A stretch of 46,512 bases of DNA from a virus: positions 1-46,512 of IMG/VR virus record IMGVR_UViG_3300027917_000070; one strand, 5' to 3'. Numbering within the stretch: position 1 is the first letter of the stretch; each line of letters opens with the position of its first letter. This document shows positions 1-46,512 of the stretch, in pieces. A model generated the notes under the pieces. It did not search any database. It had not been told where the DNA came from and was given only the letters and a program-made list of their open reading frames with translations. The position numbers and the translations under genes were made by a program.

Positions 1-111
1 ACCAAAGTTAAGTTCATTCTTTAAAGTATCTAAACCTTCTCTTAATTGTCTTTGGTTTGATTCTTGATATTCAGGAGTTGGTTCAGGTATAATTGCTGTT
101 ATCTTTGCCAT
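1..111 (-). CDS. Unknown protein, 5' part only (cut by window edge)
   Basis: An ATG at 111-109 opens a frame that runs off the left edge; 37 codons are visible, beginning MAKITAIIPEPTPEYQE. Its ATG shares one base with the TAA of the preceding 645-residue structural gene (TAATG), so the two are translationally coupled. The visible part is polar, with a proline-rich start followed by a probable helix (QRQLREGLDTLKNEL). I do not recognise the family. Position suggests it belongs to the late virion operon. Confidence 0.6.
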   Translation of the reverse strand, partial: MAKITAIIPEPTPEYQESNQRQLREGLDTLKNELNFG

Positions 112-2048
112 TATCTTCTTCCTCCTGCAGCTATATCTAATCTTAAAGTTCCATATCTCCAAGACTCATCCACTGCATCATTCTCAATTTTTACACTAAC
201 TTGTCTTCCTCTAACTCTAGTACTTATATAATTAGTAGAACTATTAACAGTAAATGGACCAGTAATCAACGGACCATTAGGATCACTAGTTGCTGTTTCT
301 GCAGGATAGTTTCTAAAGAATAAAGTTACTTTTGCATTACCAGATAAGTTTTTAAAGTCTGGTATGAACCTAGATATTCTTAAAATATATTCTCCATCTC
401 CAGCAAAACCTTGTTCCGATATATCATAATCTCCGGATAGTATATAAGAGCTGATAGCTGTAGCTACACCTTGGTAGTCTACTTCATTTACACCTGTTTC
501 ATGAGCCCAATATTTAGAAGACCCATTTTGATTGGTAACTCCATTGATAACTGGAAAAGTAGGTGTTCCAGTTCTGTTAAATTCTGTAGCATAAGGTAAG
601 GCATATGTGTGTGCATCATTATATGATGTTCTAGACAAAGTTCCAGTTGTCCAACTTTGTTCTAAAAAATTATATACTACATTTCTATTAATTTGTTGTG
701 AGTTTGCAGAAGCATAATACCAACCCACTTCATTATATAATGAGTTATGATAGCCATATGTTATTTGATTAGCATCAGCATTAATTCCAGGCGCTCCACC
801 TTGTGTAGTGAATACATAATCTTCAACTAATGAAGGTAGTTGTTTTACAGTACCATCATACATAAAAAATCCACCACCAAAACCCATCCAAAATACAGCA
901 CCTTGTGCATAGACTGCTGCATGTTGACCTAGACATCCACAATTAGAACCGACTTGTCTCAATGAGAATGTAAAAGGTGGTCCTACGAATTGAATTACAT
1001 AAGCAGCTTGATCCGTGAGTACTAGTACATAGTCTTTACCTTGAACCGCTGTTACAATTTCATTTCCTTGGTCCAAGAGGAATGTACCTGCAGTATTAGT
1101 TGCGGTAGGTGCCCAAGTGTCAATATCTTCTTGATTAGAGAATCTAATAAACATTTTATTTTGTGTAGCACCATCATTTAAATCTGTTTGTGTACCCATT
1201 AAAAATAAGTGTCTATCTCTATCGGATACTAGACTCATTAATGCTTTAGGTATTGGAGTATGGACAACGGCTCTAGTATTTAAAGCTCCAGACCCAGCAG
1301 TTGGATCCCAAGTATAAGTGTTTCCATTTCTAACTGTTGCAACAAGTAACTGTCCATAATTATCTAAGGACCATGAACCAGGATCTAATGTCACGTTAGT
1401 AGTTGATCTTGTTGTTCCCCATTCTTCTTCTCCCCATTTACCTGTTCCCCAACCATAAGCTGCGGTTTGAAACACGGGTCCAATGTCAATATAAGGATTA
1501 ACTGTTGCACTTCCCTGAGAAGACATTCCAGTTCCTGTTTCATTAGAAGGCATTGTGATTGTTAATGTTCCTGAAGTAGGAACTGATAAGACTTCAAAAA
1601 CATTGGTAGTAAAATCTGCTGTTGTGTATCCTGTTTCTCCACCTCCAGGTAAGGTTACAGAAGTAAAAATAAAATAATCACCTTGTAATAAACCATGAGC
1701 TGCTGCGTTAACTGTCACTGTCGCAGAACCTGTTGTTGAATTAAAAGTCGCTCCAGTAACGGCTGTTTTTAAAGGTGTGATGTCATAGAAATCACCTTCA
1801 TAATAAATAACCAATACTTTAGAAGTTCCTAAAGCACCATATTTTTTACCAGTTAAATCTGTCCAGGTGTGTTGAGCTCTTACAGGTCCTGCTAAATCAC
1901 CATTTGTAAGTTCTTCCCAACCGCCTATTTTTTCAGCTTGTCCGTATCTAAAACGTACATTATCACCATCTATCCATTGACCTTCGGCCCCGGTGGCAGT
2001 TTGTTGTTTATTAAAACCAGCTTTAAATTGTATTTTCTGTAAAGGCAT
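111..2048 (-). CDS. Tail nozzle / DNA-stabilisation-like structural protein
   Basis: A 645-residue protein with no signal peptide or membrane segment. It starts MPLQKIQFKAGFNKQQTA, followed by a glycine/tryptophan-rich stretch naming a 'WIDGDNVRFRYGQAEKIGGW' block (about residues 25-44) that is typical of large beta-rich tail proteins in uncultured marine phages. The remainder is rich in Thr, Gly, Asn and aromatic residues. By length, composition and place at the end of the late operon it most resembles the tail nozzle (tail tube B or P22 gp10-like stabilisation) proteins of short-tailed phages, which close the portal channel after packaging. That role is inferred from family style, not from catalytic motifs. 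An AT-rich 67-base gap separates its start from the next upstream gene. Confidence 0.6.
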   Translation of the reverse strand: MPLQKIQFKAGFNKQQTATGAEGQWIDGDNVRFRYGQAEKIGGWEELTNGDLAGPVRAQHTWTDLTGKKYGALGTSKVLVIYYEGDFYDITPLKTAVTGATFNSTTGSATVTVNAAAHGLLQGDYFIFTSVTLPGGGETGYTTADFTTNVFEVLSVPTSGTLTITMPSNETGTGMSSQGSATVNPYIDIGPVFQTAAYGWGTGKWGEEEWGTTRSTTNVTLDPGSWSLDNYGQLLVATVRNGNTYTWDPTAGSGALNTRAVVHTPIPKALMSLVSDRDRHLFLMGTQTDLNDGATQNKMFIRFSNQEDIDTWAPTATNTAGTFLLDQGNEIVTAVQGKDYVLVLTDQAAYVIQFVGPPFTFSLRQVGSNCGCLGQHAAVYAQGAVFWMGFGGGFFMYDGTVKQLPSLVEDYVFTTQGGAPGINADANQITYGYHNSLYNEVGWYYASANSQQINRNVVYNFLEQSWTTGTLSRTSYNDAHTYALPYATEFNRTGTPTFPVINGVTNQNGSSKYWAHETGVNEVDYQGVATAISSYILSGDYDISEQGFAGDGEYILRISRFIPDFKNLSGNAKVTLFFRNYPAETATSDPNGPLITGPFTVNSSTNYISTRVRGRQVSVKIENDAVDESWRYGTLRLDIAAGGRR

Positions 2049-2115
2049 AGGTATCCATTATATATAATAAAATAAGCTTTTATACTACTAATTAGACCTT
2101 TATTCCACTTAAAAA

Positions 2116-2448
2116 TTAAACGTCGTTTTTATTGAGTATAATATTCCAATCTAATTTATCCAATATTTCTTGTATATGTATTTTACTAATTCTATTGGCT
2201 TTTACATAAGTATGGAGTTCTTCAGCATCTACCACAATAATATGTTTATCGCTTTCAAATACAACTTTGTCAGCTTTTGACCTAGTAGTCATTTTTTTAG
2301 CAACAAGGTCTGATAGCCTTTGTAAAGGCCTTGTATCAAATTTGAATACTTGGTTTCTTCCTTTTAAGTTTCCTGATATATCCCAGAGTTCTTTTTCTCT
2401 CTGTTCTTGAGTTGGGTATTCTATGTTTTTAAGGTGTTTCTCAAGCAT
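2116..2448 (-). CDS. Conserved unknown, coupled to the oxygenase array
   Basis: A 110-residue, charged protein (MLEKHLKNIEYPTQEQ...). I chose the ATG at 2448-2446: a longer reading from 2469 would need a TTG start. The chosen ATG overlaps the stop of the upstream oxygenase gene by 8 bases (ATGCTTGA), so it is the last member of the coupled run. It has no metal-binding histidine pair of the oxygenase type and no membrane segment. Charged helical N-terminus, then a short possible beta segment (KHIIVVDAEELHTYV). Function unknown; it may be a partner of the array or the start of the structural block that follows. Confidence 0.6.
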   Translation of the reverse strand: MLEKHLKNIEYPTQEQREKELWDISGNLKGRNQVFKFDTRPLQRLSDLVAKKMTTRSKADKVVFESDKHIIVVDAEELHTYVKANRISKIHIQEILDKLDWNIILNKNDV

Positions 2449-3121
2449 CCATCCAAATATTACAAACAACTACAATCCTAAGTTTATTATATTTATGTTT
2501 TGATCTTGGTATTTCATGATGGAGATAGCCAGGGAATATAAAGCAATCATCTTCAAATGTAACTAATTCAAAAAACTCATGGTAGTTAGAATTTTCAGTA
2601 TGGGTATGGTCTAACTTATCATAATAGTTTTTTCTAACATCTTTATTATGTAAAGCTATATATTTACCTGGATTGGAAAAGACAGTAGCCGAATGAATAC
2701 CTTGTTCAAATTGAACATAATGACATAATGCAAAATCAGAACTAGGTATATGATTATGAGCTCTCATAAAATTATTACTCATAGATGCTGTATAATTAAC
2801 TATTTCAAATTTAAATGAAACCTCTTCATCTTTGTCTTTTAATTTTATATCTGTTAAAAATTTTTGTATGTAATCTGCATAAATAGGTCTTAGACTATCT
2901 AAATCTATTGAATTAAAATCAGTGTTTTCCTCATCATCATAATGCATATGTAAATAAGATGAAGCACTTAGATGACCGTCTAATTTATTTCTGTCTTCAG
3001 TGATTGCAAAATTACTTTCTATATCCTTAATAATTTTAGCTTTATTGTATAAATGTGGTTCTATCTTTGCTCTATATACTGGAGTTGCAAAAAGATGATG
3101 TTTCTTTATTTCATTTATCAT
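2441..3121 (-). CDS. 2OG-Fe(II) oxygenase-like protein, array member 1
   Basis: A 226-residue protein resembling the 2OG-FeII_Oxy_5 / TIGR02466 branch of the double-stranded beta-helix oxygenases. The probable metal site is H122-x-H124 (AHNHIPSSDF) with a distal histidine at 201 or 202 (FPGYLHHEIPRS), followed by R215 as the likely 2-oxoglutarate carboxylate contact (KLRIVVV). In this branch an HxH proximal motif takes the place of HxD. Such enzymes couple oxidative decarboxylation of 2-oxoglutarate to hydroxylation of a substrate in the cytoplasm; the substrate is unknown. The ATG overlaps the previous gene's TGA by 11 bases. Activity is plausible but unproven because the proximal motif is non-standard. 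Confidence 0.75.
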   Translation of the reverse strand: MINEIKKHHLFATPVYRAKIEPHLYNKAKIIKDIESNFAITEDRNKLDGHLSASSYLHMHYDDEENTDFNSIDLDSLRPIYADYIQKFLTDIKLKDKDEEVSFKFEIVNYTASMSNNFMRAHNHIPSSDFALCHYVQFEQGIHSATVFSNPGKYIALHNKDVRKNYYDKLDHTHTENSNYHEFFELVTFEDDCFIFPGYLHHEIPRSKHKYNKLRIVVVCNIWMDA

Positions 3122-3680
3122 AGTGTACCCATCCTGTTATTATATATTTTGTTTCTTGAGTTAATTGACCTCTGTGTGTATGTGTGAATTCTGCTGGCCA
3201 AATTAGAGTATCTCCTTTAATACATTCGAAACCAATTTTTTGATATTTAAAATCTGTACCACTATTTTTAGCATCATTTAAATATGTCATAAATACCAAA
3301 GCTCTTCTCATACCAATATCATCGGGTGTATCTTTATCTAAATAAGTTCTTTCCATATGCCATTTTTTAAAACCACCATTCTTCTTATATTTTTGAATAT
3401 TAGCTCCTTCAGCTATTACTAATTTTGTGCTGGTTTTTAGTATGTCAAATTCATCAATATACTCATCGATATGTTTTCCTAAAACATCAAAGTATTCAGT
3501 TAGCTCTACTGGTTTTTCTTCTAAACATAAATCAATAGAATCTTTAACATCTTTATTTATAGCAACTCCACTGGGAGCACCACATCTACCTATAGTCCAT
3601 AAAGATCTATTTTCTTCAAAATAATTTAAAACTTGATCACAAATATGATGGGGTGTTTTATATTTTTTAATAAATAACAC
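3111..3680 (-). CDS. 2OG-Fe(II) oxygenase (prolyl-4-hydroxylase-like), array member 2
   Basis: A 189-residue protein. The core runs from about residue 85 to the end: proximal H108-x-E110 (KWHMERT), a strand with a conserved 'TYLND' and 'SGTDF', then 'KGDTLIWPAEFTHTHRG' with the distal histidine at 167 or 169, ending YIITGW. This order is typical of phage prolyl-hydroxylase-like proteins. The start is GTG at 3680-3678, sharing one base with the upstream TAG (TAGTG) and preceded by a strong GGGGAG Shine-Dalgarno about six bases away; no in-frame ATG is suitably placed. The HxE in place of HxD is tolerated in parts of the superfamily. Substrate unknown. Confidence 0.8.
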   Translation of the reverse strand: MLFIKKYKTPHHICDQVLNYFEENRSLWTIGRCGAPSGVAINKDVKDSIDLCLEEKPVELTEYFDVLGKHIDEYIDEFDILKTSTKLVIAEGANIQKYKKNGGFKKWHMERTYLDKDTPDDIGMRRALVFMTYLNDAKNSGTDFKYQKIGFECIKGDTLIWPAEFTHTHRGQLTQETKYIITGWVHYDK

Positions 3681-4327
3681 TAAACTCTCCCCATTTGACT
3701 TATTGGATACTTTATAGGCTGTTCGGAAGTTATCTCAGATAAGAATGTAATTAATGTAGTTCTTTCGTTTTTACCAAAATTAACTACACCGTGATAAGCA
3801 GAAGAATCAAAAAGTAATAGTCTATTATATACAGAATCTACCTCTATGGTTTTTTTAAACCTATCATTATTTTGTCTTAAGTATTTCTCTAAATCGTCAT
3901 CTTTTCCTTTTTGTTGGAAAACTTCTTTAAATTGTTTATGCTTCTTATCAACAAATAAGATTTCTCTATCATGATCTTTGGGAGTATATATAGCTGTCCC
4001 ACAACCGTGGTCTTTTGAAAGATAAATAATAGCGCTAATTTCTTGACTGTAATCTTGGTGAACCCAACCTTCATAAGGATAATCAGCTCCATTAATCTTT
4101 TGAAAAAACTGACTACCTGCCCAATTCATATATCTATAATTCATAGGATATACCGCTGCCATTATTTTTTTAGTAACAAATTGGAAAAAAACATTATCTA
4201 AGTTTTCACTTCTTGTGCCTGGATAACTTCCATCTTCTGGAGCTTTGTATTTTAATGTATTAGCATATTGCAATACAGATTCTGGGTCTTCAAAAAAATT
4301 ATCAATTACAAGAGTTGGGAATAACAT
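3680..4327 (-). CDS. DUF6445-type 2OG-Fe(II) oxygenase-like protein, array member 3
   Basis: A 215-residue protein whose layout matches the DUF6445 group. It has an N-terminal 'VIDNFFEDPESV' segment, then H90-Q-D92 (WVHQDYS) followed by the strand 'EISAIIYLS' and 'GCGTAIY', and a distal H179 (SSAYHGVVNFG) with R189 ten residues on (ERTTLITFLS). These residues are placed as in 2OG-Fe(II) oxygenases. An insert of charged residues (about 118-160) separates the two halves. Its ATG overlaps the upstream TAA (TAATG). It differs clearly in length and insert from its neighbours, so it is not a recent duplicate. Confidence 0.8.
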   Translation of the reverse strand: MLFPTLVIDNFFEDPESVLQYANTLKYKAPEDGSYPGTRSENLDNVFFQFVTKKIMAAVYPMNYRYMNWAGSQFFQKINGADYPYEGWVHQDYSQEISAIIYLSKDHGCGTAIYTPKDHDREILFVDKKHKQFKEVFQQKGKDDDLEKYLRQNNDRFKKTIEVDSVYNRLLLFDSSAYHGVVNFGKNERTTLITFLSEITSEQPIKYPISQMGRV

Positions 4328-4815
4328 TAAAAATAATTAATATTTATGTTTACTCTAGCCTTATCGTTTGTGCAGTTTGTACTATGGTGAGGCTTACTAG
4401 GATCAAAAAACAAAGCTCTATTCTCAATAGACTCTACTCTATTTCCATCTTCTAGTACTGTTGCACCATCGCATGTATTCATAGACAGTATCAATCCTTT
4501 ATGTTCCCAAGGTGCATCCACGTGATCTTCGTGTTCTAATAAAATAGAAGATGCTGGGTAACTATTGCATTTGACTCGTCCAATCATCTTCCAATCAAAA
4601 TGTCCTTTTAAAATATCCCAAATATCATTAAAAACTGCACTATTTTGAATACCATCATTCAATAATAAATGAGTGTAATAGCAATAGTTTTTATCAGAAA
4701 CATTGGGTGTCTCTAGATTTTGTTGGAGAAACCAAGGAAAGTTAGCACCATAGATAATATTTTTTAATTTAATAAAATCTTCTTTAGGTAAAAACTCATC
4801 TATAATTTGATGCAT
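4327..4815 (-). CDS. 2OG-Fe(II) oxygenase, array member 4 (short)
   Basis: A compact 162-residue protein. Proximal motif H98-V-D100 (HEDHVDAPW), then the strand 'GLILSMNTCDGATVLEDG', then 'ALFFDPSKPHHSTNC' with distal H143 or H144 and R154 (KARVNINI). The 'cDGaT...fdps..HhS' pattern is classical for small phage oxygenases of this superfamily. Only two bases separate its ATG from the stop of the upstream gene, and its TAA overlaps the next ATG. At 162 residues it is close to the minimum size for the fold, so it probably has little beyond the catalytic core. Confidence 0.82.
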   Translation of the reverse strand: MHQIIDEFLPKEDFIKLKNIIYGANFPWFLQQNLETPNVSDKNYCYYTHLLLNDGIQNSAVFNDIWDILKGHFDWKMIGRVKCNSYPASSILLEHEDHVDAPWEHKGLILSMNTCDGATVLEDGNRVESIENRALFFDPSKPHHSTNCTNDKARVNININYF

Positions 4816-4817
4816 GG

Positions 4818-5393
4818 TTATACTTTCTTGTTATAGTTATAAGCTAAAGTTATTCTTTTATCTTCTTGTAAATGCTGTTCTACACAATGTCTTAAATTAG
4901 AACTAAATATAACTAATCTTCCTTCTAAAGATTCATAAAAAAATCTAGGTGCAAAATTATCAAACTCAGTATTTAAAGTAAATACATCATTGGTAGGATT
5001 TTCAAATATTAATTTTGGACCCTCTGTATTTGTTTTTAAGAAATATACTGCTGATAAATCATGTCCTTTATGTTGATGAAATTCTTGATAATCATATTTT
5101 TCGTATATATTAAACCAACCCCCAGAACAGAATAAATCATTTTTAATTTTTAACTGTTCTTTAAATTCTTCTATTTTCTCATCTACCCATATGTTTAATA
5201 TGTCAAAGTCTTTATCTTGATAAACATCATGGCTATTAATAGATGTGTAAATACTTTGAGAAACCCAATCTTTTTCAGATTCTGTTTTTTCTTTTAAGTT
5301 TAAACAAATATTTTCTAATTTATTTTTTACTGTATCTTTATCTGGATTATCTACCCACCCTATAGGAATAGGTGCCCAATTGTCTATATTCAT
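4818..5393 (-). CDS. 2OG-Fe(II) oxygenase, TIGR02466-like, array member 5
   Basis: A 191-residue protein with the clearest TIGR02466 / 2OG-FeII_Oxy_5 layout: 'GGWFNIYEKYDYQEFHQHKG' giving H106-x-H108, then 'LSAVYFLK', 'PKLIFENP', and 'GRLVIFSSNLRHCVEQH' with distal H169 and R180 in 'KRITLAYNY'. It shares this layout with array member 1 but little other sequence. The ATG overlaps the upstream stop by four bases (ATGA). Expected to be a cytoplasmic dioxygenase; substrate not known for this family in phages. Confidence 0.82.
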   Translation of the reverse strand: MNIDNWAPIPIGWVDNPDKDTVKNKLENICLNLKEKTESEKDWVSQSIYTSINSHDVYQDKDFDILNIWVDEKIEEFKEQLKIKNDLFCSGGWFNIYEKYDYQEFHQHKGHDLSAVYFLKTNTEGPKLIFENPTNDVFTLNTEFDNFAPRFFYESLEGRLVIFSSNLRHCVEQHLQEDKRITLAYNYNKKV

Positions 5394-5965
5394 TCTTTTA
5401 TTTCCATCATTATGGTTAAATTAAACCTACCTATATATTTCTTAGGCCCAATGCCTTTATGTAATCTAGAACTATCAAAAACTAATGCTGTGGAAGGTCT
5501 ACTTAAATAAAGTTTGTCGGGTTCTCCTTCATTCATTTTAAGTTCTGTTCCACCATCACACATATTTAAACTATATACAGCAGTAACGTATTTTCCTTCT
5601 GGATCATTGCCATTATCAATATGCCATGTACCTTCAGAACCTTTATTATAGTAATTCCATAAATATCTAATAGGTCTGGTTATTTTATAACTTCTGCAAT
5701 GTTTCTGTATGCTGTCAAAGATTAAATTAGCATATGTATTAAGTTCAATCGGTAAATTTATATTTTGATAAAAATCAAAAGTTTTATAAGTAAACCCTAA
5801 ATCTTTTTCTTTATCTAAAACTTCTGTAAATTTTTCAGCAGATAATTTCGTACTGTCTGCCGCTATCTCCCATCTAGCTTGTTTAATAAGAATATCCATT
5901 ATTCTGAAATTTGTAGGCCTTGGTAATACTTCTAATAATACTTCTATTTGTGGGTTCATTTGCAT
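5390..5965 (-). CDS. 2OG-Fe(II) oxygenase, array member 6
   Basis: A 191-residue protein: H115-I-D117 (GTWHIDNGN), the strand 'YVTAVYSLNMCDGGTELKM', then 'STALVFDSSRLHKGIGP' with distal H169 and R180 (GRFNLTIMM). All expected ligands are present. The 'cDGGTe' segment is shared in style with member 4 but the surroundings differ. The start ATG at 5965 overlaps the upstream TGA by ten bases; a second ATG two codons in would also serve. Part of the coupled run. Confidence 0.82.
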   Translation of the reverse strand: MQMNPQIEVLLEVLPRPTNFRIMDILIKQARWEIAADSTKLSAEKFTEVLDKEKDLGFTYKTFDFYQNINLPIELNTYANLIFDSIQKHCRSYKITRPIRYLWNYYNKGSEGTWHIDNGNDPEGKYVTAVYSLNMCDGGTELKMNEGEPDKLYLSRPSTALVFDSSRLHKGIGPKKYIGRFNLTIMMEIKE

Positions 5966-6564
5966 ATATCCTTTGGTAAACCTAAATGTAATCTTCCATC
6001 GTTTAAGTTAGCTTCTCCAAATTCAGAGTTAACATCGTTGTAATGTAGGAAGACTTGTACACAACAATCTCCAGTGAACTCTTCTCTCCAATGTTCTAAA
6101 TCATGACCTCTGTATATTAAAATATCCCCTGGATTTAAAACAACTTCATATTCTTTTTGATCTTTACCTTTTATAAATATAGGCCATTTATCTCCACCTA
6201 AATTCATGGTGCATGATATTTCACAGCTTTCTCTATCTTTATGTCTTTTTAAGACATCTCCTTTTTTATAGATTCTAGCATACGAGTAGGTAGGAACTAA
6301 TTCTAAACCTACTAAATCTTGCAAACTAGGTTGTACTTTTTTTAAAAGTGTTTCCATAGCTATATCAGCATAATGAGAATAACTATCTGGTATCTGCATA
6401 TCATCATAAGTACCCCATAATAAGGTATGACTAGATATATAACCGGTAGACATCAATGTAGTATGTACTTCTTTTTTCAATAAGAAGTAGTTAGTAATAA
6501 ACTCAGCTAACTCGCTGCTTATTATCTTTTCTTCTACCTTAAAACTTTTTTCTAAAAAACTCAT
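5956..6564 (-). CDS. 2OG-Fe(II) oxygenase, array member 7
   Basis: A 202-residue protein with 'SYARIYKKGDVLKRHKDRE' giving H108-x-D110, 'ISCTMNLGGDKWPIFI', 'LNPGDILIYRGHDLEHWRE' giving distal H158, and 'GDCCVQVFLHYND'. This layout is common among oxygenases of marine T4-like and other marine phages. The usual arginine about ten residues after the distal histidine is not obvious; the segment carries 'CCVQVFLHY', as in that subgroup. Coupled to the methyltransferase gene upstream by an ATGA overlap. Confidence 0.82.
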   Translation of the reverse strand: MSFLEKSFKVEEKIISSELAEFITNYFLLKKEVHTTLMSTGYISSHTLLWGTYDDMQIPDSYSHYADIAMETLLKKVQPSLQDLVGLELVPTYSYARIYKKGDVLKRHKDRESCEISCTMNLGGDKWPIFIKGKDQKEYEVVLNPGDILIYRGHDLEHWREEFTGDCCVQVFLHYNDVNSEFGEANLNDGRLHLGLPKDICK

Positions 6565-7286
6565 TTCTTTATAAAACTCATTTGGTACTGTTCTTCATTA
6601 CGTAGCTTAAACTCAAAATGCCTATGTTTTTGAATTTGAATTAATGATTCAACTGCTTCTTTAGATACTATATTAAACCTTTTTTGTAAAGTATTTATGT
6701 CATCTTCCATACTCTTTATAGTTTGGCTGGTTATATTTTCTTTATACTCTAGTTCAAACCCATGGTTCTCCATTGATTTAATATATATGTGATCTGTTTG
6801 TTTTTTAAATAAGTCAGAAACAATAAATTTTCCTTTATCTCTTAGTATATCTTTTAAGTGGATATAAAAAGTATCTAGTTCTTTAAAAAAATGAAAAGAA
6901 CATAAACTTATAACAACATCCATGGTTTCTGTTTCTAGTAAAGTTGGTTTTAAAAAATCTTCATATATAAACCTACCTTTAAAATTATCCCTGGCATATT
7001 TAATAAACTCAGGTTCTATATCAATACCTAATATATCTAAATTAAACCTTTTATTAATATAATGGATCCCGGATCCTAAACCACATCCTATTTCTAATAT
7101 GTCTTTATTTTTTAAATCTTGGTTTTTTAATAAATATTCATAAGCATTTATTTGGTTTTTAAATGGGTGTTGGATAGTTTTATTATTAGAATAATACCCA
7201 TGGTTTTGTAAAGGAGTCCATGGTTCTTTTTTTACATATCTATAAAACCATTCTTTATCTGATAAGTTAACTCTAGGAGCCTTCAT
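6561..7286 (-). CDS. Class I SAM-dependent methyltransferase in the oxygenase array
   Basis: A 241-residue protein with a Rossmann-fold methyltransferase core: motif I 'ILEIGCGLGSG' (63-73), the acidic end of strand 2 in 'GIDIEPEFIKYARDNF' (87-102), 'FIYEDF' (106-111) and 'MDVVISLCSFHFF' (122-134). The C-terminal third is highly charged and may form the substrate-binding part. Closest in style to small-molecule or lipid/sugar methyltransferases of the UbiE/Methyltransf_11 type; nothing points to a DNA-specific enzyme (no NPPY or PC motif). It overlaps the upstream gene by 14 bases and sits inside the oxygenase run, so it probably acts on the same substrate or pathway. Confidence 0.8.
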   Translation of the reverse strand: MKAPRVNLSDKEWFYRYVKKEPWTPLQNHGYYSNNKTIQHPFKNQINAYEYLLKNQDLKNKDILEIGCGLGSGIHYINKRFNLDILGIDIEPEFIKYARDNFKGRFIYEDFLKPTLLETETMDVVISLCSFHFFKELDTFYIHLKDILRDKGKFIVSDLFKKQTDHIYIKSMENHGFELEYKENITSQTIKSMEDDINTLQKRFNIVSKEAVESLIQIQKHRHFEFKLRNEEQYQMSFIKK

Positions 7287-7980
7287 TATCCAACTTCTCT
7301 TTTAGTTGCCTGTGAAAAACTGTTTTAACCATATCTTCATAAGTAGGATCTATTTTAAAATATTCCTGTTTACTATAAACCTTAAAATCAACTTCCTCTT
7401 CTTTAACCAATAAGTAATGACAAATAGGTGTACCTCTCTTAAGAAGAAAAGTACCTTTTTGTTTAAATACTAATTGAGGATTTAATTGATGGTAAACAGA
7501 TGTTTTTAAAAAACCAGGAGGTGCTTCAAAAATCGGATTATATTCATAAGTACATGGTAATTGCATTAACATATAACCCTTTGAAGTTTTTGCTCTCCAA
7601 GGACATATTGCTTTTATAATCATCATGGTATTATCTTTTCCATATTGAGGTAATGAATCTCTCATTTGAGAAGAATGATGTGCTGTAAATGCAAAGCGTT
7701 CGTCTGGACTAGACCATTCATAATAATTTTCATCTATTTTTATTTTTAGATCACACCACAAAGTTAACGTGTATAGATTTTTAAAATAAGAAATAAAAGA
7801 AGGACATTGTTTTACTGTGCCAGAAGATGTGTCTGTATCTACATTGTCTGGATAAGGTTTAATACTTCTAAACCAATCTGGAATAGTTTTAACAGCTGGT
7901 TTTATTGGAGTGTATTTTTCAACATCACTAACAGTGGACCAAAAATGAAGTTTTGGTTTTTTTCTAAATAAATCTATCAC
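7273..7980 (-). CDS. DUF6065-like protein in the oxygenase array
   Basis: A 235-residue protein of unknown function. Visible blocks: 'TIPDWFRSIKPYPDN' (33-47), 'TVKQCPSFISYFKNLYTL' (55-72), 'ICPWRAKTSKGYMLMQLPC' (125-143), 'APPGFLKTSVYHQLNPQL' and 'FLLKRGTPICHYLLV'. The combination of a 'PW.i.T..GY' block and 'kGTPI.H' resembles DUF6065 proteins, often found near oxygenase genes in phages and bacteria. No membrane segment or catalytic triad can be named. Overlaps the array member 8 gene by 17 bases and the methyltransferase gene by 14, so it is firmly part of the unit. Confidence 0.6.
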   Translation of the reverse strand: MIDLFRKKPKLHFWSTVSDVEKYTPIKPAVKTIPDWFRSIKPYPDNVDTDTSSGTVKQCPSFISYFKNLYTLTLWCDLKIKIDENYYEWSSPDERFAFTAHHSSQMRDSLPQYGKDNTMMIIKAICPWRAKTSKGYMLMQLPCTYEYNPIFEAPPGFLKTSVYHQLNPQLVFKQKGTFLLKRGTPICHYLLVKEEEVDFKVYSKQEYFKIDPTYEDMVKTVFHRQLKEKLDNEGS

Positions 7981-8587
7981 CGAGACTCCAATTAACTAAA
8001 CTATATCTTGTTCCTTTAGTTACTTTTGTCACCCTATGCCAAACGAAAGAAGGAAATACAATAATAGATCCTTTTGATCTAGCTTTATCTACTGTAATAA
8101 TTCTATCTTCTTCCTTTACTAAATTTGTATTGTAGTTTCTAAAATCAAATTGAAAATCCCCTCCTTCAAAATCATTTCCATCGTTTAATAAAAGAGTCAT
8201 GGAAAGTTTTCTAAATTTACCATGAATATTAGGATCGTTTGTATTATCAATAGGATCTACATAAGAATCACAATGCCAATCATAAAATTGACTTTCTGTA
8301 TATTTTGTAAACTGACATGGTTCGTTCCAGTCCCATTGAAAATTCCAACCTGAGTTAGAATTAGCGCTGTGTATATATGGATTGATTTCATCATAAATCC
8401 ATTTCTCACTAAGCCAAGCTATGTTTGAATTTCTTTGTTTTTCAAAATCTGTTTTTTCAGCTTCTTTTGGATCATGTCCTGTAACAGCTTTAAGTAAGGT
8501 AGTCTCTTCTCCAATTTTAATAATATCATCACACATTTTTGGTGGTATGACATTTTCAAAAAACCAGTAGTACTCTTTTAAATTCAT
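7964..8587 (-). CDS. PKHD-type 2OG-Fe(II) hydroxylase, array member 8 (first gene of the run)
   Basis: A 207-residue protein that is the most typical member: a PKHD-hydroxylase (PiuC-like, P4Hc) fold with H105-C-D107 (YDWHCDSYVD), 'RKLSMTLLLND', 'DFEGGDFQF', 'KGSIIVFPSFVWHRVTKVTKGTRYSLVNW' split as distal H184 and R194. All iron and 2-oxoglutarate ligands are present. Family members hydroxylate prolyl residues or unknown peptides. It is the 5'-most gene of the run; a 47-base gap without a recognisable promoter separates it from the tail gene upstream, so it is probably expressed by read-through of the late operon. Confidence 0.88.
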   Translation of the reverse strand: MNLKEYYWFFENVIPPKMCDDIIKIGEETTLLKAVTGHDPKEAEKTDFEKQRNSNIAWLSEKWIYDEINPYIHSANSNSGWNFQWDWNEPCQFTKYTESQFYDWHCDSYVDPIDNTNDPNIHGKFRKLSMTLLLNDGNDFEGGDFQFDFRNYNTNLVKEEDRIITVDKARSKGSIIVFPSFVWHRVTKVTKGTRYSLVNWSLGDRFI

Positions 8588-8634
8588 AATTTCTCTTTCT
8601 TTCTTGTAACAAAAAAATGTTATTTAAGCAACTA

Positions 8635-9069
8635 TTACCAAGTGTATTCAGACCAAGTTTGAGATTGTTCATCCCACTTGTCCCAACGAACTAATTCTTC
8701 ATTCCAAACAGCAGCTACTCCAGTTCCTTCTGGTGGGAAACCTGTTGGTGGATCCCAATCTTTTTGAGTATCATTCCATACCCATGAGTTAAAAGGTTTT
8801 GGTAAAATGAAACCTTGTTGTGCAGGATCCCATGTACTACCAATAGTAGCATAGTTCCATCTAAAAGCTTCTCCTCCTAATTCGTGAATATTTCTATATG
8901 TATTATAAGAAGTTTGAACCCAGTTTGTGTTTTCTCCATTAATTTTTCTTAAAAATTCTATTCCTTTAGTTTCAGATTCTCCTCCTTGAGATTCACCTAT
9001 ATCTAAATTATTTACTACTTGAACTTCAGTAACAATATTATTTTCGTCTATTTTAGCAAAATGAGCCAT
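8635..9069 (-). CDS. Conserved marine-phage tail-associated protein
   Basis: A 144-residue protein beginning MAHFAKIDENNIVTEV, rich in Trp, Asn and Pro, with C-terminal blocks 'PKPFNSWVWNDTQKDWDPP' and 'WNEELVRWDKWDEQSQTW'. Proteins of this kind occur next to tail-fibre genes in many marine phages; the exact function is not known. Its ATG overlaps the TAA of the glycine-rich protein (TAATG), suggesting that the two are made in fixed ratio. No enzyme motif seen. Possibly a fibre chaperone or a short fibre component. Confidence 0.7.
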   Translation of the reverse strand: MAHFAKIDENNIVTEVQVVNNLDIGESQGGESETKGIEFLRKINGENTNWVQTSYNTYRNIHELGGEAFRWNYATIGSTWDPAQQGFILPKPFNSWVWNDTQKDWDPPTGFPPEGTGVAAVWNEELVRWDKWDEQSQTWSEYTW

Positions 9070-9938
9070 TATGCGTTATATCCTCCGCCACCAGTAAATC
9101 TAAGAATAGTATCTGATCCGCTAGTTGTGACTGATGGACTACCTGAATAAGATCCAGAATATCTATTTGTTGGTATTCTTAATACAACAACACCAGATCC
9201 ACCAGAACCACCGCTGATGTTTTCACCACCGCCGCCTCCGCCGCCGCCAGTATTAGCTGAACCAGGAGAGCCCGCTGCTCCACCGTTTCCACCACCACCA
9301 ATTCCACCAGGTGCTCCATTATTATTTCCAACAGCTCCACCACCACCTGCGTAGTATGTAGTACTTCCAGGAATACCAGTACCTGACCCTGCTCCACCAT
9401 TTGCAGTAGAGTTTCCAGGTGCATTTTCACCTTGAGCAGCAGCACCGCCACCGCCTCCACCTGATCTTACGCCAGAAAAAGGACCAGCCCATCCACCAGG
9501 ATTTCCTTGTCCGGGTGAACCAGATCCACCTGATCGTCTTGAGTTATGGTCTTGAACACCTCCAGCGCCACCGCCAGAGCCTCCAGGTAAACCTGCTTGA
9601 GAATTACCTTGTCCACCACCACCGCCTGATGTTGATATGTTTGAAAATGAAGATCCAGAACCAGTTCCTCTTTGACCAGCTCCTCCACCTATACTTAAAT
9701 TATATGAATTTCCTACTTCTACAGCAAAACCAGAAGGCCCTGGTGCTGGATAATTTGTTCTGTATCCACCAGCTCCTCCACCACCACCGCAGTTTTGGTT
9801 TCCTCCCGCGCCAGATCCGCCGCCACCGCCACCGGCTACGACTAAATATTGAATGTAGTAAGTTGGAGATAAACCTCCGCCACCTATTCCACCAAAGCCA
9901 CCTGAACTACCAGATCCTCTAGTACCAATTAAAGGCAT
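9069..9938 (-). CDS. Glycine-rich tail adhesin-like protein
   Basis: A 289-residue protein that is mostly glycine with serine, asparagine and alanine. After a short N-terminus comes 'YYIQYLVVAGGGGGGSG' (27-43), then long poly-glycine blocks broken by short loops, and the end block 'GGSGVVVLRIPTNRYSGS'. This order matches the glycine-rich domain seen in phage receptor-binding tips, where poly-glycine II helices pack into a sandwich (as known for the gp38 adhesin of phage S16). Poly-glycine adhesins bind host surface receptors. Many other-frame readings here arise only from the biased composition. It lies immediately before the oxygenase run. Confidence 0.72.
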   Translation of the reverse strand: MPLIGTRGSGSSGGFGGIGGGGLSPTYYIQYLVVAGGGGGGSGAGGNQNCGGGGGAGGYRTNYPAPGPSGFAVEVGNSYNLSIGGGAGQRGTGSGSSFSNISTSGGGGGQGNSQAGLPGGSGGGAGGVQDHNSRRSGGSGSPGQGNPGGWAGPFSGVRSGGGGGGAAAQGENAPGNSTANGGAGSGTGIPGSTTYYAGGGGAVGNNNGAPGGIGGGGNGGAAGSPGSANTGGGGGGGGENISGGSGGSGVVVLRIPTNRYSGSYSGSPSVTTSGSDTILRFTGGGGYNA

Positions 9939-9946
9939 TGATCCTC

Positions 9947-11068
9947 CTATGCGTATTGTTGTTGTGACGCAAACACTTTAAACGAAGCGTCGCCTGTTTT
10001 AATAATTGTATAAGAATAAACATCTATTGAGTTCGCATTTCCAGCAGTAGGTGCTGAACCATTTTGCCATTCTGGAGTTACTCCTGATCCATCAATTTGA
10101 ACTGCGTTATTGTAATAAGGTGTGCCTCCGTTTGTTACTAAGAAAGCAATAGTTATTGATTCATTTGTATCCATAATTGAGTTTAATGAGTTAGACCCAT
10201 CACCTCTAATATTTAAAGTCCAGTTTCCTGAAGCATTTACAGTATAATACCAAACAGCTTGATCTATGACATTAAAATTAACTGTTCCAGTTGCATCACT
10301 AGCTTGTACAACTGCTTTTTCAGTTGTTTGTTTAATAGCTGAAGCGCCTAAAACTACTCTTCCAATACCTTTTGGTTGTATAGAAAAATCAATATTTGAA
10401 TCACTACCTGTTGCTTCAAGTACAGGACCAGATCCTGTAGCAGCATTTGTAAGTTGAATTTCATTTACTGCTGAAGCAGTTGTAGCAAATTTAATTTGCT
10501 CCGCTCCGTTTTCATCTGAAATATAATTTGAATTATCAATAGCGATGTTACCACCATTTAAATCAATACTACCACCTGCCATGTCAATGTTTTTACCATT
10601 GCCATCTAAGTCAGCCGCTAATTGTGGAGATGGATCATTTGATAATTTTCCAACGTTTGAATCAACAACATCAGTTCCATTGATGTATAAAATTTTTGTG
10701 CCTTTATCTGTTGCAGAAAAAGTTACACCAGTTTGTCCTGAAACTAAAACAGTTACAGTGAAAGCACCTGACGTGCTATTTTTAATAACATAAACTTTAT
10801 TTGTAACAGTTGCTGGAACAGTTACAGTTCTGTTTCCTGTAATTGTACCTGTCAATTCTAAAACTGCATTTTTACCATCTGAAGTCGCAGCATTAGTAAA
10901 AGTTAAATCTGTGTTACCTGCTCCACCTGCAATTGATACTGAAGCATAACCAGCGATAGCTTGTTGTAAGATAACTAAGTTTGTATTTGTGATGTCTCCC
11001 CAAAGCCCAGCTTTTTCACCGGTAACCATCAACTCTAATTTTAGATCTGTAGAATAACTTGATGCCAT
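9947..11068 (-). CDS. Tail fibre protein
   Basis: A 373-residue protein starting MASSYSTDLKLELMVTGEK and 'AGLWGDITNTNLVILQQAI', a start seen in many marine-phage fibre proteins. The rest is Thr/Val/Ala/Asn-rich beta structure with repeated 'NGGNIAIDNSN'-like segments (about 170-190) and a C-terminal beta domain ending FKVFASQQQYA. Probably a trimeric fibre or fibre-attachment protein that carries the downstream glycine-rich adhesin. The gene is preceded by a 35-base AT-rich gap. Confidence 0.75.
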   Translation of the reverse strand: MASSYSTDLKLELMVTGEKAGLWGDITNTNLVILQQAIAGYASVSIAGGAGNTDLTFTNAATSDGKNAVLELTGTITGNRTVTVPATVTNKVYVIKNSTSGAFTVTVLVSGQTGVTFSATDKGTKILYINGTDVVDSNVGKLSNDPSPQLAADLDGNGKNIDMAGGSIDLNGGNIAIDNSNYISDENGAEQIKFATTASAVNEIQLTNAATGSGPVLEATGSDSNIDFSIQPKGIGRVVLGASAIKQTTEKAVVQASDATGTVNFNVIDQAVWYYTVNASGNWTLNIRGDGSNSLNSIMDTNESITIAFLVTNGGTPYYNNAVQIDGSGVTPEWQNGSAPTAGNANSIDVYSYTIIKTGDASFKVFASQQQYA

Positions 11069-11103
11069 AATTTTAATTCCTTATTTGTTAATATTTACTA
11101 AAT

Positions 11104-12426
11104 TTAAGCGGCCGTGTCAATAATATTCCAATTAACATTTGTACCGGTGTTGACAATTTGCCAAGCTTGAACATTAATGTTTCTTAAGCCCACTGTCAAT
11201 GCATTTCCTGTTAGCTGAACTTCAGCTGAAGCTCCTGCTACTGCGTTATTTAATGTAAATTCAAGCTGTTGTCCAGTTGTTTCTGCAAAAGTATTTGCAT
11301 CTGCTTCGGCTACCCCTGAAGTTACCGATAACTGGTTTCCAGTAGAAGTAACGTTTGCATCTGCCTCAATTAATGATCCTATAGCTACTGCAGCTGATAA
11401 TCCAATACCTACAACTGTTGCATCTGGTGAAGGATCCACTATTCCTTCTTCTACAGTTAATTGTTGACCTGTAGGAGAAATGATACTTAGGATACCTACA
11501 GCTGTTATAGAGTTTCCACCCCATTCTGTAGTAGTTGCTCCCCATTCATATTGGCCCCAAGTCTCTCTTATACCTGAAGTGACACTTAAACTATTTCCTG
11601 TTACATCTGTATTGGCATCTGCTTCAATCACACTTCCTACAGAAAGAGAAGCTGTTAAACCTATACCAGTGACTGTAGCATCTGGAGAAGGATCCGCTAT
11701 TCCTTCTGTTACTGTTAAACTATTTCCTGTTACATCAATAAAGGAAACTGCATCAAGAACCGCTGTTCCTAAATTTGCACTTAATTGAATTCCTGTTAAT
11801 TCTGCTGTTGCCCAATATCCTGTAGCACCCCAAACTTCAGAACCGAAAGTTAATCTTCCCCAACCTGTTTCGTTATATGCATCTAATGTTCCTAAAGATG
11901 CACTCGCTTGTACACCTACTAACATTGCATCTGGACCAGCATCCACTGTTCCAACATTTGATGTTAAATCAAAACCTGTAGGAAATACTTCTGCTAAACC
12001 TGTAGCAATAACTGAATCTAATGTTAATGGTAATTGTTGACCTGTGACAGCACTTTCTGCTGTAGCTGTTACTGAACCTACACCAATATTGGTTGATAAA
12101 CCAATACCTGTTACTAATAAATCACCTGCAATACCCCAAGCGTTTTCACCAAAAGTAAGTCTTCCCCATCCAGAATTAATTTCGGTAGATACTCCAACAT
12201 TACTTGTGCTTGAACTTAGTTGTTGACCAGTTACTTCAACATTGAAATTTGTAATATCACCCCATTGACCAGAGCTCCAACTTAATGAACCCCAACCAGG
12301 AAAAGGATATCCCGCTGCACTACCTTGTGCAGTATTTAATTCAAACCCAGTAGGCGCAGCTATGGCGTTACTTTGTTCGCCCCAAAGTCCGTTGTTCCAA
12401 CTTAGTTCGCCCCAAGCATTGGCCAT
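11104..12426 (-). CDS. Repeat-containing tail fibre/appendage protein
   Basis: A 440-residue beta-rich protein built of imperfect repeats. A 'WGxLxW/FxxxxWG' block recurs (near residues 5-17, 45-57, 86-98, 188-200, and a variant near 290), and a second unit around 'VTGxxLxxxxG' with 'TGIGLS' or 'TGQQL' recurs more than ten times. This is typical of extended, low-complexity tail appendages; repeat number may vary between relatives. No catalytic motif. The C-terminal 'NVQAWQIVNTGTNVNW' may be a cap domain. Confidence 0.7.
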   Translation of the reverse strand: MANAWGELSWNNGLWGEQSNAIAAPTGFELNTAQGSAAGYPFPGWGSLSWSSGQWGDITNFNVEVTGQQLSSSTSNVGVSTEINSGWGRLTFGENAWGIAGDLLVTGIGLSTNIGVGSVTATAESAVTGQQLPLTLDSVIATGLAEVFPTGFDLTSNVGTVDAGPDAMLVGVQASASLGTLDAYNETGWGRLTFGSEVWGATGYWATAELTGIQLSANLGTAVLDAVSFIDVTGNSLTVTEGIADPSPDATVTGIGLTASLSVGSVIEADANTDVTGNSLSVTSGIRETWGQYEWGATTTEWGGNSITAVGILSIISPTGQQLTVEEGIVDPSPDATVVGIGLSAAVAIGSLIEADANVTSTGNQLSVTSGVAEADANTFAETTGQQLEFTLNNAVAGASAEVQLTGNALTVGLRNINVQAWQIVNTGTNVNWNIIDTAA

Positions 12427-12443
12427 AATAGGTTACTCCCCTA

Positions 12444-12884
12444 TTAATTGCCGATTCTTAGAATAGCTGCTGAAGTTGTAAATGCTGGGAACTGAATTGT
12501 AAAAGTTCCTGAAGTTGCTGTTTTGTCTGCACCAAAATCTAATACTGCAACAGCTGCATTAGCTGATGATGTATTATAAATTAGAGCGCCTCTAGCTGTA
12601 ATCGTTACACCAGTAAAAGACAAATCATTGAAGTCAACAATTGCAACACCTGATGCAACTGAAGTACTTGGATTTGGTTTTACTAAAGCCCCACCACCTG
12701 CTGTATATTGACCGCTATTAGGAACTTCTCCTGAAGAGCTATATACTGTAGTAGTAGAGTTTAACGTTGCAGTAGAAACATACAGAGCTAGTTTAAAATT
12801 ATCGCCACCAGAAAATTGGAACTTGTGAGATCCTTCCAGGACTTGTTGTTTAAAACTATTTGCAACTGCTTGTGTTATTGCCAT
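12444..12884 (-). CDS. Conserved structural protein (tail/fibre-associated)
   Basis: A 146-residue, beta-rich protein. Blocks: 'FKLALYVSTATLNSTTTVYS', 'SGQYTAGGGALVKPNP', 'ARGALIYNTSSANAAVAVLDFG' and 'GTFTIQFPAFTTSAAILRIGN'. The 'ARGALIYN...LDFG..k...GTFt' series is a widely recurring phage virion protein of unknown exact place. It sits between the adaptor block and the repeat fibre gene and has its own Shine-Dalgarno (AAGGAG) before the ATG at 12884. Confidence 0.7.
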   Translation of the reverse strand: MAITQAVANSFKQQVLEGSHKFQFSGGDNFKLALYVSTATLNSTTTVYSSSGEVPNSGQYTAGGGALVKPNPSTSVASGVAIVDFNDLSFTGVTITARGALIYNTSSANAAVAVLDFGADKTATSGTFTIQFPAFTTSAAILRIGN

Positions 12885-12902
12885 GTTATTACTCCTTAAT
12901 TG

Positions 12903-13565
12903 TTATTTTTGCTGAATACGAGGTGAACCACCTTGATATTCATCCCGTCTTCTTCTACCCATTTGTTCAATTGAGAAACCTTGGATTGCTTCTGTGTATT
13001 TTTTTTCATAATACTGAATCATATCCATTGGTCCTTTTAAAAAACCAAAAGCTTCAATCAAACATGCATACAATAAGCCATTTGGAAATTCTGTACTTAA
13101 GTATGTAGTCGTATTACTAGCTGATAATCCAATAGGTTTCAAGATATAATTTATCTGCATGTTATAATTTTGATCTGGTGTAGGAGCTATTACAATAGTA
13201 TTTTCATCCCAATATGAGTAGTATTTAGGTAATCCTTGAACCCCAGTTCCATTATATTCAGATATAAAACTAGTATCTCTGTACTCTAAAAATTCTCTAC
13301 TAGAGTTATCTGCTCCACCTGTAGAATTAGTGATTTGAGCTGATCTAATAACTAAGGTTTGATCATTAATTAACGGAGTATTAACATATCTTTGACCTGC
13401 AATAATATCAGCTTGTGCATATTGTCTATTATTATCTGAGTCTACTTCTCTTTGAATTTTCCATTCAGCATCTTGAATAAAACCATCAACTATTGTTGCT
13501 GTAAATACATTAGAATCTACCTCTGTGTAATCTCTAATTTTTGCTACTAATTCTGCGTATGTCAT
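12903..13565 (-). CDS. Head-tail adaptor protein, SU10-like
   Basis: A 220-residue protein starting MTYAELVAKIRDYTEVD, with 'FIQDAEWKIQREVD', 'YRDTSFISEYNG', 'GLPKYYSYWDENTIVIAPTP' and 'GLLYACLIEAFGFLKGPMDM' followed by a helical, basic tail. This pattern is that of the SU10-type adaptor family in short-tailed phages, which forms a ring under the portal and connects it to the nozzle. Helix-rich ends with a beta middle support it. Its start is close to the stop of the preceding gene. Confidence 0.75.
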   Translation of the reverse strand: MTYAELVAKIRDYTEVDSNVFTATIVDGFIQDAEWKIQREVDSDNNRQYAQADIIAGQRYVNTPLINDQTLVIRSAQITNSTGGADNSSREFLEYRDTSFISEYNGTGVQGLPKYYSYWDENTIVIAPTPDQNYNMQINYILKPIGLSASNTTTYLSTEFPNGLLYACLIEAFGFLKGPMDMIQYYEKKYTEAIQGFSIEQMGRRRRDEYQGGSPRIQQK

Positions 13566-13566
13566 A

Positions 13567-14121
13567 TTATCCTTGTAAGTTTACTGGACCCGCGGAACAC
13601 GCTGATCCTCCTCCATTTATATTTCCATTAGTTGCTGTATCTGAACTTTGAAAATAAAAATAATTACTTGGTTTAGATACATTACCACTAGAATCAATTT
13701 TTCCAACTGTTATTGTAAACCCATTTGAATTACTAATATCAGAGACACCATCAAAAGTAGGTACACTTTGAAAACCAGTAGCATTGGTAGCACCATAAAA
13801 TCTAACAATACTTCCTGTAGTTCTTCCATGATTAGGAGAGTAAACATTTATATAAGTATTCCCAGAATATTTAATTGTTTGAAAAGGATTATCATTTAAT
13901 AAAATTAAAACTGGTGGTTCTACTCTTGAAGGTCTTACAGTTGGTAATCCTTGTCCATCTGCTGTAAATCTTCTTGGTTCTAGTTGAGGATGTTTAGGAT
14001 CTACTTCTGAAACATGAACAAATAAACCATCCCATTGCGTAACCATTTCTTGATAAGGAAATGCCATACCACTTTGGTCTGATATTGCTTGTGCATATTT
14101 TCCTCTACTAAAGTTTGTCAT
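13567..14121 (-). CDS. Structural protein with conserved N-terminal 'RGKYA..SD.SG' block
   Basis: A 184-residue protein whose first 75 residues carry a recurrent marine-phage block: 'RGKYAQAISDQSGMAFPYQE', 'GLFVHVSEVDPKHPQLEPRR'. Two cysteine-free beta segments and a Ser/Asn/Gly-rich tail follow. The N-terminal block is found in phage proteins coded beside adaptor genes; function not established, but a role in the head-tail junction or tail is likely from position. Its start overlaps the preceding stop (TAATG). Confidence 0.65.
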   Translation of the reverse strand: MTNFSRGKYAQAISDQSGMAFPYQEMVTQWDGLFVHVSEVDPKHPQLEPRRFTADGQGLPTVRPSRVEPPVLILLNDNPFQTIKYSGNTYINVYSPNHGRTTGSIVRFYGATNATGFQSVPTFDGVSDISNSNGFTITVGKIDSSGNVSKPSNYFYFQSSDTATNGNINGGGSACSAGPVNLQG

Positions 14122-14849
14122 TATACACCTGGGTAATAAGTTTTAGGAGTTATAAAAGAACTTGATGAAGAACCATCTTCTTCTAAGGCTCTTTTTAATT
14201 CATCCTCATATAACATTTTTAATTCTTGTATTCTTTGTGGTGCTCTTTTAATTGCTAAATAATAAGCAAGGCCCGCGCACATACATGGTATAAATCTATA
14301 TGGAACATCTGTTGCATTTGTATAATTTCCAACATCTTGAATTCTACTTACATAATAATAGTTAATAAAATTTCCTGCTTCTGAAGCACCTGGTGTTAAG
14401 TATAAAGTAATAGTTACTTTATCTATAAATCTTTGTACAAAATATTGAACAGGTTGTCCTGTAGATGTTTTATTTGATAAAGCTTGATAAGCTGATCTAT
14501 TAATTTTTGTAAGAGGTGTATCTATAGAAGATGCATTCCTATAAGAGCACTCCAATATATCATCAACCCCATATATAGCAGCGGCATCCGACGTTCCGTC
14601 AGAAGTTGACCGATACATTGTATAAGTTGCTTGACCATTTACTAAAGTTATTGAATTGTTTGCAACTTCCCAATAATGCAAACCTCGGTTTGCCCATTCT
14701 TGAAATAAAATGTTTAAAGATCGTCGCGCAGTTTTAATATCATAACCTGCGTTAGGTTGCAAACCAATACGTTCATAAGCTTCGTCGATGATCTCATCGA
14801 TCTCAAAATTCTTATCAAAGATATAAGTTCCCGAAGTAGTGTTAGCCAT
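14121..14849 (-). CDS. Head-tail connector / tail-tube-A-like adaptor
   Basis: A 242-residue protein with 'FEIDEIIDEAYERIGLQP', 'YDIKTARRSLNILFQEWANR' and 'GLHYWEV' in the first 60 residues, a helical arrangement typical of short-tailed-phage connector (tail tube A, gp11-like) proteins. A beta-rich middle and 'RAPQRIQELKMLYEDELKRA' helix follow. It probably forms the ring joining the portal or adaptor to the tail. Adjacent to the 220-residue adaptor, as in related phages. Confidence 0.75.
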   Translation of the reverse strand: MANTTSGTYIFDKNFEIDEIIDEAYERIGLQPNAGYDIKTARRSLNILFQEWANRGLHYWEVANNSITLVNGQATYTMYRSTSDGTSDAAAIYGVDDILECSYRNASSIDTPLTKINRSAYQALSNKTSTGQPVQYFVQRFIDKVTITLYLTPGASEAGNFINYYYVSRIQDVGNYTNATDVPYRFIPCMCAGLAYYLAIKRAPQRIQELKMLYEDELKRALEEDGSSSSSFITPKTYYPGV

Positions 14850-14856
14850 TTAGCCC

Positions 14857-15174
14857 CTACCCTGCTGTTAAACCTGGACCTGAATATTTGTCAGTTAGTA
14901 AAGTAGCTGATGCAACAGTGAAAGTTGAAACATAAACACCTTTTGGAAATAAAATTCCATCTTCAGGAAATGACAAATTAATTACATCGCCTGCCGGAAC
15001 ATCCGCTGTAAATAATGTAGTTCCTGTAGCACTAGTAGTTTTTAATTCAACAATACCTGATGTAGCTAATCCTGCAATAATAATACCACGCAATCTAACT
15101 GCTGGAGCTATCACTACATTAGTAGTAGCCGCTGCAACTCTAGTTGCCTGTATATCACCTTTATATGATCCCAT
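14857..15174 (-). CDS. Small virion protein (possible capsid decoration)
   Basis: A 105-residue Ala/Thr/Val-rich protein of beta type: 'AVRLRGIIIAGLATSGIVEL', 'DVPAGDVINLSFPEDGILFP', 'GVYVSTFTVASATLL'. No cysteine, no signal peptide. Resembles small decoration or tail-associated proteins seen in marine phages; exact role unknown. A GAGCTC-stem hairpin lies just upstream. Confidence 0.65.
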   Translation of the reverse strand: MGSYKGDIQATRVAAATTNVVIAPAVRLRGIIIAGLATSGIVELKTTSATGTTLFTADVPAGDVINLSFPEDGILFPKGVYVSTFTVASATLLTDKYSGPGLTAG

Positions 15175-15193
15175 ATTTTTCTCCTAATGTTTA

Positions 15194-15213
15194 AGAGCTC
15201 CCGAAGGAGCTCT
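15194..15213 (-). other. Perfect 8-bp hairpin with UUCG tetraloop in a late mRNA
   Basis: On the minus strand AGAGCTCC-TTCG-GGAGCTCT forms an 8-bp perfect stem closed by a C(UUCG)G tetraloop, an extra-stable RNA loop. No U-tract follows (TTAAACATT), so it is more likely a processing or stability hairpin, or a weak terminator, between two small virion genes. Confidence 0.6.
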
Positions 15214-15224
15214 ATAATTTTTAA

Positions 15225-15530
15225 TTACGCTCCGGTTGCGATATCGGCACCGTCTTGTACTCTTTTCCAAGTTGTACCATTAGAAAAAGCATAAGTTGCA
15301 GCATTAGAAAAACCGTTTGCCACATAAATGAAAGCACCAGTGTTTCCAACAGCACTTAAAGTTTTTCCAGCTTCTTGACCAGATGCAATAGTTACAGTTG
15401 ATGCATTAAAAACTGTGAATGCTACTTTTCCACCTTGTTCTGTATCATTTGCCGCACTTGCGTTTACGTTAGGACCACCAATGAACCCGTTAAGAGCTAC
15501 TACTGGACCTGTAAAAGTTGTATTTGCCAT
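15225..15530 (-). CDS. Small virion protein, first gene of the tail operon
   Basis: A 101-residue Ala/Thr/Gly/Asn-rich protein (MANTTFTGPVVALNGFIGGP), beta type, with 'GKVAFTVFNASTVTIASGQE' and 'AFIYVANGFSNAATYAFSNG'. Similar small proteins are found next to capsid genes in marine phages and may decorate the capsid or assist tail assembly. It is the first gene after the 15618-15646 promoter; AGGAGA lies at suitable distance before the ATG. Confidence 0.65.
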   Translation of the reverse strand: MANTTFTGPVVALNGFIGGPNVNASAANDTEQGGKVAFTVFNASTVTIASGQEAGKTLSAVGNTGAFIYVANGFSNAATYAFSNGTTWKRVQDGADIATGA

Positions 15531-15572
15531 ATTTATTTTCTCCTAGTTATTTCTACATAGTCTCTAGGCCGT

Positions 15573-15615
15573 CGACTATACGCGTCTATGCAGAATTAAT
15601 TAATGTATAGTGTCG
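15573..15615 (-). promoter_or_regulatory. Inverted repeat overlapping the transcription start region
   Basis: CGACACTATAC (minus-strand 15615-15605) pairs with GTATAGTCG (15581-15573) apart from a two-base bulge. The left arm covers the expected transcription start of the promoter at 15618-15646. It could be an operator or a 5'-leader hairpin of the late mRNA. No known motif recognised. Confidence 0.45.
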
Positions 15616-15617
15616 AT

Positions 15618-15646
15618 ATTATATGGTATTTTTAAAAAAAGTGCAA
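15618..15646 (-). promoter_or_regulatory. Sigma70-type promoter for the adaptor/tail operon
   Basis: Minus strand: TTGCAC (15646-15641), 17-base spacer, TATAAT (15623-15618). The -10 box is perfect and the -35 box matches four of six. It reads toward the gene starting at 15530, with a leader of about 80 bases. It follows the intrinsic terminator after the capsid gene, so tail genes can be expressed independently of the head cassette. Confidence 0.75.
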
Positions 15647-15694
15647 GAAATCCCTATGACAGAAACTTGTTTTTTCAATGGATACTAAGCTTAA

Positions 15695-15907
15695 TTAACC
15701 AGCAAAAAGATGTACTTCGTAATCTCTACTATTGGTATTAGCCTGCATCTCTTGTTCTCGGATAATGGATCTAATTACTTTTTTGATCTCATCACCTAAA
15801 ACTGACATTTCTGGTGTTATCTGTCCTTTATTTTGAAGAAATAACTCGTTCCAATTAGATTCGAGTTTCAATTTCTTCGCGAACAGCACCATGTTCTCTT
15901 GAGCCAT
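15695..15907 (-). CDS. Small conserved unknown protein
   Basis: A 70-residue protein (MAQENMVLFAKKLKLESNWN). An ATG five codons further upstream exists, but the one at 15907 has a perfect AGGAGG Shine-Dalgarno six bases before it, so I use it. Mostly helical, polar, no cysteine or membrane segment. It overlaps the 86-residue gene upstream by 53 bases, in another frame. Position downstream of the capsid terminator suggests read-through expression. Function unknown. Confidence 0.6.
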   Translation of the reverse strand: MAQENMVLFAKKLKLESNWNELFLQNKGQITPEMSVLGDEIKKVIRSIIREQEMQANTNSRDYEVHLFAG

Positions 15908-16115
15908 CAGCAACCTCCTCATAGGTTATATAGAAACTATTATTAGGACTGTTGTACCTAAAATCATTTCTTTCCCAATGGATATCAGATTTTCCTAGAA
16001 AGTCAATGATATGAGGATGTAGTTCTTCAATGGCATTTATTTCTTTATCGACTTGAATCTCAAATTTGGTTTGAAGTGGTCTTGTAAAAATTTGTATAAG
16101 ATATTTATATTTCAT
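15855..16115 (-). CDS. Small conserved unknown protein
   Basis: An 86-residue protein, MKYKYLIQIFTRPLQTKFEI..., probably alternating beta and helix; 'ELHPHIIDFLGKSDIHWERN' in the middle. No recognised domain. Its start lies just past the terminator that follows the capsid gene. Overlaps the next gene by 53 bases. Confidence 0.6.
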   Translation of the reverse strand: MKYKYLIQIFTRPLQTKFEIQVDKEINAIEELHPHIIDFLGKSDIHWERNDFRYNSPNNSFYITYEEVADGSREHGAVREEIETRI

Positions 16116-16135
16116 AGGTTCGTTCTTTCTATCAT

Positions 16136-16161
16136 AAAAAAAGGGGCCCCGAAAGGCCCCT
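16136..16161 (-). terminator. Intrinsic terminator after the capsid gene
   Basis: Minus strand: AGGGGCC-TTTCGG-GGCCCCT followed directly by a run of T (16142-16136). A GC stem of seven pairs plus U-tract is a textbook intrinsic terminator. It ends the head cassette 20 bases after the capsid stop codon. Confidence 0.92.
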
Positions 16162-16184
16162 CCTTAAATAATTATGCTTTAGAA

Positions 16185-17096
16185 TTAAGCACCTTCAACA
16201 CCGAAGATACCTCTATAGTCAGAAACTCCAAAAGAGTATCTTTCTCTAGCTTTGTATCTCATGTTTCCAGTATCAAAATCACCTTCCATTTTAGTAGAGA
16301 TAGGTGATCTCTCAAAGTACTTCATTCCATTTGGCACATCTGTAGTGATGTAAAACGCATCAGTATCAGTTAAGAAATTGTTAACCACATAACCTTGTGG
16401 AACCATTCCCATATTTCTGATTGCGTTAATATCGTTATCAGCTGTTCCAACTCTGTTTGCAGACTTCATAAGTCTCTCAGCAGTAAATTGAAGCTCAGAA
16501 GGAATAATCATTTTCATTCCTTTAGCAGCAATTTTTAAGCCTCTCTCATCTGTCATTGCAGCAATGTCAATTAAAGACTGCTCTAATGAAGTTTCGTTAA
16601 GGTCTGCTTGAGTCGCTAATGTGTTAGCAACAGTACCAGCGATTGTTGGGTGGGCAACGTTAAATAAAGAAACGCCATCACCTGAATCGTAGTTGTCAGT
16701 TGAAGGTAAACCTTGAATTAAAGGATTTACAGCTTTAACTTGTTTTGTTTGTGCCATACTTCTAGCCAACGCTTTTGTATATCTAGACGCAAGTCTGTCA
16801 TACAAGTTGTCTTCAATCGCTTCTTCAGTGATTGAGAACGCTAATGCGATAGTTTCGTGAGTGTATCTAGCAGTGAAAGTCTCTTGAGCATTGTCAAAAG
16901 TCACACCAGAACCTTCAGGTTTTACTTGCGCATTACCAAAGCCAGATAACATTACTTCTTCTTCAAACGCTCTGTCTGAAGTTTCTTTAACGTAAATTGC
17001 TTCGTGTTGGTTTTCGTATTGTTTATATTCCAGGCCGAATAGTGCATTCAATCCTGGCTCTAGTTCTTTAACTAGTTGTGATCGTGATATAGCCAT
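16185..17096 (-). CDS. Major capsid protein
   Basis: A 303-residue protein with the layout of phage major capsid proteins: helical N-terminus 'QLVKELEPGLNALFGLEYKQ', an E-rich loop region, 'ETIALAFSITEEAIEDNLYD' (about 81-100), the spine-helix segment 'ASRYTKALARSMAQTKQVKA', and a C-terminal 'NMRYKARERYSFGVSDYRGI'. The flanking genes (scaffold and head proteins before it, strong terminator after) support the call. Assembles the icosahedral head; no protease domain is seen. Codon usage favours the neighbours' AT-rich style. Confidence 0.9.
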   Translation of the reverse strand: MAISRSQLVKELEPGLNALFGLEYKQYENQHEAIYVKETSDRAFEEEVMLSGFGNAQVKPEGSGVTFDNAQETFTARYTHETIALAFSITEEAIEDNLYDRLASRYTKALARSMAQTKQVKAVNPLIQGLPSTDNYDSGDGVSLFNVAHPTIAGTVANTLATQADLNETSLEQSLIDIAAMTDERGLKIAAKGMKMIIPSELQFTAERLMKSANRVGTADNDINAIRNMGMVPQGYVVNNFLTDTDAFYITTDVPNGMKYFERSPISTKMEGDFDTGNMRYKARERYSFGVSDYRGIFGVEGA

Positions 17097-17111
17097 ATTT
17101 ATATACTCCTA

Positions 17112-17666
17112 TTATATACCTGCGGTCTGTTTCAAGAAGTGTTGGTTGATTGTAACAACAACATTAGCGTTTAAGCCAAATGAGTTACCAACATCTTTTG
17201 CAAGACCTATTATTTTTAACTGGTTTTCACTTGCACCCATTGTTCCAGAAATTTCTGTTTTTGAAACAAAGTTTGGTGTTGAACCAGCTACAACTGCTAG
17301 CGGTGCACATAAGCCAATGTCAGCTTGTGTTACAGTACCAGCACTTTGAACTTCGAACCTCTCGTAAGGATCATCAGCGATGAAACCTACAATATCAGTA
17401 GCGGCATTAGCTGCTGCTAAGTGATTGGCCCAAGTTGGTTTTTGGTTAGAAGAGTCAGTGTAGAAGACACCATTAAGGACACCTAATAACGCTCCTGAAG
17501 CATCTGCAGGTACAATATATCCAGAAGCTGCCATTTCAACAGCGTCATTTTGATAAATTGCAGCAGTGCTTGCAGCAATAGCGTATTCAGATAAACCTTG
17601 GTTATCACTATTCTGACCAACTTTTCCGATAGCTTTCAATCCGAAAGCTGCGTCTACGTTTGCCAT
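17112..17666 (-). CDS. Head protein beside the capsid gene (cement/decoration type)
   Basis: A 184-residue Ala/Gly/Val-rich protein starting MANVDAAFGLKAIGKVGQNS, with 'EYAIAASTAAIYQNDAVEMA', 'IVGFIADDPYERFEVQSAGT' and 'GLCAPLAVVAGS'. The 'GFxADDPYxxFEVQ' block is widely seen in a protein coded directly upstream of the capsid gene in marine phages. Likely a head component that stabilises the shell; not experimentally assigned from sequence. Good Shine-Dalgarno (AAGGAG) before the ATG. Confidence 0.75.
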   Translation of the reverse strand: MANVDAAFGLKAIGKVGQNSDNQGLSEYAIAASTAAIYQNDAVEMAASGYIVPADASGALLGVLNGVFYTDSSNQKPTWANHLAAANAATDIVGFIADDPYERFEVQSAGTVTQADIGLCAPLAVVAGSTPNFVSKTEISGTMGASENQLKIIGLAKDVGNSFGLNANVVVTINQHFLKQTAGI

Positions 17667-17720
17667 AGTTTTATACTCCTTAGTTTATTAGTTTAATTGG
17701 GGTTAGGAATTGTTAAAAAA

Positions 17721-18185
17721 TTAACTCTTCTTCGTACCACCAAAAGTTACACGAGTCTGTCTATCTTGATTGATAGGCATACTTGGGTGCTGCTCCTTCA
17801 TTAAATCGTTTTCGACTGCATGATCTTGCTCAATACCTTGCCTTGCATAGTATTCAGCACGTGACTGCGCGATTTCTTCCGGTACCCTTGTCAGCACAAG
17901 GCCACCAACTCCGATCACTCCCGAGTATTTGCCGTCTTCGATCACTGGATAATCAGAATCTGGATATTGATCTGCACGAACTAATTCGTAACCTGATCTT
18001 AATCTTCCAGCGACATTTTTTGTGTCCTGAAAGCCCATTGACTCTGCTCTTACCCATCTGTGTCTAAAACCTGCTGGCGCCGGGGGCGCATCTAAACTTG
18101 ATGGTGGAGACCAAACTTTTTTTCGAGATTCTTTATCTCTAGTTTGACTCGCACGAGAGGCTCTTTTTTCGATATTATCTACCAT
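17721..18185 (-). CDS. Head-cassette protein of unknown role
   Basis: A 154-residue, basic N-terminal, proline-containing protein: 'RKKVWSPPSSLDAPPAPAG' then 'FRHRWVRAESMGFQDTKNVA', 'RLRSGYELVRADQYP' and 'GVIGVGGLVLTRVPEEIAQS'. A conserved marine-phage protein found between scaffold and capsid genes. May be a head-assembly factor. No recognised domain. Confidence 0.65.
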   Translation of the reverse strand: MVDNIEKRASRASQTRDKESRKKVWSPPSSLDAPPAPAGFRHRWVRAESMGFQDTKNVAGRLRSGYELVRADQYPDSDYPVIEDGKYSGVIGVGGLVLTRVPEEIAQSRAEYYARQGIEQDHAVENDLMKEQHPSMPINQDRQTRVTFGGTKKS

Positions 18186-18191
18186 ATGCTT

Positions 18192-19181
18192 TTACTCCTT
18201 CGTGATTATATTTAATTGTTTCGCATATTCTTCAAGTGGCACACCTAATTTTTTAGCAATTGCTACCTGTGACGATGTGAGTCTAACAGTTTTGCGACCA
18301 GGTTTGCTACTCCTTGCAGCCGAAGCTACAACCTGAGTAGGTTTACTTGTCGTTTGTTTTGATACACTATCAAATTTATGCGGGAATTCAAGTCTTATTC
18401 TCTTATCTATTTCAGAATAATACTCGTCCGATTGTGGGTCATAACCTTCATCCTCAACTAGCTTTTTATGTAAGCTAAATGCGGTATATGTCATAGCCTC
18501 GTCTTCACCAAACCAGTTGTTCTTTTGGGCCCAATTTTGAGCTTTAGGATCTGGATTGATTGGTTGTTGAACGGGTTGTTCAAAAGTAGGTTGTCTAACC
18601 TCCTTAGATTCAACATTAGTTTCTGGTGCTCTAGATTTAATTTCATTAAGTCTAGCCTCCTCATATCCTAATTTTGATATCTCTGTTTGTGCAGCTATCT
18701 CAGCTTTTAAATCGCCTTCTTCTCTGGCTCTTGCTAATTTAGATGCAGCGGCTTCCATAGAAGATTTAATCCTACTTTCCATTTCAGATACATAACCTGT
18801 ATCTAATTTAGAATATTTGGATTTAAGAATCTCTTGATCCGTTTGAACCTTTTTTGCGTATTCTAAAGCAGCAGCTTCTCTTCTCTCTGCCTCACGCATT
18901 TTTTTGGTTAACTTAGCAATTCTTCTTTGTACTCCTTCAGAGTAATCTTCTAATTCTTTCTTTTGGTCTTGGTCTTTCTTTTCTGGTTCTTGGTCCGTGG
19001 TTGTGTCTGCTTGAACATTAGACTGCTCGTCAGATTTCTCAGGTGAGTCATTAGACTCCGTACTGTTTTCTTTATCATTAGATACCTCTATTTCTGATTC
19101 TGGTGTTGGATTAGTTTCTAATTCAATCTCGGCTCCAGGACCTGATGTATCTAGATCTACAGTTTTTTCTTCTGTTGGCAT
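18192..19181 (-). CDS. Capsid scaffolding protein
   Basis: A 329-residue protein with a very acidic, Ser/Glu/Asp-rich N-terminal 80 residues, then a long charged helical segment (about 82-185: 'RRIAKLTKKMREAERREAAA' onward, predicted coiled coil) and a basic C-terminus ending 'VAIAKKLGVPLEEYAKQLN'. This composition and position immediately before the head genes are typical of scaffolds, which direct capsid assembly and leave before DNA entry. The basic C-terminus probably binds capsid subunits. Confidence 0.85.
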   Translation of the reverse strand: MPTEEKTVDLDTSGPGAEIELETNPTPESEIEVSNDKENSTESNDSPEKSDEQSNVQADTTTDQEPEKKDQDQKKELEDYSEGVQRRIAKLTKKMREAERREAAALEYAKKVQTDQEILKSKYSKLDTGYVSEMESRIKSSMEAAASKLARAREEGDLKAEIAAQTEISKLGYEEARLNEIKSRAPETNVESKEVRQPTFEQPVQQPINPDPKAQNWAQKNNWFGEDEAMTYTAFSLHKKLVEDEGYDPQSDEYYSEIDKRIRLEFPHKFDSVSKQTTSKPTQVVASAARSSKPGRKTVRLTSSQVAIAKKLGVPLEEYAKQLNIITKE

Positions 19182-19199
19182 AGTAACTCCTATCTATGA

Positions 19200-19667
19200 T
19201 TAAAATTGATGAAAGATATCTTCGGGGTCTTTCACCGTTGCTAGAACTTCGTCATCATTCAGAAGTCTAACTTCCCCGCCATCGATCATGATTCTTGATC
19301 CTGCATATCTTGCAAAGATCACCCAATCACCCTTCTTGCACCAAGGACCTTCAGGAAATTTTTCCTTGTCATAACAATGTGGTCCCATGGCCAATACTAA
19401 ACCACAAGTTGATGCAACTTGTGATCGCTCAATAGATTCATCAGCTAAATAAATTCCACCTTTAGTTTTAGGTTTAGCTTTAAATGGTAAAACAATCATC
19501 CTCCAACCTGTTGGAATAGGTAGTTTGGATTCTTCTTTATCTTTGATAGCGTTGTGCTTATCTATTTTTTCTTCGTTTTCTTTTTCGTACTTTTCTTCCA
19601 AAGCTAACTTAATCTTTGGGACCTCTTTTGTTCTGTCCGAGGTTAATGACGTTTCTGCCTTCTTCAT
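19200..19667 (-). CDS. GroES-like co-chaperonin
   Basis: A 155-residue protein. A 45-residue charged N-terminal extension precedes a Cpn10 domain: 'PIPTGWRMIVLPFKAKPKTK', 'GGIYLADESIERSQVASTCG', 'LVLAMGPHCYDKEKF', 'CKKGDWVIFARYAGSRIMID' and 'GGEVRLLNDDEVLATVKDP'. Phage-coded GroES homologues (T4 gp31 style) replace host GroES to fold large capsid proteins. Start at 19667 has AAGGAGC in place; the gene overlaps the preceding one by 59 bases. Cysteines in the domain are unusual for GroES. Confidence 0.85.
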   Translation of the reverse strand: MKKAETSLTSDRTKEVPKIKLALEEKYEKENEEKIDKHNAIKDKEESKLPIPTGWRMIVLPFKAKPKTKGGIYLADESIERSQVASTCGLVLAMGPHCYDKEKFPEGPWCKKGDWVIFARYAGSRIMIDGGEVRLLNDDEVLATVKDPEDIFHQF

Positions 19668-19869
19668 CTTTTTGCTCCTTAATATTTAGCAGGTTAGAGA
19701 TTTCCTGTGATATGTATTGGTAGGCATGTGCCTGACCTAACATGTACTTGTATTTTTCCATATTGTCAACACCACCAGCGATTAAGTTATCTCCGATAGC
19801 TTGGTATGAATCTTTTATTACTTTCTGTATTCTTTGTATGACGATAATATCGTCGGGTTGTTGTGCCAT
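19609..19869 (-). CDS. Conserved unknown helical protein
   Basis: An 86-residue helical protein: 'DDIIVIQRIQKVIKDSYQAI', 'MEKYKYMLGQAHAYQYISQE' and 'ISNLLNIKEQKDEEGR'. A small protein recurring in marine phages before the GroES or head genes. No catalytic motif; function unknown. Overlaps the GroES-like gene. Confidence 0.65.
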   Translation of the reverse strand: MAQQPDDIIVIQRIQKVIKDSYQAIGDNLIAGGVDNMEKYKYMLGQAHAYQYISQEISNLLNIKEQKDEEGRNVINLGQNKRGPKD

Positions 19870-20151
19870 TTAGCAATTCCACTTTCTTAGAGACTTGTTG
19901 ATTCTGCTATTGGGGTCTCTAGCCGTCTTAGCAGATGTTAATCTTTTCTTCATTCCAGACATTCTAGCGCAAAAACTCTTTCTTCTTTTTGCAGCTTTAG
20001 ATCCAGCTTTTAGTTTTGATGGTTTAGTAGTTACAGCGGTTTTTAATTTAGAACCTGGGTTTGCTGCTCTATAAGATGCAACACCTTTTCTATTTAATCC
20101 ACCTGATGCAGACTTACCTTCTTTTCTTTGCCATGCTGCTGTTCTAGCCAT
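19870..20151 (-). CDS. Basic DUF6321-like protein
   Basis: A 93-residue very basic protein with 'GGLNRKGVASYRAANPGSKL', 'GSKAAKRRKSFCARMSGMKK' and 'RDPNSRINKSLRKWNC'. The 'AAKRRKSFCARMsGM' and C-terminal 'RKWNC' blocks match the style of DUF6321, common among marine and other phages. Likely nucleic-acid-binding because of its charge; may help condense or package DNA. Two bases from its neighbour's frame. Confidence 0.75.
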   Translation of the reverse strand: MARTAAWQRKEGKSASGGLNRKGVASYRAANPGSKLKTAVTTKPSKLKAGSKAAKRRKSFCARMSGMKKRLTSAKTARDPNSRINKSLRKWNC

Positions 20152-20152
20152 A

Positions 20153-20329
20153 TTATTTTTTACTTTGTGATTTCTTAATGGCCTTAGCTGTTGGAGCTCC
20201 TTTAGTTCCAGGTTTTCTCATCTTCTCACCTGAACCTGCAGCAATTCTTTTTTTCTTTTGCTGGATATTATACCAAAGACCTTTTTTAGCCATAGTACCT
20301 TTTTTAGTTTTGTGCATCTTACTTGCCAT
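20153..20329 (-). CDS. Small basic conserved protein
   Basis: A 58-residue lysine-rich protein, MASKMHKTKKGTMAKKGLWY..., with 'RIAAGSGEKMRKPGTKGAPT' in the middle. The 'KGLwyNI...RRI.AGSGEkMRKPGtkGAPTakA' pattern recurs in phage genomes. Likely nucleic-acid- or capsid-binding because of charge. TAA stop overlaps nothing; ATG at 20329-20327. Confidence 0.7.
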   Translation of the reverse strand: MASKMHKTKKGTMAKKGLWYNIQQKKKRIAAGSGEKMRKPGTKGAPTAKAIKKSQSKK

Positions 20330-20346
20330 ATTTTTTACTCCCTTTC

Positions 20347-20508
20347 TTATATTCCCTCACTTAAAAATTGTTTGGTTATTTTTTTACAGTTATCACATGA
20401 TTTTTTAAATCTAGAATGTTCTTCACAATGATCAATGTTAATTTCAATTGGGCATTGACATTGCTTTATTTTAAAAAGCTTACATATGATTCTTTTAATA
20501 TATTTCAT
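20347..20508 (-). CDS. Small cysteine-rich protein
   Basis: A 53-residue protein (MKYIKRIICKLFKIKQCQCP...) with six cysteines, including C-Q-C and C-x-x-C (SCDNCKK) and a histidine pair near the middle. The pattern suggests a small zinc site. Its ATG overlaps the upstream gene's TGA by four bases (ATGA). Function unknown. Confidence 0.6.
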   Translation of the reverse strand: MKYIKRIICKLFKIKQCQCPIEINIDHCEEHSRFKKSCDNCKKITKQFLSEGI

Positions 20509-20738
20509 TTCCATCCTTTTTTTGCAAGTTTAGGTTGACCAGCTTTTACTAATCCACCTTTTTTTTCATATCTTCTTAACACTTCTTCTAATGAAGGTCC
20601 ACCCAACTCATCTAAATCTATTTCAATAACACCTTCTTTATCTCTCTTCATTTTCTTATAAAGATCTTTAAATGATTTAGAACTAGATCCAGATCGTCCT
20701 AATTCTCTAAACATTTCAGTGTAAGATTTTTTAGCCAT
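20505..20738 (-). CDS. Small conserved unknown protein
   Basis: A 77-residue protein: MAKKSYTEMFRELGRSGSSS, then 'DLYKKMKRDKEGVIEIDLDE' and 'LEEVLRRYEKKGGLVKAGQP'. Highly charged, probably helical. A marine-phage small protein without assigned function; coupled to the cysteine-rich gene by ATGA. Confidence 0.6.
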   Translation of the reverse strand: MAKKSYTEMFRELGRSGSSSKSFKDLYKKMKRDKEGVIEIDLDELGGPSLEEVLRRYEKKGGLVKAGQPKLAKKGWK

Positions 20739-20739
20739 T

Positions 20740-21129
20740 TTATTTTGCTTTTTTAGTGTTAATAATATCTGTTGCTTTTATACCATAAACTGCAGCCACT
20801 ACTGAAATCCAAAGACCAGTTATCCACCATGGCATATTTTGTAATTTTTCAAAATAAATATCTAATTTAGCACCAATCTTTTCATCTTCTGCAAATACAC
20901 TGTATGCTAATAAAAACAGTGGTGAAGACAATGTCAAAAGTATGAACTCGTCCTTCCAGTCTCCTCTTTGATTTTGAGCAATCTGTCCGGTGTATTCTAT
21001 TTCTCCGCGTTTCATCTTTTCAGCATGCACGATTTGTGCCTCTGACATTATGATCTCAGATTTTTTCTTATTCTGATAAATTTCGGCACCTGTTTTAAGC
21101 GCAGTGCCTATAAGACTCCACGGAAACAT
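20740..21129 (-). CDS. Holin-like membrane protein (GTA holin type)
   Basis: A 129-residue protein with two clear hydrophobic segments, about residues 63-82 ('FILLTLSSPLFLLAYSVFA') and 102-122 ('WITGLWISVVAAVYGIKATD'), plus a weaker N-terminal stretch. The cytoplasmic helical part is 'IGTALKTGAEIYQNKKKSEI' and 'HAEKMKRGEIEYTGQ...DWKDEF'. A 'qrgdWKDEF' before the first membrane segment fits the three-membrane-segment holin family known from gene transfer agents and marine phages. Likely opens the inner membrane at lysis. The partner endolysin would be the M15 peptidase at 36 kb. Confidence 0.65.
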   Translation of the reverse strand: MFPWSLIGTALKTGAEIYQNKKKSEIIMSEAQIVHAEKMKRGEIEYTGQIAQNQRGDWKDEFILLTLSSPLFLLAYSVFAEDEKIGAKLDIYFEKLQNMPWWITGLWISVVAAVYGIKATDIINTKKAK

Positions 21130-21132
21130 AGG

Positions 21133-21285
21133 TTAGTACCAAGTAGCAGTTTGTTTTTTAATAGTTTTAGTACCTTTAACAGTTACTTTTGGATTTTCTC
21201 CTGCTTTAGGTGTAGCAATTTTCTTACCACCTTCAGAAGCACCAATTTCATAACCGCATTTAGGCATTTTTGCATTTTTTTTCAT
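21133..21285 (-). CDS. Small basic unknown protein
   Basis: A 50-residue lysine-rich protein (MKKNAKMPKCGYEIGASEGG...). Ends TIKKQTATWY. A good ATG and tight spacing to neighbouring genes support it. Function unknown; lies in a run of four very small basic proteins. Confidence 0.6.
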   Translation of the reverse strand: MKKNAKMPKCGYEIGASEGGKKIATPKAGENPKVTVKGTKTIKKQTATWY

Positions 21286-21287
21286 AG

Positions 21288-21440
21288 TTATTTCCTCTTC
21301 TTAGACATTTTAGCTTCAGACAATGCAATTGCAATAGCCTGTTTAGGATTCTTTACCACTTTTTTTGATTTTCCGCTATGTAATTTTCCTTTTTTAAACT
21401 CTCTCATTACTTTAGCTACTTTTTTCTGACCTTTTTTCAT
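21288..21440 (-). CDS. Small DUF6496-like protein
   Basis: A 50-residue basic protein with 'KVMREFKKGKLHSGKS' and 'NPKQAIAIALSEAKMSKK', the pattern of the DUF6496 family of short phage and bacterial proteins. Its ATG shares one base with the portal stop (TAATG), so translation is coupled to the portal. Function unknown. Confidence 0.7.
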   Translation of the reverse strand: MKKGQKKVAKVMREFKKGKLHSGKSKKVVKNPKQAIAIALSEAKMSKKRK

Positions 21441-23905
21441 TACATTCCTCCATTATTTTTAAGTTCATGTTGTAAAACAGTCTTAGTTAATGAAGTACTA
21501 GCCCTTAATTCAGCTAAATCTTCATTTTGCTCTAGTTTCTCGTCTTGATTTGATTGGTTCATCATAGCTTTCATCTTATCAAGATTGATTCTGTCATCAG
21601 ATTCTTTTTTCTTACGCTGATTTTCAGCTGCTCTAATATCTAACTCTCTTGCTTTTAATTTAGCAATCGGGTCATTACCAAAATCACCATTAATTTTCTT
21701 TTCTTCATCTAAAAACTCTTCAGTCATTTCAGCAATCAATACTGCTTTTCTAGATTCTATTTTCATATTTACTTGCATAACCATCTGTTGCATTTGTGGG
21801 TTCTGCATTGCTTCAGGATTTTGTTGTAAAGATTGTAATTGCATAATCTCTTGTGCAAATTCCATTTCAACTTGTTCTAAAGCCATTAAAGAAATATGTT
21901 CAAAAATATTTTTCTGTAGAGAAGAAGATATCATTGGATTATTTCTAGCAATGTTGGTTCCCATAAAACTTAAATGAGATGTAATATGTGCTCTATGGTC
22001 TTGTCCTTTAAACGCTTGGAATGGTTGACCAGATAATGCATCAATATGTTCTAAAGATGGATCTTTAGGCATTGGTTGAGCGGGTTTATTTAAAATTAAA
22101 TCTACATTCTTAACTCCTAATGCTTCATACATATTTCTATAAGCATTATATAAATTATGAATTTGTGGATTGGATTGAGCTAATTGTAATTCAGTTTGAG
22201 CTAAACTAATTCTTTGAGTTTGACTAAATATATTAGGATCTGCTACTGGTAAAATATCTACTCTCTCATCAAAGTCAGCAACTTTAATATTTCGTTCTCC
22301 ACCTACTACATCAAAAGGATATTCTGGAGGTAAGTAACTTTTAAAGACACGTGATAATAATTGGAATTCAAATTTCAAACTAGCATACAATCTTTTATGA
22401 ATTGCAGACATGGTTCGTGATCCACGTTCTAATAGCGCAACGGTCGTACCCACTGCAGCTTGTTGATTACCCTCTCCTACCTGCATATCAGCTATAGATG
22501 CAAAACGCTGACCAGCCTGTACTACGACACCCATAAGATTAAGAAGTGTTTGAGATGGCTCTTTGAATGGAAGAGGCATAAAAGCATCTCTCAAATTACC
22601 ACCAGGAGCATCTACGTCTCTAAACTCTCCAGGTTGAATAGATTGTGCATCATCTCTAATTCTGATTCCACGCATTTTAAATCCAGCGGGTAAATTGGAC
22701 AAGGTACCTGCATCTAATAAAGATCTAAGAGCAGCAGTTGCTGTTCTTGATAATCCTCCGATCATATGAATTAAACCAAATCCATAAAATCCTAAACCAG
22801 GTAAAAATTTGAAATGTACGAAATAAGAAATTTTCTTTTTTTTAGGATCTCCTACTTCGTAATTTCTTCGTATACTCAAAACTGTTCGAGAGTTTGTTTC
22901 TATCGTTACAATGTAAGGAAGTTTAATTCCAGTTATGTCCCCTTCGGGTCCTCGATCTTCAAATCCCTCAAGATCTAGATTAACATGACATTCAAGTAAT
23001 GTGAAGACATCTTCATTACGACCTGTTTCTCTCATTCCTTCTAATTCATTTTCTTTTTTCTCTAAATCTGTTTCATCACCATAGCCAGGAGTTAGTTCTA
23101 CATCTCTATAAAAACCTCCTACTTGTTGTTTTCTTAAATCATTCTCAGAAGTTTTTAGTACATGAATAATAGATTCAGCATCATCTAAAGAGGTAGCTGT
23201 ATAAGGAACGATTAAATCATCAGCTGGTACAAATTTAGAAACAGCTCTTCCTAATAAATCATCATAATAAACTTTTTTAAAAGCAGATCCTGATAGTGGT
23301 AAATAAAATAACATTTGATCAAACTCAGCTTCATACTCTTTCATTTGATCCATGATTTGGTAATTCATAAATTCTTTAACACGATTTGCTTGAGCTTCTC
23401 TCTCAGGAGTTACTGCTCCAATAATTTGAGTTCGTACAGGTCCTTGAGCCGGGAGCAGTTCTTTATAAGCCAACGCTTGAAATTGCGTGACTGCTTCTGC
23501 TAGAACAGGATGGGTTGCACCAGCTGCACCTGCGAATGGTTCTGTCTTTTGTTCGTATTTGAATCCTAATAAATCTAATCCTTGGACATAAGCTTTTTCC
23601 CAGTCTTGTCTTGAGGATCTATAGTCTGTGTAGTTGTTATATAATTCTGAACCAAGAGGCGCCAATATTTCCTCGGGTAATAACTCTGCAAGATTATCAT
23701 AGTGATTTTCTGTTTGAGCCTGGTTGAAGGCTCCTGGTTCAAAATTAATTTCTACTCCGCCGTCTTCTAATGGGGTGACTTCTGTTTCACCAACATCAGG
23801 TAAATCTTCTTGAATCTCTAAATTCTCTTCGGCCGCTGCTTCAGGGCCTTCTATTTCAATTTCTTTTCTAACTTCGTTTGGAAGCGCTTTGTCTATTTCG
23901 GCCAT
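21440..23905 (-). CDS. Portal protein
   Basis: An 821-residue portal, large for the family. Acidic N-terminus (1-65), then the core with 'LLPEEILAPLGSELYNNYTD', 'DWEKAYVQGLDLLGFKYEQK', 'ATHPVLAEAVTQFQALAYKE' and 'LFYLPLSGSAFKKVYYDDLL' as in P22-like portals, and 'VGTTVALLERGSRTMSAIHK' near residue 490. The C-terminal 200 residues are helical and rich in Gln, Met, Glu and Lys, like the barrel of P22-type portals. It forms the dodecameric DNA channel with the terminase coded upstream. ATG with GGAG eight bases before. Confidence 0.87.
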   Translation of the reverse strand: MAEIDKALPNEVRKEIEIEGPEAAAEENLEIQEDLPDVGETEVTPLEDGGVEINFEPGAFNQAQTENHYDNLAELLPEEILAPLGSELYNNYTDYRSSRQDWEKAYVQGLDLLGFKYEQKTEPFAGAAGATHPVLAEAVTQFQALAYKELLPAQGPVRTQIIGAVTPEREAQANRVKEFMNYQIMDQMKEYEAEFDQMLFYLPLSGSAFKKVYYDDLLGRAVSKFVPADDLIVPYTATSLDDAESIIHVLKTSENDLRKQQVGGFYRDVELTPGYGDETDLEKKENELEGMRETGRNEDVFTLLECHVNLDLEGFEDRGPEGDITGIKLPYIVTIETNSRTVLSIRRNYEVGDPKKKKISYFVHFKFLPGLGFYGFGLIHMIGGLSRTATAALRSLLDAGTLSNLPAGFKMRGIRIRDDAQSIQPGEFRDVDAPGGNLRDAFMPLPFKEPSQTLLNLMGVVVQAGQRFASIADMQVGEGNQQAAVGTTVALLERGSRTMSAIHKRLYASLKFEFQLLSRVFKSYLPPEYPFDVVGGERNIKVADFDERVDILPVADPNIFSQTQRISLAQTELQLAQSNPQIHNLYNAYRNMYEALGVKNVDLILNKPAQPMPKDPSLEHIDALSGQPFQAFKGQDHRAHITSHLSFMGTNIARNNPMISSSLQKNIFEHISLMALEQVEMEFAQEIMQLQSLQQNPEAMQNPQMQQMVMQVNMKIESRKAVLIAEMTEEFLDEEKKINGDFGNDPIAKLKARELDIRAAENQRKKKESDDRINLDKMKAMMNQSNQDEKLEQNEDLAELRASTSLTKTVLQHELKNNGGM

Positions 23906-24017
23906 TTATTTTCTCCAATCTTGTAGTCTTAACAGTATTATATTCAATATTCAAGCCCTGTGGTGTAGGACCTGATTTTGGTGGTATAGTTAAAGTTAAT
24001 CTTTTAGGTTTTTTCAT
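23868..24017 (-). CDS. Small unknown protein overlapping the portal start
   Basis: A 49-residue basic protein MKKPKRLTLTIPPKSGPTPQ... ending ASKRS. Its ATG follows the terminase TAG directly, and its last 38 bases overlap the portal gene in another frame. The 'RLTLTIPPKSGPTPQG' start recurs between terminase and portal genes in marine phages. Function unknown; may be a packaging accessory. Confidence 0.6.
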   Translation of the reverse strand: MKKPKRLTLTIPPKSGPTPQGLNIEYNTVKTTRLEKINGRNRQSASKRS

Positions 24018-25496
24018 CTACCAATAATAACTTCTTTTTTTATTAGACAAGTGTTCATCTTTATAGTCTTCTGGGTGAGAAATCAAGCCCCCTTGTCTAA
24101 ATCTCATTAATGCCTGTGTAGTAGAATCCACTAAGTCATCATGATCTCCATATGGAAAAGCAGCACATTCTTCTACAACTTCTTGAGCAAACTCTTTGTC
24201 TAAAGGAGCCCAAACCATTCCAGACTCAAATATCGGAGATACAGCATTTACTCTAGAATGTTTATCATTACCTTTGGATGGAGAAAAATTTACAACAGGA
24301 ATTCCCATTTGTCTTAATTCATAAGTTAATGGTAGACCGGATGCTTTAGCCTCAACTAAAACAGTTTCAGGTTGCCAATAATCATATTGTTCTTTTGCAA
24401 CTCTTCTTAATTCAGGAAACTCTAAACGTTCTTTTAACGCATCAAGCAAAATTATATGTTGAGGATCACCTTCGTTTTCTTGAAAGATTCCCCAAGTAGT
24501 AATAGCACTAAAGTCCGCAGTTTCTTTTTTCATAAATGCAGTATCGTAAGATTGAATGACATGTTGTAATGAAGGTAAATAATCTTTATCCCAATTCTTC
24601 CACCAATCTCTTTTTAATAAAGCACCTTCTTCTGAAGTTGGGTTTTGCATATACTGTGCATTCCATTTTGCAACACCAGCAGATGCTTTTACTTTTTCTA
24701 ATTCTTCTAACTTCCAATACTCTGGCCAAACAGGTTTATCATTTGGTAAGATAGCTGGGAACTCAATAACTTCCCATTGATCTGCTTTTGCTTCTTTAGC
24801 TCCAGCATTAACTAGTTGTGCTGTTAAATCTTTGGTTGACCATCTTGTCATAACTACAACAATAGCTCCACCTGGTTGTAAACGCTGTCGTGGTCCTGAT
24901 GTATACCATTCATATGCATTATCAAATGCTGTGGGTGAATTAACATCTTGCTCTGAGTGTGGATCATCTATGATTAATAAATCAGCACCTCGTCCTGTAA
25001 CAGCACCTTGGACACCAACTGCAAAGTATTCACCACCTTTATTAGTTTCCCAACGTCCAGCTGCTTTTGAATCTTCTCTGAGTCTTGTAGCAAATAAATC
25101 TTGATACTCTTGTGAGTCAATCAATGTTTTAGCTTTTCTACCAAATCGTATTGCAAGTTCTGCTGTATGGGTTGCTTGAATAATTTTTAAATCAGGTCTA
25201 TTTCCAATCATCCACGCAGGTAAAAAATAAGAAGCAAATTCTGATTTAGTATGTCTAGGTGGCATATTGATAATTAATCTTTTACAATCTCCTTTTAAGA
25301 TTCTATTAAATGCATCTGAAATTTTTTTATGGTGGTAGCCTTCAATAAATTCAGGCCAAATATGTTTTACAAAAGATAAGAAATCAGTTCTTAATACACC
25401 TTGATTTTTTTTCTGTTCACGTTGTAAGATATCTAATTTTAATTGTCTTCTTACTTTCGGATCAGCTATTTGATTTATTTTTTCTAAACTAAGCAT
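24018..25496 (-). CDS. terL: Terminase large subunit
   Basis: A 492-residue protein. ATPase domain: adenine/Walker A-like 'MPPRHTKSE' (78-86), 'GVQGAVTGRGADLLIIDDPH' with Walker B D177-D178, coupling motif 'MTRWS' downstream. Nuclease domain: 'SYDTAF' (about 324-329), 'LVEAKASG' and 'DDLVDSTTQAL', the RNase H-type acidic triad. Drives DNA into the head and cuts at the end of packaging. No ATP-binding residue is missing. The partner small subunit is coded about 4.4 kb away on the other strand, which is not the usual adjacency. Upstream sequence holds a 50-base direct repeat that may be a packaging site. Confidence 0.93.
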   Translation of the reverse strand: MLSLEKINQIADPKVRRQLKLDILQREQKKNQGVLRTDFLSFVKHIWPEFIEGYHHKKISDAFNRILKGDCKRLIINMPPRHTKSEFASYFLPAWMIGNRPDLKIIQATHTAELAIRFGRKAKTLIDSQEYQDLFATRLREDSKAAGRWETNKGGEYFAVGVQGAVTGRGADLLIIDDPHSEQDVNSPTAFDNAYEWYTSGPRQRLQPGGAIVVVMTRWSTKDLTAQLVNAGAKEAKADQWEVIEFPAILPNDKPVWPEYWKLEELEKVKASAGVAKWNAQYMQNPTSEEGALLKRDWWKNWDKDYLPSLQHVIQSYDTAFMKKETADFSAITTWGIFQENEGDPQHIILLDALKERLEFPELRRVAKEQYDYWQPETVLVEAKASGLPLTYELRQMGIPVVNFSPSKGNDKHSRVNAVSPIFESGMVWAPLDKEFAQEVVEECAAFPYGDHDDLVDSTTQALMRFRQGGLISHPEDYKDEHLSNKKRSYYW

Positions 25497-25525
25497 AATA
25501 TTAATTATGGTACCTAAACAATTTT

Positions 25526-25574
25526 TTTACCCCTCCCCCCTCTTTGAAAAAAAGTAGATTTGGATTTGTCCAGG
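25526..25574. repeat. Imperfect direct repeat, copy 1, upstream of terL
   Basis: Shares with copy 2 (25647-25697) the order: TTTACCCCTC, C-rich run, CTCTT, GAAAAAAAG, then (T/C)TGGAT(T/C)TG and a closing GG. The two copies are about 120 bases apart. No gene is visible between the terminase start and 25794. Possible protein-binding or packaging-recognition site. Confidence 0.6.
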
Positions 25575-25646
25575 TTAAAAACTATTCTATACCATTCTCT
25601 GTGTAAATCCAAGTCTAAAGGATATACTTAGGATCCCTATATTTCG

Positions 25647-25697
25647 TTTACCCCTCTCCCCCCTCTTCGAAAAAAAGCTAATCTGGATCTGGTCTGG
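25647..25697. repeat. Imperfect direct repeat, copy 2, upstream of terL
   Basis: Second copy of the repeat at 25526-25574, with one extra T in the C-rich run (TTTACCCCTCTCC) and point changes later. Runs into the GC-rich repeat at 25707. The 25497-25794 stretch holds these two repeats, the GC-rich repeat copy 1 and a 12-bp hairpin, and no credible gene. Confidence 0.6.
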
Positions 25698-25706
25698 TAC
25701 CTCTAT

Positions 25707-25724
25707 GGGTGGGACCCGCCCACA
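25707..25724. repeat. GC-rich repeat GGGTGGGACCCGCCCACA, copy 1
   Basis: First of five copies of GGGTGGGRCCCGCCCACA in 25.7-29.1 kb. Contains the inverted pair GTGGG / CCCAC. Lies between the terminase and the small zinc protein gene. Confidence 0.75.
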
Positions 25725-25751
25725 TGCACTCCCCATGACCTGCGACACTTT

Positions 25752-25779
25752 GTCGCACCACTAGATGTAGTGGTGCGAC
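25752..25779. other. Perfect 12-bp-stem hairpin with nested TGCGACA palindrome
   Basis: GTCGCACCACTA-GATG-TAGTGGTGCGAC, twelve perfect pairs. Beside it, TGCGACA-CTT-TGTCGCA (25741-25757) is a second perfect palindrome that shares the left arm, so two alternative structures are possible. No T-run follows on the minus strand, so it is not a simple terminator for the gene above. Confidence 0.7.
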
Positions 25780-25794
25780 GTTATGACATATTGA

Positions 25795-25977
25795 CTAGCC
25801 CATGCAGTCCTTACAGTAGCCACGTTTCCATGACCACGAATCAGGGCGCACAGTCTGACTACACCCACGACAAGTGTTCGTTATCAAGCAATGCTCGTGT
25901 GCCTTGGTCTTAGCTTCTTTCTTACTTAGACCTTGGCTCACGTACTCTTGAACCTTTATATCAACCAATGTTCCCAT
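25795..25977 (-). CDS. Small zinc-finger-like protein
   Basis: A 60-residue protein. N-terminal helix with 'GLSKKEAKTKAHEHC', then C36-x-x-C39 and C55-x-x-C58 (CRGC...CKDC), a treble-clef or ribbon-type zinc site. Start ATG at 25977; GAGG lies about ten bases upstream. It is the second gene of a two-gene operon from the promoter at 26261-26289. Function unknown; may bind DNA or another protein. Confidence 0.6.
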   Translation of the reverse strand: MGTLVDIKVQEYVSQGLSKKEAKTKAHEHCLITNTCRGCSQTVRPDSWSWKRGYCKDCMG

Positions 25978-25979
25978 TG

Positions 25980-26234
25980 TTATTGTACCTCGGGAAATGG
26001 CAATTCTAATTGAGAGTAATTAAAGTTTTCATCTTTTGTAATTACGTTCTCTCTTTTTAATAGTAATGGCTCCTGAACCGATACAGATAGATAAGTAATA
26101 TCCTTTTCACTGTTAGCTAAAGTATAACCTCTAACTTTATCCAGTGCCATGTCCTTATCTTCTGTTTGATCGTGAACAGAAAAATACTTTGATTTGTCGC
26201 TGTATGTTTTTTGTCTTATTATTAAGTATGTCAT
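25980..26234 (-). CDS. Unknown protein, first gene after the operator-promoter
   Basis: An 84-residue protein (MTYLIIRQKTYSDKSKYFSV...), probably beta-rich, without cysteines or membrane segments. It has AAAGGA six bases before the ATG and lies directly downstream of the promoter and palindrome at 26251-26289, so it is under tight control. Function unknown; could be the first gene of a small regulatory operon with the zinc protein. Confidence 0.6.
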   Translation of the reverse strand: MTYLIIRQKTYSDKSKYFSVHDQTEDKDMALDKVRGYTLANSEKDITYLSVSVQEPLLLKRENVITKDENFNYSQLELPFPEVQ

Positions 26235-26250
26235 TTTATCCTTTCGTTTG

Positions 26251-26279
26251 TTATGGGATATTTATATAATATCCCATAA
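26251..26279. promoter_or_regulatory. Operator palindrome over the 26.27 kb promoter
   Basis: TTATGGGATATT-TATAT-AATATCCCATAA: two perfect 12-base arms around five bases. It covers the -10 box and most of the spacer of the minus-strand promoter, so a dimeric repressor bound here would block it. One arm (TTATGGGATATT) recurs at 28582-28593. Confidence 0.75.
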
Positions 26280-26289
26280 ACATTGTCAA
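26261..26289 (-). promoter_or_regulatory. Sigma70-type promoter for the 25.8-26.2 kb operon
   Basis: Minus strand: TTGACA (26289-26284), 17-base spacer, TATAAA (26266-26261), aimed at the gene starting at 26234. The -35 box is perfect; the -10 box matches five of six. It also lies under a 29-base operator palindrome. Confidence 0.85.
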
Positions 26290-26296
26290 TTGTTAT

Positions 26297-26866
26297 TTAG
26301 TCTTTTTTTAAATGAGGTAAAGCGGTTAAATCTTGGTTCCACTTCAACCCAATCTTCTCACTGATACTATTTAAAGAAATAGCCAAAGTGTCTGGTGTCC
26401 CTGCTTCCATAACAGTATCAATTGCTTTTTCTTCTAGGTCTTTTAGCAATTTAAGTCTGGCTCCCTCTGGTCTTCGTTCTATTTCTTTTTCAGCTTGATT
26501 TGAAGCCCAACTTCTTAATTGCTCTTCACAATCAGATAATGACAATTTATTATCACTATCATAACCATAGCTTCTTTCACTTTTTCGTCTGAAGCTATAA
26601 CCAAGTTCAGCGTCTTTTGGTTTTTTCTGTTCAAAGAAAGTTAGAGCTGTTGCCCTAGCGTCTTCTAACATTTTTTCAGCTAATCTAAATTTATTGATGA
26701 TCTTATCAGCACCAATTTTTTTAGACAACTTTGCAACAGCAATATCTGTTGCTTTTGTTTTAAACTGTTTTACTAACAGTTCCTGATCTTCAATCAGTGG
26801 TCTAAATTGTCTTCTCACTTTACCTTGAAAGTGTTCCAACTGATACTTTGTCATTGCTTTTGTCAT
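26297..26866 (-). CDS. Unknown charged helical protein
   Basis: A 189-residue protein starting MTKAMTKYQLEHFQGKVRRQ. The ATG at 26866 has AAGGAG seven bases before it; the longer reading upstream would use TTG. Highly charged, helical throughout ('KLSKKIGADKIINKFRLAEKM', cut here, and 'QAEKEIERRPEGARLKLLKDL'), no cysteine pattern or membrane segment. I recognise no domain. It faces the plus-strand accessory genes across a 211-base divergent gap. Confidence 0.65.
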   Translation of the reverse strand: MTKAMTKYQLEHFQGKVRRQFRPLIEDQELLVKQFKTKATDIAVAKLSKKIGADKIINKFRLAEKMLEDARATALTFFEQKKPKDAELGYSFRRKSERSYGYDSDNKLSLSDCEEQLRSWASNQAEKEIERRPEGARLKLLKDLEEKAIDTVMEAGTPDTLAISLNSISEKIGLKWNQDLTALPHLKKD

Positions 26867-26957
26867 ATTGTACTCCTTGTTTGTTTGTTTCAATAAAACT
26901 ACTACGCTTGAGTTCTAATTGACATTTGACAAATTGTCGCAGTTTTGTTTTTTTTAT

Positions 26958-26975
26958 GGGTGGGGCCCGCCCACA
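26958..26975. repeat. GC-rich repeat GGGTGGGGCCCGCCCACA, copy 2
   Basis: Copy in the divergent gap between 26866 and 27078. It is followed by AAGCTCTTCTCT, identical to the sequence after copy 3, so these two copies share about 30 bases. A T-run precedes both. The 26867-27077 gap also holds tandem TTGACA-like boxes and TGTCGCA/TGCGACA motifs. Confidence 0.75.
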
Positions 26976-27077
26976 AGCTCTTCTCTTCTTGTCAAGCTGT
27001 TATATTGTCGCAGGTAATTAGGTGCGACATTCTGCGTGATGTTTATATTGCCTCTTAAGGGTTAACTTAAAACCATT

Positions 27078-27257
27078 ATGGAAAAAACAATTATAGTAAA
27101 TATAAAAAATGTTTGGGGAGTTGAGCGAATATATCCAGCTTGTAAAGTCTCAAATATTTTAATTGATCTAATGCCTACTAAAACTTTTAGTCGGGATGAT
27201 TTAGAAACAATTAAAAAACTTGGTTATGAAATTATAACCGAGGCACAAAAACTTTAA
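27078..27257 (+). CDS. Small unknown protein on the plus strand
   Basis: A 59-residue protein, MEKTIIVNIKNVWGVERIYP..., ending ITEAQKL. The style 'VKNV.G.e.iYPac..a..l..l..tktfs...L..Ik.LGyei' recurs in small proteins of marine phages with no assigned function. No clear Shine-Dalgarno. It lies between repeat copy 2 and the candidate RNA. Confidence 0.6.
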   Translation: MEKTIIVNIKNVWGVERIYPACKVSNILIDLMPTKTFSRDDLETIKKLGYEIITEAQKL

Positions 27258-27286
27258 AAATTAAGGTGCGACAGTTTGCGCGTTGA

Positions 27287-27315
27287 TTGATAAATTGGTT
27301 GTGGTAATTTAGATT
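27287..27315 (+). promoter_or_regulatory. Possible promoter for the candidate RNA
   Basis: TTGATA (27287-27292), 17-base spacer, TAGATT (27310-27315): five and four of six consensus matches. Transcription would start near 27322, at the foot of the first hairpin of the candidate RNA. Confidence 0.45.
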
Positions 27316-27321
27316 TAATCA

Positions 27322-27537
27322 GTGAGATTGTCTTAAAATAAAATCTCAGTCGCGAGGTTGCTTGCTTGTGCACGAGCTAAGTAGGTTGCTCACTGGTTAG
27401 GTGATACAGCAATCCTGTAATCGCGAGAGTGATGCTAAAATACTGTGACCCTCGTTCTGATATGGCTTCATGGGGTTAATTCTGAAGATATCAAATAATG
27501 GCGGAAAGAGACTAAAGGCTCATCCGCCATTTTTTTT
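27322..27537 (+). ncRNA. Candidate structured non-coding RNA of about 215 bases
   Basis: No reading frame with a start codon spans this stretch, but it folds well by eye. Helices: TGAGATT/AATCTCA (27323-27348); GCTTG-TGCA-CGAGC (27364-27377); AGGTTGCT / AGCAATCCT with one bulge around a TCAC/GTGA inner stem (27384-27416); TCGCGA at 27350 able to pair with TCGCGA at 27421, closing the previous two; GATAT-GG-CTTCA / TGAAG-ATATC (27459-27492); then a terminator stem AATGGCGGA / TCCGCCATT with T-tract. A promoter-like box lies in place. It is not a tRNA, and I do not see tmRNA or RNase P motifs. Function unknown; candidates are a regulatory RNA, a decoy RNA or a known marine RNA motif. Confidence 0.6.
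27497..27537 (+). terminator. Intrinsic terminator of the candidate RNA
   Basis: AATGGCGGA (27497-27505) pairs perfectly with TCCGCCATT (27523-27531), followed by a run of eight T. The 17-base loop is long but contains its own GAGACTAAAGGCTC element. Confidence 0.85.
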
Positions 27538-27552
27538 GAGCGCTTTTTTTTA

Positions 27553-27570
27553 GGGTGGGGCCCGCCCACA
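27553..27570. repeat. GC-rich repeat GGGTGGGGCCCGCCCACA, copy 3
   Basis: Third copy, 15 bases after the RNA terminator and upstream of the GP88-like gene; followed by AAGCTCTTCTCT as in copy 2. Confidence 0.75.
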
Positions 27571-27636
27571 AGCTCTTCTCTCCCTGCGACACTTTGGCCA
27601 ATGTTCACGGCTCAAGGACCATGCTACACCAGCTTT

Positions 27637-28251
27637 ATGAATAAAAAACAATTAAAAGAAATTACGGGCTCATTAAGTAAACCATCAAAGATGCCGGGCT
27701 TCAGCTACGGCCTACCGGCTTGGGAATGCAAAACAGGATCCAAGCTTGCAAAAATTCCTGGCACGGTGTGCCACGGCTGCTATGCTTTAAAAGGTTTTTA
27801 TGCAATGTATAACTCAGTTAAAAAAGCTCAGTATACTAGATTAAAAGGTATTACCAACCCGCTATGGGTTCGAGCTATGGCAACTCAAATTAACTCTAAA
27901 AAAGTTAAATTTTTTAGATGGCACGATGCCGGAGACATTCAGAGCATTAAACACTTATTAAAAATTTTCAAAGTTTGTAAGTTAACGCCAACCATTAAAC
28001 ACTGGATGCCAACTAAAGAAGCTCAGTTTTTAAAACATATTCCAAAAGATAGAGTTCCAAAAAATTTGATCATTCGTCTATCAGGAACGAACGTTGATGG
28101 GCCCGCTGGTAAGTTCTGGCCCTGGAGCTCAACAGTCACAACAGACTCAAAGAAGGCAACATGTCCAGCGCCTAAGCAAGGCGGAAAATGTCTAGATTGT
28201 AGAAGCTGCTGGAGCAAAAAGATTAAAAATATAACCTACTTAAAACACTAA
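27637..28251 (+). CDS. GP88-family cysteine-rich protein
   Basis: A 204-residue protein with the GP88 (gene 88 protein) layout: 'LSKPSKMPGFSYGLPAWECK' (13-32), 'PGTVCHGCYALKGFY' (41-55), 'FFRWHDAGDIQS' (92-103), and a C-terminal cysteine group C176, C185, C188, C191 (CPAPKQGGKCLDCRSCW). Together with C31, C45 and C48 this could form a metal or iron-sulfur site. Function of the family is unknown. I use the ATG at 27637, where the conserved 'MNKKQLKEITGSLSKPSK' part starts; an in-frame ATG at 27601 is possible. Its TAA overlaps the next ATG. Confidence 0.75.
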   Translation: MNKKQLKEITGSLSKPSKMPGFSYGLPAWECKTGSKLAKIPGTVCHGCYALKGFYAMYNSVKKAQYTRLKGITNPLWVRAMATQINSKKVKFFRWHDAGDIQSIKHLLKIFKVCKLTPTIKHWMPTKEAQFLKHIPKDRVPKNLIIRLSGTNVDGPAGKFWPWSSTVTTDSKKATCPAPKQGGKCLDCRSCWSKKIKNITYLKH

Positions 28252-28430
28252 TGACAATCGAACAATTAAAAAAATTAATGAAGGATCTAGGCGCAAGCGA
28301 AGAGACCACAAGCGAAGGTTTTACTTTTATTGAGCTATGTCCACAAGCATCTAAATCTTGCCATCCAACTGGCTGGCCAAAGGGTAATCCTAAATGGACC
28401 AAGCCACAAGCAACAAGCGATGACAAGTAA
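28251..28430 (+). CDS. Small unknown protein after the GP88-like gene
   Basis: A 59-residue protein (MTIEQLKKLMKDLGASEETT...) that shares one base with the GP88-like stop (TAATG). The middle 'SEGFTFIELCPQASKSCHPT' has two cysteines; the end is Lys/Pro/Gln-rich and made by ACAAGC-type repeats in the DNA. Function unknown; coupling suggests it works with the GP88-like protein. Confidence 0.6.
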   Translation: MTIEQLKKLMKDLGASEETTSEGFTFIELCPQASKSCHPTGWPKGNPKWTKPQATSDDK

Positions 28431-28446
28431 CAAGCATAGTTTTTTT

Positions 28447-28464
28447 GGGTGGGGCCCGCCCACA
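28447..28464. repeat. GC-rich repeat GGGTGGGGCCCGCCCACA, copy 4
   Basis: Fourth copy, after a T-run and 16 bases past the previous stop codon. The 28431-28627 gap also contains a perfect GCGACAA-A-TTGTCGC palindrome (28480-28494), repeated CACAGGC units and a half-site of the 26.25 kb operator. Confidence 0.75.
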
Positions 28465-28581
28465 AGCACACAGCAGGCTGCGACAAATTGTCGCGCGACA
28501 CTTGGTCATATTGACAGGCATATTGTCGCATGGGCCGTGGCACAAGGCCACAGGCACAGGCGCCTTAATTCTGCCTCATTG

Positions 28582-28593
28582 TTATGGGATATT
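28582..28593. promoter_or_regulatory. Half-site of the 26.25 kb operator
   Basis: TTATGGGATATT, identical to one arm of the palindrome at 26251-26279, 35 bases upstream of the plus-strand gene at 28628. A weak -10-like TATTGT overlaps it. May put that gene under the same repressor. Confidence 0.5.
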
Positions 28594-28627
28594 GTAGGAT
28601 GTCAAACTAACAACAACGGAGGTACAA

Positions 28628-28987
28628 ATGGCATTAAATTACGACTACAGAAAAATCGACGTCAGCAGCTGGAGCAAAGAGGATCATCAAATTGCTCACG
28701 GATTTTGCTGGACGATGATGGCTGTGGAGATGCAGTATGTTACAGAAGAAAACTGGAAAGAAATTTTATTCCGGATCTTATATTTACAAAAAATTGGACA
28801 TGGACCTTGGACCGACGACCAGGAACCAAAGACCATCATTGGCTGGCTGAAAAAGCTTATTGGTTATGGAACCAATGTTGGAGAAAAATCCAGAGCAAAG
28901 TGGCTGCGTCATCGAACCAATTATTTAGCCTCAGATGTGGAAAACAACATCGAGTATACTTTCAAAGAACTAGAGTTGCAGGAATAG
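28628..28987 (+). CDS. Unknown protein with own terminator
   Basis: A 119-residue protein starting MALNYDYRKIDVSSWSKEDH, rich in Trp, Tyr and charged residues: 'FCWTMMAVEMQYVTEENWKE' and 'IIGWLKKLIGYGTNVGEKSR'. Excellent Shine-Dalgarno (GGAGG, six bases before the ATG) and an intrinsic terminator 14 bases after the stop make it a real single-gene transcript. No domain recognised. A longer frame on the same strand that covers it is only a composition artefact. Confidence 0.7.
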   Translation: MALNYDYRKIDVSSWSKEDHQIAHGFCWTMMAVEMQYVTEENWKEILFRILYLQKIGHGPWTDDQEPKTIIGWLKKLIGYGTNVGEKSRAKWLRHRTNYLASDVENNIEYTFKELELQE

Positions 28988-29000
28988 TTTCAACCTCTGG

Positions 29001-29029
29001 CCCGGGCGAGCAATCGCCCGGGTTTTTTT
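29001..29029 (+). terminator. Intrinsic terminator with GCAA tetraloop
   Basis: CCCGGGCGA-GCAA-TCGCCCGGG and then seven T. Nine perfect GC-rich pairs closed by a GNRA loop. Ends the 28628-28987 transcript. Its inner part (GGGCGA-GCAA-TCGCCC) recurs at 42237-42260. Confidence 0.95.
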
Positions 29030-29095
29030 ATGCCTGGATAATGGATAATAGGAAAAAGGCACAGGCTTAAAGGAACAAGCCACAGGCAACAGGCA

Positions 29096-29113
29096 GGGTG
29101 GGACCCGCCCACA
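29096..29113. repeat. GC-rich repeat GGGTGGGACCCGCCCACA, copy 5
   Basis: Fifth copy, in the gap after the terminator, with ACAGGC units before and after it. Carries A at the variable position, as copy 1. Confidence 0.75.
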
Positions 29114-29129
29114 GGCGCTCGGCGCGTCG

Positions 29130-29498
29130 TTATGTCACATTGACAAGAATCTTTTTTATCTCTTCCCAACCCGTGGCTCTCGGTTCAAGGACCACGCCCC
29201 GTGTTTTTAATTCTAGGATATCTTTACCGTCATAAAGTATTACGGCACAAGGACCGAGGACTTTTGCAAGTACAAATGTCTTAGCTGGATGCCTAACATG
29301 GAAGCTTATTTGGTGTGGTGAGAAGGTCAATTTTTTACCCTTAGTTACTTTCAATTCGATAGTGAAAAAAGTTTGTTTTTTATTGAAACATAATAAGTCT
29401 GGAACGCCTGCAGAGGCCCAACTCTCTAGTCTTGTAAAGGAAATTTCAGGTAGTTTATTCTTAACTTCTAGCCAAAATTTTGATTCTAATTTAGCCAA
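29130..29498 (-). CDS. VRR-NUC-type nuclease
   Basis: A 122-residue PD-(D/E)XK nuclease of the VRR-NUC type. Active site: 'GVPDLLCF' with D34, then E48-L-K50 (TIELKV), and Q63 (SPHQISFH). E5 near the start (KLESKFW) may be the fourth acidic residue. Such stand-alone domains act as structure-specific endonucleases on branched DNA and serve in phage replication or recombination. Starts at 29498; lies 21 bases from the preceding gene. Confidence 0.85.
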   Translation of the reverse strand: MAKLESKFWLEVKNKLPEISFTRLESWASAGVPDLLCFNKKQTFFTIELKVTKGKKLTFSPHQISFHVRHPAKTFVLAKVLGPCAVILYDGKDILELKTRGVVLEPRATGWEEIKKILVNVT

Positions 29499-29519
29499 GT
29501 TTTTACCGTAAGGAAGTCT

Positions 29520-29744
29520 TTATAATTTCTTAGTAACTTTACCCATATTCCATTGTTCAGGTTGGATAGTTATTACTAATCTATGCGTTTCTCTAACACC
29601 AATTAATTTATTTTCCATTAACTGAACACCTTTGATATCGTAGAATTCTCCATTGGGAAGCACCACTTGAACTCTAGCGTCTTGAACTACTGGTGAAGTA
29701 AAAAATTTATCTAGGATTTGTCTGAAAAGTCTACCTGTAATCAT
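29520..29744 (-). CDS. Small conserved unknown protein
   Basis: A 74-residue protein: 'DARVQVVLPNGEFYDIKGVQ' and 'NKLIGVRETHRLVITIQPEQ', a short beta-type domain often seen in phage genomes without assigned function. AAGGAAG precedes the ATG. First gene after the minus-strand promoter at 29870-29898. Confidence 0.65.
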   Translation of the reverse strand: MITGRLFRQILDKFFTSPVVQDARVQVVLPNGEFYDIKGVQLMENKLIGVRETHRLVITIQPEQWNMGKVTKKL

Positions 29745-29762
29745 GTCTTCCTTAAAGTTTGA

Positions 29763-29822
29763 CCTGGGGCCCAGTATCTATAGGTTTCGCGTAGCTAAGC
29801 CTATTCGTAAGCCGACCCCAGG
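29763..29822. other. Structured element between divergent genes, next to terS
   Basis: Outer arms CCTGGGG (29763-29769) and CCCCAGG (29816-29822) enclose an inner ATAGG / CCTAT stem (29780-29804). Sixty bases that could form an RNA leader on the minus-strand transcript or a DNA site read by the small terminase. No protein is coded here on either strand with good support. Confidence 0.5.
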
Positions 29823-29865
29823 ATGAAAAACAAACATTCAACAAAACGGAGTACGTATTGTTGTG

Positions 29866-29898
29866 TTGACATATACTATTTCTTACGTTATTTGTCAA
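29866..29898. promoter_or_regulatory. Back-to-back promoters sharing one 33-base site
   Basis: TTGACA (29866-29871) and TGTCAA (29893-29898) face each other. Minus: TTGACA, 17 bases, TATATG (29875-29870), toward the gene at 29744. Plus: TTGACA, 17 bases, TATTTG (29889-29894), toward terS at 29904, weaker and leaving almost no leader. Confidence 0.6.
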
Positions 29899-29903
29899 GC
29901 ACT

Positions 29904-30551
29904 ATGGGACTACCAAAGAAATTAACTGAGAAACAAATTAAGTTTGCTCAAGAGCTAGTTTACAACGAAGGAAAAAAGACTGCGACAGAATGCGCTATTG
30001 AAGCAAAATATTCTGAAGACAGAGCTTCTGTTACAGCATCAGAATTACAGAACCCAAAATTATATCCTTTAGTAGTTCAATATATTGGTGAGTTAAGGAC
30101 AGAAATTCAAAAGAAATATGACATAACATTTGAATCTCATATGCAGCAATTAGGTGATATGAGAAATAAAGCTATAGATGCCAAAGCTTGGACAGCTGCA
30201 ATTAATGCTGAGGTAGCTAGAGGTAAAGCTGCTGGATTATATATTGAACAGAAAATTATTAGGACCGGCAAGTTAGACGATTTATCTGAGGAAGAATTAG
30301 ATAAACGTATCGCAGAGACTTTGAATACTTACTCGCCGATCCTAGAAGGTGTTACTTCAGAAGAATTAAAATCTACTGTTAAATCTAACCAACAAAAAAT
30401 AAGGTTAAACCCAGAACAAAGAAACAAATTAACAACCGAAGTAATCGATTACGCAACCGAAATAGAACCGAATACTTATTCCTCGTCTTCATCATCAGAA
30501 GAATCATCCCAATCGGAATCCTCATCTTCATCAGAAGAATCATCTAAATAA
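29904..30551 (+). CDS. Terminase small subunit
   Basis: A 215-residue protein starting MGLPKKLTEKQIKFAQELVY. The N-terminal 65 residues match the Terminase_2 helix-turn-helix pattern ('LTEKQIKFAQELVYNEGKKT', 'ASVTASELQNPKLYPLVVQY'), followed by the central oligomerisation helices and a Ser/Glu-rich tail (last 23 residues). It recognises viral DNA for packaging with the large subunit. I use the ATG at 29904; an upstream ATG at 29823 would add 27 residues that do not look like the family and would cover the promoter. The tail overlaps the opposite-strand gene by 76 bases. Confidence 0.8.
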   Translation: MGLPKKLTEKQIKFAQELVYNEGKKTATECAIEAKYSEDRASVTASELQNPKLYPLVVQYIGELRTEIQKKYDITFESHMQQLGDMRNKAIDAKAWTAAINAEVARGKAAGLYIEQKIIRTGKLDDLSEEELDKRIAETLNTYSPILEGVTSEELKSTVKSNQQKIRLNPEQRNKLTTEVIDYATEIEPNTYSSSSSSEESSQSESSSSSEESSK

Positions 30552-30649
30552 TCATCGGACTCATCCATTTTATCTCTAATGGATTCGATGTCTGCTTCAA
30601 TTCTATCTAAGATATCTTCGATAGTTTCTGTCTTTTTCTTTTTAGGCAT
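30476..30649 (-). CDS. Small acidic protein antisense to the terS tail
   Basis: A 57-residue protein, MPKKKKTETIEDILDRIEAD..., with a basic start, a central helix and an Asp/Glu/Ser tail (last 23 residues). ATG at 30649 has AGGAG at good distance; longer readings upstream lack it. The acidic tail is coded on the strand opposite the Ser/Glu tail of the small terminase. Function unknown; it may be a DNA mimic or histone-like decoy, judging only by charge. Confidence 0.6.
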   Translation of the reverse strand: MPKKKKTETIEDILDRIEADIESIRDKMDESDDYLDDSSDEDEDSDWDDSSDDEDEE

Positions 30650-30660
30650 GTTTGCTCCTA

Positions 30661-30801
30661 TTATTGACAAGAAAGACACTCATCAGAATCTTTATCTAAA
30701 TCTGAAAGTGTTTCCTTTTTGTTTGGTTTACATTTATCACAAAAGAATTCGTTATCATTAACTACGAACTCTTCATGGCATGATCCACATTTGTTTTTCA
30801 T
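30661..30801 (-). CDS. Small zinc-ribbon protein
   Basis: A 46-residue protein with three CxxC knuckles: C5/C8, C21/C24 and C42/C45, the last near the C-terminus after an acidic linker (LSDLDKDSDE). AGGAG lies before the ATG at 30801. Likely binds zinc; may be a regulator or a subunit of a larger complex. The next gene starts 12 bases after its stop. Confidence 0.65.
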   Translation of the reverse strand: MKNKCGSCHEEFVVNDNEFFCDKCKPNKKETLSDLDKDSDECLSCQ

Positions 30802-30817
30802 GTTAGCTCCTATTATA

Positions 30818-31114
30818 TTATATATTGATTTTATCCAATCGGATAATACATCCTATTGGAAAAACATTTCTATCAGAAAAGCATTCTTCTTTCGAGTCAT
30901 AACTTGCAAAAGTTCTAACAACTTCATTATTTTTTTCAAATATATATCCGTAAGAAACCATTTCTGCTGGCTTTAACTTACTAAATTCCTCTGAATTGGC
31001 ATGTCCACTATCACCAACGATATCTAACCATGTGATTTTATAGAAATAAAACCTTTTCTTATCAATAATCAATGATTTATATTTTGATTTTTTACTTCTT
31101 TTAGATTTTGGCAT
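30818..31114 (-). CDS. Conserved unknown protein
   Basis: A 98-residue protein with a basic N-terminus (KSKRSKKSKYK) and a conserved part 'ITWLDIVGDSGHANSEEFSK', 'MVSYGYIFEKNNEVVRTFAS' and 'CFSDRNVFPIGCIIRL'. The 'W.DI.GDSGHA...eF' to 'FSDRNVfP.GCI' pattern is common in marine phages, function unknown. Beta-rich. First gene of the run below the repeat-rich 31.1-31.5 kb segment. Confidence 0.7.
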   Translation of the reverse strand: MPKSKRSKKSKYKSLIIDKKRFYFYKITWLDIVGDSGHANSEEFSKLKPAEMVSYGYIFEKNNEVVRTFASYDSKEECFSDRNVFPIGCIIRLDKINI

Positions 31115-31538
31115 ACCCCCTTATAGCATCTTTTTTTAACCTAACCACCTTTTATGGCCCTGGTTTTTCAAATCACTGTACGACTAGAACTATGTCGTAT
31201 GATGTCCAATGTCGCAAAAATTTGTCAAATGTCGCATCCATGTCGCAAAAATGAGCCGCTAAAATAGCGGCTTGCCGCACTTTTGAAAAGTGCAAAATCG
31301 TCTAGAATTGTTACTATAAGCCAGATATCGTCAAATGTCGCATTTTTGAGCTGTTTACTTTTTTTGAAAATGTTTTTTTCATTTACCCCCCAAAATATCC
31401 TAAAAGTGCGGCAGCGAGCCAATACCAACGGTTATTTCAATTTTGAAACGTAACATTGTAGGAAAGACGCCATTTTTTTTTTGCGACATTTGCGACATTT
31501 TGTGTCCAAATTGTGGCAGTGCCTTAATTCGGTCACAA
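31115..31538. other. Non-coding, repeat- and palindrome-rich segment (possible origin)
   Basis: No gene with a credible start and ribosome site is seen in these 424 bases. They contain six copies of ATGTCGCA/TGCGACAT (near 31209, 31229, 31240, 31335, 31482 and 31491), an AGCCGCTA/TAGCGGCT hairpin (31254-31272), a near-perfect GCACTTTT-G-AAAAGTGC palindrome (31277-31293) whose left part plus flank repeats inverted 120 bases away (31273-31284 with 31402-31413), and A/T-rich runs. This is the layout of an iteron-type replication origin or a multi-site regulatory region. Function is inferred only from the pattern. Confidence 0.6.
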
Positions 31539-32093
31539 TTAAATATTTTTGTATTTTCCTAGATTAATCTCTACAGGTGCGCCTTCCCCGGGCCCTGATC
31601 CGAGATACTTGGCACCTTGTCTAATAAGCGAGTACAATCCACCCTTACCATATCCAGCTTCACCCTTATAAGCTGCTGCTATATCCTTTAAAGCAAATTT
31701 AAAATCCTCTAAATTTTTAATATCTTTCTTATCATTAAAGTCAAAAGTATCTTTCACGACAAGATTACCATCCTTATCAACTTCAACCTTAGCTTTGCCG
31801 AGTAATGTTTTTAAGTTATATCGATCATCCAGCATGTTTCTAAGTAAACTTCTATCAATAGACTTAACTCCATAATCTTCATAATCAATAGAACCTTGTT
31901 TAACTTTTTTAGCTGCTATTTCTTTTAATAAGTTTTTATCTGATTCTGTTAAATCTTTTTCTGTAAAAGGTTCTTTACTGCCGAATAGGTCAGCAACAAA
32001 CATCCTAATATTTGGTGGTATGATGTTTTTCAGGCTTCCAATACCTGAGTCTTGTTCCGATTCCAAGTTCGTGATGTCTTTTATTTCGCTCAT
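31539..32093 (-). CDS. Conserved unknown marine-phage protein
   Basis: A 184-residue acidic protein: helical N-terminal half ('PFTEKDLTESDKNLLKEIAA', 'DRSLLRNMLDDRYNLKTLLG'), then 'DKDGNLVVKDTFDFNDKKD' and a glycine-rich end 'YSLIRQGAKYLGSGPGEGAP' with 'VEINLG'. The 'RYnLktLLGkA.v..D..GNL.v.DtFDFnd' and 'GpGeGapV.InLG' blocks recur in marine phages; function unknown, perhaps a virion or replication accessory. Overlaps the membrane protein gene by 89 bases. Confidence 0.7.
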   Translation of the reverse strand: MSEIKDITNLESEQDSGIGSLKNIIPPNIRMFVADLFGSKEPFTEKDLTESDKNLLKEIAAKKVKQGSIDYEDYGVKSIDRSLLRNMLDDRYNLKTLLGKAKVEVDKDGNLVVKDTFDFNDKKDIKNLEDFKFALKDIAAAYKGEAGYGKGGLYSLIRQGAKYLGSGPGEGAPVEINLGKYKNI

Positions 32094-32241
32094 ATCTCCA
32101 CAATATAAAAAATATTATAATTAATAAAGGTTGTATTATAACAAATATTACTAGGTTGGCCAGGAAATATCCCATTCCTGTGAAATCGCCTATCACTTCT
32201 AAAATATAAACACAATAGTTAAAAATGGCTTCAATAGTCAT
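32005..32241 (-). CDS. Small membrane protein
   Basis: A 78-residue protein. N-terminal amphipathic part, then a strong hydrophobic segment at about 24-48 ('GYFLANLVIFVIIQPLLIII', continuing FFILWRY) and a basic tail (RNKRHHELG) that would stay in the cytoplasm. ATG shares one base with the exonuclease stop (TAATG). Could be a holin or a membrane partner of replication; uncertain. Confidence 0.65.
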   Translation of the reverse strand: MTIEAIFNYCVYILEVIGDFTGMGYFLANLVIFVIIQPLLIIIFFILWRYERNKRHHELGIGTRLRYWKPEKHHTTKY

Positions 32242-32939
32242 TAATTCTCTTGTTTTTTAGCAGTCAGTTGTGCATAATATTGCGCTGTTCTTTTAATAAA
32301 TTCTAAACATCCCTCTTTCATTTCAAATTCATTAAAAATAAACTCTTGGAATAATAAATCTTTCGTACAAATAATATTAACACCTTGAGTAATATTGGTA
32401 CCATAGACCTGATTATGAGCTGCTGCATATGCTGCTAATTGTAATTGATAATCTTTAATCCATTCTTTTCTTTTTGGTTTATTACTTTGTTTAAAATCCA
32501 TAATAGACTCCACACCATTGTAAAGACCTACAATATCAGTTGCACCTGCATACAGCCCTGGATAATATACAGTTACTTCAGAACCCCATACTTCATCTAT
32601 CTTAGGAAAAGCATTATTGATAATTTGCTGGGCCATAGATGTAGCTAGAACACCGTTCTCTGTTAAATCTACCCTGTTCTTACCCTCTAAAGCATCCTCT
32701 AATATAGCATGCATAGTAGTTCCACGTGCTGCAGACTGTTCCGTGATCCGTGTTGCATTATCCATGCCTACTCTTGCTCGCCAGGCGTCTAATGATTTTC
32801 TTTTCTCTTCTGTTTCTGTAGCTGACAAAATAGTCGTGACACTAGGTAAATGACTACCTGTTATTTCATAGTGACGCTTACCTTCAATAGAAGATCGCAT
32901 TGATGCCGGGTACTCGAATTGTTTATTCCACTTGATCAT
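32241..32939 (-). CDS. PD-(D/E)XK exonuclease (RecB/Cas4-like)
   Basis: About 232 residues (two more if the first ATG is used). Motifs, numbered from the first ATG: H79 (GTTMHAILEDAL), E123 (VWGSEVTVYYPG), D137 (GATDIVGLY), D150-F-K152 (IMDFKQS) and the QxxxY-like 'DYQLQLAAYA' (165-174), all typical of RecB-type exonucleases in phages. Acts on double-stranded ends in recombination and repair. AAGG lies seven bases before the ATG at 32939, whereas it abuts the ATG at 32945, so the inner start is preferred. Overlaps the HNH gene's 3' end. Confidence 0.85.
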   Translation of the reverse strand: MIKWNKQFEYPASMRSSIEGKRHYEITGSHLPSVTTILSATETEEKRKSLDAWRARVGMDNATRITEQSAARGTTMHAILEDALEGKNRVDLTENGVLATSMAQQIINNAFPKIDEVWGSEVTVYYPGLYAGATDIVGLYNGVESIMDFKQSNKPKRKEWIKDYQLQLAAYAAAHNQVYGTNITQGVNIICTKDLLFQEFIFNEFEMKEGCLEFIKRTAQYYAQLTAKKQEN

Positions 32940-33609
32940 GTTCATCCTTTAGTTCCTGTTCAACTTCTAAGAAACGTTTCCACATTCCTTTGGTTGAAGC
33001 ATTTTTAATAGAGTTACATCTACTGCAACAAAATACAATATTACCTATCTCATAACTTTTATTATTATCATAACGATCAATAGAAAAATTAGTCCAGGCT
33101 CTTTTCCTAACTGTTTTTCCTCCCGCACTTTTATCTCCCATTCCCAACTTTAGTTTATTAGGTTTACTTCTAATGTAAGTCCAAGGAGTAAAACAATATC
33201 TACATATCCTACCATCGGTATGAGGAAATCGTTCTTTCATATTAGACACATACAACATTAGTTCTGCCCAAAATTCTTCTTTAGTAAAGTTAGGTGCTTT
33301 ACCAACACTGTTCCAAGATTTTCCATGTGCAATATTTTTACTCAAAGTATCTGCACTCGATGGTTTAAATAATCTACCAACAGCATTTTTAATATAACCT
33401 TGTTCCGATGTATTATATTTTTGTAAAGTATTAGCTAATTTTTCTTGATTCTTTATTTTCCATTCTTTCGTTCGTAGATTATTACAAGTATGACAATAAG
33501 TATTGTAAACATTCGACGAAGGAAAAAATACAAAGTTTTTAGTAAGAGGAAGTCTTTCCTGACATCGTTTACAAACTTTATGTGTAACTAATTCTTCACT
33601 AATAGACAT
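32923..33609 (-). CDS. HNH endonuclease-like zinc protein
   Basis: A 228-residue protein with an N-terminal zinc-finger (VCKRCQERLPL ... YCHTCNNLRTK) and a C-terminal HNH-type domain: 'RICRYCFTPWTY' (about 135-146), 'FSIDRYDNNKSYEIGNIVFC' (about 175-194) and 'CSRCNSIKNAS'. The 'SIDRyDN.KsYeigNiVfCC..CN..K' pattern is seen in phage HNH proteins, with D in the usual first-His place. Could be a homing endonuclease or a packaging/recombination nuclease; coupling to exonuclease and methyltransferase genes favours DNA processing. Confidence 0.8.
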   Translation of the reverse strand: MSISEELVTHKVCKRCQERLPLTKNFVFFPSSNVYNTYCHTCNNLRTKEWKIKNQEKLANTLQKYNTSEQGYIKNAVGRLFKPSSADTLSKNIAHGKSWNSVGKAPNFTKEEFWAELMLYVSNMKERFPHTDGRICRYCFTPWTYIRSKPNKLKLGMGDKSAGGKTVRKRAWTNFSIDRYDNNKSYEIGNIVFCCSRCNSIKNASTKGMWKRFLEVEQELKDEHDQVE

Positions 33610-34142
33610 TTATTCTCTCCCATAGTTTTAACATTGAATCCATATAGTCGTAAAACATTTGAGATTAAATCCATGTTATATTTAGGATAGTCATCAAATA
33701 TAAAATAAGTAGTAGGTGCAGCACGATTAGCAAACCACACTGCTTCCGTCATTACATCTTTAGTCATGTGCGGCCCATCAAAATGTACTAAAGAAAAAAT
33801 AGAACTTCTATGTTCTGTATCATTCATAAACTGTGTGTCGGTCATATTACATAAAACAAACTTACCTTGTTCTTGATAAGTTTTAAAATCTTCTAATAAA
33901 GTATCTCTCATAACATCTGTATAATCACAAGTATAAGCACCTGTGTGATCATAATGCTGGTACTCTAAGTTACCATAAGGATCCACACCGACATGAATGT
34001 AATTATTGACAACATTGTCCATAATAATTTTGGAGCTGTATCCTTCTCTAACTCCAATCTCACAAGTTTTATAACCTTGGCAATCAAAGCCTTTAGTCCA
34101 TTTTTCAAGTAAATCATAATCGCTACTATCTCCTCTTATCAT
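33588..34142 (-). CDS. SAM-dependent methyltransferase (Methyltransf_24-like)
   Basis: A 184-residue Rossmann-type methyltransferase: motif I 'CEIGVREGYSS' (27-37), acidic end of strand 2 'HVGVDPYG' with D54, 'FSLVHFDGPHMTKDVMTEAV' (about 115-134) and 'TYFIFDDYPKY'. Layout is as in Methyltransf_24 and cephalosporin-hydroxylase-like enzymes, which act on small molecules or sugars, not classical DNA methylases. Overlaps the HNH gene by 22 bases. Target unknown. Confidence 0.75.
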   Translation of the reverse strand: MIRGDSSDYDLLEKWTKGFDCQGYKTCEIGVREGYSSKIIMDNVVNNYIHVGVDPYGNLEYQHYDHTGAYTCDYTDVMRDTLLEDFKTYQEQGKFVLCNMTDTQFMNDTEHRSSIFSLVHFDGPHMTKDVMTEAVWFANRAAPTTYFIFDDYPKYNMDLISNVLRLYGFNVKTMGENKCLLVKN

Positions 34143-34308
34143 TTTGACCTTTCTCTCTTAACTTATCTTGTAAATATTTTTTTTGTTTTTGTAACATGTG
34201 TATCTGTCTTATTAAACCTTCAATGATGTCTCTTGAGTATTGATTTGTTTTCTTAGAACATATTCGTTCGACTCGATTAATTTCTTTTAATCTTTCGCTA
34301 TCCATCAT
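34126..34308 (-). CDS. Small coiled-coil protein
   Basis: A 60-residue protein, MMDSERLKEINRVERICSKK..., helical and strongly charged, with a likely coiled coil over 'DIIEGLIRQIHMLQKQKKYL'. The AAGGAG sequence lies six bases before the ATG at 34308 and inside a longer possible reading, so the inner start is preferred. Overlaps the methyltransferase start by 17 bases. Function unknown. Confidence 0.55.
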   Translation of the reverse strand: MMDSERLKEINRVERICSKKTNQYSRDIIEGLIRQIHMLQKQKKYLQDKLREKGQNDKRR

Positions 34309-34444
34309 CTTTAACTCCTTTAACATATTTTTGTTCTAGCGTATTGTCCGGGTTTGCAAGAATGGTATAAGTATTACCACGATCTATATAATAACCTTGA
34401 ACAATCCATTTTTTCTTTTTCTTTTTTATTGTAGTCTTGCGCAT
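34298..34444 (-). CDS. Small lysine-rich protein
   Basis: A 48-residue protein: MRKTTIKKKKKKWIVQGYYI, then 'DRGNTYTILANPDNTLEQKY'. The 'KKWIVQGYYIDRGNTYTI' part looks like a small beta domain. It overlaps its neighbours at both ends, in the packed style of this operon. No Shine-Dalgarno of its own; probably coupled. Function unknown. Confidence 0.45.
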   Translation of the reverse strand: MRKTTIKKKKKKWIVQGYYIDRGNTYTILANPDNTLEQKYVKGVKDDG

Positions 34445-34599
34445 TGTACACTGTCTAATATTTTATCTATTTCTTCTTCAGTAATAGCAATCTCTCCTTG
34501 ATTCTTACATCTTGTACAATCCCTACATTCATCGGGTTGTTTAGCAGATCCAACATATCCATTACCATTACAGTCTGGACAAATAAATGATCCTATCAT
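34426..34599 (-). CDS. Small DnaJ-zinc-finger-like protein
   Basis: A 57-residue protein with C7-x-x-C10-x-G-x-G (CPDCNGNGYVG) and C25, C28, C31 (ECRDCTRC), a compact version of the DnaJ central zinc repeat, then an acidic helix. GGGAGG lies six bases before the ATG. Overlaps the preceding small gene by four bases (ATGA). May be a small nucleic-acid- or protein-binding factor. Confidence 0.65.
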   Translation of the reverse strand: MIGSFICPDCNGNGYVGSAKQPDECRDCTRCKNQGEIAITEEEIDKILDSVQCARLQ

Positions 34600-34709
34600 G
34601 ACTTCCTCCCAAATAAAGTTTGTGGTTTAACTACGGAAGTAATTAATTTTATCTTCGCAGTCTTTTTCTTTTTAATTTCTTTCTTAGGCTTTTTGATTAT
34701 TTTCTTCAT
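34596..34709 (-). CDS. Very small basic peptide
   Basis: A 37-residue lysine-rich peptide, MKKIIKKPKKEIKKKKTAKI..., ending FGRKS. AGAGG sits before the ATG, and the TGA overlaps the next ATG, so it is placed like a real gene. Function unknown. Confidence 0.45.
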   Translation of the reverse strand: MKKIIKKPKKEIKKKKTAKIKLITSVVKPQTLFGRKS

Positions 34710-35037
34710 TATTACCTCTTACTTGTAAACTAAGATTATTTAGATTATCCATAAACTCTTTACCAAATCTTTTCTTAACTTTTAAGTGAACATAGTCTGC
34801 ATCAAACCCAGCCCATTCACATAATTGTGCAAAATCTTTGTGCATAGTTTTTAAATAATCTCTTGCAAAACGTTTTTCATAGTTAACTTTAGTTGAAACA
34901 CTTTTACCAAAAGCATCTTCTAATACTCTTGCTAATACTGCTCTCCATAGTTTTTGTTCAGGTTCATTAATTGGCTCTACTTCCATTTTATAAACAGAAG
35001 AATTAAAAAAACCTTTTCCTGCATTACTTAGTGACAT
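34684..35037 (-). CDS. Conserved unknown phage protein
   Basis: A 117-residue protein. Block 'EPEQKLWRAVLARVLEDAFG' then 'FARDYLKTMHKDFAQLCEWA' and 'GFDADYVHLKVKKRFGKEFM'. The 'LWravl..vl.DA' to 'DFa.lCewAGfDadyV' pattern recurs near early genes in phages and may be a DNA-binding helix-turn-helix-like fold. Function unknown. Confidence 0.65.
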   Translation of the reverse strand: MSLSNAGKGFFNSSVYKMEVEPINEPEQKLWRAVLARVLEDAFGKSVSTKVNYEKRFARDYLKTMHKDFAQLCEWAGFDADYVHLKVKKRFGKEFMDNLNNLSLQVRGNNEENNQKA

Positions 35038-35039
35038 AA

Positions 35040-35234
35040 TTATCCTTTCTTTCTTTTTTTATTAACTTGGGTTTTTGGTTGTGTTATTTTTTTAAGCACT
35101 TCATTCGTACTTAAAGTAATAAATTGGGATCGGCTCACCACCATTCCTGGTACAATAACTTTCCTTGCTTTGTCAATGTTACTGTAAGTTTCTAATGGTA
35201 TAGAAACATTTTTATATTTGCTTGTGTCTGTCAT
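35040..35234 (-). CDS. Ribbon-helix-helix-like regulator
   Basis: A 64-residue protein, MTDTSKYKNVSIPLETYSNI, then 'DKARKVIVPGMVVSRSQFIT', a second helix and a basic tail (NKKRKKG). A beta strand followed by two helices is the Arc/CopG layout. It is the first gene after the strong promoter at 35274-35302 and could control that or the other palindromic promoters. DNA-binding is an inference from fold style. Confidence 0.6.
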   Translation of the reverse strand: MTDTSKYKNVSIPLETYSNIDKARKVIVPGMVVSRSQFITLSTNEVLKKITQPKTQVNKKRKKG

Positions 35235-35273
35235 ATCAGTTATACTTCTTTCTTTTAATTAACATTCTAGGAT

Positions 35274-35302
35274 GTTATAGTAAATTGTATATATTATGTC
35301 AA
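35274..35302 (-). promoter_or_regulatory. Sigma70-type promoter of the 35.2-31.5 kb operon
   Basis: Minus strand: TTGACA (35302-35297), 17-base spacer, TATAAC (35279-35274). Perfect -35 and five of six at -10. It aims at the RHH-like gene starting at 35234 and very likely drives the whole packed operon leftwards. The -35 box overlaps the plus-strand ATG at 35296. Confidence 0.88.
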
Positions 35303-35547
35303 TTAAATTTTTCTTAACTATTTATATCTGTTCTTTAATAGATGGTGCTTGTGTTGTACCAATGCAAGAACCTTATGTTTACCCGAAAACTTTAGATACA
35401 CACGCAGAATGTGTAAAACAAGGACTAGCCGATTCCTTTGAAATACTATATGCTGAGAAGTTTTTTACGTTAGAAAATATAGAAGAATATCAATTATATC
35501 CTAAGTACTCTTGTGATAAGGTTAACGTCCCTGGCCTCGGTATTTAG
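35296..35547 (+). CDS. Small secreted or membrane-anchored cysteine protein
   Basis: An 83-residue protein with a hydrophobic N-terminus (MSIKFFLTIYICSLIDG) like a signal peptide or anchor, then C19, C39 and C73 outside it. The 'ICS..dG.C' to 'YPK..DthaeC...G' to 'KYsC' layout is seen in a family of small marine-phage proteins. May act in the periplasm, for example in exclusion or lysis. A leader is missing or very short, since a weak TTAACA / TAAATT pair ends only about 10 bases upstream. Confidence 0.65.
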   Translation: MSIKFFLTIYICSLIDGACVVPMQEPYVYPKTLDTHAECVKQGLADSFEILYAEKFFTLENIEEYQLYPKYSCDKVNVPGLGI

Positions 35548-35653
35548 CTTTTCTTTGTCTTCTTTCAGACTTATTTAAGGTTTTTTTATGGCGACCTTTA
35601 CGTTTTTTAGGTCTTTCTCTTTTTTCAAAATGTGTGAATTTTTGTTTAGCCAT
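35522..35653 (-). CDS. Small basic conserved peptide
   Basis: A 43-residue, very basic protein: MAKQKFTHFEKRERPKKRKG, ending KAKYRGQGR. The 'FThFEKrerPk' start and 'yRGQGR' end recur in marine phages. Overlaps the plus-strand gene tail by 26 bases (convergent). Likely nucleic-acid binding by charge; function unknown. Confidence 0.65.
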   Translation of the reverse strand: MAKQKFTHFEKRERPKKRKGRHKKTLNKSERRQRKAKYRGQGR

Positions 35654-35655
35654 TG

Positions 35656-35892
35656 TTAAATATTCATACTTCTATGTTTTTTTATAATTTTTATATCTGA
35701 ATCTGATAATTGCATGTATCTAATTCTACCATTAATATGTTGTTTTGTATCTTCACCACAATGAGTACATCTATAATACTCTTTTACAAGTGCAACTAAA
35801 ATTGTAGTTTCTTCACATGCCTCACACCTACCCTCAACAGTATCTATATTATCAAACAAATAATCTAAACTTTTCATTTTATCTTTTGTCAT
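35656..35892 (-). CDS. Small zinc-ribbon protein
   Basis: A 78-residue protein with C23-x-x-C26 and C42-x-x-C45 (CEAC ... CTHC) about 15 residues apart, a typical zinc ribbon; helical ends. ATG overlaps the peptidase stop (ATGA). May bind DNA or RNA; function unknown. Confidence 0.7.
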   Translation of the reverse strand: MTKDKMKSLDYLFDNIDTVEGRCEACEETTILVALVKEYYRCTHCGEDTKQHINGRIRYMQLSDSDIKIIKKHRSMNI

Positions 35893-36368
35893 ACTAAATC
35901 TACTGCCTTTCCTATGATGGGTTTATATTTTACTTTTTTATCTTCATCTCTATACGCTCTTAAAAATTGTTTTCTAGGTTTGTCAGATACATAACTACAA
36001 TGGACCCACCCACTGTTAGCTTCACCTGGGACATAAAATTCTAAAATCATTTGATCAAAATCAAGGTTTTTATATATCCAATCGGCAACTTCTGCATTAT
36101 CTTTACCTGGACATTCAAAATCAACGGCCTCTGCCTTACAGTGTTGACTATTAATAGAGCTGCCTATTCTAATACATAGCTCAGGAGAACGAAATCCGCT
36201 GGTCACCATTACAGGGCCAAAATGATCCCTTACGGGTTGGAGAATATTCTCACATAATAGTTTTAATTTTTCTATTTGATTAGCATTGGGTTCATTTGGA
36301 ATACCCAATCTGATAGCAGTATCTGATTTACTTAGTTCTTGGAGACTAAAGTTTCGACTGAGATTCAT
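35889..36368 (-). CDS. M15 peptidase endolysin
   Basis: A 159-residue protein of the M15 (D,D-carboxypeptidase / L-alanyl-D-glutamate peptidase) class: 'VTSGFRSPELCIRIG' (55-69), zinc ligands H76 and D83 (SQHCKAEAVDFE), and H123 (GWVHCSY), with E110 in 'MILEFY' as possible catalytic acid. Cleaves peptide cross-links or stems of peptidoglycan at lysis. No signal peptide, so it needs the holin to reach the wall. Small lysis-type proteins are coded just upstream. Confidence 0.88.
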   Translation of the reverse strand: MNLSRNFSLQELSKSDTAIRLGIPNEPNANQIEKLKLLCENILQPVRDHFGPVMVTSGFRSPELCIRIGSSINSQHCKAEAVDFECPGKDNAEVADWIYKNLDFDQMILEFYVPGEANSGWVHCSYVSDKPRKQFLRAYRDEDKKVKYKPIIGKAVDLV

Positions 36369-36447
36369 TTGTTTTAAGCTTAGTACATTTACAGTCTTTT
36401 AACAAGACACAGAAACCCATACAAACCCGGTAAATACAGTTTTTCAT
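36346..36447 (-). CDS. Possible tiny cysteine-rich peptide
   Basis: A 33-residue reading, MKNCIYRVCMGFCVLLKDCK..., with five cysteines. Its ATG overlaps the TGA of the tiny membrane peptide by four bases and it runs into the peptidase gene. Could be a real coupled micro-gene or chance; weak support. Confidence 0.28.
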   Translation of the reverse strand: MKNCIYRVCMGFCVLLKDCKCTKLKTNESQSKL

Positions 36448-36518
36448 ATAGATAATAACAAAGAAAAAAGAATGATAACCCATAAAACAGGTATTGTATA
36501 TTTAGGTTTTAATTTCAT
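36444..36518 (-). CDS. Possible tiny membrane peptide
   Basis: A 24-residue reading, MKLKPKYTIPVLWVIILFSL plus LLSI: a basic start and one hydrophobic segment. Coupled by ATGA overlaps on both sides. May be a lysis accessory, but too short to be certain. Confidence 0.28.
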   Translation of the reverse strand: MKLKPKYTIPVLWVIILFSLLLSI

Positions 36519-36694
36519 TTTTTGTTATTAATATAATTGTAGACTCTGCCTATGCTTCTATCTATTCCGAAAAGTTCGCCTTTTATATAATTAGTATCTT
36601 CCTTTAAGTCAACAATAGAGACTAAAACCCATGTGCTTAAGCCCATCAGTACAGTTCCCAATACTCCAATTACCCATTTCATGTCTATTTTCAT
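36515..36694 (-). CDS. Small membrane protein (possible lysis protein)
   Basis: A 59-residue protein with one hydrophobic segment at about 7-29 (VIGVLGTVLMGLSTWVLVSI) and a charged C-terminal part (DLKEDTNYIKGELFGIDRSI). The layout fits phage small membrane proteins with a coiled-coil tail, such as holin or spanin-like partners. It lies immediately upstream of the peptidase cluster and just after PolA. Function inferred from position. Confidence 0.6.
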   Translation of the reverse strand: MKIDMKWVIGVLGTVLMGLSTWVLVSIVDLKEDTNYIKGELFGIDRSIGRVYNYINNKK

Positions 36695-36699
36695 ATATT

Positions 36700-38556
36700 T
36701 TATCCATAAATATCTCCCCAGGTTTCTCCAGATTCGTAATCAACTTTGTTGGGGACTTCTAATGTAACAGCATTTTCCATAATCTCAACAATTTTTTTAG
36801 CATGTTCTGGAGACTCTACAGATAAATCTAATTCATCATGAATTTGTATGTGTGCTACAATTCCTTCTTTATATAAATCTAACATAGCTTTCTTAGTCAT
36901 ATCAGCTGCACTACCTTGAATTAATTTATTTAAAGCTTTGTAAGTATAAGCTCTTTTAATCCCTGGTCCATGTTCCTGGAGTGCATCTTCATGAGGTAAT
37001 GCTTTATGCATACCAAACATATTCGGTTCCCAAAGATGAAACCTACATAATCTACCAAGTAATGTTCTAATCTGTCCACGTTCTTGTGCTCTATTACTAA
37101 CAGAATTCATTAAATTCTTAACAAAGGGAACCTTAGCATGATACTGTTCAAATAGTTCAGTAGCTTTTTCTTTAGATACACCTAGTTCAGCTTGTAATTT
37201 AGTTTTACCCATTCCATAAAATAAACCTAAGTTAATAGTCTTAGCTTGTGATCTAGGTATCTCTGCCATATCTGCTACAATCTGGTGAAAGTCTGTACTA
37301 CTATCTTCAATATAATTCTCTACAACATCATAGACAGATGGAAATTTAGATAGAGCTGCATAATGAACTACGAGTCTTGGTTCTTGTTGTGAATAGTCAA
37401 AACATCCCCAGGTATGATTTTGTTCAGGTAAGAATAATGATCTTATCATAGGTCCTAGATCTTTATTTCTAGCTGGTAATTGTTGTAGGTTAGGATTAGA
37501 ATAACTAAATCTTCCTGTAACCGTTCCACCTTGATCGGATCTAATTTGATTTATATCTGCATGAATTCTACCATTATGTTGATATCTAATAATAGTATCA
37601 ATAAAAGTTGTATGTGCTTTATTAATTTCTCTTGCCTTAGCTATCTTCTGTACGATAGGATGGCTATGTTCTTGTAAAAAATTTTTAGTAAAGGAAGGCG
37701 CATTTGATTTATCAGTTCTATCATAAGATAAAGAAAGTTTGTCAAACACTTTGGCAATCGATCTTGCTGCCCATATTTGAGGCTCTATTCCTGTCTCTTG
37801 TTTTACTTCTAGCAATAATTGCTCTTCTTGTCCAAGTAGCGTGGTTTTTAATTTATGCGCACCTTCCACGTCGACACGAACGCCTTTAAATTTCATATCA
37901 ACTAGACAAGGAAATAAATCTGTTTCTAAATTAAAAATAGATTCTATGTCTTGATGTATAATTTCTTTTTTAAATATTTGCCAAAGTTCTAAAGTTAGTT
38001 CAGCATCTTTTTCTGCATAAGATCCAACGTGCATTGCAGGTAATTGCCACATGTCTGCTTTAGGATCTAATCCTCTAGACTTTGCTTCTTCGTTTAATGC
38101 AGCTTCATTTTTACCATGGCCTAAGTAATCCCAAGAGATTGCATTCAAAGAATATTGAAATCTATTCTCATCAATTAACGATGCTGCAATCATTGTATCT
38201 ACTACTAAACCATTGATTTTTATACCTAAATTACGTATCCAACATACGTCATACATTGCATTATGAAATATTTTTGTAGCGGGTGAAGCACAAATATCTT
38301 TGAACCATTCTAAAGTTCTTCTACGATCCATGTTGGGCCCTGATCCGTGAGCAATGGGAAAATAATATTTTCTTCCAGGTACAGCTACAGCGATACCTAC
38401 TACTTCACCATTACCAATTACAGAACCGGATCCTTTAGATTTTAAATCTGGGTCTCTTGTTTCTAAGTCAATTGCTATTTCATCATACTGTCTTAAATCA
38501 GGATACTCTTCTGGTTCAATCCACTCTGTCTGCGCTACAAATAAAGGTACTCTCAT
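36700..38556 (-). CDS. polA: Family A DNA polymerase with 3'-5' exonuclease
   Basis: A 618-residue PolA-type polymerase lacking a 5' nuclease domain. Exonuclease: D30 and E32 (AIDLETRD), 'FHNAMYDVCW' and 'YAEKDAELTL'. Polymerase: motif A 'GCFDYSQQEPRLV', motif B 'RSQAKTINLGLFYGMG', motif C 'IQIHDELDLSV'. The residue equivalent to E. coli Phe762 is leucine (TINLGLFYG), a variant linked in marine virus surveys to less virulent or slower replication. DYSQQEPR replaces the common DYSQIELR. It replicates the viral genome with the primase and helicase coded upstream. TAATG overlap with the preceding small gene. Confidence 0.93.
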   Translation of the reverse strand: MRVPLFVAQTEWIEPEEYPDLRQYDEIAIDLETRDPDLKSKGSGSVIGNGEVVGIAVAVPGRKYYFPIAHGSGPNMDRRRTLEWFKDICASPATKIFHNAMYDVCWIRNLGIKINGLVVDTMIAASLIDENRFQYSLNAISWDYLGHGKNEAALNEEAKSRGLDPKADMWQLPAMHVGSYAEKDAELTLELWQIFKKEIIHQDIESIFNLETDLFPCLVDMKFKGVRVDVEGAHKLKTTLLGQEEQLLLEVKQETGIEPQIWAARSIAKVFDKLSLSYDRTDKSNAPSFTKNFLQEHSHPIVQKIAKAREINKAHTTFIDTIIRYQHNGRIHADINQIRSDQGGTVTGRFSYSNPNLQQLPARNKDLGPMIRSLFLPEQNHTWGCFDYSQQEPRLVVHYAALSKFPSVYDVVENYIEDSSTDFHQIVADMAEIPRSQAKTINLGLFYGMGKTKLQAELGVSKEKATELFEQYHAKVPFVKNLMNSVSNRAQERGQIRTLLGRLCRFHLWEPNMFGMHKALPHEDALQEHGPGIKRAYTYKALNKLIQGSAADMTKKAMLDLYKEGIVAHIQIHDELDLSVESPEHAKKIVEIMENAVTLEVPNKVDYESGETWGDIYG

Positions 38557-38699
38557 TATTTCTCCTTCTTCTTTTCTGGTTCTTTTTTATTTTTACTAGG
38601 TTCTTTTTTCTTATTGAAAATATCATTCCAATTTTTTCTATAGGTATCATCTGATATTCTAGATCTACCATCCCAAGTTCTTCCTCGTTCTCTCACCAT
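38556..38699 (-). CDS. Small conserved protein before polA
   Basis: A 47-residue protein, MVRERGRTWDGRSRISDDTY, then a lysine/glutamate-rich tail. The 'ERGRTWDGrSRI..d.Y..Nw.dIFnkkk' pattern recurs next to phage polymerases in marine viruses. Overlaps the polA ATG (TAATG). Function unknown. Confidence 0.65.
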   Translation of the reverse strand: MVRERGRTWDGRSRISDDTYRKNWNDIFNKKKEPSKNKKEPEKKKEK

Positions 38700-38700
38700 A

Positions 38701-38943
38701 TTATTTCTTTAAATCTTTTAATTTCTTTTTTTCTAATTCACAATAATGAATTATCTTCTCTATATCCTCTATTCCATTTTTATTCAAGTACCTACAAACA
38801 TATTTAATTACGTTCCCTTGAAAGAATGAAAGATTATTTTTAGAAATAAATTCATACGGTTGAATGTGAAAGTTTTTGTAGTGATTCCCACCTATCTGCT
38901 TGTCTTGTGGAAATGCTTCATCAAACATTTTTTTATTAGTCAT
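38701..38943 (-). CDS. DUF3310 protein
   Basis: An 80-residue protein with 'GGNHYKNFHIQPYEFISKNN', 'LSFFQGNVIKYVCRYLNKNG' and 'EDIEKIIHYCELEKKKL', the DUF3310 pattern. The family is often called nucleotide kinase-like in phages, but function is not established. Ribosome site AAGGAG before the ATG. The 148-base gap upstream holds a tRNA-like structured element and no gene. Confidence 0.82.
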   Translation of the reverse strand: MTNKKMFDEAFPQDKQIGGNHYKNFHIQPYEFISKNNLSFFQGNVIKYVCRYLNKNGIEDIEKIIHYCELEKKKLKDLKK

Positions 38944-38997
38944 TTTTCTCCTTTATGTTGTTATGGTAGTTGTTGATTTAACGAAGTAATGAAAACA

Positions 38998-39078
38998 GGG
39001 AAATAAGGAATCTTCGAACCAACTCCGTCTGTTAAGACATGAAGCTACCATTCTCCATTTGGACAACTTCCTAATCCC
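38998..39078. other. Multi-stem structured element between helicase and DUF3310 genes
   Basis: GGGAAATAAGGAA (38998-39010) and TTCCTAATCCC (39068-39078) close an interrupted stem; inside are CTTC/GAAG (39012-39044) with a GTC-TGTTAA-GAC inner hairpin and TCC-ATTT-GGA (39054-39063). It contains GTTCGAA on the minus strand, like a tRNA T-loop, but no proper cloverleaf. Possibly an RNA leader for the DUF3310-PolA message. Confidence 0.35.
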
Positions 39079-39091
39079 ATTCTGTTTAAAA

Positions 39092-40570
39092 TTACAAAGA
39101 ATAGCCATAACGCTCCTTCTTTGGTTTTAATAAGTATAAACTTTCTATAGTCCTAGTAACACCAACATACCAAACTCTATGTTCCTCATCTGCTTTATCA
39201 ACATTTATGTCAACAGCTTCTCTTATTTTTCTGGCATTATCTAATACTAAAATTACATTCTGACATTCACCACCTTTAGCTGCATGAATAGTAGATACTT
39301 CTATTCTTGGTTCCTCTGATAATTTATCACCTCTAGCTAATAAGTTCCTGATATATAAACATTCTTCTTGGTCTGCTCTAGCAAAAGCATGATACCAAAT
39401 AAGATCTTTTTCATAACCTAAATCATCCATAATGAATGTAGTTTTATTTTTAAATTTCTTTTCATTAAATGAATCAGGTAGATAACTATAAATATCTTTT
39501 ATATCAGCTAGAGATACTTCATGTCCTTTACATAAGTCTCCCCATCTCAATATGGATTTGTATAAAGTGCTATTATAACTTTTGCCAAACCTACTTTTAA
39601 AATAAAGATTTTTTTCTTTTAAAGATTTAGATATTTCATCTGAACGATATACAGTCCTAGTTAATATTAACCAGTTATTAACTGTTAAGTCTATATGGTC
39701 CATTGTATAAATCGGATATACTGCTCCTGGCAATCCTTCCTTAGCTAAATATTCTTTCTTTTTTCTTTTACTAATTCTTTCTAAAATAACATTAGATATA
39801 TTTTGTACTTCTAATGGAACCCTTGCAGATTTTTCTAATACTATTTCTTCTGCTGGTTCATTTATAAATCTATTAACATCAGCTCCAGCCCAGGCAAAAA
39901 TAGCTTGGTCATCATCACCAGCTAAATAAATATCTTTTGCTTTTGTTTTTAACACATCAAACATTTTCCATTGTATAGGAGATAAATCTTGAGCTTCATC
40001 AATAAATATAACTTCAAAGTCCTTACATTTATCTGTATTTTCTGTAAACTTATGAATCATATCATTGAAGTCATCTAAGTTACTTTGTTTTTTAAAATGA
40101 TTATAATTAATATAAACATGGCCTAGTGTTTCATAATCAATATCTCTACTCCATTCATTACTATTGAATTCTTCTTCTACAGAAATATTCTTAACTCTAG
40201 CCTTATTAATAATTTTAAAATATTCACTATTGAAATCTAAATAACCAGACTCATCTCCTGAGTCTAACACTCTTAAATTTAAATCTTTTCCTATTTGTTC
40301 ATAATGTACGGGTTGCATTACATTTTCTTCACTCATACCTAATGTATGGAAAGCAAATGAATGTAGGGTTTGAAAATAGATTAAATCTTTTTTATTTAAT
40401 TCAGGTTTTCTTTCTAACATTCTTTGTTTAGCTTCATTAGCTGCCTTTCTTGTAAAAGCAAAATAACCAATCTTATTTAAAGGTACACCTTTGTTAATAT
40501 AAGATTCAACATGATCTAATAGAGTCGTAGTTTTACCTGTACCTGGAGGACCAAATATTTTTGTAATCAT
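39092..40570 (-). CDS. UvrD/PcrA-like superfamily 1 helicase
   Basis: A 492-residue helicase: Walker A 'GPPGTGKTT' (7-15), 'FQTLHSFAF' motif Ib-like, Walker B 'FIDEAQD' (189-195), motif III 'LAGDDDQAIFAWAGAD' (216-231), and 'VSTIHAAKGGECQNVILVLD' with 'HRVWYVGVTR' (motif VI) near the end. All helicase motifs are present. Unwinds DNA 3' to 5' during replication or recombination. It lies between DUF3310 and the primase in one operon, with its ATG a few bases from the primase stop. Confidence 0.9.
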   Translation of the reverse strand: MITKIFGPPGTGKTTTLLDHVESYINKGVPLNKIGYFAFTRKAANEAKQRMLERKPELNKKDLIYFQTLHSFAFHTLGMSEENVMQPVHYEQIGKDLNLRVLDSGDESGYLDFNSEYFKIINKARVKNISVEEEFNSNEWSRDIDYETLGHVYINYNHFKKQSNLDDFNDMIHKFTENTDKCKDFEVIFIDEAQDLSPIQWKMFDVLKTKAKDIYLAGDDDQAIFAWAGADVNRFINEPAEEIVLEKSARVPLEVQNISNVILERISKRKKKEYLAKEGLPGAVYPIYTMDHIDLTVNNWLILTRTVYRSDEISKSLKEKNLYFKSRFGKSYNSTLYKSILRWGDLCKGHEVSLADIKDIYSYLPDSFNEKKFKNKTTFIMDDLGYEKDLIWYHAFARADQEECLYIRNLLARGDKLSEEPRIEVSTIHAAKGGECQNVILVLDNARKIREAVDINVDKADEEHRVWYVGVTRTIESLYLLKPKKERYGYSL

Positions 40571-42213
40571 TAATATATCTCCTCTTTGGATTGATAACTG
40601 TGTAATTCAGGTTCTACGTCATCTGGTAGTAGTTCTGGAAACATAGTTAAAGGTATCTTAGTAACTCTTACAGAAGGATTGTTGTCATTCTGTGCATCTT
40701 TTTTAGGGAATCTTTTGTTAATACCAAAATCACATTTAAATAATCTCTGCATCATTTCTGCGGTTTTAGGTTTATTTTCTTTCCATTCCTTATTCTTTAA
40801 AGTGTTAAAGAAACTTTGATATACTACATAAGCATCACCATCTTCTAATAGAGTTGCACCACTTCTAAATGCTGCATAAGTCTCTGCTTTAGGTCCTCTT
40901 AAATATTCTACAATATAGTCTCTTAACAATTCATCTGGACTAGTTCCTTTAGGTGGAGAAGTAATAACTTTAGGTGGAAATAAATTATCTATGACTTCCT
41001 GGAATTCATCTTGTTTTATTTTAGGTGGAACCATATCAGCTGCTGCACCTATGATTGCTCTAATATTATCTAATTCAATTATTTGTTTTATATTTTTTGC
41101 TCTTACTTGTTTTGTAGTTTGTCCATCTGCTAATGTAACATTGAATGTATATTCTGGTTCTGGATAAGTTATTTTTTCTAAACCAGTTAACGCTGGAAAC
41201 ACTTTTCTTTTATCTGATAAATATCCAAATTTTCTTTGTCTGCATTCTGCTTTCATACATACTGCAAAAATAGGATCTTCATTACAAGTATGTCCTTTAG
41301 TTTCTTTTTTCCAAGAACTTAATTTTCTTTTAGTTTTATCTTCTGTCCAATCTATGACACCATTTGCTCCAGCTTGAAAATATTTACCTGGGGCTGCAAT
41401 AACCATTCTTTCCCAATCATCTGGATATTTCTTTTTAGCAAACACCATATAATTATATAAGAATCTATCTCTACCATCAGATAATTTATTTTTAGTTAAG
41501 ATTCCTAGACATGGTGGGCCATCACTAAATTCTTCTCCACCACCTTGTAATAAATGTTTTGTATGTTCAATACCAAACTCTTCTAATTCATCCGCTGAAT
41601 AAGTATTTGCTTCTATGATAGAAGTAAATTGTTCATAAGAAAATTGTGTACCATCTAAATTAAAACCTTTTCGTTCTGTTTTATTATAATAGGGTAAATT
41701 TATAAACTGACCATTATTCCATTTACCATCTGGCTCTCTACCTAATTCTGTCTGCTTTGGATATATCTCAATATTAGGTGGTAGTTTTAAAACAAATAAA
41801 AGTTTTTCTAAAAAATTTCTAATGAATACTGATTTAACTAATTCTTTAGTAAATAAATATAAATGTAATCCACCACTTTTTGATTTAACTGGTACTAATG
41901 GTAATTTGTATTCGGTAATGATATCTAAATATTTTTTAAAAGGAAAATCTTTGTAGCTATGTTGTTTATCATCTATATCAATAGCACCAAATCGTGCCAT
42001 ACCTTTATCATCACATGGTTGTATACCTATAGATATCTTACCATCTAAATGATCTAAATAATCTTGTTCTGTAATTGCTCTATGTAACCATTCATAACGA
42101 GGTTTTGCTTTACCTGTAGTTGGGTCTATTTCAGTCTTACTTAAATCTGCTCTACCGAAGTCTCTTCTTAATCCAGTAAACGCATTTATAAATTTTTTAT
42201 GTTCGTTGTCCAT
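40570..42213 (-). CDS. Archaeo-eukaryotic-type primase (primase-polymerase)
   Basis: A 547-residue protein. Catalytic part: D79-I-D81-D82 (GAIDIDDKQ) and 'VKSKSGGLHLYLF' (109-121), the AEP motifs I and II, with 'GQFINLPYYN' later. Middle: 'HTCNEDPIFAVCMKAECRQR' (a cysteine cluster able to hold zinc) and a C-terminal helical part. No own helicase ATPase domain is visible, so it works with the separate helicase. Makes primers, perhaps also fills gaps. Overlaps the helicase start (TAATG). Confidence 0.82.
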   Translation of the reverse strand: MDNEHKKFINAFTGLRRDFGRADLSKTEIDPTTGKAKPRYEWLHRAITEQDYLDHLDGKISIGIQPCDDKGMARFGAIDIDDKQHSYKDFPFKKYLDIITEYKLPLVPVKSKSGGLHLYLFTKELVKSVFIRNFLEKLLFVLKLPPNIEIYPKQTELGREPDGKWNNGQFINLPYYNKTERKGFNLDGTQFSYEQFTSIIEANTYSADELEEFGIEHTKHLLQGGGEEFSDGPPCLGILTKNKLSDGRDRFLYNYMVFAKKKYPDDWERMVIAAPGKYFQAGANGVIDWTEDKTKRKLSSWKKETKGHTCNEDPIFAVCMKAECRQRKFGYLSDKRKVFPALTGLEKITYPEPEYTFNVTLADGQTTKQVRAKNIKQIIELDNIRAIIGAAADMVPPKIKQDEFQEVIDNLFPPKVITSPPKGTSPDELLRDYIVEYLRGPKAETYAAFRSGATLLEDGDAYVVYQSFFNTLKNKEWKENKPKTAEMMQRLFKCDFGINKRFPKKDAQNDNNPSVRVTKIPLTMFPELLPDDVEPELHSYQSKEEIY

Positions 42214-42236
42214 GTTTCATCTCTTTATTCTGTATG

Positions 42237-42260
42237 ATGTGGGCGATTGCTCGCCCACAT
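42237..42260. other. Perfect 10-bp hairpin with GNRA loop
   Basis: ATGTGGGCGA-TTGC-TCGCCCACAT; on the minus strand the loop is GCAA. Its core equals that of the terminator at 29001. No U-tract follows on the minus strand, so it may moderate or process the message between the 269-residue protein and the primase. Confidence 0.65.
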
Positions 42261-42269
42261 TTTAAAAAA

Positions 42270-43079
42270 CTAATAATGTGTTTCTGATTCTTTTTCAGAA
42301 TTAGATTCACCATGTTTAACTTGAACATCTCCTTTAGAAATGTTTTCAGAAAAACTTTTAGCTTGTTGGTATAACCCAGCATCTTGTACTGGACCAATCT
42401 TGCTAACTTCCCAACCAAACCAAGTACCTTTGTCATTAGACATTTGAGTAGTCTTTAGTTTGTAGGTATGACTGAAAGAAGCTGGAGTAAACATCCCGCT
42501 TTTACCTTTCATTTTTATACTAGCCATCATACTATTCCACTTCCTACTAATCTTTAATTGTGTTGATTTCATGGCAATTAAAGCAGTAGATGGTGATTTA
42601 GAATTGACTATCACAAAATGAGACGCTGTCTTTTCAATATAATTACCATTAGATAATCTATCTTTATAAGATGCATCTCTAGTTGTTTTAGACATGATGT
42701 CGCTAGAAGATGAATGAATAGCGACTGGAGCACCAGAGCCTTCGCCTCTATCTTGCCATTCAATATATTCCAATTTGTAATGACAAGGAATGACTTCAAC
42801 TCCTTCTACTCCATCAAACAATTCTCCTGTTACAGAGTTATAAATCATTCCAGGTTCTGCACCTTGAACATATTTACCATCTCTCTTATTAACTTCAGGA
42901 GATAATTGTCCTAGTATTTTTAAGAAGGGTAATGCTAAATCTTCTTGAGTTAGATTACCTACTCCTTGGTTAGCATCAGCTTCAAATATATTGACTGCTA
43001 ATGCACCTGCAGCAGTTTTTTCAACTACAGCAGTATTGGTCTTTGGTTCATTGTTCGTGTTACTTTGTGTATTGTTCAT
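42270..43079 (-). CDS. Conserved DNA-metabolism protein, possible ssDNA-binding
   Basis: A 269-residue protein starting MNNTQSNTNNEPKTN. Start chosen at the ATG 43079-43077, with AAAGGAG six bases before; a GTG upstream lacks a site. Core: 'LALPFLKILGQLSPEVNKRD', 'GAEPGMIYNSVTGELFDGVE', 'VIPCHYKLEYIEWQDRGEGS', 'FVIVNSKSPSTALIAMKSTQ' and 'SRKWNSMMASIKMKGKSGMF'. This pattern is common between helicase/primase genes of marine phages; a single-stranded-DNA-binding role is suggested by position and acidic C-terminus (SEKESETHY), but not proven. Confidence 0.65.
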   Translation of the reverse strand: MNNTQSNTNNEPKTNTAVVEKTAAGALAVNIFEADANQGVGNLTQEDLALPFLKILGQLSPEVNKRDGKYVQGAEPGMIYNSVTGELFDGVEGVEVIPCHYKLEYIEWQDRGEGSGAPVAIHSSSSDIMSKTTRDASYKDRLSNGNYIEKTASHFVIVNSKSPSTALIAMKSTQLKISRKWNSMMASIKMKGKSGMFTPASFSHTYKLKTTQMSNDKGTWFGWEVSKIGPVQDAGLYQQAKSFSENISKGDVQVKHGESNSEKESETHY

Positions 43080-43092
43080 GATTACTCCTTTA

Positions 43093-43644
43093 TTATACAC
43101 GGGTTATCTTGGTTCGGTTTCCTGCGAACACATTAAATAGATCAGAGGGCATCTCTTGCCCAGACTCGAGACGCTCTCTGACCAGAGCTTTAAGTGTCAT
43201 GGGTTCAACCTTTAACTTCTGAGCGGGTTGAAAACCTTGACCTTGTGCAAGGTTCGCATAAGCGATTGCCTTGTTATCTTCGTTACGACCAAAGGAAACA
43301 GTAATCTCATTTTTAATAAGATCACCCAGGCCGTTATTTCGAAGCCAGTTAAATGCTTCTTCTTTCTTATCTGGAGAGATAGAAGCACCGTAGACGGGTT
43401 TGACTTCTACAGCCGAACCATCTGCTAATTTTAAAGTAGAAATATTCATTTCAGTCATCATAGTTGGTATGACTTCTCCTGAAAGAACATCTGCTTTTTG
43501 TTTTAATTTTTTTAAATTATCTTCAACAGTTTTAATCTCATCTTCTAACTGTTTTAATTTTACTACTTGATCTGCTAATGATGATGCATCATTAGTTTGA
43601 GTTATTGATTCAGTTTGATCTGCTTCAAAATTTATATTACTCAT
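43093..43644 (-). CDS. Coiled-coil protein of unknown function
   Basis: A 183-residue protein with a coiled coil over about 22-55 ('QVVKLKQLEDEIKTVEDNLK'), 'IPTMMTEMNISTLKLADGSA', and 'KNEITVSFGRNEDNKAIAYA', ending 'NVFAGNRTKITRV'. The helical start plus beta middle recurs beside ssDNA-binding-like genes in phages; often listed as unknown. Thirteen bases separate it from the next gene. Confidence 0.65.
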   Translation of the reverse strand: MSNINFEADQTESITQTNDASSLADQVVKLKQLEDEIKTVEDNLKKLKQKADVLSGEVIPTMMTEMNISTLKLADGSAVEVKPVYGASISPDKKEEAFNWLRNNGLGDLIKNEITVSFGRNEDNKAIAYANLAQGQGFQPAQKLKVEPMTLKALVRERLESGQEMPSDLFNVFAGNRTKITRV

Positions 43645-43942
43645 ATTGTTTTAACTCCTTTGTTAACTGTTTTATTTCTTTCTTTGCCTTTTTAATAAGA
43701 TAAAAAGACTTATACTTCATATAGTGGAAACTTAAAATCTTGTCAAGATTAAAAATAAATAAAGAAAATAATTCTTTTAAATATTCTAAAATACTTTCAT
43801 CAGATCTTTTCTCAAATAAAGAAAAAGACTTTAAAAATTTGTGGTGGTCTTTTGTGTTAAGTATAAATCTTTCTAGTTTTTTCTTTTTTTCTTTCATTAG
43901 ATACAGTTTATTTTGTATCTTCCATCGTTCCTCAGCTATCAT
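43637..43942 (-). CDS. Unknown lysine-rich helical protein
   Basis: A 101-residue protein, MIAEERWKIQNKLYLMKEKK..., rich in Lys, Leu and Phe, probably all helical; no domain recognised. Overlaps the upstream gene by 11 bases and the next by 8, which supports it. Function unknown. Confidence 0.55.
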   Translation of the reverse strand: MIAEERWKIQNKLYLMKEKKKKLERFILNTKDHHKFLKSFSLFEKRSDESILEYLKELFSLFIFNLDKILSFHYMKYKSFYLIKKAKKEIKQLTKELKQYE

Positions 43943-44291
43943 CTATCGTTCCTTTTTCGTATAAATTAATTTCTACTGGGTAGTATGTATGCTCTTGTCT
44001 GTCCCATTTCAAGAGGTTATATTTACCTCCTGTAATATCTGCGGCAATTGAACACGCTACACCTATAATTGCAGGATCACCTGTCAATAATAAATAATCT
44101 TTATCAGTATAATTTTTTAAAAGTTTTCTTAATTTAAATATCAAAGGTCCTGGTGACAAAACAATTTGACTAAATTCAGGCAACAATGTGACAAGCTTGC
44201 CATATTTCTGTGCACCCATAATATTAAATTTTGGATTACCTGATCTTGTTCCAGGTAATTCCTGGATTACATAAACTGTATTTTCTAACAT
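43932..44291 (-). CDS. Conserved unknown protein, first gene of the replication operon
   Basis: A 119-residue protein: 'VYVIQELPGTRSGNPKFNIM', 'GKLVTLLPEFSQIVLSPGPL', 'DYLLLTGDPAIIGVACSIAA' and 'YNLLKWDRQEHTYYPVEINL'. The 'VIqElPGT' to 'LLTGDPAiIGvAc' to 'LkWDRQE..YyPv.in' pattern is typical of a marine-phage family of unknown function coded upstream of replication genes. Head of the minus-strand operon facing the shared promoter at 44308-44344. Confidence 0.75.
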   Translation of the reverse strand: MLENTVYVIQELPGTRSGNPKFNIMGAQKYGKLVTLLPEFSQIVLSPGPLIFKLRKLLKNYTDKDYLLLTGDPAIIGVACSIAADITGGKYNLLKWDRQEHTYYPVEINLYEKGTIDDS

Positions 44292-44307
44292 ATTTTTACT
44301 TTCAGTA

Positions 44308-44344
44308 TTGACAAGTAGTTATTACTTATTATATAGAATGTCAA
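44308..44344. promoter_or_regulatory. Divergent promoter site bounded by TTGACA and TGTCAA
   Basis: Plus: TTGACA (44308-44313), then TATATA (44330-44335, 16 bases) or TATAGA (44332-44337, 18 bases), toward the gene at 44376. Minus: TTGACA (44344-44339) with a weak TAACTA (44321-44316) toward the gene at 44291. The two promoters occupy one 37-base site. Confidence 0.7.
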
Positions 44345-44375
44345 TAGAAAGACAATAAATAATTAGGAGTATATT

Positions 44376-44582
44376 ATGATTAATAATAAAAAAGCGTATA
44401 AACTTTTTATGTTGCTATCAAAAGAACAACGTAAAAAACTTAGTATAGAGCATCAAATCGAAGAGATTGATAACATGGAAAACAAATCTTGGTTAAATAG
44501 ATTTGGAAAATTTCATGGTTCTTTTTGGAATTGGTTATGGATGAAACATTTTAAGAAAGATTATAAAAATGTTAAACTATAA
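44376..44582 (+). CDS. Unknown small basic protein
   Basis: A 68-residue protein, MINNKKAYKLFMLLSKEQRK..., ending with an aromatic, basic stretch 'FGKFHGSFWNWLWMKHFKKD'. AGGAG lies eight bases before the ATG. Overlaps the SNF2 gene's start by 14 bases. Function unknown; it is the leader gene of the plus-strand operon. Confidence 0.65.
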   Translation: MINNKKAYKLFMLLSKEQRKKLSIEHQIEEIDNMENKSWLNRFGKFHGSFWNWLWMKHFKKDYKNVKL

Positions 44583-46005
44583 ATTTAAAACTAAACCTTA
44601 CGCACATCAAATAACTGCGTTAGAAAAATCTTGGAATAAAGAAGTCTTTGCATATTTTATGGAGATGGGAACTGGTAAATCAAAAGTTCTTATTGATAAT
44701 ATTTCTATGTTGTATGACAAAGGTAAAATTAATGGTGCTTTAATTATTGCGCCTAAAGGTGTTTACCAAAACTGGTATGACTTAGAGATACCTAATCATA
44801 TGGCTGAACATGTTGAAAAAGATGTTGTGTTATGGAAAGCAGCCATTAATGAAAAACAACAAAAAGAATTAAATAAATTATTTGAGTCAACAGAAAAACT
44901 TCATGTTTTAGTTATGAATGTAGAAGCCTTTTCAACTAAAAAAGGTTTAGAGTTTGCAGCTAAATTTATGAGTTGTCATAATACTCTGATGGCTATTGAT
45001 GAATCAACTACTATCAAAAATCCAGATGCTAAACGTACTAAAAATATTGTTGCGTTAGGATTGCATGCAAAGTACAGAAGAATCTTAACTGGTTCTCCTG
45101 TTACTAAATCGCCATTGGATTTATATAAACAATGCGAGTTCCTTGATCCAGAATTATTGGAGTATGGTTCTTATTATGCATTTAGAACTAGATATGCCGT
45201 TATGCGTTCTGCAAACTTCGGTGGGAGATCAGTTCAGATAGTAGTTGGTTATAGAAACCTAAGTGAGTTGTCAGAAAAATTAGAACCTTTTTCTTATCGT
45301 TGTTTAAAAGAAGATTGTTTAGATTTACCTGACTACATATACACTAAACGTGTTATTCAATTAACTCCTGAACAAAAAAAGATCTATGGTACTATGAAAG
45401 AAATTGCATTAGCACAAATGGATGGAAAAATGATGACTACTGGTACAGCCATGGTTCAATTAATGAGACTCCATCAAATTACTTGCGGTCATTTTACTGC
45501 AGATGATGGTACTATAAAAAATATTAAAAATGAAAGATTAGATGCATTAGTAGATATTTTAGAAGAAGTAGAAAACAAAGCAGTTATCTGGGCTCATTAT
45601 AGACATGACATTGCAGCTATCATTGATGCCGTAGATAAAAAATTTGGTAAAGATTCATATGTTACTTATTATGGAGATACTTCTAATGAAGATAGACAAA
45701 ATGCAATTAAACAAATCCAAGATCCAAATAGTACAGTAAGATTTATTATAGGTACTCCACAAACGGGTGGTTATGGTATTACATTAACTGGTGCTAATAC
45801 AATGGTTTATTATGCAAATGGTTATGATTATGAGAAAAGAATACAATCAGAAGCTAGAATAAATAGAGCAGGTCAAACTAGAAAAATGACTTACATTGAT
45901 ATCATAGCTGAAAATACAGTAGATGAAAAAATAGTAAAAGCTCTTAGAAGTAAAATGGATATAGCTACTAAAATTACCGGGGATGAATTAAGAGAATGGA
46001 TTTAA
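44569..46005 (+). CDS. SNF2-type superfamily 2 helicase
   Basis: A 478-residue helicase: Walker A 'MGTGKSK' (33-39), 'IIAPKGVYQNW' (59-69), D144-E-S-T (MAIDESTTIKN), 'ILTGSPVTKSPLDLYKQCEF' and C-terminal 'IGTPQTGGYGITLTGANTMV' with 'QSEARINRAGQTRKMTYIDI' (motif VI). DEST replaces DEAH, as in many phage SNF2-like enzymes. Translocates on double-stranded DNA, probably in recombination or to displace proteins; its exact phage role is unclear. Confidence 0.9.
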   Translation: MLNYKFKTKPYAHQITALEKSWNKEVFAYFMEMGTGKSKVLIDNISMLYDKGKINGALIIAPKGVYQNWYDLEIPNHMAEHVEKDVVLWKAAINEKQQKELNKLFESTEKLHVLVMNVEAFSTKKGLEFAAKFMSCHNTLMAIDESTTIKNPDAKRTKNIVALGLHAKYRRILTGSPVTKSPLDLYKQCEFLDPELLEYGSYYAFRTRYAVMRSANFGGRSVQIVVGYRNLSELSEKLEPFSYRCLKEDCLDLPDYIYTKRVIQLTPEQKKIYGTMKEIALAQMDGKMMTTGTAMVQLMRLHQITCGHFTADDGTIKNIKNERLDALVDILEEVENKAVIWAHYRHDIAAIIDAVDKKFGKDSYVTYYGDTSNEDRQNAIKQIQDPNSTVRFIIGTPQTGGYGITLTGANTMVYYANGYDYEKRIQSEARINRAGQTRKMTYIDIIAENTVDEKIVKALRSKMDIATKITGDELREWI

Positions 46006-46178
46006 TAATATCACTTATCATGGTCCTGTCTCCTACGGAATATTATTTAAAAGATATTCCTATTCATGAACCATGTGATGTTTGGTTTGAAAAAAACATG
46101 TACCATGATAGCAAAAATAATATTCACTATATTAATGGTGAAGTTACTATGGGGTATATTTGTAAGGAGTGGAAATAA
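45996..46178 (+). CDS. Small conserved protein with hydrophobic N-terminus
   Basis: A 60-residue protein starting MDLIISLIMVLSPTEYYLKD, with C27 and C56, 'HEPCDVWFEKNMYHDSKNNI' and 'YINGEVTMGYICKEWK'. A 'HepCDvWf' to 'MGyICkew' pattern recurs beside helicase genes in marine phages. May be secreted or membrane-bound. Overlaps the helicase stop by 10 bases. Confidence 0.65.
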   Translation: MDLIISLIMVLSPTEYYLKDIPIHEPCDVWFEKNMYHDSKNNIHYINGEVTMGYICKEWK

Positions 46179-46190
46179 ATTCCCACTCCT
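46165..46190. terminator. Possible weak terminator between convergent genes
   Basis: AGGAGTGG (46165-46172) pairs with CCACTCCT (46183-46190) around a ten-base loop. The stem overlaps the last codons of the plus-strand gene and faces the Hsp20 gene. No T-run follows on either strand, so termination, if any, is weak or factor-dependent. Confidence 0.4.
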
Positions 46191-46208
46191 CTTCAGTATA
46201 AGGTAACA

Positions 46209-46512
46209 CTATTTAATGTTTACTTTTTGAGATTTTTTATCAAGTTCTTTAACACCAAACTTGATTTTCAACATACCGTCTTCCATTTTAGCTTCATCTA
46301 CAACTGCTTCATTTGGCAATGCAAACTGCTTAAAGAAAGATTTAGTTGATAATCCTTTTTGTACATAGTCAATAGCTGCATCATCTACTTTTCCTTCAAT
46401 AGATAGAATACCATCATTAACTTCTACAAGAACATTTTCTTTCTTGAAGCCAGCTAATCCTAGTTCTAAACCATATTTACCTTTAGAATATTTCACAACA
46501 TTCCAAAAAGGA
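46209..46512 (-). CDS. Hsp20 (alpha-crystallin) small heat-shock protein, 5' end beyond window
   Basis: About 100 residues are visible. Alpha-crystallin features: 'PFWNVVKYSKGKYGLELGLA' (first in-frame residues, just inside the edge), 'GFKKENVLVEVNDGILSIEG', 'KSFFKQFALPNEAVVDEAKM' and 'DGMLKIKFG'. The frame stays open to the window edge; a GTG at 46496 is not a likely start because the conserved 'PF.NvvK' lies before it. So the true start is outside. Phage Hsp20 proteins help fold virion proteins or protect the host under infection stress. Confidence 0.82.
   Translation of the reverse strand, partial: PFWNVVKYSKGKYGLELGLAGFKKENVLVEVNDGILSIEGKVDDAAIDYVQKGLSTKSFFKQFALPNEAVVDEAKMEDGMLKIKFGVKELDKKSQKVNIK

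Follow-up and report, generated by a model that had tools for sequence, protein, structure and literature searches.

What do marine phages do with many different 2OG-Fe(II) oxygenases? Such enzymes are common auxiliary genes of these phages, and marine phages with several 2OG genes each have been described before (PMC9599517, PMC9602691). The question is raised again by the window analysed here, the whole 46,512-nucleotide stretch of IMG/VR record IMGVR_UViG_3300027917_000070. An earlier note on this DNA described eight distinct oxygenase genes in one coupled run and suggested that they form a stepwise oxidation pathway for a single substrate. Our results suggest that the oxygenases chemically modify the virus's own tail, a link that is correlational, and they provide a concrete candidate substrate.

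Phage and gene layout

By homology, the window phage is a marine HTVC023P/HTVC027P-type podovirus and a SAR11-phage relative; its portal protein shows 69% identity with that of HTVC027P and its phrog_3287 protein 59% with that of HTVC023P. SAR11 bacteria are the hosts of its relatives, and a GenBank search for a near-identical phage found none.

The eight oxygenase-like genes at 2441–8587 were borne out by profile and motif, all on the minus strand and with their open reading frames confirmed in place (Table 1). Adjoining frames overlap by 1–17 bases or leave a 2-base gap. The run consists of ten genes and not eight, because a methyltransferase and g9 (6561–7980) separate the seventh oxygenase, g7, from the eighth, g10. 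The oxygenase genes look co-transcribed with the tail genes; promoter and terminator scans gave site numbers no higher than those in shuffled sequences. We also considered g9 as a ninth oxygenase and, from a structure model (confidence 68) and HHalign, rejected it: it has no iron motif and its fold is weakly dUTPase-like. Family searches with the small protein at 2116–2469 gave no match.

Table 1. Features of the oxygenase island and its borders in the window
Feature	Position	Strand	Basis
Virion structural protein (phrog_3287), island boundary	111..2048	-	PHROG E=5e-78; identity to HTVC023P
Small conserved protein, often accompanies arrays	2116..2469	-	46 homologues in fetched loci
g1: 2OG-Fe(II) oxygenase-like, HxH..H, rare member	2441..3121	-	phrog_81, motif
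g2: 2OG-Fe(II) oxygenase, HxE..H, Lys +9	3111..3680	-	PF13640, phrog_61
g3: DUF6445-type 2OG-Fe(II) oxygenase, HxD..H..R	3680..4327	-	PF20043 1e-19; conserved H90, D92, H179, R189
g4: 2OG-Fe(II) oxygenase, HxD..H..R	4327..4815	-	phrog_274; invariant H98, D100, H143
g5: TIGR02466 / 2OG-FeII_Oxy_5 oxygenase, HxH..H	4818..5393	-	PF13759, TIGR02466; solved relatives 3bvc, 2rg4
g6: 2OG-Fe(II) oxygenase, HxD..H..R	5390..5965	-	phrog_274, motif
g7: probable prolyl-hydroxylase-fold 2OG-Fe(II) oxygenase, phrog_2954	5956..6564	-	AF2 model, Foldseek
Class I SAM methyltransferase, within run	6561..7286	-	Methyltransf_11 2e-13
g9 (phrog_7084), non-oxygenase, weak dUTPase-like fold	7273..7980	-	model confidence
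g10: prolyl 4-hydroxylase/PKHD-like 2OG-Fe(II) oxygenase, HxD..H..R	7964..8587	-	PF13640, phrog_61, PKHD hydroxylases in PDB
phrog_7759, partner of glycine-rich protein	8635..9069	-	near glycine-rich gene in most loci
Glycine-rich putative tail adhesin (Gly_rich_2)	9069..9938	-	PF21722 7e-11; composition

Oxygenase families and iron sites

Pfam cut-offs were passed by g2 and g10 (PF13640; 9e-14 for g10), g3 (DUF6445) and g5 (PF13759, with the TIGR02466 cut-off as well). The genes g1, g4, g6 and g7 fell under the Pfam cut-offs and had PHROG matches of 6e-19, 1e-36, 3e-13 and 4e-50, respectively; matches of g1 to TIGR02466 (2e-4) and of g6 to PF13640 (1.4e-4) were likewise under cut-off. Against phrog_61, g2 scored 1e-30 and g10 4e-38, and g10 also matched PKHD models and PiuC structures, which marks it as P4H/PHD-like. 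The double-stranded beta-helix was modelled directly for g7 and assigned to the other seven by profile match.

On the family alignments, the iron ligands are H122xH124..H202 in g1, H108xE110..H169 in g2, H90xD92..H179 in g3, H98xD100..H143 in g4, H106xH108..H169 in g5, H115xD117..H169 in g6, H108xD110..H158 in g7 and H105xD107..H184 in g10, in agreement with the motif types noted before (HxD in five, HxE in one, HxH in two). The HxD/E..H triad is thus found in six of the eight (g2, g3, g4, g6, g7 and g10). The HxH..H of g1 and g5 is the pattern of the g5-family alignment (97–99% His in one analysis, invariant in another), and the HxE of g2 departs from its own family, which is mostly HxD. The distal His noted in most genes is present in all eight, followed 9–13 residues later by a candidate 2OG-anchoring Arg/Lys in seven: Arg at +10/+11 in five genes, as had been seen, Arg at +13 in g1 and Lys at +9 in g2.

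The eight oxygenases are distinct in that their pairwise identity is 16–30%, but they belong to only five PHROG families, three of which have two members each: phrog_61 (g2, g10), phrog_81 (g1, g5) and phrog_274 (g4, g6). The g4 and g6 families were joined by HHalign at 99.6%; direct profile links were not detectable for g7–g10 and g4–g10. One half of phrog_3531 matches g7 and the other half g10/g2, and these matches suggest a natural fusion of the two types. The phrog_274 label of g4, DNA endonuclease V, was rejected: g4 gave no match to the T4 DenV profile (PF03013) and carries a 2OG motif instead. The annotated S-SM1 and 023Pt_psg01 copies of phrog_274 gave no PF03013 match either.

The family of g7, phrog_2954, is labelled "ferrochelatase" and has been reported as a partner of the oxygenases. 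The AF2 model of g7 has a pLDDT of 94.7, and its top PDB matches in Foldseek were prolyl hydroxylases (Pseudomonas putida P4H and PHD2). A ferrochelatase identity was rejected, as g7 had no PF00762 match at E<=1 and its high-confidence model resembles 2OG oxygenases, not the chelatase fold; the annotated phage "ferrochelatases" tested also gave no match to PF00762 at this threshold. Judging from the model, phrog_2954 is very probably itself a prolyl-hydroxylase-fold 2OG oxygenase, an assignment that looks new. The window protein g7 shares the fold and the HxD..H iron motif with P. putida P4H (4j25/4iw3) and PHD2, but identity is ~12% and it has no Arg/Lys at the usual 9–13 residues past the last His. 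Two ecological arguments in the literature draw on the "ferrochelatase" family (PMC9599517, PMC11561400), and with phrog_2954 very probably an oxygenase, the published heme/iron link would need revisiting.

A different role, AlkB-like repair or modification of DNA or RNA, was suggested earlier for cyanophage Syn9, according to the quotation in PMC2984593, and g7 has a weak match to the AlkB family (PF13532). We regard this role as very improbable here: the genes sit among tail genes, prolyl hydroxylases are the best fold matches of g7 and the 50 matches listed contain no AlkB, and profile searches with the eight genes turned up neither a TET/JBP match nor a strong AlkB one.

Variation of the island among relatives

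The neighbourhood search proposed in the earlier note found that the set recurs. Relatives are not limited to just one or two of the genes at this place, because all ten genes recur in unchanged order on the sister contig L165. At the corresponding locus, fully spanned islands hold 0–9 oxygenases (median 4, mean 4.6), and number and order differ widely even between close relatives. A contiguous set of eight stands at the top of this range, but it is less unusual than had been supposed given these relatives and the published marine phages. Across 36 islands, only g10 (32/36), g7 (30/36) and g5 (30/36) are near-constant. A fixed stepwise pathway on one substrate is not supported by this variation, which is more in keeping with modifiers that act separately and can be exchanged.

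The same variability bears on the idea of an oxygenase pathway of several steps that alters the surface of the host or some small molecule (an outer-membrane protein, peptide or sugar), for example as a superinfection block. The broad chemistry of the superfamily and the methyltransferase within the run would suit it, but we find it improbable, as the gene content is too variable for a single pathway, the run has no biosynthetic genes (ligases, glycosyltransferases, transporters), and no positive tie to a host substrate appeared.

The adjoining glycine-rich putative adhesin

The protein encoded next to phrog_7759 scored 43.0 bits against PF21722 (curated cut-off 24.3). Its proline content is 5.2%, and 8 of its 15 prolines are in Pro-Gly. 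A collagen-type X-Pro-Gly motif was rejected, since Pro-Gly is frequent, yet not above the expectation from composition. In 71 of 79 loci, a glycine-rich gene is found no more than 1.5 kb from phrog_7759, which is possibly a chaperone or tail subunit. Oxygenase arrays adjoin phrog_7759/Gly_rich_2 genes in HTVC023P-type podoviruses, HTVC033P, T4-like HTVC008M, S-RSM4 and S-SM1, and in metagenomic loci 2OG genes are clustered 3' of phrog_7759. This placement of podovirus and T4-like arrays beside a PF21722 putative adhesin and phrog_7759 looks new.

The position could also reflect a cargo hot spot, a tolerated insertion site beside tail genes, with oxygenases that act on host metabolism through iron/O2 stress or through 2-oxoglutarate drawdown altering nitrogen signalling, as proposed for cyanophages (PMC3037559). 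The great variation in gene number and order agrees with this, as do the 2OG genes scattered over many places in S-SCSM1 (PMC9602691) and the adhesin pairs that occur without oxygenases. Indeed, 48 of the 79 phrog_7759 loci have no 2OG gene within 1.5 kb, and many phages keep Gly-rich adhesins without oxygenases, which speaks against tail modification. A cargo hot spot does not, however, predict a position common to unrelated phage families or a proline rise confined to the adjoining Gly-rich domain, and consuming 2-oxoglutarate needs no eight diverse enzymes. We consider it unlikely.

Proline content follows the oxygenases

Gly-rich domains contain 7.0% Pro with and 2.5% without oxygenases (218 vs 40 domains, p=2e-21). 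With duplicates removed the values are 6.8% and 2.2% (~3x), a difference that looks new. Proline gave the strongest signal among the 20 residues, in the direction opposite to GC bias. In the deduplicated data, the ratio with versus without oxygenases was 0.84x for phrog_7759, 1.01x for phrog_3287, 1.03x for other ORFs and 0.91x for the N-terminus of the same Gly-rich protein, so that proline is raised in none of them. The earlier note had named a peptide, a base or a surface sugar as substrate; this enrichment gives evidence for the peptide alone. The number of extra oxygenases had only small effects on other adhesin residues (Q, R), with no clear second target.

Isolates outside the discovery set showed the same split. 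Among HTCC1062 phages, HTVC023P, HTVC033P and HTVC008M have 4.5–11.4% Pro, and HTVC025P and Greip 1.4–2.7%. The sole apparent exception among isolates, Bellamy, carries g10 and g7 at 47.8–49.0 kb, adjoining Gly-rich genes. The Bellamy pair sat just outside the stretch first examined and was found on a blind check. Two contigs do not follow the rule and count against tail modification: L165 has only 2.8% Pro despite its same eight oxygenases, and L244 has 7.7% without g10.

Alternatively, proline richness may be a trait that marine phages owe to lineage or habitat and that coincides with oxygenases by chance. The oxygenase-free loci come mostly from other phage lineages. The proline effect survived phylogenetic regression: PGLS returned p=1e-9 with lambda fitted, and Brownian motion gave a weaker p=0.03; the Brownian p was 4e-4 with the g10 and g7 pair as predictor and 0.08 for "any 2OG" with a GC covariate. 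These tests all rest on the tree of one gene, phrog_7759, and strict Brownian motion is weak for some predictors, the last in particular. On the other side, oxygenase-free AT-rich phages are also Pro-poor, phages of one host differ in Pro, the change is confined to the Gly-rich domain and Bellamy fitted on the blind check. We judge a lineage trait to be rather unlikely.

Proposed modification of the tail

Computation shows the genes, their families and the g7 fold, along with the recurring location and a rise in proline specific to the Gly-rich domain. Because of the position beside the adhesin genes, the domain-specific rise in proline and the prolyl-hydroxylase likeness of g7 and g10, we propose a tail-modification island, in which g10/g7 hydroxylate adhesin prolines and other members modify other tail residues; we would give this proposal an even chance. 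The oxygenases would be produced together with the late tail genes, and the near-constant g10 and g7 would hydroxylate prolines in the Gly-rich domain of the adjoining adhesin (9069–9938), drawing on Fe(II), 2-oxoglutarate and O2 from the host. For the variable members g1–g6, along with the methyltransferase, the probable targets are further residues of the adhesin or of neighbouring tail proteins, and such variable modifications may create diversity of the host-contact surface. From the data above we infer enzyme activity, the pairing of enzyme and substrate, and a benefit for adsorption or stability. The need for up to nine different oxygenases is left unexplained by the findings and weighs against the proposal. 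A broader form, in which exchangeable, combinatorial 2OG sets are dedicated to hydroxylating the phage's own adhesin and proline sites co-evolve with the enzymes, falls slightly short of an even chance.

Relation to known systems

In PMC9599517, HTVC023P-type pelagiphages were described with eight non-orthologous 2OG families near one another and a "ferrochelatase" neighbour; the phage group and this neighbour are those of the window. That study calls the 2OG genes non-adjacent, whereas seven are immediate neighbours in the window, and it treats the ferrochelatase as a separate iron partner, whereas here it is very probably an oxygenase itself and a tail substrate is proposed. The T4-like cyanophage S-SCSM1 has 24 2OG-Fe(II) oxygenases (PMC9602691). 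T4-like cyanophages share the same families, with tail-adjacent arrays in S-RSM4, S-SM1, S-SSM5 and P-RSM4, but published explanations are metabolic or concern nitrogen signalling (PMC9602691; PMC3037559), and no oxygenase link to a Gly-rich protein was found in this literature. The prolyl 4-hydroxylase of PBCV-1 was proposed to hydroxylate viral proteins (Eriksson 1999, in the citing passage of PMC9301287). It is likewise a virus-encoded hydroxylase with a viral protein as proposed target, but a single enzyme of an algal virus, unlike the array of tailed phages beside a Gly-rich adhesin.

If such dedicated adhesin hydroxylation is true, a large share of the abundant "auxiliary metabolic" oxygenases and "ferrochelatases" in the ocean virome would serve the maturation of tails and not the metabolism of the host. 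Hydroxylated adhesins would also make phage tails a new example of protein modification by enzymes that influences contact with the host. The candidate substrate is testable with cultured phages of one host. S16 gp38 is a glycine-rich phage tail adhesin with a polyglycine domain, and we know of no oxygenases beside it. The window adhesin, a putative one, resembles it in its glycine-rich, tail-tip type composition and differs in having a PF21722 domain.

The oxygenase island

The window, an IMG/VR virus record of 46,512 bases, encodes a portal protein, a terminase, a DNA polymerase, a helicase and a primase. The phage is an HTVC023P-type podovirus, since the portal protein is 69% identical to that of Pelagibacter phage HTVC027P and the phrog_3287 protein is 59% identical to that of HTVC023P. 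The earlier note on this DNA, made from the sequence alone, had claimed eight distinct 2OG-Fe(II) oxygenase genes in one coupled run, with HxD iron motifs in five, HxE in one and HxH in two. Pfam, PHROG and NCBIfam profiles, motif columns of family alignments and profile-profile comparison support the eight products (g1 to g7 and g10) as 2OG-Fe(II) oxygenase-like. Each shows the expected spacing of its two histidines and third ligand, and the third ligands are divided as the note had read them: Asp in g3, g4, g6, g7 and g10, Glu in g2, and His in g1 and g5. In TIGR02466/PF13759, the family of g5, HxH is the rule; 3bvc and 2rg4 are solved relatives. The eight genes are tightly packed, but a methyltransferase gene and a phrog_7084 gene (g9) separate g7 from g10; the proteins are distinct at 16–30% pairwise identity, but they represent only five PHROG families. 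The g9 model had medium confidence and a weak dUTPase-like match, and g9 was left out of the oxygenase count.

Features of the oxygenase island and its flanks
Feature	Position	Strand	Remark
Structural gene	111-2048		phrog_3287; flanks the run
Small conserved gene	2116-2469		in the same interval as the run
Ten closely packed genes	2441-8587	minus	include the eight oxygenase-like genes
g3	3680-4327	minus	phrog_1644
g4	4327-4815	minus	phrog_274
g7	5956-6564	minus	phrog_2954
SAM methyltransferase gene			between g7 and g10
g9	7273-7980		unknown protein, phrog_7084; between g7 and g10
Partner gene	8635-9069		phrog_7759; adjoins the Gly-rich gene
Gly-rich gene	9069-9938		putative tail adhesin

Identity of g7 and probably mislabelled families

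The family of g7, phrog_2954, is labelled ferrochelatase, and its copies are so annotated in HTVC023P, HTVC033P, HTVC008M, S-SM1 and S-SSM5. The AlphaFold2 model of g7 (pLDDT 94.7, alignment of 45 sequences) matched first a Pseudomonas putida prolyl 4-hydroxylase in a Foldseek search of the PDB (E=4e-10); PHD2 and many further 2OG oxygenases followed. Residues H108, D110 and H158 are invariant across the alignment, and the Arg/Lys that usually follows the last His is absent from g7. The ferrochelatase profile gave no match at E<=1 to g7 or to the annotated phage copies tested. With this model fold, invariant iron ligands and no profile match, we rejected g7 as a ferrochelatase. Across marine phages, this annotation of phrog_2954 (T4-GC 615) is very probably an error for a prolyl-hydroxylase-fold oxygenase family. 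The label underlies arguments in PMC9599517 and in PMC11561400, the latter of which names phrog2954.

The conserved motif and profile comparison also placed phrog_274 (g4 and g6), labelled DNA endonuclease V, as an oxygenase family; no DenV profile match was obtained for g4, S-SM1 denV (L259:13249-13737) or 023Pt_psg01 (L252:4698-5180). The g3 protein matches phrog_1644, labelled 'minor coat protein', yet it is a DUF6445 protein with the full HxD..H..R motif, and this label looks doubtful too. The two-domain proteins S-SCSM1 ORF248 (L256:26909-28270) and phrog_3531 each resemble a g7-type domain fused to another oxygenase domain. Relatives of g7 were seen on contigs of the Pelagibacteraceae single-cell genomes AG-404-L13 and AG-422-I02 (L339, L341), which are possibly infecting phages, and on five contigs of a Maricaulis MAG (IN14; L340, L344-L346, L350), which suggests phage contigs binned in error.

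Proline content of the Gly-rich neighbour

The Gly-rich product scored above the cut-off of the Gly_rich_2 profile (PF21722). Searching with phrog_7759 yielded 79 usable loci, with a Gly-rich gene within 1.5 kb of phrog_7759 in 71 and a 2OG gene within that distance in 31, nearly all on the 3' side. The pair thus occurs without oxygenases, and some phages have these in addition.

The comparison of composition started from Pro-Gly pairs seen in the Gly-rich protein of the window. Proline made up 7.0% of the Gly-rich domain in the presence of at least two oxygenases (218 domains) versus 2.5% with none (40 domains; p=2e-21), by far the strongest signal among the 20 residues (2.7-fold); cysteine, at <1% of residues, had a similar ratio (p=1e-5). 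Removal of near-duplicates (169 loci) left 6.8% versus 2.2%. Base composition would favour the reverse, as the phages with oxygenases are the more AT-rich ones (35% versus 45% GC), and the AT-rich oxygenase-free loci L227, L306, L314, L294 and L321 had 1.0–1.9% proline. Across the 169 loci, no rise was found in phrog_7759 (0.84x), phrog_3287 (1.01x), the N-terminal part of the Gly-rich protein (0.91x) or other ORFs (1.03x). Proline was 7.1% with g10 and g7, 5.5% with g10 but not both, and 2.4% without g10. Its occurrence before Gly was not above the composition expectation.

In generalised least squares on a phrog_7759 tree, the effect came to 2.6 percentage points; p was 1e-9 at the fitted lambda of 0.77 and 4e-8 once GC was added as a covariate. 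Strict Brownian motion gave p values of 0.03, or 0.08 with GC, and 4e-4 with the g10 and g7 pair as predictor. Proline split in the same way in fourteen isolate or reference regions outside the discovery of the effect, being 6.4–7.7% in S-SSM5, P-RSM4, S-CAM8 and MS29 and 0.8–3.6% in HTVC025P, Greip, CRP-143, CRP-207, Melnitz-3, phiPsal1, zth2-2, ct2KA10 and MW202674; independent contrasts are few because the four cyanophages are related, and the split is not fully independent of the regression, which also includes the isolates. The genomes of the low-proline phages held neither g10 nor g7, except that Melnitz-3 carries a g10-like gene at a distance of about 30 kb, without g7. Bellamy (6.4–7.6%) at first seemed an exception, its fetched stretch being free of oxygenases, but g10 and g7 turned up at 47.8–49.0 kb, just past its Gly-rich genes, when the whole genome was searched. 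The exceptions that remain are L165, with the same island and 2.8% proline; L268 and L271, with g10 alone (2.3–2.6%); L244, with 7.7% without g10; and L279, with 5.1% without an oxygenase.

We propose that g10 and g7 are prolyl hydroxylases acting on the Gly-rich adhesin in late assembly, and that the variable members may target other tail residues. The halves of phrog_3531 match g7 and g10 respectively, which suggests that the two act together. The analysis establishes the gene content, the families, the fold of g7, the position and the correlation with proline, whereas we infer the enzyme activity, the pairing of enzyme and site, and a benefit in stability, adsorption or receptor range. In the literature searched, we found no paper linking these oxygenases to the Gly-rich protein; viral use of prolyl 4-hydroxylase was called cryptic, with mention of tail-fibre collagen (PMC9301287). 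The proline link is directly testable in cultured phages.

Occurrence in other phages

IMG/VR scans with g7, g10, g3 and the phrog_3287 protein as queries gave about 245 loci. The 36 loci that were fetched via the phrog_3287 protein and span the island carried 0–9 oxygenases (median 4, mean 4.6), with g10 in 32, g5 in 30 and g7 in 30 as near-constant members. The set recurs, as L165 matches all ten genes in content and order, with about 57–72% identity where aligned; L164, a fragment, is 100% identical to the window phage. Arrays of the same families are present in the T4-like phages S-RSM4 (nine), S-SM1 (nine) and HTVC008M (five contiguous), and in other phages. It is reported that HTVC023P-type phages have eight non-orthologous 2OG genes, 'frequently nearby (although not adjacent)' (PMC9599517), that cyanophage S-SCSM1 has 24 (PMC9602691), and, as PMC9602691 relays from PMC3037559, that most T4-like cyanophages have one to five. 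The note's observation was right. The array, which the note had called unusual, is a rich example, but of an already reported kind; what is new is the corrected 'ferrochelatase' identity and the link between proline in the tail protein and the oxygenases.

The protein of the small conserved gene has no family match and accompanies arrays in 46 loci in changing position. The phrog_7084 protein, for which a dUTPase-like fold is possible, recurs within the oxygenase runs of L165, L209 and L215. In L209, L215, L229-L231 and HTVC027P (L251), all or part of the run is on the strand opposite that of the tail genes, so inversion of the island, or its acquisition in either orientation, can occur.
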